Shown piece by piece: positions 1 to 64,000 of a stretch of DNA of 64,000 bases; position 1 is the stretch's first letter, and every line of letters starts with the position of its first letter. Where the stretch lies: NCBI RefSeq assembly GCF_000264995.1, contig NW_006767439.1:1199148-1263147 (forward strand), read 5' to 3'. The notes beneath the pieces were generated by a model. It was not told the DNA's origin and did not search any database. It was given only the letters and a program-made list of their open reading frames with translations. This DNA is from Punctularia strigosozonata HHB-11173 SS5. Its lineage: Eukaryota; Basidiomycota; Agaricomycetes; Corticiales; Punctulariaceae. The translations under genes were made by a program, and so were the position numbers.

Positions 1-1302
1 GGCCCTTCGACGGCATACGGGGCGACCTTTGTCTTCATGCACGGAACGGGCCTATGCAAGGAGACCTGGGAGCCAGCCATCGAGCGTTTGCTTGGGACAG
101 CCCCATCTGGGTTGATCGCGGATGCTTGGTCTGTTGAGAATCCCGACCATGGCGACTCTGCAACCGTGAACGAGCGCTGGGTTGTACAGCAGGATCTGGA
201 CAACTGTATGAATCATCGTTATTATACGTGCATCTAATGCGTGCTGAGTGAGATATGAAGATAGTGTCACGTCTTACACGGACGCTGTTCACGCTTTCTT
301 GATCGAAGGAGGGGGTAAAGAAGCTCAAGTGGACTTTAGGTCAAGACACCTTGTGCTCGTTGGACATTCCATGGGCGGGACCTGCGCGTTAGTCCAATAA
401 TTTTTCTTAACACTCGTCATAAGCTTATCTTCCACCCACTCCTATACAGCGCTCTACTTCCCGAGAAAGAACCTCACATCCCGTTCAAGCATATCATCCT
501 CTACGAAGCGTCCATAAACCCAGATGGGCCATTGCGCCAGGCCGTTGGCAGGGCACTCACGAACTTCCTTTGGACCAGAAAGGACACATGGCCCTCGCAC
601 AAGGCGGCAGTAAAGGAGCTTACCGCCCACCCGGCGTACAAGGGCTGGGATACGAAAGCTCAGGAACTTCACTTCGTACGTCGTCATCTTATGGCTTGTT
701 CTCTGGAACCGAAGCCTGTGCACATATTGACATGATGATCTTGAATAGGCCCACGTTCTTAAACTGCACCCGGCTGCCAAGTACCCGCCCCCGTTCACCT
801 TCAAGGGCGTCACAACTGTCGTCTCTCGTGAGAAGGAGAACGTAGGCATCATTTCGTCCCGCATCAAATGGAGAGTCACGAGTATAACGAGCTGATAATC
901 GTGTAGGCGATTACCCGTGCCTCTGAACCGGTTGGCGCGTCGCTGGACGCGCTCAAACGTATCGTACATCAAATACCAACGACGCTCATTTATGGCGAAT
1001 TGGAGGATCTATTGTGAATCCTCCGCTCATCTCTCCTCAATTGACGCTGATCGTTTCTATATGTTTTTATAGCCCCAAGGCGCTCAAGAAGGAGCAAGCC
1101 TCCGTAGTAAAAGGGTCTCCTGTACGAATGCAGTATATCCCGGGCGTGGGGCACATGGTGCGTCTCCACCTCCACATCGTGTTGGTGTATCGCTGAGACT
1201 TTGCTTCCCAATGTTCAGGCCATGTCGCAGAAACCTGACTTGCTTGCGCGTGCCCTGCTCGAGGCGATCACCGCGGAACCCGAAATCCGGGCCAAGTTGT
1301 AG
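1..1302 (+). CDS. Alpha/beta hydrolase, peroxisome-targeted, 5' end cut by window edge
   Basis: The frame is open from base 1 and continues through several short introns to TAG at 1300-1302. Visible landmarks are the oxyanion-side stretch FVFMHGTGLCKETWEPA near the start, the nucleophile elbow GHSMGG at about 361-380, and a GVGHM segment near 1143-1158 that should carry the catalytic histidine. The last residues are RAKL; the terminal AKL tripeptide matches the peroxisomal PTS1 consensus. The protein resembles the complete hydrolase at 53921-55408 in all these landmarks (HKETW, PNHG, GHSLGG, GVGH), so they are paralogues. Likely role (family knowledge): serine hydrolase acting on an ester or acyl-CoA-type substrate in peroxisomes; the substrate is unknown. 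The N-terminus lies outside the window. Exon borders are approximate. Confidence 0.8.
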
Positions 1303-1756
1303 GAGTGGTACATACTCAGGAGCGTGGGTGGCATCATCACTTGGACCGGCCGCGCCATAATCACATTTTCCCGAACTGATCGTGTAACGATTATTGTATC
1401 AGTCCTCGTGCCTCTTCATGTAATAAGGTAGGGCTCATTCATACTCAAGCACTTGTGACATTGCTGTGACATCACGTGAATGTGGGCACTTTGGCGCGGT
1501 GGGTGGCGTCAGGCGTGACGGCGCACCGAGTTATGAGTCCGTTTTTAAGCTCTTCCTGACCTACCCGCGCACGGTACAAGGAGAATTTTACCAATCTGTT
1601 CTAAACAGCCTGTGCACACGAGCTCAGAGTACAATATGTATAGAAAAAATATCGAGTTGCATGGGTAGCGGTGAAGTTACTTGGGGTTCAAGGGGTTGCC
1701 CCGCCAATGCGTGACAAGACTGGCACGCCATAGTGCTGGGGTATGAATGAGCCCTA

Positions 1757-4746
1757 AGATAGGGCTCGTTCAGTTTCAACAGGTCCCACGTGATCAGGTT
1801 TGTCGCGTCTGGCAGAGGACGAGCATGGACAGCGGAATAGAACTCCCTGTATTGCATATCATGCCAATCGCCGCGACAGAAACATGTATCATGTTGCTAT
1901 TGCAAAGATTGTCGTTTTAGAATTTTGAAAAACGGGCAGTGCGCGACGCAATCCGCGGATGTACACGCAAACTGCCAATGTGGCGCCACACGCTTGACTT
2001 GAGACGACGCGTCGCGACGAACTGGGTTTCCTCACCATTCCACTGTTGAATCCGTGATCATGGGTGCATACAAGCGTTCCAAGCGTCGAAGTCTAGAGAA
2101 TCTTTTCGGGAGTAGTCGGAAGTCGTTCCGCAAGAAACGCAGAGAGAGGGGGAGAGGAAAGGAGAATGTGAGTCACCGAACATACACACTTATTCCATGT
2201 CCTATGTGCCGACATTATCCCAGGAGATGTATCCAGTACATAAAGCGATTGAGAATGCAAAGGCTCTTCGAAGAAGACTGTCTCGAGTGTTCAGTAGCAT
2301 CAAAAAACCGACTTGGGGCATGGAGCCGGATACAGTCATGCACCAGACACCACCAGCCCAGGTCGCACTCGGAGACGTAACGAATATCCAGTCATCGTCG
2401 TGTGCCATGTTGAGAAGACCATCAGCCATGCATAGAGGGTCTTCGATGAGCATCTACCATTCGCTGGCTCAGGCTGCAAGGCAATCCAACGAGTCTTGCA
2501 GCTCACGCCGCGTGGACATCAGTGTTGCAGTCGAGGCAGAGAATGCTTCATTCTATGCGGCTAAGCAGGCTCTTCTTGCTCTTGAGAAGAATATCAGGAC
2601 GCGCAGGATTGAAGCGAGCCGCAAGGCACTCCTCCCACCCAGTACGGAAGTGGCGAAGGCCGCACTCGATGACCTCGACGATATCTTGCACCCGCCACGA
2701 CGGAACGGCATCGGTCACCTGGATTTTAACGGAGATAAAACCACACGATCACGATTAAACATGATGCGAGTCTTTCTATGGACGTACGTGAATGGTACTC
2801 GACCTGGCAGATGGACGGAGGCCTCGGAAACAACGGCGCGTGCCTTCAAGATGCGGTCACATACGGCACGTTCTATTCGACAATGGACACATTCCTTCAT
2901 CGCCGACCGGACGAAACTCCCTTCAAACCTTTACGGAGTCTGGAGCACGTCACTCCTCGAGAAGGGGGACCTTGCGCAGGATATATACGAGCACCTAGTT
3001 GGCATTGGCAAGCATGTGAAGGCTCTCGATGTGGTCCACTTTGTCAACTCGCCTGAAACGCAGTCGAAGTATAATCTTGATCAGCGAATCTCTTTGGCAA
3101 CTGCAAAACGTTGGATGCGGGCAATGAACTACCGGTGGGCTCGGACTCCGACAGGTCAATATATCGATGGTCATGAGCGGAAGGATGTTGTGGAGTACCG
3201 ACAGGAGGTGTTTCTACCAGCAATGGCAGCCTTCGAATTAGACTCCCGTTCATGGAGTGACGGAGTCAACGAAGTTGAGGATAAGCGGCCTCGGCCCCGG
3301 AATCGGCGTGTCGTGATTTGGCACCATGACGAATCTACGTTCTATGCCAATGACCAGCGACGGCTATATTGGGTCCACTCGACGGAGACGGCGGTACCTC
3401 AACCCAAGGGTGAGGGAACATCTCTGATGGTGGCGGACTTTGTTTCTGCTGAATACGGATGGCTTGCATCACCGGATGGGACAGAGACTGCACGGTGGAT
3501 ATTCAAGGCCGGGAAAAACCGAGACGGATGGTTTACTCATGTCGAGATCATCGAGCATGTCCAACGGGCTATGTCCATCCTTGACAAACACTACCCACAT
3601 GAACGGCATGTCTTTGTGTTCGACAATGCCACCACACATCTGAAAAGAGCCGAGGATGCCCTATCTGCACGTAGGATGCCGAAGAATCCCACTCGCCCAG
3701 GCAAACCTGTTTTTGGAGTCGAGCGGATCAAGCGTGATGACAACGGCAATCCGGTGCACGATCATCACTCGGGAGCAGTGATCAAGGAGCGAGCACGGAT
3801 GCAAGATGGACAGTTTGCCAACGGACGTCCTCAGTCGCTGTATTTTCCACCTGATCACCCTCAGGCTGGTGCATTCAAAGGCATGGCGATCATCCTCAAG
3901 GAACGCGGATTCGCTCATGCTCCGCAACTTAGGGCTGAGTGCCCTGGGTGTAAATGCCCCAAGGATCAAGACCAATGCTGTTGCCGGCGTCTGTTGTACA
4001 GTCAGCCTGACTTCGCAGGGACCACATCCTTGCTCGAGGCTGCATGCAAGGCACGAGGCTACAACACCATCTTTCTGCCGAAGTTTCACTGCGAGCTGAA
4101 TTTCATCGAGATGTGTTGGGGTTACGCAAAGCGGCAATACCGCTTACTCCCTCCCTCATCATCCGAGGCAGAGATGGAGCAGAACGTAAGGAGGGTCCTC
4201 GATTCAATCCCAATAGAAACTATCAGACGGTAAGTTGTACATTTGTCTACTTGGAGGCTGAACATAACATCTTTCTTCTTTTGATAGATTCTCTACACGA
4301 TCGCGCCGGTTTATGGATGCCTACCGGAAAGGGTTGAACGGCAAGCAGGCTATGTGGGCAGCTAAGAAGTACCACGGGCATCGTGTCCTCCCTGATTCAA
4401 TCATGGAGGAACTCGACACCGCAGGTATATAACTCGCAGTCAGTTATCTCGTACTCTCCTGACGACAGAGACACGGACACTCAACTCACTTGCTCTCCAA
4501 TGTTATCACTGCTTCAATGCACACCTTTGATACTCTCGGCTCTCATCCGCATTCCTAGTCCATATATTTGTTATATATATGTAATATGATGACTCTGCAA
4601 GCTCGTCGTTGACGAAGACAATTCATAGATGCGGTCTGTGTGGTCAAATCGTCGCAGACGATGCCAGCGAGCTTCAAGGCTCGGAGGAGCTGATCACGTG
4701 ATCATCGGAGAGCGCCATACCTGTTGAAACTGAATGAGCCCTATCT
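1757..4746 (+). mobile_element. Complete Tc1/mariner-like DNA transposon with TIRs and TA target duplication
   Basis: A 2,990-base element has 28-base terminal inverted repeats: 1757-1784 (starts AGATAGGGCTCGTTCAG) and the reverse complement of 4719-4746, with one mismatch (G/A at position 12). It is flanked by TA at 1755-1756 and 4747-4748, the target duplication typical of the Tc1/mariner/IS630 superfamily. It carries one intact three-exon transposase gene in the middle. Intact ends, near-identical TIRs and an open reading frame suggest a fairly recent insertion. The target TA was inside the right terminal repeat of the outer MITE. Confidence 0.85.
2060..4432 (+). CDS. Transposase with DDE_3-type endonuclease domain (Tc1/mariner-like)
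   Basis: Three exons (2060-2167, 2224-4229, 4288-4432) join in frame with clean GT..AG introns to give about 752 residues. The first exon starts at ATG 2060 and encodes a very basic stretch rich in Lys/Arg, fitting DNA binding or nuclear entry. The catalytic core shows the three expected acidic blocks: WHHDESTFYAND (about 3321-3356), VFVFDNATTH (about 3611-3640) and CELNFIEMCWG (about 4090-4122). The last exon encodes SRRFMDAYRKGLNGKQA, which I recognise as a conserved tail of this basidiomycete transposase group. A CxC..CCC cysteine cluster (about 3940-3990) may bind zinc. No stop or frameshift was found, so the protein may be active. It sits between matching TIRs. Confidence 0.85.
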
Positions 4747-4758
4747 TACCTTACGTTA

Positions 4759-5068
4759 AGGCAGGGCCATCGCAAACGGGGGGCATCACATGACCAAAAT
4801 TCTAACAAAATACCTCTTACCCTCTATCGCCGGGTTCACCAGCGCAACTAGCGTATTTTTGTTCCCACACGATCCTCAGGACAGAGGGCTCTATGGGTCC
4901 AGATTTCTTTTAAATGAGCTCAGAAACAAGTGAACAGCAATTCAAGGCATCCATTGCGTGGGAATCAGAGACATCCTAGCGTTGTGATTGGTCGATGAGT
5001 TTCTCAAACTCCCTTGGAATGTCGTCATGCACGCGTGACAAGCCCCCCCGTTTGCGATGGCCCTGCCT
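4759..5068. mobile_element. MITE, second family (AGGCAGGGCCAT ends)
   Basis: A 310-base non-coding element has terminal inverted repeats of about 25 bases: AGGCAGGGCCATCGCAAACG plus a G-run at the left, and the reverse complement at 5043-5068. TA flanks it at 4757-4758 and 5069-5070. It starts only 7 bases after the end of the outer MITE (TA at 4752-4753, CGT, TA at 4757-4758). It contains no reading frame of note. The AGGYAGGGC start is related to the neighbouring MITE, suggesting the same superfamily. Confidence 0.78.
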
Positions 5069-5166
5069 TATCAGCTGAGGGTTTCGATCTCTGGCGGCTG
5101 CGTCGGCGACCCACTCCAGTGCGTGCTGTCAGATGACGGACACTAAAGTGCAGCAATGCAACTGGA

Positions 5167-5551
5167 TGACTTCCCGTAAGATTTGTAGCGACAGAAACAC
5201 AGAATAAACAGTTCAAACCCCGATCTGTGGGTTATGCTGTACATTTATGCCCCCGTACGGCCCTGCGCGTGTGGGGCGGAAATAGTCATCATAAACGTGG
5301 AGGTCCGTTGAGAAGGGCTGAGCAGCGAATGAGGAAGGGATAAGGTCACGTGTATGACAAATTCCTGTCTGTAAACGGTCATTTTGGTCTGGAAGGGGGG
5401 GTCGACCCCCCCTTCCAGATAAAAGGTCTGTACGAGTGACTTGTAGACCGACAACTTGGCTCGTCGATGCCGATTTTTCGGCATTGCTCGCTTAGTGGAT
5501 TTGTAAGCGAAATCTATTCTATTCGGCCTTACAGATCCTTACGGGAAGTCA
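5167..5551. mobile_element. MITE-like element with TGACTTCCCGTAAG ends
   Basis: Bases 5167-5180 (TGACTTCCCGTAAG) recur as an exact reverse complement at 5538-5551, with weaker similarity continuing inward (ATTTGTA against GATCTGTA). The 385-base interval has no convincing gene and holds a perfect 32-base palindrome. I found no clear target duplication, so this is a foldback or MITE-like element rather than a proven transposon. Confidence 0.6.
5388..5419. repeat. Perfect 32-base palindrome
   Basis: Bases 5388-5419 read TCTGGAA, seven G, TCGA, seven C, TTCCAGA and equal their own reverse complement with no loop. It lies in the middle part of the MITE-like element 5167-5551. It could extrude as a cruciform. 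No gene end lies close enough to make it a terminator. Confidence 0.9.
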
Positions 5552-5777
5552 CCCACTGTTGGCATATGTCGCCGAGGAAACAGACTAGTACAACAACGCC
5601 GAATTGTTGAACATTGTTATTACACTAACAACACACGGCGCCCAAGGCAAGCCCAAAAGTTCTACAAATGATAGTGACAATGATACCTTTGTGATAATAG
5701 TCCTACGTAATCCGAGGATAAGTGGTGAATCCGTGCGATCGCAAGGCACGATCTATGTGTGACAGATGCAAGCAGGC

Positions 5778-7314
5778 CTAGACGACGTGGCCGACTTTGT
5801 TATCGCCTTTCAGGTAGTCGTTGATGTACTGCAAACAGCGAGTGCATCAGCGTCATGCAAAAAGAAAGGGGAAGAGGTAAAGAGTTACGTACGTCTGAGC
5901 TGTCGTCGGCGGTACGCGAGAGGTTAAGTCCGCCGAGCTCCATCGCCTTACCTTGCCTATCTCCGGTGTCTGAGATCTACTCAGCGCGAGTGTTCACTGT
6001 GATCAGCCCTATTCGGTCGGATACGTCCAGTAAAGAGCCGAGCACTTACTATCGTTACGTTTTTCTGGATCTGCACAGGGTTCCTGCTGAACCGCGAGTT
6101 GTGGGTTTCGTTGTGGCTTGAGCTGTTCATCATGTGTGCAGTGGTGTCCAGGCGGCGAAGGTGCCGGCGGGCGTTGAGGGACACCAAGAGCGAGATGGAG
6201 AACACTGAAGAAAGCTCCGTCAGACGCGACTCGATGCCGTAGACTTGGAGGTAACTTACGTTTGGCGAGGATGAAGAAGATCGCGAGCCAGATCACTGAC
6301 AGAATGCACGTTAAAAGCGACCACAGGATTTCCGTGTTGAGGATACGCACAGTTGTTCATGGTGAGGAACTGATACGTAGGGCGGGTCAACTTCGCTACA
6401 TTCCCACATCGGAGAGGATCACTCACACAGATGAGTTCGGTAACTGCGCCGAAGCTCGTGAGAAGTCCCGTGCTCATAACGAACATAATAATCTTGTCCA
6501 GCATCTTATCCGTGCTGCGATGGCAGGTAAGACTCCGGGGTCGAACGGGTCTTAACCAGAGCTGCAGATCACTCACGATGCTATGCCCGTCTTGCTTTTC
6601 GCGAGCGTCCAGCAGAGCGTGATGGCGATGAACACGTCCGCGCACGCGCCGACCGCGAGCGTCGCCACGGCGCCCCACCGGAACTTCACCTCGAACACCG
6701 CAAAGTTGCCGAGCGAGAACGCTTCCGCAGTCGATGCGAGACTGAACCCGAACCGCGCGGTCGAGAGCACGTATGCGATCCCGGCGAGGAACGGGTTTTT
6801 GGTCAGCGCCCAGACGCGGCGGGCGAAGAACATCTGGACGACGAAGGCCATGATCCCGGAGAGGCAGACGGCGGTGCTGAGCGAAGGGGTCGCCTTGCTG
6901 ATTTCGGTCGGCACGCCGTAAAATGTGATGGTGTAGTGATAGACGGCATGTAGAAGCAGCGCCGTGTGTGTCAAGTCCAGCGCTCTGCATTGAACCCGAT
7001 GTCAGCAATAATGCAACAGAAGTGCGCGAATCGTTCACCGTACACTAAAAGCGCCACCTGTATTGACATAGATCAGATTCGTGTCGTTCTTCGAGAGGCG
7101 ACGAGGGGGCAGCTCACCGTTCCTTGAATTGGCCATGGATCGCTGAACTTCCTGAAATATTGGTATGCTTGCATGACGGTAATGCCGAGCAGGCTAATAT
7201 TCCGCTACATCAGGGGCCTCGGCTAACCCTCCACAACACAATAACGACGTACAATGTGCCGATGGCGACGCCGATTTCTGCGGCGCCGAGGCTGAGGTCA
7301 AGCACAGTCGGCAT
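5778..7314 (-). CDS. DUF6534 family multi-pass membrane protein
   Basis: This reads leftward from ATG at 7312-7314 (MPTVLDLSLGAAEIGVAIG) to the stop at 5778-5780 (GDNKVGHVV*). Exons encode hydrophobic segments in the order typical of the family: GAAEIGVAIGTL, ITVMQAYQYFRKF, HTALLLHAVYHYTITFYG, GIMAFVVQMFFARRVW, then IWLAIFFILAKR and a hydrophilic tail with NARRHLRRLD. About seven membrane spans are expected. The FAYTITFYG and MAFVVQxFFxRR signatures are shared with the gene at 14241-15888, so they are paralogues in opposite orientation. The family is very common in Agaricomycetes and its function is unknown. Exons are short, with introns of about 50-60 bases; no breaks were seen. Confidence 0.85.
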
Positions 7315-8115
7315 GGCTTTCAATAACGATAGCACCGAGTGCGAAAGAACGTCGACGGTGAAAGAGCGGGAGAGGGTGGGAGGAAAGCCAATCAGTGCTG
7401 ATCCCAGTCGGCCTTCATATGCAAGGCAACGTCGACATAATCTGAGCGTATCTACGGCCAGTTACCAGACGTGAGATCAAAGGCCTCGTGATATCTGCAG
7501 AGGAAGTTTCGAAGTGATGCGGATTGTCGGACTTCATGATGGGAACCTGAACTGTGGCTCTCCCCCTAAACTGTTTGAGCATTGTAACGCCGGCGCCGAG
7601 TTGGCGCCGACGGCCGGCCGCAAAAGCCCGGGACACTCGGGATCGAGTCGTGAATGCATCTGTCAGTTACGATGCGTGCTTGGCAGATGGCGAGAGGGCT
7701 AGAAGATAAGAAGCTGGTGGCGAAGGATGACGATGCATGGTGAAGCCATCATCTGCGTGGCTTCTCGAACATAGCAAAACACTTCGCATCGCCAAAGCAG
7801 CGTCGACGCCGGTCATGCTTACTCGGAGATCCACGCCATCGTGGCGCACAAGTTGAGGAGGACCGGTGCGGCGACTCGAATGGCGAGCGGGACTGAGATA
7901 CCGACCGTACTGAATGTACAGCGCTATTGCATCAGCGTCGGCACTTCTCCTGCCTTCTCCTTGCCTTCTGTCGTGATCATGACCGCCTGGTCTCTAAACA
8001 TATGCCATGACTACATGGGGGCTCCGTGTACTGCGTTCATTCCGGCGCTCAGCACGAGCTCATACAACTGCTTGCACGCAGGCGGCGCTGCCCCATCCCC
8101 TGCACTTCCGATGAC
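7315..8115. other. Intergenic, nothing recognised
   Basis: The region lies between the divergent starts of the DUF6534 gene (leftward) and the broken transporter (rightward). Short open frames exist but none resembles a known protein. It should contain the promoters of both genes. Confidence 0.5.
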
Positions 8116-10222
8116 ATGAGCGCGCCAGAGATTCACGACCCACCCGTCACTAGTTACGGACGAGAAGACGACCTTCGAAGGCGATGGAGGCAATCGTCAC
8201 AACACGGAAACAACCGAAGAAGAGCTTTTGGAGGAGGACTTTCTCGAGGGAGGTCTGAGGGCCTGGCTGACGGTTGCTGGAGCGTACGTTACGCAGTGGC
8301 CGGGTTGCAAGATGATCCTACAATGTCCTATCCACAGATCGCTGACTTTGTTTGCGACCTTCGGATATTTGGTATGTACGAAGCCAGTATACTTGCTGAA
8401 TCGCCGTACTCAAACACGACATAGTACTCCTTCGGCGTGTACCAAGGTACTTGACCCGCGATCTGTCTACAGCTATACTGACGTTGTTCAAGACTACTAT
8501 ACCCGGATCTATCTTGTCAATCGTTCTCCAAGTGTGATCAGGTAGGCCTGACATTATTGTCGGCTCAAATGCAGCCTCATCTTCATCTTTAGTTGGATCG
8601 GCTCCACGCAATTGATGTTTCCATTTCTTCTGGGCCTCGTATCCGGGAAACTGTTCGATGAGGGCTATTTCCATCATCTCATTGCGGCCGGATCCATTCT
8701 CTTTACATTCTCGTACGTTGTCTCCTTAAACATCGAAGGTCTCGTCTGACCGAAGCATCTCATAGCCTGTTCTGCTCTCGCTAGCGAAGCCGCTGAAGTA
8801 CTACCAGATCTTTCTGGCTTAAGGCCTCGGAATGGGCATAGGTTTGGGGCTCATCTTCGTTCCTACAGTTACGGTCTCGTCGCATTATTTCAAACGGCGT
8901 CGTCCCTCGCCGCAGGGATTGTCCTTGTTGGGAACTCGTGCGGAGCTATAGCCTTTCCTATCAGTGCGTTTCACTTCGCAAACCCGGCTTCGTCGAACTC
9001 ACGGTGTCTTAGTGATCAAGTAGGTCTTCTCGGTCGTTTCAGCCCACGATGGTCATGACAGTCCGCCGCCAGCCAGTTGCTCAACATCCAGGGACGCAGC
9101 TTCGGAGACTCGGTCCGAGACAGCCCCTACGTCCTTCTCGGAGTCCTGATCGTGGGCAACCTGCTTATGCGGCCTCGACTACCTCTGCGTCGCCTGCGGA
9201 AGCCGCAGGACCTACCTCCGCCGCCCAAGATGTCCGTTCTATTGACCGACTGGCCTTACATGGTCGCCATCCTTGCGTAAGCAACCTCCGATGGCGGTCT
9301 TGGGGGGGCTGTACGTGATAGGCTGACAGATACCATCACCCAGCGGGCTCGTGGCATCGCTTGCGTTTTATTTCCCGGGTGAGAGCACAGGATACTGCCT
9401 CCGGCGTAGATCTGCACGCTCATGCTGGAACGCCACCATCATCATCAGTCTTCTATATCCAGCTGTTCGGATTAAGTCATGGGGTCGACTCAACCTTGTC
9501 GTTCTATTCTGTGCGTGCCGTTCGCACTGCGCTATGGTGATCTTTGGCACGATTGAAATGAGGAGGCTGACGCCGATCTTCCTTTCCCTATAGGTGGCGT
9601 TGTTGAATGGAGCGTCCGCGTTTGGCCGGTTAATTGCGAACTGGCTCGCTGACCGCTATGGGCCGTTCAACGTCCTCGTGCCGTCTTGCCTGTTCTCGGG
9701 CGCCCTGATCATCGCGATGCTCGGAGTGACATCCAGCGCTGCTTCGGTGGTCGTCAGCCTCTTGTACGGTTTCTTCTCTGGTGCCTGTGAGTTGACTACT
9801 ATTCTTATGACCGCTTTGACCTTGACTCCATTCTCAGTTCTGTCCCTGACTGTTGCCTTGATTGCGGCTCTGTCGGCAAACGCGTCAGAGATTGGGTGCG
9901 TCTCACTATCATCACATCGGAGGTCATCCTCTTGATGAGCTTGGCTGAAAATACGGCAGCGTTCGCACGGGGGTGACTTTCACCACGCAATGCATCGCGA
10001 CGCTCGTCGCGGCTCCCACCCAGGGCCAATTTCTCACCAGGAGCCAGTTCAAGTGGGGACGGCCAATAGCTTACTCTGCCGTGTATCGTCCAAACTTTCT
10101 CCCCTAGCCGACTCACCCGAAAGCTAAGCTGCATCACGAAACAGACGTTAGTGTTCGTTTCCACGTACTATTCGCGGCCGCGCGTGGTCTGCTCGCGAGG
10201 CGGAGGGGATCGCATTTGGTGT
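8116..10222 (+). pseudogene. MFS transporter, monocarboxylate-porter type, broken
   Basis: Fragments in order match the fungal monocarboxylate-transporter-like MFS family: EEDFLEGGLRAWLTVAGA (about 8230-8285), the start of the family hallmark; SWIGSTQLM-like and SGKLFDEGYFHHLIAAGS (about 8590-8700); LSLAKPLKYYQIFLA; GLGMGIGLGLIFVPTV-like; AGIVLVGNSCGAIAFPI; ASAFGRLIANWLADRYG (about 9620-9660); and a C-terminal ARGLLARRRGSHLV stop at 10220-10222. Damage: an in-frame TAA at 8820-8822 where the family has a Gln codon, and a one-base deletion near 8898-8900 that shifts the frame. The first ATG (8116) is also out of frame with the GGLRAWL exon. The gene is therefore almost certainly non-functional unless the assembly is wrong at two points. 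Confidence 0.8.
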
Positions 10223-11178
10223 GAACGCGCATCTGTGATTAGCCTGTGCTTTGGCCTGCGGACCAGACCAGTCGCGAATGCCCGATATGAGGCTATCTCT
10301 CGTTTGGTGATCGGGTGATCGACGCGGAATCGCGATGCATTGGTCTGTTCTGATGGGGCGTACGCATTATCAGCAGTAGTCAACATGTACGTAGTTTGTT
10401 GTGCGCATCAATCCGATCTGTGGGCGATCGCTCGAAGCAAAGATGATTCGATGACGACCTAGAAGGAAGATGCTGAAGGTCTGCTGAAGTATGTTGCGCC
10501 TCGCCTGGGAACCAAAGCACGGTTTCTGGCGCTATCTCGTGGCCCGAAGCACGGGTCCGAAATCACGAAGTGTGACCGCTGACGATCAACCTCCTCCTCT
10601 TCACGTCCTCGTCTTTCCTCGGGTTTCCTCAGCCATGTGATATCGTATCTATTCAGAGACAGGGACTCTGTGCTCTGTGGCCCGAGAGAGCTCATCTACG
10701 ACCGGGTGCTGACTTCCACCCAACCGAAGCTACCCAGCTTGTCGCGCTTCTGATCCGACGAACGAGGCCCACGCTTACACGCTGTGCGCAACAACGACGG
10801 AGCTGCGACCAGTCACGCCGCTCACTCCGGTTCCATGCGCCGCCCGCCAGCGGTTGCCACGAGTTGCGCGTCAAGAAAACGCGGACGAGGTGTGACCTGG
10901 CGGGTGGAAGAGGTAATGTACCCCTTTATCGGCTTTCTTGGCCCCCTCAAAAGATAATTGTATGATACGCCTTCCCAGACGATCATGATGCAGATTTGTC
11001 TGATCAGCCTTCTCCGGGAAGATGCCGGAGGTCTCCTCGCAGAACCTTGCAGGTCCCCCCTAGGCGATAAATGCCGCTTTATAAATGCCCGCGGGTGGAG
11101 GGTAGGTAGGCAGGTTCGGCGCAGAGAAGCCACTGTAGCATAGCAATCCCGTCGACTCCGGACTTCAAGCAGCACACC
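10223..11178. other. Intergenic, nothing recognised
   Basis: There are only short open frames of no recognisable family. The last 100 bases before 11179 are the likely promoter and 5' leader of the methyltransferase gene. Confidence 0.5.
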
Positions 11179-13162
11179 ATGTTCGCCTTCCTATCCGTGC
11201 TGATTGCATGGGTACGCGCCAGGATCGTAGCCATCGGTGAGGCTTCCTCGCTGTTGCTGCGCTCTTCTACATTCAGTCTGACGGGCGTGCGTGTCACCAG
11301 TTCGGGCGCAGACGCTCGCCACGCTCTCGAAATCCATCAAGGTCGGAAACCTCGAAATCGTTGAAGGGACGGAACGCTATGCATTCGGCCCTTCTTCTGG
11401 ACCAGGCGCAAAGCCGCCCGTCGTCCTGACCATTCTTAATGACCACTTTTGGTTGCGTCTGATTACGTGAGTGAACGTTTTCCACATAGAAGGTGACAGG
11501 GAAGCTGACGCGTGTTCGCTATGGCAATAGCGCGACCGATATAGGAGGTAATGCAGATTTCTCATCTCAACTGGAGAGCGTCACTCACGGAGTGATCATA
11601 CAGTCGCGGAAGCGTACATGGTGGGCGAAATATTCCTGAACGACCTCGATGGCTTCATGATGGTGAACCAATCCCCCGGTTGCGTTCTTCTTCTTTGACG
11701 ATTAACATGGGTCTGCAGCTTTTCCTCGACAACCGGCCTTATATGGAGAGTTCGATGACATGGGTGCAGAAAATCGTGGAGGTACTCGACGGTTTGGTCC
11801 GAACATTTGTCGGAACTACGCCTGCGCAGTCCAGGCTGAACGCCGTCGCCGGCTACGATTGCAGCAATACACTTTTCCAGGCCTTTTTGTCAAAAGAGAT
11901 GATGTCAGTAAACATTCCGACCCCTGTGTGCGGTTCCAATTGACGCCCTTCTTCTCTAGGTATTCATGCCCCTGGTGGGGCGATGCCGAAGGCGGTATCT
12001 CCGGCGACTTGGACCCTGCTTTCGGGGTCAAGCCTGGAGACCTGGAAGCTGCGCAGATGCGCAAGATCCACAATGTCATCGCCAAAGCACGGATAGAAAA
12101 GGGCCACCGCGTTCTCGAATTCGGCTCGGGTTGGGGCGGGTTCTGCATAGAGGTGAGAGCGCGCCTTCACAGCTCCGACGGACGAAATACTTATACTGTA
12201 TTCCGTGTGCGTCAGGCTGCGCGTCTTACGGGATGCAGTGTAGACACTGTCACACTGTCTAAGGAGCAGAAGAAGCTCGCGGATGAACGCATCGTTGCTG
12301 CCGGCTTGCAAGATCGGGTCCGCGTCCACCTCATGGACTACCGCTCTTTTCCCAAGACGTTCCCTGAGCTCAAGAACACTTTCGATGCCTTTGTTTCAAT
12401 CGAAATGTTGGAGGTACTTATCTCGACCCCCTGAGCTTCTGCGGATTTGTACCTGACACGTATCGGTTCTCCACAGCACGTCGGTCCCACGCACTATGAG
12501 GACTTCTTCGCGTGTGTGCAGTGGGCGCTCAAGCCCGACGTCGCCACGGCTGTCGTCACGTCCACCACAAAGCCCGAGACTCGCTTCACTATCATTCAGT
12601 GAGTCACGATGCGCATACGTACTGGAGGAAGGAAGTCTGATGGAACGAAACTTTCGCCCAGGCCGCACGATTTCGCGCGCAAGTATTTCTGGCCGAATGG
12701 AAGTCTTCCCAGCGCAACGGCGCTCGTACAGGCTACGAACAAGGCGTCTAAGGGAACACTTGTATTGCACGAAGTCATGAACCATGGACCTCGTGAGTCC
12801 CTATTCTCCCATGTTGGGAGACGCGAGGCCCCTGACCCACTTGGCAGACTATGCCCGTGCACTGCGTGAATGGGCTCGCCGCTTCGACGCCAACATTACC
12901 ACCGAGGTTATCGAACAGATCGAAGCGGACACGCCGGAGGTGAAGGTAACCGACCCCAAGCTCTGGCAGACCTTCAGGAGGAAGTGGATGTGGCTCTTCG
13001 CGTACGCCAACGCCGGCTACGTCAAGGGGTACGTGACGTGCCATATGCTGACCTTCACTCGCGAGGTAAGTCTTCCTTGAGCTTGCTGTCCTTTCGTAGC
13101 AACTGATCGCCCCTGCGCAGGAAAACCCGACCTCGTCGTGTTTCGAGCGGATCGTAGACTAA
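11179..13162 (+). CDS. Cyclopropane-fatty-acyl-phospholipid synthase family methyltransferase
   Basis: The gene starts at ATG 11179 with a hydrophobic stretch (MFAFLSVLIAWVRARIVAI) and ends with ENPTSSCFERIVD and TAA at 13160-13162. Exons follow the family order: KVGNLEIVEGTERYAFG (N-terminal domain), AEAYMVGEIFLNDL (the family's AYMxGE signature), a helical linker, YSCPWWGD, then the AdoMet-binding loop RVLEFGSGWGGFCIE (about 12100-12150), LSKEQKKLADERI, FDAFVSIEMLEHVGPTHYEDFF, and a C-terminal W-rich helix. Known role of the family: transfers a methylene or methyl group from AdoMet to an unsaturated acyl chain of membrane lipids. Fungal relatives include sphingolipid C9-methyltransferases, but the usual pair of N-terminal membrane spans is not seen here, so I prefer the fatty-acid type. 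All key motifs are intact. Confidence 0.88.
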
Positions 13163-14240
13163 TGCTGCGATGCCTCGATTCTTTGGAGGAGCGCCGCCGA
13201 TTATGTCTTGGACACATTAGCATTTTCATTTTCGTCACCTTTTTTGGGCGTTTCTCTTGCATTAACTTATTATATTCGGTACGTCTGGGGAGTCGTCATC
13301 TTGCGCTCGAGATGACCATTACGCGGCTGTACCGAACCCCAGCCGGATAGATAGAAACATACTACCATAGCCATCAATCATGGGAACTAGCTCTGTGTGA
13401 AATTCGGATCATCCAGAGAGCTAACTCAGCGGTGCACGATCCGTGCATTGACCTGCGGCAGAGTCCCACTTCAGATTTCTCATAGTGACGTAAGCCAGCT
13501 CTCCGTTCACGCAGCCCGGAATACGACATCCGCCGACTGGCTATCCCCGCCTTACCCGGGAAACTCGTCAGCACATCAGTTTGCCTAATGTTGCGCCTCC
13601 GGGTGCCTTGCGACATCCCATTCTCTACTGCTTCAGTGTTTGTTGCGTTTCGGAGGCTTGCCCTGGATGGATAGCGTCAACGCTCCGTTCTATGAAACCA
13701 TCTATCCCATGCCGGCGGCGTAACCTATAGTACATCGAGGACGTCTCCACGCACCAGTCACTTCCTGATAACTGCCCTTCCGAACCGTGACCCGGTGCAC
13801 TGCTCTCAAACCTTGATCGAATGGGCATACACCTATCGGGGTAGGCAACGGCGTCACTCAATTGGGGCCCACCCAAAAAGTCTCATGCGGTACTTCCGGA
13901 ACTTCATTACCTGGCCTCTGGCTCCCATGTTTATCCATTCTCCCAATTGCATTGTATGAAAGCATCAGGAAGCCTCACTGTTTTTACACTTTGCCCTGGG
14001 CGGGCCGTTGGGGTCCCCTCCGATGCTGTGCCGACCCTGCGAAGGACCCGAGCGTTCCCTCTCCTCTACCTAGGCGCTGCGCCGGCATCCTTACATATTC
14101 TCGGGCAGGCCGAGGCATGCGCTCCTTTTGACACCGTCCACGTTCGCTTCAGCGTCGCCTGCTCACTGCTAGCTTGCCCGTTTCCCCTTTCCGGGAACGT
14201 CCCGTTTCTTGTGATCAATACGTATCGAAGACTCGCAACG
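13163..14240. other. Intergenic, nothing recognised
   Basis: Over 1 kb shows no recognisable gene. Open frames at 13625-13876 and 13862-14131 have no family resemblance. The frame of the next gene is open upstream of its ATG, but the DUF6534 N-terminus fits 14241. Confidence 0.5.
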
Positions 14241-15888
14241 ATGGCGGGTGCCCCTCCTTTTACGATCCCGGGGATGGGTCTGTTGCTTGGAGCGGCGGAG
14301 ATCGGTGTCGCTCTTGGGACATTGTGACTGATAGTTCCATTGTTGGATAACGTATCTAACTCTCCCCGTAGCTTGACCGGTATTCTGGTGATGCAGACGC
14401 TCATGTACTTCCGAATGTACCGGGATACGTGGGGCGTTCAAGTCACGGTCAGTGGTCTCCCTACTTAGGGCTGGGGGGCCTTGCTGATGATGCACAGGTT
14501 GTTTTGGTGTTGTACGTGTGGACGACTATGCGTCCGCTTAGCCAACCATCCTGACCTTCCGTGCATGCAGAATGATCGACCTTGTACATACCGCGTTGCT
14601 CCTCGCAACGGCTTTTAGATACACGATCACGTTCTACGGACAACCTGACACCGTCAGCATCGCGACAACGACATTGAACGGCGCGATGTGCTTAACCGGT
14701 GCGATATCAATCGTCCTCGCCTTCTGCCAATCGCCGTCAAACTGACCGACGGCGCATCCCACAGGTATCATGGCGTTTATCGTTCAGGTTTTCTTCTCCC
14801 GCCGCTTGTGGCTCCTGAGGAGGAATCACGTCCTGACCGGGATCGCGTACGCCTTATCCCTTACGCGGTTCATCCTCAGCATAGTCACCGCCGTCGACTC
14901 CTTCCGTGTGCCCAACTTTCAGCTCTTTGAGCGCAAATACAACTGGACGGAGACGTCCACGCTGGCCATTGGCGCGTGTGTGGACGTGTTTATTGCTGTC
15001 TCGACATGCGTTACGCTGCTCGCCAACAGAACTGGCGTGAGATCGTACGTTTCCTTCCGGTTCACCTTGGCCCTTAAGCGGTCTGTAACGCATCAATTGT
15101 TATGCAGGACGGACAAGATCATGGATCAGGTCGCCGCTTACATCATGGGTTAGTGTTAGGTCAATTCTATCTACTTTCGTGTTCTAAGACGCCTCCATCA
15201 GGAACGGGTTTGCTCACGAGTCTCGTCGCGGTCATAGACCTAATCTGCGTGAGCCTATCTCCATCTTAATCCTAACCTTACAGTCATTAACCTTCATCCC
15301 CTTTTAGTTCGTGACTATGGATAACTGTACGCATGCGCGCATGGTGCCTAGTATGCATCACTAATACCCCTTCCACAGTGATATGGCTAGCAATCTTCTT
15401 CATATTAACAAAACGTGCGTTCTCCTGCTCACACGCCGCTCTCGTTCTCAGCGATCATGCAGTCTTCTCAAACTCCCTGCTCGCGTCCCTCAACCTCCGA
15501 AGACACCTGCGCAATCAACTCAGCCCGGACGCCCTCGTGCCCTTCCACAGCAGCCAGCAGCACGCCCGAGGCCGTAACGAGGCCATCACGATACGGAAAG
15601 ATATACAAACGGCGAGTCGACTCCTTTGTTGTCGACCGTGATCAGAGGGTGCTGACCGTGCGTGTATAATGATACCTACAGGTGACAGATCGGGGCGTGG
15701 AGTTGAACGGGTTCGGCATCACCCGGTCGACCGAGAACCATATGTTAGGGCTCGGACCCGAGGTAGGTCATCCCATTTCCTTCCTTGATAGCAAGCTAAA
15801 CGAGGACTGCGCCTGAACAAACCAGGACGACATGGATGTCCACTCGGACCGACTCGGTAAAGTCAAATTGATTGCCGAAGAGGTATAG
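14241..15888 (+). CDS. DUF6534 family multi-pass membrane protein (second copy)
   Basis: ATG at 14241 begins MAGAPPFTIPGMGLLLGAAEIGVALGTL, with the first intron at 14324-14371. Later exons give LTGILVMQTLMYFRMYRD, MIDLVHTALLLATAFRYT and ITFYGQPDTVSIATTTL, then GIMAFIVQVFFSRRLWLLRR (about 14768-14825), LTGIAYALSLTRFILSIVTA, TLAIGACVDVFIAVSTCVTL, VIWLAIFFILTKR and a polar tail LGKVKLIAEEV, TAG 15886-15888. Seven membrane spans are expected. Compared with the 5778-7314 gene the order and several motifs are the same (MAFxVQxFFxRRxW, ACxDVFIA, VIWLAIFFIL), so the two are diverged duplicates. Function is unknown; the family is expanded in polypores. Confidence 0.88.
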
Positions 15889-16245
15889 CCCGCCGGCGCG
15901 GCCGACTTGCACTCTACTCCTCTTGTCGCAGGGCCATCTCTTTCCTCGCGTGCCTCCTGATCGACACACCCCGCGCTCACGCTCTTTAGTACCTAAATCG
16001 TATCTTACTCGACCGGAGAGCGTAATGTTTCACTCACGACCTTGAGGTGTACGATGACCAGTGGACAGAGGGCAACAAGCAAACGCGTGGACCGCGCATG
16101 TAACATACATTCATATGATTGGTCATTGTATCGAAAGCTATACAGCTACAAGGATCATGCATTGTCAGAGAGCAAAGCGAGAGTAGCAGCCACGAGTGAT
16201 CCATCCGTCCCATAGTCCCTAGCCGAGCCAAACCATACTTTACAT
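15889..16245. other. Intergenic between convergent genes
   Basis: This is the short space between the ends of two genes that face each other. Nothing beyond the expected 3' untranslated regions was seen. Confidence 0.5.
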
Positions 16246-18287
16246 TCAATAACCCTTCTCCCCACCAACCCACAAGCCAGCCCAAAACGCCACGATACCG
16301 ATGCCGAGCACACCTCCCACGACAACAATTCGGCCCATCCACGGCGCCGCGAACACGCGGGCACGTGCTGCGTCCAGCACGGACGCGCCGCACGCAAGCA
16401 GCGACGGTAGGTGGAGCGGGTCAAGCACGGGCATGTCGTGGCTCCACGCGTCTTGGGGCAGCTTCGCGGATGGGCGCGAAGAGCGAGAGGAGGAGGATGA
16501 GCAGAGGGAGTGCGAGCGACGCGAGGTAGGGCGCGTGTGCCGGCGGGGGACGTGGCGCTGGCGGAGCGATTGGGGTGACAACGCGGCCTTTCGAGGAGGA
16601 GGAGGGGGCGAAGAGGCGTCGCTTTCTGGTGCTGGTGCTTGGTCTTCGGGCTCCGGAGAGCCGAGTCGGGCCGCGACGCGGGAGCGTTCGTCGGCTAGAG
16701 CGAGCGCGATGTCGCGAGAGAGGCCGGCGCCGTACTCGGCATCCCACCGCCGCATCATCGCGTCCGCATTTGAGAATTGATCTGCAGCCCCTGGGGGCTG
16801 GCGCACGCGGGGATGGCTGGATTGCACGACGGTGCCGCGCCTTTCTGTAATCCGTGGACGGGAAGGGGGTAGTGATTCTCCGGAGGAGAGGACGGCGCGA
16901 ACGCCGCGGCGGACTTCGCGCCACCACAGGAACCGCTCGGCGGCTTCGTGCCGGAGGCGGGCGAGGGAAGTCGGGGTGCGGAAGAGGTGGGCGCGGACGG
17001 CGTGGAGATAATCGGGATCGGTGGTAGGCGGGAGGAGCTTGGAGAGGAAGGAGAGCCGGTGTAGTGCAGGGGAGGAAGGGGCAGGAAGAGGGATTGTGGG
17101 GATGTGAAAGGCGATGGCTGAGAGCAGGGAGGAGGTAGTGGGAGAGAGGGGGGAGGAGGAGGAGGAAGAAGAAGAGGGCGGTAAGAGGGCGATGCAGACG
17201 GTCCACAGCGGGGAGGTGGGCCCGGAGACTAAGGAGAGAAGAGACGAGGAGGGAGGTTGGGCCGGATTGAGGATGCGGTCGAGGGGCAAGAACGATGCGG
17301 TGGCGACAGGAACGAGCCGGCGCTAGAGATTGAGTAGTGATCAGAATACAAGCTGAAAATGTAGCGAGGGATACAGGCACGTACCGAGATGTCTTCGTCC
17401 GTATACGAGGAGAGATCGATCGCGAGCAGAGTGACGTTGCGAGCGCCTTCCCGGGTATCGAACCCATGCATGGACGGTTCTTGGTCGGACGAGATCTCGG
17501 CCCACGTCGTGGACGCATGCAACACCTTGACGTGCACTCCCTCAGGTTCGCTCTCGAACGTGACCTCGTTCTCGCAGATCCAGTCGCGAAGGGGCACGGG
17601 CGCCCACTCGTCGACGTGCACGACATCCGCGTTCGCCGTCTTCCCGAGCATCTCCCGGGCTATAAACTCGACGTCCGCGTCGCTGCCCGGTGCCTTCACG
17701 AGCAAGATCTTGAGCTGGCCGAGCGTCTGCCCATGCACAGTTTCGCGCCGCAGTGCGGGCGGCAGTACGAGGGAAGGCATCACGAGCCCGACGCCGTCGT
17801 GGCGCCGGTGGTGGGCGCTCGTGTCCGAGTCGTGGTCATGATCGTGGTCGGGGTGGTAATCGCTCGGATGCGAGTGCGGAGACGCGCCGAGGCCGCTGGT
17901 CTGAAAAAAGCTCGAGGAGAGAGAAGGGAAGGAGGAGGACGAGTCTGGAGAATCCGGTGGAGAAGGTAGGGAGGAGGCGGAGGCGGAGATGGGCGAGGAG
18001 GTGTTGCTGAGCGGTTCGCCATCCCGGTAGCGGGAGGGCAGCAGCGAAGGAGATGTCGAGATCGGAGATGGGCGCCGGCGGGGAGGAGAGGGTTGAGGAG
18101 GGAGCGTGCCGCTGCTTGATGCGGAGCCCGGGTCGCTTAAGCTTGAAGAACCTGGAGCATCTTGCTCATCTTGAAGTGCGGTGAGCTGCATGGGGAGCGA
18201 GTGCAAGCCTCTGATGGTCGCGCTGCTCGTGCTTGGGGTAAAATCCGCGTCTGCGCTTCCGCTGGAGGACAGCTCTGAGGCGCTCAT
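16246..18287 (-). CDS. Tail-anchored protein of unknown function
   Basis: Two exons, 18287-17385 and 17322-16246, join in phase 0 across a 62-base intron to about 660 residues. The N-terminal third is Ser/Pro-rich and disordered, with a run of His-Asp pairs (HPDHDHDHDSDTSAHHRRHD). A folded part follows: LKILLVKAPGSDADVEFIAR and a segment around FESEPEGVHVKVLHASTTW. The second exon opens with LVPVATASFLPLDRILNPA, contains a long acidic/basic middle, and ends in a single membrane span (RIVVVGGVLGIGIVAFWAG) followed by only eight more residues. That layout fits a tail-anchored protein facing the cytosol from ER, mitochondria or peroxisome. I do not recognise the family. GC content is very high and long antisense frames overlap it. 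Confidence 0.75.
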
Positions 18288-21200
18288 CGCATCGATGTGG
18301 TCTTGGTTGGTCGCGCTCTTGTTATGTGAGGCCTAGATAGTCGAGAGATCATTAGACGCGGTCACTTCCGCGACGACGGTGAGCCACGTACCTTGATCGT
18401 TTTCGACTCGCGTTTCGATCCAATCTGCGGCTCAAAGCCGTTTGATTGAAGCGCCAAGCACGGAGATGGTGCTGCGGCCGTTTAGGAGGTAAGGTAGAAT
18501 ACGAGGAAGAGATTTGGTTTGGTCGTCCAAAGTTGAGACAATAGTTATACAGCAGAGTGCAAGCGCAGGCCCGAAGCGTGATACTGTACAGAGGTGGCGC
18601 GATTTCGTCTGACTCTGAGCAGAGTCTCACAGCGATGATTGCCGCAGCGACAACGCGCGAGCTTGCAGGCAGGATCTGCCCTAAAACGGCAAGTCGTCGG
18701 CGCCACAATGAGCACAGCCACTTTTTTTCTCCCTTTATGCCCCTCTGTCCTCGTTGTCGGCGATGTGTCCGTGGCAAACGTCTGATCTAGAGGTCATTTA
18801 CCCATCCTTGCATGACGAAAAATCACCCGATAGAACAACAGGTATGGTAACATATCAGTGATCAGGCGGGACCACCGGACCTACATTGGATCTACATGAG
18901 GTTGGGACGAGAATTCGGGGCGCATGTGCTAACGGGCCTCGAGGACGCTATCATGGGTGCTCATGGCAGTCTCTCGGACATAAATACACTCTCAGTCCGT
19001 CAACTTCTGCGTTCGAGTTTCCTTGGACAATACACCGAGCAGGTGGGCTCCAACGAATATATATGTATGTATATGATCTCATCTTGATGTCCACAGGAAT
19101 AGCGACGTATTATTCGACCACTGCACGATTCCGAACACGATGCTTGCTCCCGAGGGCGCTGTGCTATCGGCAGATCGAAGACAACAGGTGTATATACTCC
19201 GTCTTTTGCGCCGCGGAATCACCCTACTAGCGCGATTCATCGCTATGGCACACTTTGACATGGCGGCAAGATGTCCTTATACCCCCAAGGATCCCAAGCC
19301 AAGCTCCGCCCACACATACCTTTCGGTGGCCCTCTCAGCGTGATATCCGCTCGCGACTGCAGGACCGCAGCCCGCCCAAGACGACCGATTGGCGCGACAA
19401 AGACAGTCGGTCTCTAGATGCAATCCCGACTGTGTACGCAACACCTTCTCGCGCACACTACGCATGGGGGTTTCGACGATGTTCGTACACCTTTAAGTCT
19501 CCCATCCTGCGGCGAGGGTGCTATACCTGCGGCATTCTACCTGCGCATCACTTATCGATGAAAATGTCGCCTTGTCCAAGTCTTCACGCAGCATTGGCCC
19601 ACCGACCCAGCGCCATCGTCAACAACGAGAAGAACGGAGCGCGGGCGAACGTATGGGACGAAAGCGTAATCATCGGGGATCAAGGCTTCAGTGTGGGGGC
19701 AGCGCCAGGTTTCCGACGTGCAGCAGTGAGTGCCATCGCGACACCTGCACCTGCACTCTCTCCGGTCATTAAAGGGAGAATGATTCCCTTCAGATACGTG
19801 CAAGAGTTGCTCGTGTTGCATCCGATGCACCTCTGATTCGTACTCGCGAGTCATGATGTCTGGCCCTAAGCGCTTCGGTTCGCGGCCATTACGCTGAGGG
19901 GCTCACATGACCAACTATTGTCTTCAGGTCTGGTGCCCTCTCGTCTCAATTTATCTTAGCTAAGGGCAAATCAAACGGTGTCGACATTGCTGACGTGTGC
20001 CAATAGCCCATGCACCCTTTGTCCTGCCAATCTCATGCCAGAATGTACGCTCCATATCCGCAATCACAACCGCCAACATCGAAGATATGATGTAGATTGT
20101 GCGCCGGTGGTACGCCTGCAATCTCGGCAGTTTCAGTGAGCCGAACCCAACGCACCGCTCTGACTCGGACGCAGGCGTTAATCTAGGGACAGGGAGTGCA
20201 TACTCTGAGTTGGGCCTGAGAAATACCTGAGGACATCCAGGAGGTTGAGGATCCAACATGACGAGCCGAGTTGTGCGAAGGCGAATAACCGCTGTAGGGC
20301 TAAGTACACATAATGATCCTGAGGAGAGGAGCATAGGTGAACAAGGTAATGTAGGGCTGGCATGAGGCGGCGATATCGTGCAGAGATAGGCCGAAGCCAG
20401 CCGGATCCAATAGCGATTACGATGGAGGAATGGTCTCGTCGTGACATGAAAGTTCAATTATTCCTATTCAGAACCAGGTATGCCTCGTGTGCGCACACGT
20501 TGTTCAAGTCCGACTGAATGTTGGCACTTCGATATGTTTCATGTTGACGTGAGCAAATGTATAGAAGTGCATATATCATGGGAAAAGGCCTGGTAAAGGC
20601 CTCAGAACATGCTGAACACCTTCCATCGAAGAACGGGCGCCTAACCTTAGCTCTGTCGTAGATTCGAACTATGGACAGCTTAGGGTAATCATATTGGACG
20701 ACAGCGACTACATTGTGCGCGATCCTTTATCCCAGTCTTGGATGGCCAATAGAACGCTACGGAGAGTGCATCAGACGGTAGCGCAGCACAAGGTAGTCCG
20801 TACTCGGAGTTTTGTCGCTGTTAAGCTCGTGCTTCCTGATTGTTCTGGGCCAGCCACGCTTGCAAACGGTGGTCGTCATCTGCTTCACAAGCTTCAATAC
20901 TTCCTTTTGCGGGTGCAACGCCCGACAGCAATCGATCACAAGCACAAAGAGGCGAGCCTCGAGGTGCCTCGAGCGAGCACCGAGCGAAGCTCGGTGCGCC
21001 GTCTTGGGCTCGAGGGAGACAATTGAAACTCCGCTCGCGTCTCGCTCTTCATCCCTCCGGACTCCCTCGTCAGTAGAGGTGGCCCACTAGGCAGCATCAG
21101 CACCCGCCCGCCCGCGTCCTGTATGTGTTTACCGAAGGTCACTGACAACAACGCATCTCTACCAGCGAATCGTGGGTGACCCTCTGGGCTCACCCTCGGA

Positions 21201-21508
21201 TCGCGCCCAAGGACGGTCGGCCCCTGGGGGCCAACTGTCTTTCACCCAAACCCAAGGGAGATGTATTGTATGTACGCAGAATACATTCTTTGCATCGCAC
21301 GACGACCCAAGATTCCACTCGTGTTGACTTGATAATGCCTATCAAGCTGCTACACGCGGTAGGTGCACCATACGAATCTAAGCGCCCATGAAGAGGTGCT
21401 CCCATATATAAGGTCCACGTTGGACAAATCTCTGTGTGTGCATATCTCTCTCTGTATTCCCGCCGCTGAAGCACTCCTAGCTCCCTCGTACTCGTACAAG
21501 CGTTCTAT
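18288..21508. other. Gene-poor stretch, nothing recognised
   Basis: Over 3 kb has no gene I can support. A short plus-strand stretch near 18890-19060 (RLGREFGAHVLTGLEDA) looks faintly protein-like but has no identity and soon meets stops. The piece 20630-21100 holds a small hairpin. The last 100 bases should include the promoter of the DUF6535 gene. Confidence 0.45.
20977..20997. repeat. Short perfect hairpin
   Basis: GCACCGAGC at 20977-20985 and GCTCGGTGC at 20989-20997 pair perfectly around a GAA loop. There is no gene close by to give it a role. Confidence 0.6.
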
Positions 21509-23887
21509 ATGTCGTCATCAGATCCTGAGGTTGTTGAGTTGCTACAGCAGCTCATCCAGCTCGTCACGCAGCACCTAGGACCAGCTTACCAGGGGTCAAC
21601 CGAAAGTCCCGTGCAAGAGAGACCCCGAGATGCTGCATTGCCTAATCTTCAGATCAATCATGACACTGGCCTTGCCGGTCAGATTATGTCTCCCGATGCG
21701 GCAGCTTTCAACAGAGACGATATAAGGCCAAATTCTCAAGTGAGCGTCAGAATATCTGTTTCATCGGGTGGCATTGTTCATACAATTGGCCGTTGCAGGA
21801 AGGGATCAGAGATGCACGGCAGTGGCAGGCGTTTCGGGACGATCTCATACGGGAGGATCGGGAGGAGATGAAGAAGAGAAAAGACGAGCTGAACAACATG
21901 CTGATATATGTCAGTCGCATCGTAACTCGGGTTTTGCAGCTAACATCTTTGTCTCCAGGCTGGGCTGTTCTCAGCTGTCCTCACGGCGTTCATCATTGAC
22001 ACATATCGTGATGGTCAGGAAGATCCATCTCATACAACAGTATTTCTCCTCTCCCAAATCTCGCATCAGCTTAACAGCTTCTCTTCCAACGGACAGTTCA
22101 CAAACTCGACGGTACAATCTTCATTTGATGCCCCCATCAATCCAGGTGATCAAGCAGTGCTTGTCAACGCGCTGTGGTTTGTCAGCCTGGTATTGAGCCT
22201 CCTCAGCGCGCTTCTGGACACACTCGCACAGCAATGGGTGCATGAATACCTACGAATCCCCTTCACCAGAACGTCGGACTCCATTATATACCATCAGGCA
22301 AAACATATTGGACTCGACCGGTGGAAGTTCAGCTGGCTCGTCCCCGCTGTAACACTGTTGATTCAGGTCTCCGTCGTGCTGTTTCTCATAGGTCTATTGG
22401 ATCTCATGTGGCATTTTGATCACACTCTTGCCGTAATTCTGATCGTCGTCGTCGGCCTCTCGCTATCTTTTGGTGCAGTTATCACAATCACGCCCATTTT
22501 TTCCACCACGTCTCCGTACACGTCGACACTGACGGAGGTTCTACGGTCATCGCTCCTATCATTCTACACCTTCATCCATGTCGTATCAGATGTGGCGACC
22601 CTGGTGTCTTCGCCCATATTTCGATTGCGACCGGACCAGATCTCTGTCCTTCGTCGCGACTTCCGTTTCAACTTACGTTACGCGTACACGGCGTTTATAT
22701 GGGCTCACCCTGGCGCTCAAAGGGACCGCGATAGATTGCTGTGCCGGGAACAGCATGACGTCCCAAACACGGTTCTTTTATGGATCCGCAACTGCTCTGC
22801 ACATCCCGCACTACGGGAGCACTATGAAGCGCTCTGGAGAGAGGATGTCAAGGAGCGGAGATATCGCCTTCAGGCAGCCGGTAACGCCGCAAAGGCGTTT
22901 GGCATACGGCTTCGCAACCTTAGGGCATATATTCGGTGGGGAACTTTCCGGATCTCAACTGGAAAGTCTGGCCCTTTCCCGGATCACGTATTCAAGAAGT
23001 TGAAACGGCCCGAAGATCCAAAGGCAATTTTACAAGAATTAATGGATTGCTATGATCAGAAGTACCAACGAATTTGGCACGACTTCGACGCAGCAGATAT
23101 CCTTCGCACGATTGCGTTCATATTCCATGGAAATCGAGTCTATGAAGAGGTTGACAGAGCACAAAATGCGGCACATAGACCCGGGACTGAGGTGAATAAC
23201 ACGGAGACCAATTCGATGTGGTCCGGTCTATGGAGATTTCTGGTCAGCTGTATCTCGGACTTCGCGGAGAAGAAGGGCTGCGTCTCCAAGGCTCAAACTC
23301 CGGTTCTGCTATGGCTTGCGTACAATCTGTTGTCCCAGTCTAGGGAAAGAACGAATGTTGTCCCAGATCTTACCGGTAAGCCGCATCAGAGTCGAGTCGC
23401 TTACGACGCACTTACATGTCTATAAGACGTCCGAAAAAATCTCAAGTGGGCATGGGTGCTCGCTTCACAGAAAGAGAATGCCGAGGACACAACAAAGCGC
23501 GTGCAGGTCGTCAAAGCCGCAGCGCTCGCATTCAGAACCATTTCGTCTTTGCCCTCAGTCACAGAACTCGGAACGAAGAACGAAAATCGACTTCGAGACC
23601 TCATCACGAATCTTGACACGTATAAATTCTGTGCACAACAGAGAGGGAAGGAGGAAGACGTACTCTATAGGTGTCTCGCAGACCTGAAACAGAGCTACAG
23701 CGATATCATATCCGAGCCCGCACAAGGCTTGGAGGATTCGTTCCACAACCGGGCACCGTACCCATATTGGCAAGAGGCCATGGGTGCAATCTCTACCCGC
23801 CTGCGTCACATGAATCCCGGGGCAGCGAATAGCGTCATCAGTTCCCTGGATGAAGATGGCGAAACTTCCGGAGAGGATGGCAACTAA
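21509..23887 (+). CDS. DUF6535 domain membrane protein
   Basis: ATG at 21509 starts a hydrophilic leader (MSSSDPEVVELLQQLIQLVT). After two short introns comes the domain hallmark AGLFSAVLTAFIIDTY (about 21960-22007), then a loop and VLVNALWFVSLVLSLLSALLDTLAQQWVHEY, both membrane segments. Two further hydrophobic stretches follow, LVPAVTLLIQVSVVLFLIGL and AVILIVVVGLSLSFGAV. The remaining 300 or so residues are soluble and helical. A last intron near 23373-23427 leads to NLKWAWVLASQKENAED and the stop at 23885-23887; a total of about 730 residues. These proteins are abundant in Polyporales; function is unknown. The gene appears intact. Confidence 0.85.
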
Positions 23888-24134
23888 TGCGGCCGCCTCA
23901 AGTGGCGCCGAGTTTGCGACCTTGAGAGCGAGGCGGGAAGAGTAGCAGAGGAGGGTCAGGATCCTGAACATGATGGCGGCGCCAGATATGTGTTGTGTAC
24001 GATATGTCCAAACACAACATAGTGGATATATGCTCACACGGCGGCGATGGGTATCGCCGACTCCTGAGAAATACTACGCCATATGTTAAACATGTTCATC
24101 GTTAGGCAAAGTGCATTCGTGCTGTATTCGTGAT

Positions 24135-24415
24135 CGCTCAGTGGCGTATATCCATCCTTCATATCGAGCACGCGGCCCTAGCGGACATATTCCGGCGCAT
24201 GCTCCCAGACGCACTCGATACTCCGAGCTTAACTACAAACGGCCGATATCAGCATCGTCAGGATTGGGAGAGAAGACGGCCGATGTTCTGACAAACCGGT
24301 CGCGAGAGGGCACCAGGGAGTGCCTTAGGACAAAGCACAAAATCGTACAAGCTCTCCGCAAGCGGCCCATCGTGATTATTGTTGATGATGTCCAGCAAGC
24401 CGAAGAAAAAACTTG
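24135..24415 (-). pseudogene. Relic of an intradiol dioxygenase exon, first copy
   Basis: This stretch aligns along most of its length with 44680-44905, about four bases in five identical by eye (shared strings include CCATCCTTCATATCGAGCAC and GTCAGGATTG). Through that copy it corresponds to the exon of the dioxygenase at 48373-49711 that encodes the ELGGTIASE to EGRVLNTKGE part. No frame is open across it. It is a short dead fragment. Confidence 0.6.
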
Positions 24416-24789
24416 ATCATGTCATCAGTTGGCTATCCAGAACCGTCAACCCTGCATCAAAGTAGTACTCTTCAGCCACTCTGAGAAAGAAGGAGGTAGG
24501 GGGCGTCGGCGCGGCGCCATGTCAAGCAGCCGAGCTTTCGAACTCTGATCGTCAAGGGGTGGCAAAAGTTATAGGAGGGACAGTTGACGGCCCTAAGAGG
24601 CGTCATTCCTGAGGTGATCGTAGAGCACTTCTCGGAGGAAGAAGACGTGCGTGGCTTATTTACATAGTTATGGGATGGTTGAGGTATGAACTTCCTTGGG
24701 AATAAAGATGCACGCGATGCTTTTGTACGAGCTAATAGCTGTCGAATTGCATGAGTTAGATTCAAAGTAGCCTCTAATACACGCCGATG

Positions 24790-25025
24790 TACTATCGTAC
24801 GGGCCCGTCTTTGAGGTCGCGCTCCCACTCCGCTGGTGTCCACCCGTTGTCTTGTGTAAGCATGGGATGGAGCTTCAGTAACAAGTGCAGTGATCGCGAC
24901 GTGAATCTCCAGCCGAGCAAGGTTGCGGGCCACCAGTTCGTCGAACGATCCTGGAACAGCTCGTAGTAGTCGGGTCTGGAGGATCTTGATCTCCATGAAT
25001 GTTCGTTGTATCTTGTAGGTTTCAT
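24790..25025 (-). pseudogene. Relic of a cytochrome P450 C-terminal exon
   Basis: Minus-strand frames give ARNLARLEIHVAITALVT and then, one frame over, NGWTPAEWERDLKDG. The P450 at 36912-39125 has GRNLARLEMRIAIAALVL and DGWTPDEWERDLKDG at its C-terminus, so this is a decayed paralogue of the last exon only. At the heme-binding loop the good gene has ACGAACTGCGTGGGCCGC; the relic has ACGAACTGGTGGCCCGC, so the cysteine codon is destroyed by a one-base loss. A second shift lies between the two matching blocks. Confidence 0.75.
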
Positions 25026-25651
25026 ATCGGGAGGGCGTGAAGAACGTTCTTGTACTTATCTTGTAAACTTCGTGTTGAGGATGCGCAGGGATGCGCTTCG
25101 GCGTCGGCGAGTCACTTCCATTTACGACTCCTCAGCAGACAGGGGAGTGCGCAGTAACGGCCAACGAGCACCCAATTATCGCACTATTTGTTATGGGTTC
25201 ACTTGGTTCATCGTATGATAAAGCCGTAAAGAATGGGGACCATGGCCGAGAGCGTGCATGTAGTGACCTCCAAACGCCGCTTTGTCGCCGTGCGGTTCAG
25301 AATCTTGGACATCGCCTCTTCATTCGCGCTACATCGTCTAGAGGTAGCAGAGCCGCATGAACCCAGCATCAACTTCATCAACGAGAACAAGATGGGAGGA
25401 GGGAAGGAGCTGTACACGTGCCAACGGGTTGCCCGATAGAGAGAGGGATGAAAGGCGACCGGACTCGGAGCTTCATCATCCCACTTGTTCTTGACCGCGA
25501 CGACGGCGACACCAGCTAGCTCTGGTGTACGGTTCTCCTCGACTGGCCCATATACCCGTTTTACTCCCTCTCCACGCACACTGTCGTTCTTGCTGTTTAA
25601 CCCACCTAATACTTGCATTCCGAATCATCCGAAGTCTCGTAGTTCATTGCG
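25026..25651. other. Intergenic, nothing recognised
   Basis: Open frames on both strands have no family resemblance. The right part should hold the promoter of the GH16 gene. Confidence 0.45.
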
Positions 25652-27459
25652 ATGGCCCCGCACTCAATATCTATGTGCAAGAAGTTCACCATGACGACCT
25701 TAGGAGTCTCGACTGCCCTTGTCATCTTCGCAGGTTCGTTGCAAGGAGCTCGGGCACAGGCGACCTGGTGGGTTTGAGGACGGGCATCGTCTCTGGAGTC
25801 CACTCTGACTCGCTGTGCTGACTTGTCCTAGCAATTCGACCAGTCCATGTGGGTCTGATGCGCCTTGCTGCTCCGAGTTCGGGTTCTGTGGGTCGGACGA
25901 TGTGAGTGCATACGCGCACCCTTTAGCGTCTATTGCTTTTCTTCGTACATTGCATCGCCATCTCGCTTGACTGCAAGCTAATGCCTCATCGCGGTTTAGT
26001 TCTGCCTTGGCGGCTGCAACCCACTGGCCTCTAATACCCTCGACTCTTGTCTCCCTAACCCGGTTTGCAAGGATGCCACGGTACGTCCTTACAATCTGCA
26101 AGAGCGGTAGCCTGACTGAACTTCGTCCAGTACACTTTCCCGGATCTCTCGCGTGTTTTCTCGAACGGGAGCTTATTTGATGGCAACGCCAGCGCCTACG
26201 GTAAGCGAATTTCTCATGCCGCATTGCATATGCCATGTCATAATTGGAAGCTGACCCAAATACGCCATCTAGACTTCATCGTGGACAAAGGCAACATTAT
26301 GAACACTAACCAATCCGGCGGCGAACTTGCTATGCTTCTGACGGAGGATAACGGTGGAACAAGGCTTTCTTCCACTCGGTACGCCATGTTGCCGCTACGG
26401 CCGTCCCGTAGCTGATCACCATGCCACGTATAGTTACATGCAATATGGCACTGTTAGTGCGAAGCGTGAGCGCCGTTTCATACCATCGTCTGTGACATAC
26501 ATGAACAGAGGCGGCGTGTCCGCTTGATTCGAGTGTAGTGAAGACAGGACGCTGGGGCGGTGTTGTCACCGCGTTCATCACGATGTCCAACATCAGGGTC
26601 AGTCTCCGATTCTGAATGCTCCATGCTTAGACACTAATCACAAGGTTGTCATCTGCGCTGTTCAGGACGAAATCGACTGGGAGTTCCCCGGAAATACCAC
26701 TACCGAAGGACAGACCAACTACTTCTGGCAGGGATACGTTCGTGAGTCCCCGTGTCCTTCCTACGACATCACCCGATTTATCACGGAATCTGTTTCCAGC
26801 GGATCCCAACAATGGAAAGACGATTGGCAACCTCACGGACACCTTCAGTAACTACCACGAGTACACCGTTCGTCCCTTCCCGTCCTCCTCTCCCTCCCCT
26901 CTTCAATAATACTGATTTAACGCGCTTCATAACCAGATCGACTGGCAACCCGACGTCTTGACGTTCCTCATCGACTCCAAGCCCGTGCGCACGCTCAACA
27001 AGAATGACACACTCGACGCGCAGGGCGTCGCGCACTATCCCATGACGCCCGCCCGCGTGCAGCTCAGCATCTGGCCCGCCGGCTTGAACAGCACGTCCGC
27101 CGGCACGGTGGCATGGTCTGGTGGTCTGATCGACTGGAACGACCCGGACTACGTCGCAGCCGGCCATTTCTATGCGCTCGTGTCCGAGGTGAGCGTTAAG
27201 TGCGCGAACGTGTCCGGCGAGGGCGCAAACGTCACCTCGTACGTCTACGGCGCCAATTCGACCGCGTTCACGCCCAGCATCTCGTTCTCGAACCAGGTAC
27301 GCCTACTGCAATCGTAGTGTGGCTCGGACGCTGATTTTTCATGCCTCGTGCGCTGGATAGTCGACCCTTGTCAATGGCGCGATGGATGCGGTGCGGCTTC
27401 CGGTCTGGACCGGCGTCATGCTCGCGGGCTTGTGGGTTGTTGCGACTCAACTTATTTGA
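25652..27459 (+). CDS. GH16 Crh-type chitin-glucan transglycosylase with chitin-binding module, GPI-type
   Basis: ATG at 25652 starts a signal peptide (TLGVSTALVIFAGSLQGARA). It is followed by a cysteine-rich chitin-binding module, CNSTSPCGSDAPCCSEFGFC then CLGGCNP (about 25830-26030), spread over two exons. The GH16 catalytic motif DEIDWEF is clear at about 26668-26688 and is complete (E-x-D-x-E). Further landmarks are GRWGGVVTAFITMS, TNYFWQGY, YHEYTIDWQPDVLTFLIDS and the PMTPARVQLSIWPAG segment. The protein ends with a hydrophobic tail (VWTGVMLAGLWVVATQLI, stop 27457-27459), as in GPI-anchored proteins. Family role: outside the plasma membrane, links chitin to beta-glucan in the cell wall. 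Several NxT/NxS sites fit secretion. The gene is intact with about ten exons. Confidence 0.88.
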
Positions 27460-27646
27460 GACTCCATGTATCGGCAACACCATCTTGGGACTTTGGGATC
27501 GTGGAAAGCGTTCATCACTCTATACCCTAATATACATCCGAAAGCATATCTATTGTATGTATCTCCGGGTCGGCAATGCAAAGGGGTAGGATATATGCTG
27601 AGGCGTTGGGTATAGAAACGGAGAAACGTAGGGAGGAAAGAAATGA

Positions 27647-30600
27647 TCAGAACCCTTGAGGTACAGTGCTCGGCATCTTGGACGGCTCCACATCCACGAT
27701 CACCATATCGTCGGCGAAATCCTTCATCTCGAACTCCTCCAGCAATGCTTGAATATCCTCGATGATGCTCCGTACTGCTTGCGTCCGTGACATCGCTTTG
27801 ATCTCAGGCATATTCACTTGTTCCTGCTGCTCGTCGTATGCGGGCACTAAGGAGGTATAACCGAGAGTCTCCTGGACGAGCCTGACACGTGCATACGTTC
27901 GCCGCACAAGAGAAGGGGACGTAACTTTCGCCGACTTCAGCATGGCCGCGAGGCGACGCCTCGCTGTTCCTTCTCGATTGTCGAATCCTTGGCTTGTTGA
28001 GCCGGAGTTCTGGCGTACAGGTCCCAAATGCACGATCTTCGGCCCCGCCCTCGGCGGTGGCGCATTTGGAGAAAGACCAGTGGGGCTTGGGAGGTCGTAC
28101 CCAGGTCTCCTTAGCGGCGCTCCGATGGATAGGTGAGGAGGGGTCGACGCAGGATGAGCCGGCGAAGCTGCCGGTGAAGGGATGTGCATTGACGTGCGTG
28201 GGGATGATGCTCCCGAAGCCACAGATGGCCGCCTAGGCTTGGCGAAGGTTGTGGAGACGCGGCGTCCACTGCGCGGGCTGGGAAGGAACGCGAAGGAGTC
28301 GTTTTCTTGCGCGCGCAGCTGCTGGTCTAGCCTGACGACCCGCTCCTGCATGAATGAGCGCATCTGGATCATCAACGGCGTGCGGTGAAGGCAGATGATC
28401 TCCAGAAGGGACCAGGTGAGAAAGTCGATGACTCGCGGCAAAGCGCTGCCCGATTTGGTGTCTGTGGAGATCCGGACGTCGACCGAAAAGCGGCGGTCGC
28501 CAGCAGGAGACGTGGGCGAAAGAGGGAAATTCTTCCTCGTGGGTGATTGTGCAGGAGATGGAATGGGACTATGATTGTGCGGAGCAAGTGCAAATGATGC
28601 GTCACCTTCGACGAGCCATGCACGCAAAAGCTGGCCGAGCCGGTTCCATATACCGGGAAGCAGGTCCGATAACTCCGTCTGTGCTCGGACCACAATGATC
28701 TGCACTATCTGGATTGCCACGATCTTGGTGATTACGAGGCCATCTCGCGGGTATCGACTTCGTTTTTCCTGTGTTTTGGTGCGTTCGCCACCCTGTCCAA
28801 AAGAACCTGAGCGAGAAAGATCGCTAACGCCGCCTGTATCCTCGCAAACCGCAATAGCATATGCTAGTAGTCGTACCCATGCACGCTGATACGGGTTGTG
28901 GTTCCACACTTTGTCGGGCTGGACACTGTCGGCGTCAGCAACGCACTTCATCTTCATGACCAAGGGCAGCACAATTTTGGTCAGGACTCCGTGTGAGGAT
29001 TCGTGCTTCTCCAGCTCTGCAAGGACATCGACTTTGGTGATGGGTATCATGGTGTAGATAAGCTGGACAAGTGCCTGAGACATCAAGTCCGATATTAGAT
29101 GTTCATCAGCGGAATAAGCATACGCGTCCAGCGCTGCCGCGCAAAACTGGGTCACGACGCGACAGAACAGTAAGTCGTCGACGTAGGTGACGTCGGACAC
29201 CAAATCCACGAGAACATGATAGAGCTTGTGGAGGTCAAGTACGGCCATGTGCGACGTAGCAAGTGACTTGATCTGGCCCAAAAATGACACCACGCGTTTC
29301 GCTGTTGGTTTATCTTTCCCTTGCGGTGGAAACAGGGATATTCGGCAGAAGTCGGCCAAGAACTCTTCCACTCTGGCGCGACTGAGCTTGCTGGGGTCCC
29401 TCAAGATTGTCTTGATGATCTCGACCGTCCTCTGGAAGGCTAAAGAAGATATATCGCCTCCGGGCTGGACAAAAGCAATGACCAGGGCAAGATAGTCCAG
29501 ACGCATTACGGACAGATCACTGGGTGCCATGTGCTTGACACCGAGTATATCGTCTATAGGCGCATCCTGGGAGAAAATCTCTACGCTGCGGTCTCCGCCC
29601 GGACGCAACTGTGCAAGCTCGGGAACCTTGGCTTTGGCAGCAGCCCTGGTCAGAATGATCAATCCCAGTGCTTCAATCCCGTCTCGGAGAATATTTCTGG
29701 CAGTGCTCGTTGCGTTGTAAAGGCTCGGCGCAAGGTAACGTAATAGGCGAAGGAACCGCTCAGCCCGGAGAATCGTTGGGTCATGCGCGATGACGGTAAG
29801 GAAAAGGCGAACAAAATTTCCTAGGCCGAGTTTCTTCTCTTCGTGCTCATATAGATCGCCTACCGCGGTGACCTCTCCATGCGTTCCACCTCGGCGTAAG
29901 TTTGCCAAGACGGTCTGAGGGATGTCCTCGGCGGCATTAAGCAGGAGGGCTTCCTTCTCTTGGGCTTTATTCAGGTCCCGGATACCAGCTGCAACGGGCG
30001 TGACGTCGATTGCGTTATTCTTCAGCGTCGAGAAGAGCATGTAGATGTTTGTCGCTATCCACGAGGCATCAGCTCTAGGAAGTGCGATGATATTGGCCAT
30101 AGCGTCGATGCTTTGGAAGACAAAGGATTCTTCGTGGAACGCGTAGAAACGGCTTATAGCATACTCTATGGCTTCGCGGATTCCGGACGAGGCGGAGTGC
30201 GATTCACATTCCGTATAAACCTTGATGACGGCGGGCATGAAGAGTGCATAGGCACCTCGGGAGGTGAAAAGACGGCGAAAACGGGTTGTCGCAACCATCA
30301 ACGCTAGGGCGAGCAGCGGCAATCAGCAAGTTCGTTAAGCGCAACAGGCCAGTATACTCACCAACCATAGCTTGCCCGACAATACCGATATCATGCCCAT
30401 GAGCGAGCAGGATCCGGTTGATGCCATCGACATGGACCGCAAGCTCGTTGCGATCGCTAAGATGCCTTGACATGCATCGGAATAACTGAGCTATGAGTAG
30501 CAAGTAGCTTCTTGACAAGACCAGAGACAGGGCAGCAAGAGGTAGATTGTTATCTCGCATCCAGTTTTGTTTCACAGGAACAAAGTCGGCTAGCTCGAGG

Positions 30601-33600
30601 GGAGGGCTGGTCGAGGTTTCGTCCAGAGATGGTAGTTCCAATCTTGAGAGGCTCTTCCTGACGACTTGAACATCTTGAGGTTTCCGCTTCAGCATCGCCA
30701 GGAAGAACATGTTTTGGGAAACGCGAACCAGCGTGATCCAGATGAGGGACGGTGGCACTGCTGAGCTTGAGCCATCCGTCTTTGAGAGATTCCGCGGAAA
30801 CATGGGGCCCTCAGGGGATTGTGCAGAAAACCAGAGCGCGCCCGTGGGAATGAAGAACGCGTCGACCTTGGCTCGGCGCAACTCCCGTACGGACATGTCA
30901 CTAACCTGGTTCGCAAGTTTCGCCAAGACGGATAAGGAGTAAGCATATCCTTGGAGGGAGTCCATTTGCTGCGTTTGACGGGCGAATCGTAGGAAGCCTG
31001 TGAGGTTGTTGAACACGTGGTGAGCCATCGCAGGTGGTAGCGTCTCCTGCACATGCATGTATTTCCGGATTGTCGAAATGGCAGCAGCTACGTCTCGTTC
31101 CTCGCCTCCCAGGATGTCGAAAGCCGGTCGTCCGAGCAGAATCGGGTCATCACGCATCATGTCAAGGATGACTGCCCTCGCGCAGCTAGCAATCGCAAAA
31201 TCAGAATCCGTGGTCATGGCCGCGAGGTGCGGCAATGCTCTCCCGAGGGAAGGGACGAAGACGGCCCTCTTCTTGACGCCTTGAAAGGAGCCTGTACTTG
31301 ACTTTCGCCGCAAGAGGCCACCTCCTGGAGATCCAGGTGCCTTAGAGGGTATTTCGGAAGTAGCAGTTGGACTAGGTGGATGGCCAGAGTCGGTGACGTC
31401 GTCAATCCGGTCCACCTCTCGGATTGGTAACAATGATACAGGCGTCTTGGCTCGTTCTACCTTCGGATCGACGATCTTGCCCTCGTGTTCCCAACCAATC
31501 TCTGAAAGTCGTTTCCGGAGTTCCAGAGGCAATGTAGTACCGTCCCCATCTTTGCCCTCATCCAGCTCCTCGTCGCGGACGTACAGACTCGAGCCGATGT
31601 CTGTCGCGACGAACGACATCTGAGGCCGTGTGAACTTGAATGGACGAGGGTGGTTGCGGTCAACAATCACGGTCTGTGATAGAACCTGAAACCGTAGGCT
31701 AGAAAGCGCGGCGAGTTTCTGGACAGCCAGATCCCGGGTTGAGCTTTCGGGACTGGAGGTATGCGTTCAGTCGCGCCGAATGTACCAATATCGAGGGTAA
31801 CATACCTTTGCATATCTGCGGTGATCGTTGACAGTATAGCCTCAGGGGACTTCTCAGCGCACTGGTTGATTAAGAAGCACATCTGATGAAAGTATCAATT
31901 TGCTGAGATAACTGGGATGACTGAAGGGCGTGCAAATTACCGGGGCAACCAGCTTTACATCGTCTGTGAGTAAAAACGCGTTCCATATGGATGGTCCGAG
32001 ATTCGCGTAGTCATGGGCGGACAACAAACCAGAGAGAGCCACCAGAATTTCGATGAATGGCAGAGTTGGCGATCGAACAATTTCCATGATGAGCTTGATC
32101 CTATCCGCAAGAGCAGATATAACTGGATTATCGTCCCCTCCTACGGAAAATTTCAACGAGATGCGAGGAGACACGAGTATCGTACTCCTGCGCTGAGAGC
32201 AGATCAGCCAGGGTGCGATGCGAGGGAGATGGACCACTTGCCTGGTTGGCAGCACGCGATCTCTGCTGAGCTTGCTGGTAAATTTCCTCGAGTTTTTCGA
32301 GGTGATCCTGAATATCGTCCTCAGCACGCTGATCTCCGAGAAGGAACAACGTCCATGATAAAACTCGGGTAAGCCACGTGGAACTGATAGACCATCAGTT
32401 CAAACACCAGATCATGAAGCATAATCTGGCCTACGGTTTTAAAGAACGCGTGAGCAGGCGGATCTCCAAGAAGAGCGAGACTAATAGCACACGCTGTGAC
32501 TGCGGCACAAGCTTCTGCTTTTCCTACGCGCAACGTAAGTGCCGGGAATGAAGCCGAAACCGGTTGCACGTACCCGCGGATCCAACAGGATTCCCAATCG
32601 CGATTCCAGCACCATCGCGAACTTCGACATGGCTCGATAGGATTGGTCCTGGGTCTGAAAAGATGGGAGCGTCAGCTCAAGCGGGCGTAACGCTCCACGC
32701 AGGCGTACCGAGGAAACCGTGTCGTGGCTCAACGCCGTCCTCGTCGCACGAATCCTACCCACAAGCTCCGTGATCAGCACGCTCTGCCCGAGGCGTGGCG
32801 CTCCCCACGGTAATGTACCGTCTGCCCCTGGAGCGGTGTCCGCTACACGTTTCGCACCCCCGGCGTCGCTCATGATCGCTACGCACATCATCTCGGTATC
32901 TCGGATCCAGAAGTCCGGCAAAAAGCGCGTGAGCGCAACGAGGACGGCGAGGTGGTTCGCGATCGCAACCTCCTTGGTCGACGCGGCGCATGCGAAGAGC
33001 GGCTTGTAAAAAAGCTTGGGGAACCTCTGGGAGAGGTAATCCAGGAGGTCTGTAAGCGGCTGACAGGGCATGTCTGGAGGCTGCATCACGATGCGCTGCG
33101 AACATATGCGCGTGTCAAGACAGATCAGAAGCGCGCAGTATGGGTAAACGAACGTCATTGAGTAGAGGAAGCAAGAAAGCGACCATCGGCTCGATTACAT
33201 CCTCCTGCTCCTCCAATCGCTTGATTAGGGCGGTTAGCAGCAACACGACATCCTTCCACTCCTCCTCCGCAACCTGCGCAGAAATAATAGTCAGTTACGA
33301 CATTCGTTTCCCCTCTCACCCAACTGACCAGACGTCTGACGGCCTCCTCGCACCCCTTCTTCCATTCCCTTCCCTCGCGCAGCCAATCGACAAGCGCCGC
33401 ACCTGCCTCTTGCACCGTCTCGCCCACTGCTGCGAGCTCGAGCAGCACGCGCACGCACCGCGCTCGGCTCTCGAGCGTTTCCTTCTCCTTCTCTAGCGTC
33501 GGCATCGGTACAGCTTCTATCTCGGGGATCACGCGTGTGCGGAGGATGCGCGCGATGGCGCGAGCGTCGGCGTCGTGGCGGGACGAGGAAGATACGGGCG

Positions 33601-36057
33601 AGGACAGCAGCGCCGCAGCGGCGCGGAGGAAATTGTGCGTCTTCCTGACCGCGATGCGGATCGTGAGCGGCGTGGGCGTGGCGAACGGGTCAGGCTCCGG
33701 CCAGTGCTCCTATCAACCGAGAAACAGAATTCTGTGAGCAAGAACATCCCGCTGAATATAGGACGACGCGGAGATGCTCACGTCGACGGCGTGCCGCAGC
33801 ATCCATCTCCGCCTCTCTTCGTCCCCGTTCTCCATGCACCGCGTCAGCCCCTCGAGCACCACGAGGCGGTGCACCGCATCCCAGTCCTCGTCCTCGCCCG
33901 CGGGCACGCCATACTCGTCCTCCACCGCCTCGGGCGCGAGCGCGCCGCAGGCTCCGGACGCCACGCGTTGGATCAGGTCGCGCACGAACTCGATCTCCTG
34001 GTCCGTCGCCGGGAATGAGTTGTACTGGTGCGCGGTCGTGCTGGTAATCTGAGAGGAGAAGGTGGCGAAGGACGCGTCTTGGGCGGAGCTGTCGATGGGC
34101 GAGGACGCGCTGAAGACCGAGTTCTCAAATGCGGCGAGGAGCGTGAAGAGCGCCTGGACGAGCGTGCGTACGGCGAGCGGCGCGTCGAGCGAGAACGTCC
34201 GCGTCCGCGGGAAGAGGATCGAGTACAGGATTCCAAAGAGCCGGCCGCGAAGCGCGGACGGCGCCACGACGGCTTTGCAGCACCATACACAGCGCTCCAG
34301 CTCGCCCTATAGAAAAGGAAAGACAACACTGTCAGATCGTGGGTAGGGAAGAAGAGGGCAGAGGGAGAGGAGGGTGTACGCACGTCGCTCGTTCGGCTGG
34401 GCCACGTCTTGACTGCGACCTCGAACGCCTCGCTCGCGAGCGCTTGCTCGTCTTCGCTCGTCCGGCGCGCGTCGCCAATGTGCGAGAACGGGACGAGGAG
34501 CGCAGAGAGCACCTCGCTCTCGTGCGGGAGGCCGGTGGGCGCGCGCGCCGCAGACGCAGTTGACGCGTAATGGAGCAGCACGTCGTGCAGCTGGCGGAGC
34601 GAGGGTACCTTGGCCGTACCGGGTTTAAGGATATTCAGCGCCGCGGTACTCGAGTTGTTGTGCGCTGTGGCGGGGAGCGAGGTGGTGGACATGAAGGTCG
34701 GGATGAAGCTGCCCGTGGAGAAGGCCGAGATGTCCGTGCCATGCCGCGAGCTCGCGCCGGAATGAGAATGTGCCGAGGATTCGACGAAGCGCGCGGCCCA
34801 GCACGCGGCCTGGACATCCTCCGCGAACTTGCGCGCGTACGCCGCCTCAGGAGTGTCGCGTTCTGCGGCGAGCGACGAGGAGGAGGCGGAGGCTTGCACG
34901 CGTGCCTCGTTGACGATTTGGCGAAAGCCGAGCTTCGCAGCGAGGCGCGAGGGGCGCGGGGTCGTCGGGGTGCTGCGGCCTGAAGCGGAGGGGAGGGAGG
35001 GAGGCGTCGGCGTGGAGGGGATGCGCAGCCGCGAGGCGGCGGGCTTGCCTTCGATCGTAGAGGTGGAAGAGATGACGGAGGCCGAGGAGGGTAGGAGCTG
35101 CTCGCGGATTTGATGCCAGCGCGCGCGCGAGGGCGTCGGTGGCGCGTTCGTGGTGGTTGTGAAGGTGGAAGCGAGGGAGGACGCGAAGGAGGTGGCGGAA
35201 TCGTCGCGCTTGTGGTGTTGCTTGGGTGGCCGGCCTGTGAGAAGCGCGGCGGGGCGGTGGCCGCGAGGTTGTTGTGCAGTGGAGGGGGTGGGCGGGTGCT
35301 CGTCGGCTTCGTGAATGGGGGACATCATTAACGTAGATGTTGGAGTAGGCGTCGAGCGCACGGGTGAATCTGAGCGGGTGGTAGAAGAAGAGAACAGGAA
35401 GGGCGGGGCGTCCGGCGGTGGCGAGTCGGTGAGCTCGGTTCGCGACCACGGGGCCGTATCGGAGAAAGGGTCACGCCCGCTCTCGCCGTAGGCGTTCGGA
35501 TAGGCGTAGTCCCTCGTCGTGGACGTCGAAGACATGGTTGTGTTGTTGGACGAACCCCGTACATGGGTGCTGCTGGGACTACCGCTGAGGGCACTGCCCT
35601 CGCTGTAGCCGCGGGAGATGAGCGGACGAGAGGATGAATGACTTCGTTGACTGGTGCTGCCAGCCGATGCGTCGCGTATATGCGCCCATCCGCGGGAAGG
35701 TTGCTGGTACTGCGCCATTGATCAGTTGATTCGGTGATGGACCATATGTTTGCAGCATGAACGTACAGAAGGATCGTCGTACACGCTCGAAGACATCGAG
35801 GCTTCCCTCGTGCGCTCCGAACTGGTCCCAGTCGACGCCGAAGTCCACGTTTCCTGGCGCTGTGTATGCGCAGCCCACTCCGCCGTATGAGCAGTACGCG
35901 CGCTATCACTGTTATCAATGCCAACGTTTGTAGGATCCATCGACGTTGCGTCCATCTGCGCCGTTCCCTGCGACTGCGACCGGCCGAAATGGAAGAGCCT
36001 ACGCGGCATCGACGCTTTCTTCCCGTGCGTCCTGCCGTCATTTCCTGACATCTTCAA
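27647..36057 (-). CDS. Very large conserved helical protein, possibly UNC80-like
   Basis: Reading runs leftward from ATG at 36057 (MKMSGNDGRTHGKKASMPRR) to the stop at 27647-27649 (MPSTVPQGF*). The ATG at 35718 is inside an intron (GTACGT..CAG) that joins SSVYDDPS to YQQPSRGWAH. There are roughly 10-12 exons and over 2,000 residues. The first 300 residues are Ser-rich and disordered, as is a patch near 27940-28570; the rest is helical and repeat-like (for example VAEEEWKDVVLLLTALIKRL; RYLAPSLYNATSTARNILRD). No enzyme motif or membrane span is evident. Size and helical character recall the fungal proteins carrying the UNC80 C-terminal domain, but I cannot confirm this; a PAG1/Mor2-like scaffold is another option. 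No stops or shifts were seen in the exons checked. Confidence 0.72.
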
Positions 36058-36911
36058 CGCTGTTGTGATCCTTGACGATTGTTCCAGCCGTTCAACGCTA
36101 TGTCAGCGTAAGTCGATGCTGATGGGCGCTGGCCAAGACCGTCGCTCCGAGGAAGGGACAGCGCACTCGTTCACCGAGACTAGGGTTGCCCTAACCCCAA
36201 TTCAGGGCTTTCGAACTTCGCTGCCAGCTTTCTTTCCTACCTCAGGACCTGTGCTCGATCCACGATCACACTGCACCTACCTTGCGATCTTATACTTTGA
36301 GCAAGAGAACGCTTTCGATAACATCAGAAGTCAAGCACGATATATTATTACATCTTACCTCCACCTTACGCAGCTCTACGCTTCGCTTGTGCTGTCATAG
36401 ATTGTCTATCGTACTTTCCATCAATGATAGGCACGGCATATGCTTCTGGCTCTCTGCTCTGAGTGATCCATGACGCCGGTTTGATGCAGTCTGGAAAGCA
36501 CGGCCTCACACGAGAAAAGAACGAAGCGTGTAAGTTCTCTTCGAAACATCCTTCTCCCGCTTTGGGCGCCCATTTGGAAACATCGGACCTGATACTCCTC
36601 CGCCACTCCCGATATCCTCATGCTGAAATCCCAGAAGCGCTTGGTCGGACCCCAAGATCGCCCGAGCAAGATATCACAAACCTATAGCTGCCCTCTGCCG
36701 ATCGCCGTGATGTCCGGACTCCCGAGACGCGCATCCATCATCGGGCTCTCAACCACTCGCTTCTGCCCGACACCGGCACGCGGCTGCGTCCGCCCTCGGA
36801 AAGATTGGATGACTGGCGCAAGCATATGAAAGCGCCCTCGTCAATCGCCCCTCAGCGTTGTCAGCAGCGACCAGGACCACCCCGAGCTCGTCCGTAGCAG
36901 CAGCGCGCGCC
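36058..36911. other. Intergenic, divergent promoter region
   Basis: This lies between the starts of the large minus-strand gene and the plus-strand P450. Small open frames (for example 36421-36669 minus) have no recognisable identity. Confidence 0.5.
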
Positions 36912-39125
36912 ATGGCACCAGCATCGCCGCTCATCTACGCCTTGGGCTCCGGCGCGGTATGTTACTCGCCCTGCCTTTCCTTATTCCTCTCTCAACTCAT
37001 AACAACTCACCATTCAGATTGCGCACCTTATCTTCAAGCGCACCGAACCGCGCTCTCTTCTCGCCATCTTCTCGCTGCTCTTCGCCCTCCCACTCACCGC
37101 TTCCCTCTACACCTCGTCACCCTCCCTCCCTTCCCCTTTTCTCGTCTTCAAATGCACCCTCACCCACGTCGCAACTCTTATCTCGCTCACCGTCGCCTAC
37201 CGCCTCTCACCCTTCCACCCGCTTGCAGCCTACCCCGGCCCGCCGCTTGCGAAGGTGACCCGGTTCTGGACGTTTAACCGCGCACTCAAGCAAGACCAAT
37301 ACCGCGTCTTCCACGCTCTCTTCGCCCAATACGGTCCGATTGTCAGAATCGGTACGTGCCCCTCCCTCACCTCTAGCACGCTCGCTGACCGCGACGCAGG
37401 CCCGAACCATCTCATCATCCGCGACAAGTCCGCCGTCCCGCTCGTCCTCGGCTCGCGGCACTTCTTCAAAGGCGCCCGTAAGTCCTGATTCTTCGCTCCT
37501 CTCAACTTCACGAACTTCACGAACTCAAACTGTCCCCTCTCGTCGACTTGGTCAGGCTACACCGCTACGCTCCCGCCCAACTCGACGGGGTCCATCATCT
37601 CGCTTACAGATCCGACCCAACACTCCCACCGACGCCGAATCTGGGAACGCGCCTTCACGTCCTCCTCCCTCCGCGACTACGAGCCCGTACTCGCCCATCG
37701 CACCGACCTCCTCATCGCCGCCCTTACCCAACAGGCGGACGATGAGAAGGCGGAGAAGAAGACGATCGACCTCGCGCGCTGGCTCGGCTTCCTCTCCTTC
37801 GACATCATGGGCGACCTCGCCTTCGGCGGCATCTTCCACCTCACCCAGTCCGGCGTCGACGAAAACGGCTTCACCACCCTCGTCGGCAAAGGCGTGCACT
37901 TCCAGGAGATCCTCGGCTCAATCCCTTGGATCCGGCCCATCTACCTCCAGATCGCGAAGGTCCTCGGCGCGCAGAAGGCGTACTACGAGATGGGCCGCCG
38001 CGCGCTCGAGGCCCGTAAAGCGCGCGGGGCCCAGCTGCGCGACGTTTTTTTCCACATTGTACGTCTTCCGCATCCGTTGCCTCTCGCAACAACATCACGA
38101 AAAATCGTCTCAAACGTGGGCTACAGCTCGGCGAAGATGAGGACGGAAAGAAGGGCAAGGAAGAACTCGCCTACCCGTCGCTCATCTCCGAGGCCACCCT
38201 CGCCGTCGTCGCAGGTCCGTTTTCCGCTTCCTCTTCGTCGACACTCCACACCTTGACACCGTCTCAGGCTCGGACACGACCGGCACCGCGCTCAGCAACG
38301 CCTTCTTCTACCTCCTCACCCACCCGGCCGTCTTCGCCTCCCTCCGCGCCGAGCTCGACGGCGCCACCCCGCCCGGCACGGACGCCCCGCCGCCCAGCGT
38401 GCTCGCCGACCTCCCGCTCCTCAACGCCGTCATGTGCGTCCCTTTCCTCTAAACCGTCCCTGAACCTGCACTGACCGATACCGACGGAACAGCAACGAGA
38501 CGCTGCGCCTGCAACCCGCGATCCCGGCGGGCGTGCAGCGCGTCCGGCCGGACGACGCCGACGGGATCGTCATCGGCGATGCCGGCGAACTGGGCGCGTA
38601 CGTCCCGCCCGGCACGACGGTGCAAATCCCGACCTGGAGCTGTGAGTCTACCTAATCTCTTTCCCTCATAACGACAAGATCTCAAAACGCTAATATCCAA
38701 CTCCCGGAACGACAGTGCACCGCGACCCGCGCTACTTCTCTCCGGATCCGGAAGAATTCATCCCCGACCGCTGGATCGCGGACGGCGCGCTCGCGAAGCG
38801 GGAGGACTACAAGCTCGACCGGGACGCGTTCATGCCCTTCAGCTACGGTACGTTTCCTCCCACCCACCCCTTCGTGTTCTCTTCACCTTTTCGTCCTGCG
38901 CTGATGCCGGACCTGCCGCCATCGCAAGGCCCGACGAACTGCGTGGGCCGCAACCTGGCCCGGCTCGAGATGCGGATCGCGATCGCCGCGCTCGTGCTCA
39001 AGCTCGATTTTGCGCTGACGCACGACGACGGGTGGACGCCGGACGAATGGGAGCGCGACCTCAAAGACGGGTTCATACTCAAGAAGGGTCGACTCCCGTG
39101 CGTCGTCCGTCCACGGGTACGATAG
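36912..39125 (+). CDS. Cytochrome P450 monooxygenase
   Basis: ATG at 36912 (MAPASPLIYALGSGA) is followed by two hydrophobic N-terminal segments (LLAIFSLLFALPLTASLY; ATLISLTVAYRLSPF) and the proline-rich hinge AAYPGPPLAKVTRFW. Later exons give the I-helix AGSDTTGTALSNAFFYL (about 38210-38310), the K-helix NETLRLQPAIPAGVQR (ExxR), the FxPDRW block FIPDRWIADGAL, and the heme loop FSYGPTNCVGRNLARLE with its cysteine ligand (about 38840-38970, split by an intron). TAG is at 39123-39125. All P450 landmarks are intact. The architecture resembles the multi-span basidiomycete CYP groups used in secondary or xenobiotic metabolism; I cannot name the subfamily. It acts at the ER membrane with NADPH-P450 reductase. 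Confidence 0.9.
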
Positions 39126-39483
39126 GACACCTGTGTGTAATAGAGGCTACGTCTGCTCGTGTGTCTGAATGTAACTTATGCAATTCGAGGCTTGCCTCAA
39201 CGTCAACATGGCAGGTCCATCTCCAAAGGATCGCAGATGCGGTATCGAAGAATGTTTAACGAAGATCATTCGTAGGTCTACCTAGCTCAGCGAGCAAGCC
39301 GGACGGAGAGATCGATTGCCCAACCGACGTGAGGACCTTGCGGAGGTCAGCAAACTGCTGCCGCTAAGCACGCTGTGACTGTGAATTCGTTTATGCCATC
39401 GTCATTATCATTGTATACAAGCCAGGCACTCGAACAGGTGTAATATTTCGATAGTCTGAAATGGGACCACGACATCTTGCCCT
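39126..39483. other. Intergenic between convergent genes
   Basis: Nothing recognised; expected to be the 3' regions of the P450 and of the leucine-rich gene. Confidence 0.5.
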
Positions 39484-40233
39484 TTAGCAGCGGCGCTGGA
39501 GAATGTGCGAGATAACATCCTCGTTGTCAGGGTGCATCTCGTATCGCCAAGTGCTCCAACGCGGTGCATCGTTTACAGGGAAAAACACTTGCTGCACAAC
39601 TTCAGGTAGCGAGTCGATATGGTGAAGCATCGTACGCTCTAGAAAATCGTTGGCGACATTGTCATTGCGGCGGCAGATCACCGTACGCAGCGCCGGCAGG
39701 AGCTCGTGACGACATCGACCAGATTGGGATCGGTAGAGAACGTCTCCAGGGAAGAGTGTCAGTACGAGCGCGAACTGAAGGTTCACAGCACAGTCGTCCA
39801 GCTCCAGGGTGTCCAGGCTGGAGCATCGGCGGAAGAAGGCGCCGAGGACGGAGGTGTCTACGTAGACGTTGAACAACCTGATGCGTCGGAGGAGGGATAT
39901 CTGGATGGCTTGGGCCTGGATTGGCTGAGATCGAGAGAGATATTCGAATAAGCGTGTCGAGTTGGGGTGGTTGGGGCCGCCATGCGGGCTGGATATGTTG
40001 TGGAGGTGGCCGAGATTTAGTTGTTGCAGTGCGGGCGCGTTCAGGATAGAAAGAAGTTCCACCGCGTGACCGACGTCGGTATAACCCAACGTGAGCTTGT
40101 GGAGGTAGGGAAGAGTGACCGGGGAAAGGTTCGTGGAAGGCGGTTCGAGCCCGTGGATGTGAAGGACTTGCACATGGTTCCAATGCGGCTGAGCCAAAGC
40201 GCGAACAATGTCGGTTACGCTCCAATATGCCAT
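39484..40233 (-). CDS. Leucine-rich, F-box-associated type protein, possibly N-terminally truncated
   Basis: One open frame of 249 codons runs from ATG 40233 to the stop at 39484. It contains leucine-rich repeats: LPYLHKLTLGYTDVGHAVEL, APALQQLNLGHLHN, SLLRRIRLFNVYV, CSSLDTLELDDCAVN. This is the kind of sequence found C-terminal to the F-box in the neighbouring genes, but no F-box precedes it: an in-frame stop lies shortly upstream. It may be a short intact gene, a 3' exon, or a truncated copy. Confidence 0.55.
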   Translation of the reverse strand: MAYWSVTDIVRALAQPHWNHVQVLHIHGLEPPSTNLSPVTLPYLHKLTLGYTDVGHAVELLSILNAPALQQLNLGHLHNISSPHGGPNHPNSTRLFEYLSRSQPIQAQAIQISLLRRIRLFNVYVDTSVLGAFFRRCSSLDTLELDDCAVNLQFALVLTLFPGDVLYRSQSGRCRHELLPALRTVICRRNDNVANDFLERTMLHHIDSLPEVVQQVFFPVNDAPRWSTWRYEMHPDNEDVISHILQRRC

Positions 40234-41538
40234 AACCTCAGGCGTCTGACTCTGACTTTAGCCAATGGCGGTGGTATGCACCAATGACGAGAGGACTCAC
40301 CGCATTCGTGCCACTCTCGGTGGGAGCAGACAGGTTATATGTATCGTAGGACATAATCACTCCTCACGGCAAAGGACGAGGTGCACGAATGTGAATGCAG
40401 GGGTTTGACGACAGTCGGAACCGAGCGTAGGTAAAGCAGGAGTGCGCTGAGGACTAGTCGAAGAGGGGTTCCAGCACAATGAACTGTAAGTTCGTACGCT
40501 CGACGATCGCTTCTTATAGCTCCTTGCCGTGTGGCCCTCTGTGATACGTAAATGCAATGCAAAGACAGCGGACGTGCAAATCAGGAGAAAGTTGTCCACA
40601 GATGCATTGAGGCCCCTTGATACATCCTAGTAAGAACCTTGCATCGTACCTTGGCCACACATCGTTATCACGACCTGGACGACGGTAGCGAGGGGATAAG
40701 AAAGTGGTTCACAATCATTGGCATACGCTCGCTCACCTACTGCAGATACAGCGGTCCGGCCAGCAATCGACCGCCAAGCATTGTGCGGTCTTGATCAGAT
40801 TGGATTGCCTGGCACAGTGAGCGTACAGTAGCGGATCCCGGATTTCAGGCTACATTGAATGTAATGTTTTGATTCCACTGCGAAAGATAACAGGGCGAGG
40901 CCACTTTTGACTCTGAGCTCCATGGGGGATGGTCGTACAAAGCCGTACCCCCGATGTAGGTAGGTAGGTAGTATTAACCGGCGCGGTCCCAATACCGGAA
41001 CAGCCGGGCCCCAGGGCCTCGCACTAGTGGCGAGCCGGGACACCCTGGTCTAGGGTTACATGGCCCTTCATCGGGAGCCACACTGTCGCGCTCACGGAGT
41101 TGTACATTCTCCCTGACGACATACGCCCAATCTACCCACAGAGCCTGTGAGGAGTAATGATTTATGATTGCGTATAATCGGAGCATGGAAAGCTGGTACT
41201 GACGATGTCAACTGAAACATCGGCGTACGCGTAACCGAAATATTGGTGGTAGTGAAGATATTGATGTGTACCTAGCACGCAGGTCCCCCGGCAATGGAGA
41301 ACTGCGCTGCACGGTGGCATCCTCTCATGCCAGACACCAAGGCCACACGTGCGTTGTCATTCTACACTATGAAATTGAAGACAGACCGATTGTTCGACAA
41401 TGCCCAAGGCCATGCATGCGTCGCCCAGGCGAACCTGTGGCCTATGGCAGGATACTTACAAGGCGCCATACACGACTAGCTAATTGGGTGTGCGCGTTCC
41501 ATCATTCCAACACACTCTTCTCATTCGAATGCATTGCT
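40234..41538. other. Intergenic with one arm of a long-range inverted repeat
   Basis: No gene was seen. The notable element is the (GTAG)n run and adjoining unique sequence at 40956-41010, described separately. Small open frames have no identity. Confidence 0.5.
40956..41010 (+). repeat. Left arm of diverged inverted repeat with (GTAG)n
   Basis: It starts with about four GTAG units and continues TTAACCGGCGCGGTCCC and CGGAACAGCC. The reverse complement of 46022-46088 has the same order: (GTAG)n, TTACCGGGCACGGTCCC, AGGAACAGCC. By hand count 26 of 32 bases match after the tetranucleotide run. No clear target duplication was seen. Confidence 0.6.
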
Positions 41539-41835
41539 ATGACCTACATACTTGACCGATTTCCTCAGGAGATGCTGCTTCACATCATCGATCATGCCAG
41601 ACGCCACGGACCAACTCCTGGCCCTCTCATGTACTTGTCGGGCGACACGGGGTTCAAGTGGGCTCCATAGCATAGGGCAAAAAGTTGCTTCGAGGCTATT
41701 TCCTGCTCTGAAGATCTTTAGGGTACAGCACTTCTTCATCGGCAAGCTAGAGGACGAGGACCTAGCCATCGAGGAGCGCGACCCATTACCCGTTGGATGT
41801 AAAAGTTGTACGTTAATTACCTGGAATCGCTGCTA
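41539..41835 (+). pseudogene. F-box protein N-terminal fragment, frameshifted
   Basis: ATG 41539 gives MTYILDRFPQEMLLHIIDHA, which looks like an F-box start (LPxELLxxIIxHA). The continuation LLALSCTCRATRG and VASRLFPALKIFRVQHFF is in another frame, reached by a shift near 41600. No leucine-rich part follows before the opposite-strand F-box gene. I read it as a broken copy; a real short intron is less likely. Confidence 0.45.
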
Positions 41836-42021
41836 GCGGCATAATCAACGTGAGCGGCATGGAGGGCTTGTTATTCGATAAAGAAGTGGAAATATTTCTC
41901 AAGGCGGCCAACATGGGCCCGGGGAAGTGCGAGCTATGTAATGAAGAAATGGAAATGCTTCTTGGCTTGAGAGGGATGGATGTGTAGTCTTGACGGTACA
42001 AATCTGTAGTTGTCGTTAAAG

Positions 42022-43671
42022 CTACATCATATCTACCTCCGGCACTATTTCTTTGAGCGCCTCTAGATCCTCTGGTTCTATCCCCGAGCAATACACAAAC
42101 ATAACCATTCGAAAAGTCGGAGCGTCCTGTCCTAATCTGATAAGACATCGAATGGCCATCTCCGCAAGGCACGCTTCGAACCATGGTTGCAGGAGGTCAT
42201 CCTTCACGGCTCCCGATATCTTCAGCGACGCCAGATTCGGAAGCACCCAGCTGGATCGGGACGGGTCCGCTTGGGCTCTGTTAGTGGTGCGAATTGCATC
42301 CAACAACGTCATGGTAGCCTCGTCGCCGTACACGTCCAAGTGACGGAGCGAGGGCCAGTTGACGAACATCGCCCTCAGTTCCATCCTCCTCCCGAAGTCG
42401 TGCGCGAATCGTCCGGAGAGCCCGAACGTCGTCGCACCGAACCGCGGCATGCACCACTTGAGAACGCGGAAAATATCGAGCACAACAGGATCGTTAAACT
42501 CCCGCGAACCACTGAGCCCTTCGAACACGACGGACGCCCACCCGGGGTCCGGCCGAGACAGGTCGCTCCCCGCGACGGTGATTGTGTCGTTTGTCTTGTT
42601 CATGGTAATCGACAGTTCCGGCAGCTCGAAGTACGCGTCGACGAGATCCCAGAGGTCGAACGCGGCCTCCGCGGCGCGCTCCCTGGTCACGAAGCATTGC
42701 AGCCGGAGCCGCGGATAGGGATGGGAGATGGGCAGCACTGCGAGGAGACAAATGCACGCGCGGACGGTTCCCGACAGGTCGACAGTGCGCAACGAGGCTA
42801 TGCAGACGGACGCCATGGCCGTCGTGGGCTCCTCCGCCAGACAGGATGCCAAACGCAAATGTTCCAGGGACTGAAGATGTCCCAGGACGTCCAGAATCTC
42901 GGAAAGCGTAGGCCTCGTGGCAGACGATGCCTTCCAGTCGTAGTCGACGGACAGGCTGCGCAATCCAGAACACCGCAGGAGATGAGAGGTTCTCCATATC
43001 TCCGGGCTCGAGAGGTGCTTCAGCCTCACACGCAATAGGTTGGGAGCCTGAAGCTCGCGGAGCAGGGTGTCCACGTCCGCAAGTTTGATACCGCTGTGAG
43101 GTAGGATTTCGAGGTCGAGGTTGGTGAGCGCGGGGGCATGTTTCCCGAAGCTGCCCAAGGCGATGTCAAAGGTAACATCCGGACGGCACGAGAGCCGTAG
43201 GTCGACGACGCGCGAGGCACCTCCGGTCATGATTAGATCGAGAATCATCGTAGCCGGTCCCGAGGCACCTAGGGCGTTATACATAATACGCAGAGGCTGC
43301 CTCGGGAACCTTCGACTCAACGCTAGCGCTCGCTTCGGTTTTGTGAGGTCCAGGTAGGTCCACAGGGCGGGTGCATTGAGAGCAACCCGGCGCCACACGC
43401 TGCAAACCTGGGTCAAAGACGGCGACCACTGAGACTCTAGCCACGGAGGACCATCAGATTGCTCATAGTCACCGGTGACACGAGACATGGCGAAGATCTC
43501 CGCGAGAATTTCGAAGGGGAGGCGGTTCACGGGAAGGGATGCATTGTGTTCGACGCGGCGAGCGAGAGTATCGATTGACTCGAGCTCTCGCTTGCTCTTC
43601 TGAGCGGAGGCCGCATCGAGCAGACTCGTATTTACGGACGTAAGCTGGCTTGATAGAGAATTGTCCCGTGG
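42022..43671 (-). CDS. F-box protein with leucine-rich C-terminal region
   Basis: The main exon reads leftward and ends at 42022 (EIVPEVDMM*). It is open to 43671, with a coiled lead-in (SAQKSKRELESIDTLARRVE) before the F-box NRLPFEILAEIFAMSR (about 43480-43530). Then comes the conserved LTQVCSVWRRVALNAPALWTYL, followed by leucine-rich repeats such as HAPALTNLDLEILPH and LRSLSVDYDW. No ATG precedes the lead-in in this exon, so the first exon must lie further right (a TAA bounds the frame at 43672-43674). Family role: substrate adaptor of SCF ubiquitin ligases, binding Skp1 through the F-box; target unknown. It is the intact member of the local cluster. Confidence 0.78.
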   Translation of the reverse strand, partial: PRDNSLSSQLTSVNTSLLDAASAQKSKRELESIDTLARRVEHNASLPVNRLPFEILAEIFAMSRVTGDYEQSDGPPWLESQWSPSLTQVCSVWRRVALNAPALWTYLDLTKPKRALALSRRFPRQPLRIMYNALGASGPATMILDLIMTGGASRVVDLRLSCRPDVTFDIALGSFGKHAPALTNLDLEILPHSGIKLADVDTLLRELQAPNLLRVRLKHLSSPEIWRTSHLLRCSGLRSLSVDYDWKASSATRPTLSEILDVLGHLQSLEHLRLASCLAEEPTTAMASVCIASLRTVDLSGTVRACICLLAVLPISHPYPRLRLQCFVTRERAAEAAFDLWDLVDAYFELPELSITMNKTNDTITVAGSDLSRPDPGWASVVFEGLSGSREFNDPVVLDIFRVLKWCMPRFGATTFGLSGRFAHDFGRRMELRAMFVNWPSLRHLDVYGDEATMTLLDAIRTTNRAQADPSRSSWVLPNLASLKISGAVKDDLLQPWFEACLAEMAIRCLIRLGQDAPTFRMVMFVYCSGIEPEDLEALKEIVPEVDMM

Positions 43672-44459
43672 TTAGAGGAGGGAGACGGGCGAAACCAAGG
43701 AGCTCACTGAGTGATCATAAGAGCCCCGGCATGTTCATGAAGGATCCGCGGGGATCGCAAAGGCTGGGTGATGTGCGAGTTCAAAGATCTGAAATCGTGT
43801 TGCACGTACTGCACACGTGTATTTTCACACTGTCAGAAAGTTGCCACGGGTTCGGACCCTTTAGAATTATGCCCTCATCCATACTATCCATTCCGCATAC
43901 TGGATGTCCGTACATATGGAAATGAAACAATCGTGTCCATTGACTTGCTCATACACGTACCAGACGGCCGCGAATAGAGGTTAAACCCTGGAGACGGTCT
44001 CCATTGTAGCCTCCACCCCATACTTCTTTTCCCGAAACTGGCGTTCGACACAGATATCATCTTCAGTCATATCACGGTGAACGTACTACCTTCGATTAAA
44101 TCTAGCACGCGGGCCTTCCGACGTCTGTCACTCATGGGAGTTCCGCCCAAACGCACAGAGAGAGAAGAGAGGGATAACGCGAAACAACAAGCCACTTTTG
44201 AGCATCAAAGACCGCGTCGTTCATTAGATAGGCGTCCCTTTTCGAGTATAGCGCGATATCCGGGACTGTGTATCTGTTATGGAGGAGAGGGTCAGTTCGA
44301 CAACGTTCTTTTCGCGTATGCTTATGCACCCAGGCGCAGCGATCTTGAGGATGATGAAAATCCAGGCTGTGTCCGCCGAAGTCTGCGAATAACCCGACCC
44401 CAGGTTCCTACAGACACATCATATCGTCAATGGACGTCTGGACAGAAACGAGAAGGTGG
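43672..44459. other. Intergenic; upstream exon of the F-box gene probably hidden here
   Basis: The missing first exon of the F-box gene should lie in the first few hundred bases; I could not fix it. Otherwise no gene is recognisable. Confidence 0.4.
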
Positions 44460-44464
44460 CAGGA

Positions 44465-44910
44465 ACGCACCTCACCTGGTATGGGATACGCCAGGCGAGA
44501 ACACCCCGAAGTCGTATACTCCTCGTCCGGCCTTAGACGTTCCTGGTGGTCGGGCTGTTCGGACTCCTCGTATTCTGGACCACGAAGCTTTGGTCAATGA
44601 AGATCATGAGGAGCGACTTGAATCGCATACTAAGCTCGGCCGTCTTTCAGGTCTCGAGGACAGTGCCTGGAATTAGTCCATCCTTCATATCGAGCACGCG
44701 GTCCCAGCCGGCGCATGCTCTCAGACGCATTCGATCTTCCGAGCTCAACTACAAACGACCGACGTCAGCTTCGTCAGGATTGTCAGAGAAGACCGCCGTC
44801 GTTCTGACATACCGGTCGCGGGAGGGCGCCAGGGAGTGCATAAAGACAGAGCGCAAGTCGTACATGCTCTCCGCAGAAGGCGCACGCGGCCTTCCGTGGT
44901 CATGATTCCG
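44465..44910 (-). pseudogene. Relic of an intradiol dioxygenase gene, second copy
   Basis: Read leftward, pieces match the good gene at 48373-49711. DRVLDMKDGLIPGTVLET corresponds to EGRVLNTKGEPIPDAVIET and is followed by a stop where the good gene has Trp. EYEESEQPDHQERLRPDEE corresponds to QYKDREQPDCRGRLRSDKE, and LAYPIPGEV to VAYPIPGDV. The intron-side sequence matches too. Several frame changes make it non-coding. The iron-binding HLH exon is missing. A second fragment of the same kind lies at 24135-24415. Confidence 0.72.
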
Positions 44911-45399
44911 AAGAGGAAACCATCGATGGAATGAGAATAGGACCTTCGTGACGTCAAAAATCATGCTGTAGAATGTGAAGGGGTTCAAGCGGTCTGAGAG
45001 GCGAGGGACAGACACGCGCTCAGCGATCATCAAGCAAGCTTGGTATATCGGAAACTCACGGGCAAGGTCTCGAGCAGACCGGACCATGGCATAAACAATC
45101 TCTGCGTCTAACTCTGTCGCCTCCGTCGTTTCAGGGGCCATCCCTCGAAGACCTGGATCAACTACCACGAAAGAAACACCGTTATCAGATACGTGCGAAA
45201 GAAAACAAGAGATGAATCATAACTCGCCTTGGACATGGCGGAAGACCCGTACAACACCCGACTTGCAGTGCCATTCATCATGGCACACCGCCTGCACCCC
45301 CCCAAGACGTTTGCTGCACCTACGTTGCATCCTACAACACCCTTATGAGTTTCCGAGAGCCTACGTAGAGCCTAAGAAGGCCAACGATTCAGCCGGAAA

Positions 45400-45724
45400 G
45401 CGATGCAAATCAACATCACTGACTTTGACGGACCACCTCACCCGTTCCACGACGTCCCCCCGCGTACCCTGACCTCCCTTTCCATTGGCCTTTCCGACAA
45501 CCTCCTCGAAATGCCACACCAGGCCCATACACTCGTATCAGCTCCGTTTCGCGCTCCACGCTCAGCCTCGACGTCAGTTTCCCAATGGTCTCTCATGCGT
45601 GTGAACGACTGTCTTCATTGCGCATCGAGAATCTTGACTGGGAGACTACCAACGACCGGCATCGCTTCCAACGGCGATTCGCTCATCTGTTCTCGGCTGT
45701 CTAAGATCATCGATCGTGAAAGAT
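45400..45724 (+). pseudogene. Fragment of an F-box/leucine-rich gene
   Basis: Plus-strand frames give INITDFDGPPHPFHDVPPR then, after frame changes, SRSTLSLDVSFPMVSHACE and RLSSLRIENLDWETTNDRH, ending at stops near 45720. The style (LxSLxIxNLDW) is that of leucine-rich regions of local F-box proteins. There is no F-box and no single open frame. Confidence 0.4.
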
Positions 45725-46021
45725 AAGTTCATATAGAGGCGTGGAAGGGTCATTGTGGCAGAAGGAGTAATTCGCTTAGCCGTCCCTCATGGTTCTCAGC
45801 GCGATGAACGTGGTCGGTAGGCTCAGTGATTTGATAAAAGAGAGAATGGAGATTGTCTCCGCTGCCCCAAAGATGGTGTATATCAGCCCGTCGTCCAAAT
45901 GGAAGCAGTGAGGATACAGTGCCCGACAGAGAGGCGTATGACGTTACGCCACACCTTTTCGAATATGTAATCACAAGAGTCGAGCGACGTCGCGCTCATT
46001 ACTGAAAAGCCGCGAAACACC

Positions 46022-46088
46022 GGAGTGTAGGGCTGTTCCTGTTTAGGGACCGTGCCCGGTAATAAACCTACCTACCTACCTACCTACT
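46022..46088 (-). repeat. Right arm of diverged inverted repeat with (CTAC)n
   Basis: The reverse complement of this segment matches 40956-41010: a run of about five CCTA units, then a related unique part. The two arms enclose 5.1 kb holding F-box and dioxygenase remnants and one good F-box gene. Confidence 0.6.
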
Positions 46089-46170
46089 GAGTAAAGTAAT
46101 ACGGAAAGACTCCCAACGACTTCTACATGCTAGGCAAATTGGCGAAGATGTTGCAACAGAGCAACAGCGA

Positions 46171-48063
46171 TCAGTAGTATACCTCCTGCACTTCCGGAAC
46201 AACCTTCCTCAAGGCTGTTAGCGCCCTTGCAGGAATGCCTACACAATCCGTGAGCGTCAGCGTCCGGAAGGCCCGTTCTTCTTCCGTCAACTTGATCGCC
46301 GCCGCGCGAGGGCCGCATCGCATCCTTAGCTCGCCACTGCAAACCTCAAACCACCCGTCGCGCTTGCTGCTGTACTCGGATTCGTAGATTTCGAGCACCA
46401 TCAGGTTGGGAACGATCCACTTGGACCGGTCGAGTGGCTCGTTCTTGCGCTGTCGGCTTGGAGGCGCTTCGGTGCGGATCGCGTTCACCAGCCATGTGGT
46501 GGCATCATCGCCGTGCAGCTCCAAATGCTTGATCGTGCGCCAGCGTGAAAGCATCTCCCGCAGGTCGATTTGATCCATGTGCTTGAACCCAGGCGTCTTT
46601 AATGCGAAACTATGGGCCGGCATCCGCGGAAACAGGGGTATCACTTGGCGAAGGGCGTTGAGTTGGTCGTTCGGCCTGGAACGGAAGTCGCTGATAAAGT
46701 CCACGCGCAATGGATCGATCCCATAATGGAGCAGACCTATAAAGAAGACGTGGGTGCTTCATTGTATATCCATGATCAACCTGGGCAACTGGCAAGACGG
46801 CTCAATCAGCCGCCACAGATCACCTGCATACAAGCCGCAATCCGACTCGCAACGGAGAGTGAGCTCCTTGAACGGCTGAGATGGCACCAGATTGGACAGG
46901 AGGTCGATACACTCTGAACATGTCCCCCAAAAGACGACCTCTCGAAGAGATGGCATCGGTGTTCTGCGAACGAGCGGCGACCGCAGTTTTTCCCCTTCTT
47001 CGCGCAGTCTGTCAACGAAGACAACGACCGTTATGCCGAGGGTCTGGAGCGACTGCAGACCACCGAGTGCATTGATGATGTCTGCGAGCGAGGGTTCGAG
47101 GGGACATTGGAGTTGCAGGTGGCGCAGCTGTGAACCGCGGATGACTGGAGACTGCCAAATCTTTCCCGACATAACATCGTATAGAATGAGTTCTTGTCGT
47201 GCAGGGGTTCCGAGCTCATACAGCCCGCTAGCAACAGCGGCCTCTTCGGTTTGGACCATAAGTTCAAGGGTTTTCAGGGCGGGAGCGCGCCCAAGGAAGA
47301 GCTCCAACACCGTACGAATGAGGATTCCTTCACGGTCTGTAGCCCGCAATTCAGCAATGCGCGACCCGTGCTCCGAGACGAGCTCGCGGAAGGCAGCCTC
47401 GGACGCTGAATACCACCTGCTCGGGAACTGCTGCAGGATGCGAAGTGGAAAGTGAGGAAATCTCCGACTTAGCGCCAGTGCCAACTTGGGTTTGTCAAAT
47501 TCCAGGCAGTTCCACATTGCCGGCGTGTCCAAAGCGATGGTGCGCCAGTGGCTGCAAACTTGCGTCACAGACGGCGACCAAGATGCTTCCTGCCACCGCG
47601 GGGAGTGGCCACCGAGATACCCTGAGCGACGCGAGAGAACCAGAATCTCTGCCAGCAATTCGACCGGCAGACGGTTAATGGGCCGGGATGCGTTGTGCTC
47701 CGCGCGAAGGCGTAGGAACATTTCCCTTATCTGGGAAATTTCACGTTGTAGCTCTCGTATACGTTCACTTTCCGTGTTTGTAGAAGACGCGGCAAAGCCA
47801 TCCTCGTGGTGGAGAGAGGAAAGGACGGAGGAGCAGGTACACGGCGGTCCGTTTCGGAGTTCCTCGGCGTTACGGCATTCCCCTCGAAGCGCCAACATTT
47901 TTGTGCAAGCCCGTTCCTCTTGGTGCTGTAGTTCCACAACATTCTTCAACAGATCCTCGGGGAGAGCCCGTGCCAGGTCGTCATGCTTGACGGGGACGCA
48001 GTAGCATGCTGCGTGAATGGGGGATCTGTGCGAAGGAAACGAAGGTAAGAAGACGACGAACAA
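46171..48063 (-). pseudogene. F-box/leucine-rich gene with one premature stop
   Basis: A long frame reads leftward: a coiled segment (RIRELQREISQIREMFLRLR), the F-box NRLPVELLAEILVLSRR, the conserved TQVCSHWRTIALDTPAMW, then leucine-rich repeats. At 46759-46761 a TGA interrupts MDIQ*STHVFFIGLL. The same frame continues for another 195 codons (RTIKHLELHGDDATTWLV; TALRKVVPEVQEVYY) to the stop at 46171. Nothing else is broken, so a single C-to-T change (CGA to TGA) explains it. The 5' start is uncertain: the frame is open to 48063 without an ATG, and the first in-frame ATG is 47898. A truncated product of about 430 residues is possible. Confidence 0.75.
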
Positions 48064-48372
48064 GCGGCTTATGCAAGCTCACGAGGTCACCACTCGAGAA
48101 TATTTGTATGATCCTAAAATGCTAGCAAGCGGTGAACGATGTTGAGCAAGGAGCAAAAGGTACGTGTGCCACGACACGGTCCGGGTAAGCTCTCCGTGAC
48201 GTCGCCGTCGGCAGCGTGACTGCCGTTACAGTACGCGTATCGTTACAGCCAGGATCTCTACTAAGTACCCGGAATCGTCTCCTTCAAGTTCATAGCATCC
48301 ACCTCCTGTTATCAGACCACATAATCATACAGGTGCATATATCCAAGTTTCAGATATATCTTATTCCCCACG
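48064..48372. other. Intergenic, nothing recognised
   Basis: A short gap between the F-box gene start and the dioxygenase 3' end, holding the 5' region of one and the 3' region of the other. Confidence 0.5.
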
Positions 48373-49711
48373 TCAGATCCTCGCGACGGACTCGGCCGCA
48401 GCTTTCACCCCGTGTTCCTTCGCCCACAACTCGCGTCCGACGCGCGTCTCCTCCTCGGTCGTCAGCACGATATCAAACTGCAAGAGCTTGAACGCGCCGC
48501 CCTGGGGAAAGCCTCGCGCGCGCGCCTCCGCGTCGTCGTTCACGTCCTTGTAGCTCTGCACGAACACCTGAGAGATCTGCGCGAAAGAGGGGGGAGAGAA
48601 GGGCGGATGGCACGTACGACGACGAGCGACTTCTTAACACCAAAGACGGCGTCGCTTTCCAAGTAGACGTCGCCTTCCGGGTACAGGGCGGTGATCAGCT
48701 TCGTGTATCTGCAATGGACGGTCCAGTCAGTTCGACGACAACCTGGTCACGCGTAGAGTAACGCACCCAGGTGCCGTGACCATGAGGTGCAGGTGGTTCG
48801 GGCGCATATTATGTCTACCGAGGTGCACAAGTAGCTCCCCCACAGGCCCCTGCAGAACGCACAGAAGGTCGTCAGCGGACGTCGCAGTAACCTCGGATGG
48901 CGAGCAGGAGGAACGCACATCGCCTGGAATGGGATACGCCACGGGAACGATGGCGCGATAACCGTATTTGCCCTCCTTGTCCGACCGTAGACGTCCACGA
49001 CAGTCGGGCTGTTCGCGATCCTTATACTGCGTATCGTAAAACCCTGCACGACGGAGCGCATGAGAGCGAGAACCGCGCGTAGATCAGAATCTCCTACCAA
49101 GCTCATCCGTCTCCCAAGTCTCGATAACCGCGTCCGGGATCGGCTCGCCCTTGGTGTTGAGCACACGTCCCTCGACGTACATATACTGGCCCTTGCCCTC
49201 CGACGCGATCGTTCCTCCAAGCTCCACTAACCCAAGCCCCAATCAGTTTCACGCCGCTCTTGAGCACGGCGATCGCACGACTCACCGTCCGGAGCGTCCT
49301 CGGTGAAGAACGGCCCGAGCACGCTACTCTCCGTCGCGCCGCCCTGAGGTGGGTTGTTGATCGCGTCCACGAGGGCCGAGACGCCGAGGACGTCGGAGAG
49401 GAGGATGCACTCCTGCCGGAGATCGGTGCAGGTCTTGCCGACGCGGGTCAAGAACTGGATGGCGGTCATCCACTCGGCGGTGGTGAGCGACGTTTCCTCG
49501 ACGAAGGCATGCAGGTGCTTGATGAGGTTCGTGAACACGAACCGCGACCGGCTGAATGAAGAACAAGAGGCTCGTCAGTGATGGGCTGAGTGACGAAGGA
49601 GGTTTCGCGCACGCGTCGGGGGCGTGCTCGGTGAGCTTGAGGATATTGTTGGTGATCGTCTCCGGGCGTTCGGGGTACTATCGAATACGGAGGTGAGCAA
49701 AGTGATCTGCC
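48373..49711 (-). CDS. Intradiol ring-cleavage dioxygenase (catechol/hydroxyquinol 1,2-dioxygenase type)
   Basis: Exons read leftward. ERPETITNNILKLTEHAPDA leads into RSRFVFTNLIKHLHAFVEET and SLTTAEWMTAIQFLTRVGK, the N-terminal dimer domain. Next come SSVLGPFFTEDAPD, ELGGTIASE, EGRVLNTKGEPIPDAVIETW, QYKDREQPDCRGRLRSDKEG and KYGYRAIVPVAYPIPGD with an iron-ligand Tyr. RPNHLHLMVTAPGY follows with the two His ligands, then YPEGDVYLESDAVFGVKKSL and the tail AAAESVARI (stop 48373-48375). All iron ligands are present. Family role: opens the ring of catechol or hydroxyquinol between the two hydroxyls, a step in lignin-derived aromatic breakdown, in the cytosol. The first exon is unclear: MADHFAHLRIR at 49711 runs into TAG directly before YPERPET in the same frame, so either that TAG is part of an intron acceptor or the N-terminus is damaged. 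Confidence 0.87.
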
Positions 49712-52700
49712 ATCGGGCCGACGGCGGCAGACGAAGCGGATGTCCACAACGATGAAGGTGAGAGGGGGGGATGTGGACGCGAAAACAAGACGAGATAACG
49801 ATAACAGATACAGAAGGCACGGGCACGTTGCGGGCCTGGGGCTCTGCGAAAAGCAGAGAAGCGAGAACAAGGTTCACGGCTGACATACGCAGCGCTCGGG
49901 CACGGACCGATGACGAAGATGATTGGCATCCTCGTGGCGCCCGTGCGAGAGACGGAGGAATAATACCCAAGAAGGGCAGATCGGTGGGACCCCAGGAGGC
50001 GGGTGACAGATTCTAGGTTGGAATGCAGTCAAGAAGGAAGGGAGTGCTCGTGCGCGCAAGCGGCGACGAGACGTCTGATAGACTCTGCGGGCTCTTGCGA
50101 TAGGTTGCGCAGGAGAATGACGGCATCGCAGACGAGGTTATTAAGTGGCGCAGGAGAGGCGGGCATGGGACGTAAAATGCATCGACGTCGGCACCACGTG
50201 CAGACATGGCGAAAATATAAGAACGATGGGGTGTTCGATGTCGACAAGAGCACAAGTCATGCGAGATGAGCCACCGAAACCAGGCCATGACGGAGTCTTC
50301 AATGGCCGGTGGTCTGACCCATATGAGGCGGCGAGCGGTACGAAAAATATCGTGATTGCATCACGACGACGAACGTAAGAATGGGCCGATCACGGCCAGC
50401 TAGCCAGCACCTGATGCACGAACGTGTGCCCAAGGCGCAGACCCTTGACATCGTCAATGCATACAATCGCCTCTCAAATGAAATCAACTGTAACAGAACG
50501 GAGAAATGGCGAGAGCAGGCGAGACGAGATGACACCGCCGAACGGAAAACAGCGAAACTGCGTCCTGCCGCCCGCTGCCAAGTCAAAACACACCCGGAGG
50601 GGAAAGAAGTTCAAGGATAGCCGCTCGAGCGCTCAGAGCATTTCGAGGACCGAGATGAAGATGGGATCAGATAGATTCCGGGACAAAGATGAGCGACAGG
50701 CATGACAGCCCAGACAGCCAAAGAAGAAGGCACGAGGATGCGGAAGCAGATGGCCAAGAGAGATCAATCAAGGACGAAACGGAAGAAGATCGGCCCCATC
50801 CACCAGCGCTTCTGAAAGGATTCACATGCCACAGACCGCCAAACGCCCAGCCCAGGCGCCCGGAGGATCTAAAACGAGGAAATAGGCATGTGGGGAGGCG
50901 ATGAAATCGCAAGGGGCCGCGCGCGCGCTGCGATCCTTTCAGCGCATACAGCCCAGGAATATGCAGGAGACGAGGTGGCGGTCGGACGCCAGAAGAGTAG
51001 TGACGGCCGACGGACAGCGCGACGAACAGAGATTCGTGAAACGCGCTCTGAGATAAGGCGGAGAAGACGGAGATTGAACCAGGAACGATGCGACGATCGT
51101 CACGAAAAATGAACGGAAAGAGGAAGGAGAGCGGGAAACGTGGCGAGCGGGAGGTAAACAACAGCACAGGAACGGAGACAATGAAGGTGCCAATTGGAGA
51201 CGTACGGGTAGATCGAACGCCGGCGGCGGGATCCCATTCGAGAGGGCCTTGTTGACGGGCGGTGCGGCGGGGTCTGCCATTGCGTACTATGGGGATCCTG
51301 AAGCGGCGAGGCGATGAGGCTAGATGTAGAGTCAAGGTTGAATTGGGACCTGAGTCGAAGTTCGATGTTAGTTATGTTCAAAACTTGCAAAGGGACGCAG
51401 ATGGCGATCGTCTTACCTCGTTTGGATAGACTCGACTTTGAAACGAGTCTCGCGATGAGATAGGGCGCGATCGGAAGGCCGATATCGTCGAGAGCGTCGA
51501 GATCGGTACTGCAGACGAAGACAGTGAGAGAACAGATCCCCTCGTCGTTGTTGGCGAAAAGGTCGATGATCCCAACTGAACGGCCTCGAGAGGGTCTTAT
51601 CCTGGTCGGTCGTCCGGGGTACCGTGGGGGAGCGTGGGGCGCGTCGACCTCAATACGCACAGAAGGGGGTGCGCGATCTCGAATCAGGTGTGCTTGCATT
51701 GGTCATTCGCTCCATCTCGTCACGTCCTAGGCCCTCGCATCGAGAAAGCCGTTACTCCTTGTGGCCGCTTCTCTCCGTACGGGCGCCGCGCTGGCGTTTC
51801 TGTTGTCATAAAAGATGGGCTTCAGGACGTCGCGAGATGCATATATGCGCCGTGAGCTTGCGGGACAAGGACTATGATTTGGTGGGGGGGAAGTCATGCA
51901 TGCCCCGTCTATCGACGACGAAGCCCCTCTTCAGCATCAGATGACGGAATCGAGAGAGGGTCAGCAGGGCTGCGTCCGGGAAATCACCAGCAGGCCGGGG
52001 GACAGCGTCGGACTTGGTACTCTAACAGCGGAGCTGGAAAACGGCAGCATCGGCACTAAGTCCTATCCTTTTCATCAGCACCGCCATCCAAATCAGGGCA
52101 AAATCCCCGAGTGCCTGATGCCTGGCACCTTCCTGTTTCGGTGCCTGCATCCCCACTCAAAACGTGGCAAACCTTGCTCGATATAATTCCGCGTGCCGCC
52201 GGTCTAACCGTCCTAAGTAAGACAATAGAGAGCAGGGGGCGCCATCTGAGACAGCAGCACGCAGTTCGCGCCCAAGGAGAACAAATCATAGATGCTAATC
52301 TGGTGGGGAGTCATGCATATGTCAGGAAACGGTGCAGAGCGAGACCGTCGCTCTCTCTTTCCTTCTTACCCTCACCACGTCCGAGGAGCGCGAGGGGCTT
52401 CCCGTCGCGTATCGCGCTCGCGGGCCACACACCGCCAGCGACTCTCCGGGATTCGGCACGCAGGGCCTCTGATATCGCCTCTCATCTGACATCAAGAGAT
52501 GCAGCGCGACGTTCTTTCTCCAGCAGCGCACCGCGGAGACAAGCTCGAAGTGCGCAGTCACCAGTTCTGACCAAGATGCGAGCGCGGGAACGAGAAACGA
52601 GCGCGGGGACGTTCGGGACTCACGGCCCACTTCGCGTTCCGACGGCTCGCAGCTCACCGCCGGCCCAGAAGAGCTCTCGATAGTGCCGGTGCCAGCACAC

Positions 52701-53920
52701 GGTGCAATAACACGACGTCGAGGGGTTACGGGGACGCAGGATGCAGTCCCCAAACGGGGTTTCCGCGAACAGAGTTCAATAGATCCATCACGGGCTGCTT
52801 ATAGCCCTTACAAGTTACAACCTTATCCCCGCGACGGCCGCACGCACGCACGCGTGCAACAACGAGACGGTGTTGTTGGCTCGCCTTCGCGCCGGACGAT
52901 CTCTCGCCTTCCTCTCCAGGTTTAGATCGACATTCGTACACGTACTCAGCGTACACGTACAGCCGGCCCTTTTCGTCTGACGTCGGGTGGGGGCAGGGCC
53001 TCGACTAATCATCTCGCGCTAGATGAAGGGGGGGGGGTGTTACGAGCGCGCCGAGCTGGAAAACTTCATCGTGTTCTGATGGGCCGGATCGTCCATTACG
53101 AGCAATCATTGCCTCACACCATCGCCTCGCCTCGCGGACCTCCTGTGCCATCGGTGTACGGCCGATCCGTTCGTCAACCTGACTACGTACTATGGACGAC
53201 ATACCCGGGTGCATGGGGGGCCACACCACGCTATTTAGCGAGTTGACGCGAACACCACGAGGGGCAGAGAGGCCAACACGAGGTGGGAGCCGCTCGCTGA
53301 TCGCCAACACCCTCTCGCACAACATCCCATCTTCCCATCCCGCGCGCGTTCCGCCCACCCACACCAAGAAGAGGGCTTCTGAAACGGCCTGCATCTCCCA
53401 CCATCTAATCCGTCCCCATCTTCGCCATCGTGCTTCCCGAACCTTCTCCCTCCCCGATTTCCGCGTCCAAAGAACACATTCTCGCCGGGGTCCCAGCACT
53501 CCGCCTTTCGCTCGCCGCTCCTTCGAGAAAAGCGCGCGTCAGAACACGTCCGCACCAGGAAGGCAAGCCCGTCCCGACCGCTGACGCTCCCATCGACCAA
53601 ATCCGGACACAAGGCCTGACGCAAACCGGGAAAAATTGCGCCACCACGGCCTTGGGCCCCCCACGCCCACAAGCTCCCTGCCGCCATCCTTCTTCTCCTC
53701 GCTGTCGCATTTGATTAGACCGCCCCCCCTGCTCGCCTGGGTGGCGTGTGTTTCGGGCCTATTCGCTGTATATTCCGATTTCATTTAATAATCGCCCCCC
53801 GAGCAAGTTCCTCCCTAGCCAATTCGCTTACCGTGCCCTCCTCCCTCCCTCCTCCGCTCCTCCGTCCGCAGATCTCTCTATTGTCTCCCGCGACGAGTCA
53901 CTCCCTCCGACCCTTCTAAA
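49712..53920. other. Long stretch without a supportable gene
   Basis: Over 4 kb of mostly GC-rich sequence has many overlapping open frames on both strands, none of known type. A first-exon-like ATG at 51280 (minus; MADPAAPPVNKALSNGIPPP, followed by GTACGT) and a 45-codon frame at 50029-50166 (minus) are the only pieces with protein-like character. A poly-G/C tract lies near 53029-53038. Confidence 0.4.
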
Positions 53921-55408
53921 ATGGAACGCAACGCGAGCACGAGCGTCGAGTGAGTCACGCCGCTCTCGGCTTCTATTCTCGCAAGCTCTGCAGATCGCTC
54001 ACCACCTCTATCTCTCTCTATCTTCCCTCGTTATTGTCTTTCGCCCGTGCTTCCTCAACATCGTCCCGAACGTCCCCAACCTTGGAACGGCGCGCACGTT
54101 ACCTGTCCACCGTGGCACTGCAGCTTCCCGTTCTTGCTCTCCGAAGAGCTCACCTACGCGCCCGCGCAGACCGGCTACCCGTTGTACGTCACCGCGCAGC
54201 GCGTGCGGCCCGCCGCCGCGTCCTCGGTCTCCGTCTCGCCGGAAGACCCCGAGGGGCTCACGCTCGTCGTCCTGCACTCGACCTCCTTCCACAAGGAGAC
54301 CTGGTTCCCTGCGCTCGACGACCTCTTCGCCCGCCTCGCCCAATCGCCGCCACCGCCACCACCATTGTCATCGCAATCACGTGCCTCGCCCGCCGCACCC
54401 AAGATCGCAGAGGCTTACCTGATCGAGTGCCCGAACCACGGCCGGTCCGCGGTGCTCAACGAGCGCCTCCTCGCCGCGCACGACTTCCCGGGCGATAACG
54501 CGTGCGCGCGCTACGCCGACGCCGCCGCGCACTTCCTCCTCGCCACGCCCTCCATCGTCGGTTCTTCCCCCAACAGCGGCAACCACAGCCCTAGGCGCCG
54601 CCCGCGCCAGCTCGTCGCGATCGGGCACTCGCTCGGCGGCGTCGCCGCGGCCCTCGTCGCGTCGCACCCGGCCCTCGCCCCGCTCTTCCGCGCCGCCGTG
54701 CTCGTCGAGCCGATGCTCTCCCCGCCGCCGCTCGGCAACGCGGCGCTCTTCCCGCTCCGCAAAGCGCTCCTCCGCTCCGCGTACGAGCGCGTCGACGTCT
54801 GGCGCTCCCGGACCAAAGCCTACGCCTACTTCTCTCCCCCGCCCCACCCAACCCAGGACGGAGGGGCGAAGAAGGGCGGCAAGACGACGACGCGGTGGGA
54901 CGACCGCGTCGCGCGCTGCTTCGTGCGCTACGCCGTGCGCGACCACCCCGCGCGCGAGAGGGGGGAGTACGACGGCGTCACGCTCTGCTGCGCGCGCGAA
55001 CAGGAGGCGGCGATGTACCGCGACTGCCGCGGGCCGGTCGAGCCCGTGCCCGCGCTCGCGCGCCTCGCGCGCCGGATCCCGGTCCACCTCGTCCTCGGCG
55101 AGGTCAAGGACTGCGTGCCGGGGAACGTGCACGACGCGCTCGTACGCGAGTGCGCGTGGCGCGGGGTCGACGTCATGCCGGGCGTGGGACACCTCGCGGT
55201 GCAGACCGCGCCTGGGGCGGTGGCGGGCGCGGTGTGGGAGGCGTTGGGCGCGTGCGTGAGGGAGGGCGCGTTCGTGGTCGAGCCTGGGGTGAGGGGGGAC
55301 AGGGAGGAGGGCGAGCGCGAGCGCGAGGCCGCGAGGGCGTGGGGATACGAGCGGGATATGGGCGGGCTGCAGTACCACGTCGTCGCGGCGGCTATGAGCA
55401 AGTTGTGA
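53921..55408 (+). CDS. Alpha/beta hydrolase with C-terminal SKL peroxisomal signal
   Basis: Exon 1 is 53921-53949 (MERNASTSV); intron 53950-54123; exon 2 is 54124-55408, beginning FPFLLSEELTYAPAQTGYPL. Total is about 437 residues. Motifs: LVVLHSTSFHKETW (oxyanion region), AYLIECPNHGRSAV, nucleophile elbow AIGHSLGGVAAALVA (about 54620-54660), LVLGEVKDCV (probable acid residue) and GVGHLAVQ (catalytic His). The last residues are AMSKL, a canonical PTS1, so the enzyme should be imported into peroxisomes. It is a paralogue of the partial gene at 1-1302, which ends in AKL. The substrate is unknown; lipid ester or acyl-CoA thioester are plausible. The gene is very GC-rich, and long antisense frames overlap it. 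Confidence 0.9.
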
Positions 55409-56569
55409 AGGACCGGTGAGCGTCGGATCTCAGTCGTGCTGCGTGGGCACATGGGCTGATGGGTTGTTGCGTCTCCTAGGTCCAACGATCGCTCCGGAAC
55501 GGCCGTTATGACGGAGACGTCGTGCGGCTCGCGATCTGCAGTAGCCTCAGCCAACGCTCCGATGAGGCCTGATCCGACACTGTTCGAGACGTACACGAAC
55601 GTCGAAGGCTCTATGGGCATCGCACGCCCCCCGCTTGCAACCTCGTTTGCCCCCACTTCAAGCGCTCCGCGCATGGGTCACCCTTACTCGCATTTCACCC
55701 ACCAAAACAGGGCCTCGGATGCGAAATCGCGAGCTCCATTTGTACAAATACGCTCAGCCACACGAACAAACTACGAAGAACGACCGACCATGAACGACAT
55801 CTCGTATACCCTTCATCTCTCTCGCCCCCTCCCGCTTCCTTTTTTTTTTGCTCGTGTTGTTGCTCATTTCTTTGCTCCTGGCTACTCGTCGCTATCGATT
55901 GATCTCCTCATATTCTGTTCGTTGCTCTGTTGTTCGCGGTGATATCGCGATTTGCTGTTTCTCTCATGTTGTACGAGAATTGACTCAGGACTATAGAAAT
56001 GAAGGGGGAGGACGTGGCTGTTGTTGTTGCGATCGCTATCTCTTTGGAATGCATGTACGATATACTCATCGGAACGTACGCGTGATATGCAGCTCAATAG
56101 AAACATTCGATCAAAACATTGAGCAAGCTTAGCCGCGAGTCACCTTGAAGGGCACTCCGTTGAGATACTGATGAGGCGCGAGCGCCATGTATTGTAGGAT
56201 TCCCGGAACGCAAGGACGGAAGGTTTCCTACGATGGGCTTCGTGGGCGTCCGTCCGGGCGTCAAATAATCCATCAACGCTAGAGCCAGACATCTGCGAGC
56301 GTGGGATGAGAGGGATACCCTGGTCCTTGTCGGGTGTCGCGATGGATATACAGATGGCGCAACCATTGAAAATGCAGCACCCGATGCCCAGCTGAACGAT
56401 GAATGGGCCCTCTCCGAAAGATCGGAGAGCTCGCGTTTGCATATTCCGTAGCCGACCGAAGATGGCGGCTTAGTCGCTGCTTGACACACTAGGGGAATAA
56501 CGTGGAGCGTGTGGAAAACATCGAGACACCAAGGTCCCACGCTATCCAGGCAGAAGATAGGGGTGTATT
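55409..56569. other. Intergenic, nothing recognised
   Basis: A T-run at 55841-55849 and assorted short frames were seen; no gene. Confidence 0.45.
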
Positions 56570-56750
56570 AGTATATATTCCAAAGGCAGCTTGACGCCAC
56601 AGTGCACAGGCCTGGGATAAGCCCAGTGAACCTTCCGGACTCACCCAGTTTAAGATACCGCCATTAAACCGTGAATCAACTTGCGACAACACGAAGATCT
56701 CCTGCAGGAATTCTAATGAGAAGCGATCGATAGGCCAGTGCGCGTTGTGT
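56570..56750 (-). pseudogene. F-box domain fragment
   Basis: Minus-strand codons give NAHWPIDRFSLEFLQEIFVLSQ then LSQACALWRQAAFG, matching the order in the cluster genes (NASRPINRLPVELLAEILVLSR; TQVCSHWRTIAL). The match stops on both sides and no leucine-rich part follows. It is a remnant of the same F-box family, 8 kb from the main cluster. Confidence 0.5.
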
Positions 56751-57373
56751 CCGATACGGGAACTCAGCGACAACCCAAGAGATGCCCTTGTCAAACAGTC
56801 AGAATGGAGAAGGTAGCCGAATCCAAGCTTGGTAGCTCTTGCGTGCATTGGACATTGCTTTATGCCAGGTGGAGTGTATGCACGTGCTCGAGCGCGCGTG
56901 GGGGAACAGAGGTCGTGCAACGCCTTGCCTTGACGGCTTCGATATCAGCGATTATTTCCGATCCTTCCAAATGGACTATGCTCTAGTGCGCGTCGGGGAA
57001 CTACGTCGTCGCGAAACGTCTTGACCTGACGGCTTCGGCATCAATGACGCGAGATCGACGACGACATATCGCCGCCAAGGGCAGCTGGGGAGGTAGGTGG
57101 GCAGACGGCAACGTACATCTCGATAGCATGCTAGATGAGACCAAGGCAGCCCTTCGGCACATATACAAAAGTGAATGCTAGCGTGAGTCTTCAGGAATCC
57201 GAAGGTCTGAGCTTGGGTAGTGTTTGATGGGCTGATGTGGTGGCAGTAGATTTGTTGGGCATTCAGATGCCGTCGCGATTTGCAGTGCATGCACTGGCAT
57301 TGCTCTGATATATCTTACGTGAGTAGCTTCGGATTTTGGGTTCGGGCGCTGGTGTTGTGACATTCCATCAGCC

Positions 57374-57496
57374 ATGCACTACAACATGCAGTGCGAATGT
57401 TGCCCGTTGCCAGGGTGCACCTTCCAATTTCAGGCCTACAACAATCTTGAGGCACATGCCGGCAACATCAGTTATGTTAGAGCAGCAACAAGGCTG
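57374..57496 (+). other. Small zinc-finger-like open frame, possible transposase remnant
   Basis: ATG 57374 gives a short frame containing CECCPLPGCTFQFQAYNNLE and AHAG, which has the C-x(4)-C-x(12)-H look of a C2H2 finger, then stops near 57500. Such fingers are found at the start of some basidiomycete transposases. There is no further support. Confidence 0.25.
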
Positions 57497-57847
57497 TCGT
57501 GAGCATCACTTGCCTCCGCCGCAGCCCGATGTCTTGTACTCGGCCTTCATATCGTGGGATGAGATGAGAGGCGGGGATGAGTCATTACCCAACGCCGGGG
57601 ATCGATACACCGGTATTGAAGCTACACTGGTCGCAGTGAGCTCAAAGATATAACACTATTGATTGGGATCGCGAGGCTCACCAGAACATGACGAAGCTAC
57701 TAACGTCGATGTCTATGGTAAGAGTGGGAGAATTGGGTCACGAACCGAAGAGCCCAACAAAGCGCCCGCGGTATAGATAATGTGTTATGAATGTTTACCC
57801 TACGTTGTGTATCAGCGGCTTTATTATCTGTAGAACATTGTTCATGA

Positions 57848-58882
57848 GGTGTGACCGCCGCAATGGCCGGTACATCCACAAAGATGCGCGGTTCCACCGC
57901 CGCCGTTGCTCTTGAGGGTTGAGCAGACAGGTAGCACCAGTGATGGTGCGGGTCGGACCAGCTGCGTTGGTGCTACCTGCGGGGGACAGTCTGGTGCCAC
58001 CACTGGAGGGTTCAGCGGACGGGTAGCACCAGCGATGTTGCGGGTCTGACCAGCTGCGTTGGTGCTACCTGCGGGGGACAGTCTGGTGCAACCAAGCGAT
58101 GTGGGGCAACCATAGCATCATCCGGTCGCACCGCCGGATTGGGTACGACCAGGGCTACATTATGGTGTTACCGGCGTGTCAGCTGGGTCCTACCCCCAGT
58201 CCTAAGGAACGCCGGTAGGTCTTACCATGGCGAGCAGAATGGTGCGACCACCTGCAACCTGCGGTCGCAATGGTAACACCAATCCACCGGTAGGTCTTAC
58301 CACAACTCGGGACATGGTGCGACCACCTATCCGACAGGTAGGACCGTGCCGCAGTGTGGTCGGACCATTGGCGGCTTCTCAACTGCTGGTGGTACCATCA
58401 GTCAAAACGCGGTCGCACCAGTGCACTCCTGCCGGTGGTACCGAAGACGATGGAAGGTAAGACCTTCGGTCGCTACGATATGTCATCGTTGGTAAGACCG
58501 ACATGGTCGCATCCTGCGATGGTAACACCAAACTTCACCGGGTAGCGGGCGAGGTTCGCCAGTCCGGACCGGGCATCCGCAGTGGATACAACTATGCGTT
58601 GGGACATATGAAGAAGGCCGTCGGAACGATCCTGGTGTATTTGGGACCGAATGGTCCGACCGAACTTACGAGTGGTACGACCTGGGAAACCACTGGGGGA
58701 AAACGCGAGGTGTACCCCGAAGCTTCACAAGGATACCATGCCTTGACCGGGGACAGATATTCCTCAGACAAGCGCATGGTGCAGACCATACAAACGTGCG
58801 GGCTGTGCTCTGGAAATTATTCGGATGGCGCGCACACATTTCTGGAGAAAAGTGAGTGATTTTGCAAAACCGGATGGTAACA
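57848..58882. repeat. Array of 30 GGTNNNACC gapped palindromes
   Basis: By direct reading, 30 exact GGTNNNACC sites start at 57848, 57890, 57930, 57951, 57969, 57993, 58022, 58043, 58061, 58085, 58124, 58142, 58164, 58186, 58218, 58241, 58272, 58293, 58316, 58337, 58358, 58388, 58411, 58434, 58456, 58491, 58521, 58653, 58674 and 58874. Random sequence of this length would hold about 0.25. The three middle bases vary widely (AGC, CGG, GCT, GTT, CTT, AAG, AAC and others). Distances between neighbours are mostly 18-24, with others near 30 and 40. No frame is coding. The array lies just beyond the 3' end of the KDZ transposase gene, so it may be its subterminal binding region; this is inference. 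Confidence 0.9.
57914..58097. repeat. 92-base tandem duplication within the array
   Basis: Bases 57914-58005 and 58006-58097 are two copies of a 92-base unit with about ten differences. Each copy has four GGTNNNACC sites at matching offsets. In two of the four pairs the spacer changed (CGG to CTG; GCC to GCA) while all GGT and ACC half-sites stayed the same. Confidence 0.85.
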
Positions 58883-59117
58883 CCGGGCTGGTTTATCCAC
58901 GGGCCGCGGCGGTCACTCCAAGAAAATGCGGGTACGTATGATCAACCATTGATATTGGGGCATATTAGGTGTAACTCGTGAGTGGGGAGGTTACACTTAA
59001 TAATGTCATGTCTTGGGGGTGACCAAGGTGAGTGCTTGTCGAGGAGTACCTGGTCGCCGTTTATCGCGGACGCGCGACCATCGGTCTGCAAGTCGCGTGA
59101 AGCAGGGATGTTTGTCA

Positions 59118-62100
59118 TTAAAGGCAAACGCTACTGAAGACATCACCGCTAACACGAGATTCCATGGCCACGGAAGATGCTGACGTGCGGGAAGCGAACA
59201 CGGCCTTAGGCTTGAACAAACGTCTCTGAACCCGTTCCTCGACCTCTGAAGGATACGGTGAATGCAACGGCGATTGAAGGATTGCTAAGTCGTGCTGGTA
59301 CCCTCTCGGCGTCGACGGTCCCGCTGACGATTGTGACCATTCCGATTGTCGCCCCGGCGAGTCCATACTGAGCTGCGGGGTGGGTGCTACGTCCGCCTGC
59401 CATAGTCCGTCCGATCTTTCTTCGACGTTGACGCGAAGGGCCTCCAGTTGTTCATAAAGCGCAGCGACGTCTTCGCCGCAGTTCGACTCGTCGTCGAGCT
59501 CCCTCGCGTGATCTTCGAGGTCACTGTCTTGGTTGTCGTCACCGCTATTCCTCCGCGCTTCACTTTCACTTCGGCTCCAGATATCCAGGCGACTGTCCGA
59601 TGCTGGCGTGTCACTGGTGACCTTGGGAGGATGGACCATGACGTTGCGTAATGATTCCATACGCATTTCGCTTTCGCTCGGTCCCCACACGTCCAGGAGG
59701 GTATCGTTTGTCGGAATAGCGGAGACAAAACCCTTCCAGGTGATGGCTAGCTCGAGAAGTTCCTTGCGGTAGAGGAATATCTGGTTATGTAGGCCGGTGG
59801 ATATATCTAGGGCTAGTGTCGGCATCGTACACATAACCGACACTGAGATACTCACCCGTCCTGTCCAGCGCGTGCTCGACTGCCTTCCACTCCTCCTGCA
59901 GCCAGATCTGCATATGCCTCCGCTCTGCCATGATCCTCGCGAGTTCCTCTTGACATCTATCCGCGCTCAGCATGTGGCGGATACCTTCCTTGACCTTGGC
60001 ATCGGTTAACCAGCGCGGCGGTGCGCAATCACCATCCTCTTCGTCGACGAGGCCGACATCCTGCCAAATGTTGTCGTCGACGTCGAGACCCCATAGCTTC
60101 TCCATGTCAATCGGGGTAGGTGGGACGGCTCGAGTTGGCGCTTGTCGATTTTCTACGAGATTCGCCATTTCGGTACATAACGCATTATATTTGCGAGTAA
60201 GAGATTGGATCGTGGGTTCGCGTCGATGTACAGCGTTTGTTGTGTGCGCTGTCAATTTCCGATCTGCGGCCAGCCGTTATAGCAAGTTCAATTGTTCAAT
60301 GAGTAGGACAATTACCCACCAGATGACTGGGTATGAAACGATCGCTCCATCTTTGAAAGCTCGAATTTGCGTCGAATCAAAAGCTCTCTGATCCGTGTCT
60401 TCAACGTGAGGGCATTGATACGGGCAGTTAAATACCGACTCCCGCGTAGGCTTCGGAGGTTCTGCCTGCTTCGGAGATCCAGGCTATCCTCCAGACGGGC
60501 CCGCTTCACTAACACACGACCGCGTTCGTTCAACAATTCTTCACGTCGCGAGTTCGCGTCCGCATCGACACGACCTTTACAGATTGCGCGTTCGATTTTT
60601 GCGACGTGAGCGTCGATCATTGCTTGCTGATCTTGTAATGCGAGTATCGAGTCGATAGTCTTTGCCCCCGCGTCCTTCACCTGGTCTATATCCAAGGGTC
60701 AATTAACCGAAGCTGTGAACAGCTGGAAACGTACTTCGGAGGGGCTTTGTCTGCGCAGTCTGTTGCAGAGTCCATTGATCCCGCAAGAAATCCACGGCCA
60801 GGTTACATTTGCGGAGGCCATTCTGAGCCTCCATAGCTCGCTGGCGACAGGCTTCGTACTTCCGTAGAAGCCGTTCACCTGCTGAACGAAGGTGGAGGCG
60901 ATCGAGATGGTGCAATTGGAGGTTGATGACATAGAACCGTTGATAGTACTGTTCAGGCTCGCATGTTAGTAATGGTTGTTTAGTGCTGTGATTGTGGTAC
61001 TCACGCCGCTCACGCGCAACCCAGGAACGAGGTGTTCCAGCGCGCTCCAGACACGCTCGCACCCTTCCCCGTCACTAAGACCGAAGCATTCGCATTTCCG
61101 CGGGTGGTAAATGACCTGGCATGCCCATTGATGGCCATATGCATGAAAAACGGAAATGCCGAACACAATGCGATCACGGTAGTTTTCAAGTAGTCCCCAT
61201 TTGAAGCAGCTCCGGTGTAGTTGGCACCCTATGTCGTACAGGACGCCAGCGCGAAAGGTCTTCGGTACGTGATGGAAAAACTTATCGAGGAGTGCAATGG
61301 CATAATGCTGGCGTTCGCCAGCACTCGTTATGTTGGCCATCCATAGGACACGATCATGACGGCAGACGAGTGCCATGAGCCCAGTATCATCGAAGAAATT
61401 TGTACTTGCCTTCTCTCGTTGTTCGTCCGCGGCTTTGAACGATGACTCGCAGCCGTCCAGAACAGAGTTCGGTAGCTTCAAGGGACCTTCGCATTTGTCT
61501 TCGGCTCCGTCATTTCCGGATGTAAGCGTCGCGTCGGGTTGCTCTCCTCGTTTCGGTGCAGACTGGGAAGCGCCATGCTTCCTCGATCCTTTCCGAGCCG
61601 TTCTCCCCTGCCTTTTCTCCTCGACAATGCGTTCCATGGCTGTAATCTCGTCTTCTCGCAGGAATACGGACGCCGGATGGTGCCGCTCGGGGTCACGGCG
61701 GCCGCTTGCACGTCGCTTTTGGGTAAAGCAAGCGTCCAAGCAAATAATCGAGTCTACACTGTAAGCAGAGAGGTCAGTTACACCTGCTGGTTGCACTATG
61801 GAAGGATGCGCACCCCAGCTCCTCCGTCTCTCGCCCAGTGCCACCAAAGCACAGTACGCAGCGCGACCGCAAGTACGCGCTCGGACGGTTGCCACGCGGT
61901 ATATTCCGGTCAGCAAGCTGGCCCTCGCGTTCTTCTTTGTCATAACAACGGCCGCCGGGTAGGTCAGATTGAGAGCGTGGTCCATTATGATGTGGTTCCT
62001 CCGTGATCCTAGGCTGCGATGAACGCAAGACGTCATAGGGAGCTGCTAGAGATCGAATGGCATCTCTGCCGTGATCAGAACCGTCAGTCGCGCCGGGTTA

Positions 62101-63477
62101 CAACAACGGATTGATGCTCACCCCAACCCCTCTGTCTGATGTCCGGTCCCCCCGAAGCATGGTATGGAGCTTGATTGCGACTCGGCGCTCAGGGGATTGT
62201 CCTTCGAGCACTTGCGGTCAGGGACCAGACCATCGCAATCTTTGTCGTCGCGGCGACAAGCGCTAGGCCGCTCAGGTGTGGAGCGTGATTGATCAAGACG
62301 CAGATCTTCAGTGTTCCCGGCCTGCATTGGGTGAGATGCTGTGGGTGAGGCTGGTAGATTTGGTAAAACTTATGCGGAGAACACGTAAGGATAATGACTT
62401 ACTCTGGCATCCGTTCAGTGCTTCTTCCTCTTGCTGTTGTAAGAGAATGTGCCTCGACAGTTCCACGGCACTGGATGTACACGTTCGGACGTGATCGATT
62501 AGGTAGTTGTACCAGTTCAACGCGTTCCCGAACCGCCTCCGCAGTGAATTCTGCTCTCCGGATCGTTATCACACCATTTGCCATGAAAAATATGTTTTCC
62601 TCACCCGCGTGGTCAGTTTGTAGTTCCGTACACTCAGGAAAGATTCCAATGTGGTTGCCCATGCGGTGACGTTGGGTGCGGTGTTTACGAAAAGGGTAGC
62701 TACTAATTCGAGCATGTTCAAATCGAAGGCCACCGATGGTGCTTGAGGCGCGCACGGGAAGAGACCGCGAGCAAGTAGAGCTCTGGCCGCAGACGTGGGC
62801 GTACATACGGGAATGTCCATCTGCTCAAGTCCTGCTGGCAGTTCATTCGCGCGACTTAACGACGTCATGAAAGACTACGCACGATCTATAAACACGACTA
62901 GCACGTTCAGCGTTTTGTGGTGATCGCCGCATTGACATGTTGGCAGGAGAGGGCGATTCGTGGTCATATGGTCAGTGGCCCTCACGTACTCCATGTATGG
63001 CTCAACCAGCTCCGGTATGGTGACACTTTGCCATCGCTGCCATTGATTCGCCTTCTTTCTCGCGTATCTCTCCTTCTCCAGAGCTGATATATCACGATCA
63101 TCCTGGGCCGGGAAGTGCAAAGGTGATGCAAAACGTTCTGGCCGCGGGGTACAGAAAGGAGATGACGCGGTAAATGGGTCTGACTCTGGAGCGGCCTCGG
63201 GTTCCTTAGCACTTCCTCCGTCGATCGGCTCCCTCCCCTTATCCTCGAGGTCAAAATCCTCGTAGAGGAATCTAGCATATCGTTTGTTGAAGAGACCCGT
63301 TTGAACGAGTTTATTTTCGCCAGGAAGGTGAGCAACCACGGATTGCGCCTCCGAATCCGACTTGAACTTGCGTCCTCTGCCTAGTGTACGTCGTACGTGC
63401 GAGATGTTCGATGAGACCACACCTTGACTCGGTACGCCTTCATCAGAGCGCAGGAAGCTGCGTGGCAATTTGACCAT
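59118..63477 (-). CDS. KDZ family transposase with N-terminal CxC1-like cysteine cluster
   Basis: ATG at 63477 (MVKLPRSFLRSDEG); reading leftward over about ten exons to the stop at 59118-59120. In order: CxC1-like segment (QWQRWQSVTIPELVEPYMEY, CQCG, KTLNVLVVFIDR); ARGLLARGLFPCAPQ-type block, APNVTAWATTLESFL; NSLRRRFGNALNWYNYLID; SAYLRSRCVLCFGGTG; IICLDACFTQKR; NFFDDTGLMALVCRHDRVLW; AGVLYDIGCQLHRSCFKWG; GISVFHAYGHQWACQVIYHP; LSDGEGCERVWSALEHLVPG; coiled region; REPTIQSLTRKYN, IWQDVGL, ADRCQEELARIMAERRHMQIW. The order is that of Kyakuja-Dileera-Zisupton transposases known from basidiomycetes. The acidic residues in LDACF, YDIGCQ and EGCER probably form the catalytic site (inference). It looks mostly intact apart from a duplicated exon remnant near 62200. 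Confidence 0.82.
61540..61770 (-). other. Hydrophilic insert within the KDZ catalytic region
   Basis: Right after CLDACFTQKR the frame continues through a basic, low-complexity linker (EEKRQGRTARKGSRKHGASQ) before NFFDDTGL. Such variable linkers between the first acidic residue and the next block are common in this family; noted as domain detail of the transposase. Confidence 0.45.
62118..62300 (-). repeat. Decayed duplicate of the transposase CFGG exon
   Basis: The minus strand gives PCFGGTGHQTEGLG here and LCFGGTGRETEELG in the working-looking exon at about 61800-61990. The upstream halves (ACRRDDKDCDGLVPDRK against RCYDKEEREGQLADRN) also match. The 62.2-kb copy lacks the YLRSRC part in a good frame, so it is probably skipped or breaks the gene. 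Confidence 0.6.
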
Positions 63478-63720
63478 GGTGGCGAGGAGGGTGAGAATGG
63501 ATGTCCGAGAGACGTGAACGAAACCCGCATCGATTATTGTTGATCGGGTAAATCAACATATTCCGACTCCCCCGAAGGAGGGAGTTGGTTTTTGCGCATG
63601 GGCCTCGTCACAGTGACAGAAATGTGACCCCAGCCAAAACGTGACAAAAGCGTGATAAAGTGTGCGCGTCAACGACACTCTACCATCTATCCTTAAGCGT
63701 CCCACTTCTTCCATGTACTC

Positions 63721-64000
63721 ACTACATATCAGCAATCTACGCAATTTAGTGATGTGGTGCCCCGGCTCTGCACGCGTACGCGCGTGGCCTTTCGCTACTC
63801 AACGCCGGTGGCTGTGCAGCGACCTCGCGCCTACCTCGGCGGTCTCGACGGCCCTTCACTCCTTCGGCTTCCTGAATCGCCCTCTAGCATCCAACTACAT
63901 ATCAGCAATCTACGCAATTTAGTGATGTGGTGCCCCGGCTCTGCACGCGTACGCGCGTGGCCTTTCGCTACTCAACGCCGGTGGCTGTGCAGCGACCTCG
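63721..64000. repeat. 173-base tandem repeat running off the right edge
   Basis: Bases 63721-63827 recur without a single difference at 63894-64000 (107 of 107), giving a period of 173. The unit starts ACTACATATCAGCAATCTAC and includes CACGCGTACGCGCGTGG. The window ends inside the second copy, so the array size is unknown. Identity implies recent expansion or active homogenisation. Confidence 0.9.

Follow-up and report, generated by a model that had tools for sequence, protein, structure and literature searches.

The window analysed here (64 kb; C7:1199148-1263147 of the 33.6-Mb genome of Punctularia strigosozonata HHB-11173 SS5) contains a dense array of short dyads at 57848-58884, a transposon terminus at 59015-59030 and the open reading frame (ORF) pieces of a KDZ transposase gene on the minus strand (59118-63552), the stop of the last ORF lying about 88 bp from the terminus. 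The KDZ domain (PF18758) was located at 60963-61751 on the minus strand (C7:1260110-1260898) with 211.8 bits, the top score in the genome. Within the ORF at 60969-62042 it reached 209.1 bits against a cut-off of 26.6, and PF18758 had matches in none of 14 control genomes. A CxC1 cysteine-cluster domain (PF18802) was found at 62626-62826, also on the minus strand (C7:1261773-1261973), with 28.2 bits, above its cut-off; an earlier reading of this DNA from its letters alone (the sequence-only reading) had guessed at such a cysteine domain in the adjoining KDZ gene. With a predicted KDZ domain and N-terminal CxC cluster, the gene is assigned to the KDZ superfamily. It is also complete at its C-terminal end, where its ORF aligns with the C9 paralogue to residue 279 of 281. 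Upstream of the gene, a 107-bp perfect direct repeat (63721-63827 and 63894-64000) reaches the assembly gap.

The array comprised 30 exact copies of GGTNNNACC (GGTN3ACC), a motif without strand. All thirty gapped palindromes reported by the sequence-only reading were recovered, with the end of the final site corrected from 58882 to 58884. A T preceded 15 of the 30 sites and an A followed 16, while both were present (TGGTN3ACCA) in eight. When GGT and ACC were set apart by 0 to 12 bases, only a spacer of three was enriched (30 copies, every other length giving three or fewer), and the three spacer bases were nearly free, with T first in one site and A last in one, in agreement with the proposed free spacer and fixed half-sites. 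The GG-N5-CC core common to the N5 forms described below occurred 33 times in the array, spacers of 2-4 and 6-8 giving at most 11. Based on genome-wide counts (5505 sites in 33.57 Mb, gaps counted), 0.17 copies of GGTN3ACC were expected per 1037 bases, and the array was about 175 times as dense as the genome mean. The strong excess that had been claimed therefore stood, while the expectation of 0.25 given with it was replaced. The full window held 39 copies against 13.15 +/- 3.48 in 100 shuffles. Across 40 kb surrounding the array, nearly half of it N, 37 copies were counted against three of the reversed word CCANNNTGG, which is the more frequent of the two genome-wide (7489 against 5505). Tandem Repeats Finder detected a single tandem repeat in the array, a 92-bp duplication in two copies that are 91% identical (57911-58002 and 58003-58094, plus strand) and supply some of the 30 sites. 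A similarity search of the array against phage records gave no match.

The terminus reads CACCTTGGTCACCCCC on the minus strand (GGGGGTGACCAAGGTG on the plus strand). A complete 27-kb KDZ element (C9:202600-229741) has exactly this sequence at each of its two ends, and it was also found at C7:1282995, referred to as end B. The outer part of the window end, or end A (58399-59030, plus strand), was 99.8% identical over 633 bp to C7:1282363-1282995 at end B, in the same orientation. A candidate 7-bp target-site duplication, AGTGCTT (reverse complement AAGCACT), was located at 59031-59037 on the plus strand; AAGCACT abuts end A and sits 2 bp outside end B. Because the terminus is identical to both ends of the C9 element and relatives carry equivalent arrays, the array is assigned to the end of a KDZ-type DNA transposon with its terminus at 59030. 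The suggested link to the KDZ transposase next door was borne out, both here and by other KDZ elements, except that the array would be the end of a KDZ element and not a separate element beside one. A separate non-KDZ element was rejected on the strength of the terminus shared with C9 and of the relatives.

To the left of the array, ORFs were present at 54-57.8 kb, including 56492-56944, which has paralogues at 43375-43569, at 47530-47715 and at about C7:1292.1 kb, beyond end B. The paralogous ORF at 47 kb had a weak F-box-like match that fell below the cut-off. This distribution suggests that the DNA left of the array belongs to one host gene cluster spanning both flanks of the KDZ locus. The presence of paralogous ORFs on both flanks led to rejection of this sequence as element interior.

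CACCTNRGYCACC was matched 49 times over both strands and its reversed control 33 times. Taken by itself this pattern is weak, and proof of the element structure rests on terminus pairs. Inverted CACCT...AGGTG termini with perfect 7-bp target duplications were paired in seven relatives, namely C9 (CCTTTAC), C6 (TGGACTT), C8 (CGATCAT), C23 (ATGGATG), C8:188504-207597 (CCTTAGG), C15 (TCCATGG) and C2 (326288-348485, ACTGCGC), the last pair being located via its array. The paired elements were 16.3 to 27.1 kb long. A further terminus pair on C13, in which the ends differed in sequence and lacked a duplication, was excluded from the count. Two elements, C8:188504-207597 and C15:420450-436726, had near-identical ends and perfect target duplications with no listed KDZ-domain match. 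An assembly gap begins 454 and 485 bp, respectively, past their left termini, and these elements are either non-autonomous or have their KDZ genes hidden by the gaps.

Inverted ends matched over 81 bp in C2b, 421 bp in C9 and 588 bp in C6, in the latter two up to a gap, and over 1411-1532 bp in C4; in the remaining relatives the comparison of ends covered about 30 bp. The two ends of C9, C6 and C4 were near-identical, and their two arrays were therefore treated as copies and counted once. The ends of C2b matched only in the outer 81 bp, with nothing longer than 23 bp aligning further inward, and TGGN5CCA occurred 12 times in the left end and 13 times in the right at differing positions. Similarly, the C7 and C9 ends aligned only over the outer 70 bp or so, yet the sites were common to both. 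Since C2b has unrelated ends with a common dyad and the C7 and C9 ends cannot be aligned beyond about 70 bp, these comparisons show that selection has acted on the sites and not on the linkers. They also bear on whether the arrays are ordinary minisatellite DNA that happens to lie in transposon ends and has no binding role. In keeping with that explanation, the window array holds the 92-bp duplication and C2b a 39-bp repeat (1.9 copies), and minisatellites were seen in other parts of KDZ elements and next to a KDZ gene. The explanation is nevertheless highly improbable given that just one two-copy repeat was detected in the window array, that half-sites stay constant while linkers vary, that the unrelated C2b ends have the same dyad and that the core recurs in divergent lineages. 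A satellite was likewise rejected on the single two-copy repeat and the C2b ends.

Complete elements have the terminus at the outside and the array inward of it. The window shows another arrangement, with the terminus turned toward the KDZ gene and the far side of the array bordering the DNA that resembles a host gene cluster. End B lies 24 kb to the right of end A in direct orientation, and the window element itself shows no inverted repeat. Both ends of C4 (1098523 and 1119458) were also everted; they share 99.9% identity, and the target duplication, GCGTCTT, adjoins each of them on the side of the KDZ gene. The end at the C9 contig end (C9:1677335) was likewise everted, giving three KDZ loci with everted ends. 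Between the everted C4 ends, three TGGTAAGTACCA dyads were observed in 30-bp repeats (C4:1108020-1108091). The window end looks flipped, and the positions of AAGCACT would fit a single insertion with an inverted left end block. A nested insertion or an assembly error is a possible cause, the latter being thinkable because assembly gaps coincide with array positions and a 19-kb gap follows directly after the window. This 19.2-kb run of N (C7:1263148-1282362) begins at the first base past the window, and the gaps in C9, C6, C8, C23, C8:188504 and C15 open about 420-790 bp inward of the termini, at places where an array is present or expected. The array is identified by its terminus and motif, whatever its orientation.

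The genome contained 48 KDZ-domain matches, certain loci yielding several pieces. Protein comparison of fifteen KDZ loci, made without a tree, placed ten of them in one group with 50-78% identity. A dyad array was found at eight of the ten, comprising the window (C7), C9, C6, C8, C4, C2b, C28 and the C9 contig end. There was no array at C23 in the 651 bp visible before a gap or at C2a in the 1784 bp visible beside one. Five relatives (C9, C6, C2b, C8 and C4) had an array at each end, and a promoter-only array was rejected for this reason. Two flanks were inspected in a second KDZ class, of which C5:1909676 had only a 25-bp minisatellite downstream and C5:1472149 had no dyad excess downstream.

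The dyad differed in form between the lineages of the group. Nine of the ten C9 sites were TGGTN3ACCA and C2b carried TGGAN3TCCA at both ends, while C6, the C9 contig end and, with fewer sites, C28 had TGG-N5-CCA with A/T-rich inner bases. The C8 and C4 arrays consisted of TGGKA-NN-TMCCA with a spacer of six. The window was set apart from the other lineages in that the outer T and A were joined in only eight of its 30 sites. GGTN3ACC is a single lineage's version of a wider dyad, which elsewhere takes the form GG-N5-CC or TGG-N5/6-CCA. The nearest transposases had a common form, as seen for C7 and C9 (78% identity), C8 and C4 (76%) and C6 and C28 (71%).

Eleven end regions, including both ends of C2b, were compared with 200 dinucleotide shuffles per region and with 40 windows of 1.4 kb taken from the 64-kb window. 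The top dyad was GGTN3ACC or TGGN5/6CCA in nine of the eleven, with 6-30 copies, and the two exceptions were the short C23 and C8:188504 ends. TGGN5/6CCA did not exceed five copies in any of the 200 shuffles per region, and no dyad exceeded seven. The six copies in C28, the weakest case, lie within that any-dyad maximum, while TGGN5CCA reached at most three in the C28 shuffles. Maxima in the 40 control windows were two for TGGN5CCA, one for TGGN6CCA and two for GGTN3ACC, so that these windows do not share the density of the array. Other dyads reached up to 12 copies in these windows, the top three all being words of G and C only.

Genome-wide, 22 triples of GGTN3ACC were found against none for the reversed control, and 21 of these were at KDZ ends (17 in the window array and four in C9); one on C13 was away from the listed KDZ matches. 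For this genome, clusters of the motif do lie with KDZ elements, an association that the sequence-only reading had put forward for a genome scan. Triples of TGGN5CCA numbered 29 against one in the control, and 28 of them were located at a KDZ end or next to a KDZ gene; by locus they fell in C2b (12), C9 (7), C6 (4), C7 (3), the C9 contig end (1), C28 (1) and a C3 tandem repeat (1). Pairs of TGGN6CCA were less clean (99 against 49), with either end of C8 and of C4 among the matches listed. Four GGTN4ACC triples were found against none in the control, one within the C4 locus and three elsewhere. Small triples of GGTN4ACC or GGTN3ACC off the listed KDZ matches were noted at C8:851385-851475, C9:88853-88940, C13:771813-771900 and C13:242557-242601.

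A dyad of GGT/ACC or TGG/CCA with a fixed spacer resembles the sites of dimeric zinc-cluster factors. A host protein, either a Zn2Cys6-type regulator or a silencing factor, might on this likeness bind the arrays and give them an enhancer, silencer or insulator role. We consider this improbable as a single factor leaves unexplained why lineages in one genome differ in inner bases and spacer (five versus six), the arrays are at both ends and not on the promoter side alone, and such triples are almost lacking elsewhere in the genome. The Zn2Cys6 factor named in the sequence-only reading found no counterpart, as no such Pfam domain was detected in nine window ORFs, in a rescan of four of these plus an overlapping ORF with a lax cut-off, or in nine ORFs of the complete C9 element.

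The distances between neighbouring sites in the window (n=29) fell at 18-24 bp in 18 cases, 27-32 bp in five and 37-42 bp in three, with the rest at 35, 132 and 202 bp, so that 26 of the 29 were in the three classes described earlier as 18-24, about 30 and about 40 bases. Phasing was tested on neighbour distances below 60 bp against a geometric null and a jitter of +/-5. At a period of 10.5 bp the window gave R=0.47 over 27 distances (p=0.034 for the geometric null and 0.002 for jitter), and R=0.54 when the second 92-bp copy was omitted (p=0.0125 and 0.001). Thirty-four distances pooled from six other arrays gave R 0.54, with none of 20000 jitters as high. The same was true of 46 gaps from eight other arrays, in which the C2b left end and the C9 end were added (R 0.47, 0/20000). 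The proposed placement of sites on one helix face is consequently upheld as phasing in the window and the pooled arrays, but not in every detail; the C2b left array by itself was unphased (R 0.31, p 0.43) and the best period for the window alone was 9.7-9.9 bp. The six arrays pooled with the non-duplicated gaps of the window (57 distances) peaked at 10.3 bp.

Taken together, the array probably acts in cis as the end of a Kyakuja-like cut-and-paste transposon of the KDZ type. Its dyads would be read by a dimeric protein that the element itself encodes, the CxC1-KDZ transposase being the most likely candidate. The transposase is favoured as the reader because arrays are present at both ends and their form tracks the transposase lineage. 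In line with the sequence-only reading, the dyad with fixed half-sites points to a symmetric dimer and the phased spacing to cooperative binding on one face. In this mechanism the 1-1.5 kb inward of the terminus would be packed with dimer sites, and each dyad would be bound by one dimer via the N-terminal cysteine cluster. The phased sites would allow cooperative loading of dimers on one helix face, and many sites jointly could give end specificity and help join ends 16-27 kb apart. Weighing against this reading are the direct orientation of end B, the small share of window sites with both outer T and A, the unphased C2b left array, the lack of an array in the visible stretches of C23 and C2a, and its absence from the two flanks inspected in the second KDZ class.

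A second element-encoded protein could instead bind the dyads, in the way that TnpA of En/Spm coats subterminal motifs and also regulates its element. The 27-kb C9 element would have room for one, with several long open frames lacking a Pfam match. Against a second protein, the eight ORFs without CxC1 among its nine scanned ORFs gave no Pfam match at E<=0.01 and the motif form tracks the KDZ protein groups; we regard it as unlikely. A CxC1 protein from this strain, P0001, aligned over its full length with the CxC1 gene in the C9 element (97% identity, 39% of the query), and the alignment has a gap resembling an intron. Structure prediction for the C9 CxC1 region from 27 sequences had a mean pLDDT of 55, too poor for a fold search, and a profile search of the same alignment against PDB sequences gave nothing at E<=1.

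Extending the transposase reading, KDZ elements may recognise their ends through a dyad code that evolves. CxC1 would be a new dimeric zinc module with a constant half-site centred on GG/CC, and flanks, inner bases and spacer (five or six) would be lineage-specific. About 10-30 phased dimers would form a nucleoprotein spool that joins ends 16-27 kb apart and blocks cross-mobilisation of co-resident families. We offer this scheme tentatively, and hold it to be somewhat more doubtful than likely. With several co-resident lineages, each matched by its motif form, this one genome offers a natural experiment in specificity. If arrays replace a strong single site, this could explain the mobility of very large elements (16-27 kb). 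The dyad also provides a simple means of locating KDZ ends in genome assemblies, in which they are often hit by gaps.

KDZ transposons have been reported from mushrooms, rusts and yeasts. In the text available for Kyakuja of the KDZ superfamily (Kojima 2025, PMC12730594), 5'-CA..TG-3' ends and 7-bp target duplications are described. The elements here are set beside Kyakuja by their KDZ transposase, CA..TG ends (CACCT..AGGTG) and 7-bp duplications in the relatives and C4. Kyakuja-1_LB and Kyakuja-2_LB were reported without terminal inverted repeats (TIRs), unlike the inverted ends found here, which extend from 81 bp in C2b to 1.4-1.5 kb in C4 and are followed by or filled with dyads; that account, in its available portion, makes no mention of a dyad array. 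The target duplications also differ from the 8 bp given for Zisupton in the same source. Cryptococcus KDZ1-KDZ3 share CxC1 and KDZ domains and TIRs (here in the relatives) and have been shown to be mobile, but are 9-11 kb long with TIRs of 139-241 bp and duplications of 8 bp (KDZ1) or 4-8 bp, compared with 16-27 kb and 7 bp here (PMC12810828). In the accessible part of that text the word stem 'subterminal' is absent and 'palindrom' occurs once. More generally, the accessible parts of the KDZ papers found described neither subterminal or dyad arrays nor end recognition by the transposase nor the role of CxC.

Long ends with several sites are also found in Galileo, a Drosophila element of the P superfamily, in which a 1.2-kb TIR has three sites for the N-terminal zinc domain (THAP) of the transposase (PMC3688188). 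Its authors proposed that many short sites supply specificity. The Galileo transposase is unrelated and has three sites, and the portion of that paper available describes no phased array and does not contain 'palindrom'. Repetition of transposase sites within transposon ends is already known, and hAT (Hermes, Kat1, Ac/Ds) and CACTA (En/Spm) elements are described, in the sources as far as available, with short repeated transposase-binding motifs within their ends. The subterminal motifs of hAT and CACTA elements are known as short individual sites, arranged either directly or inverted. Unlike the single sites of these other superfamilies, the unit repeated in the KDZ ends described here is a dyad with a fixed spacer.
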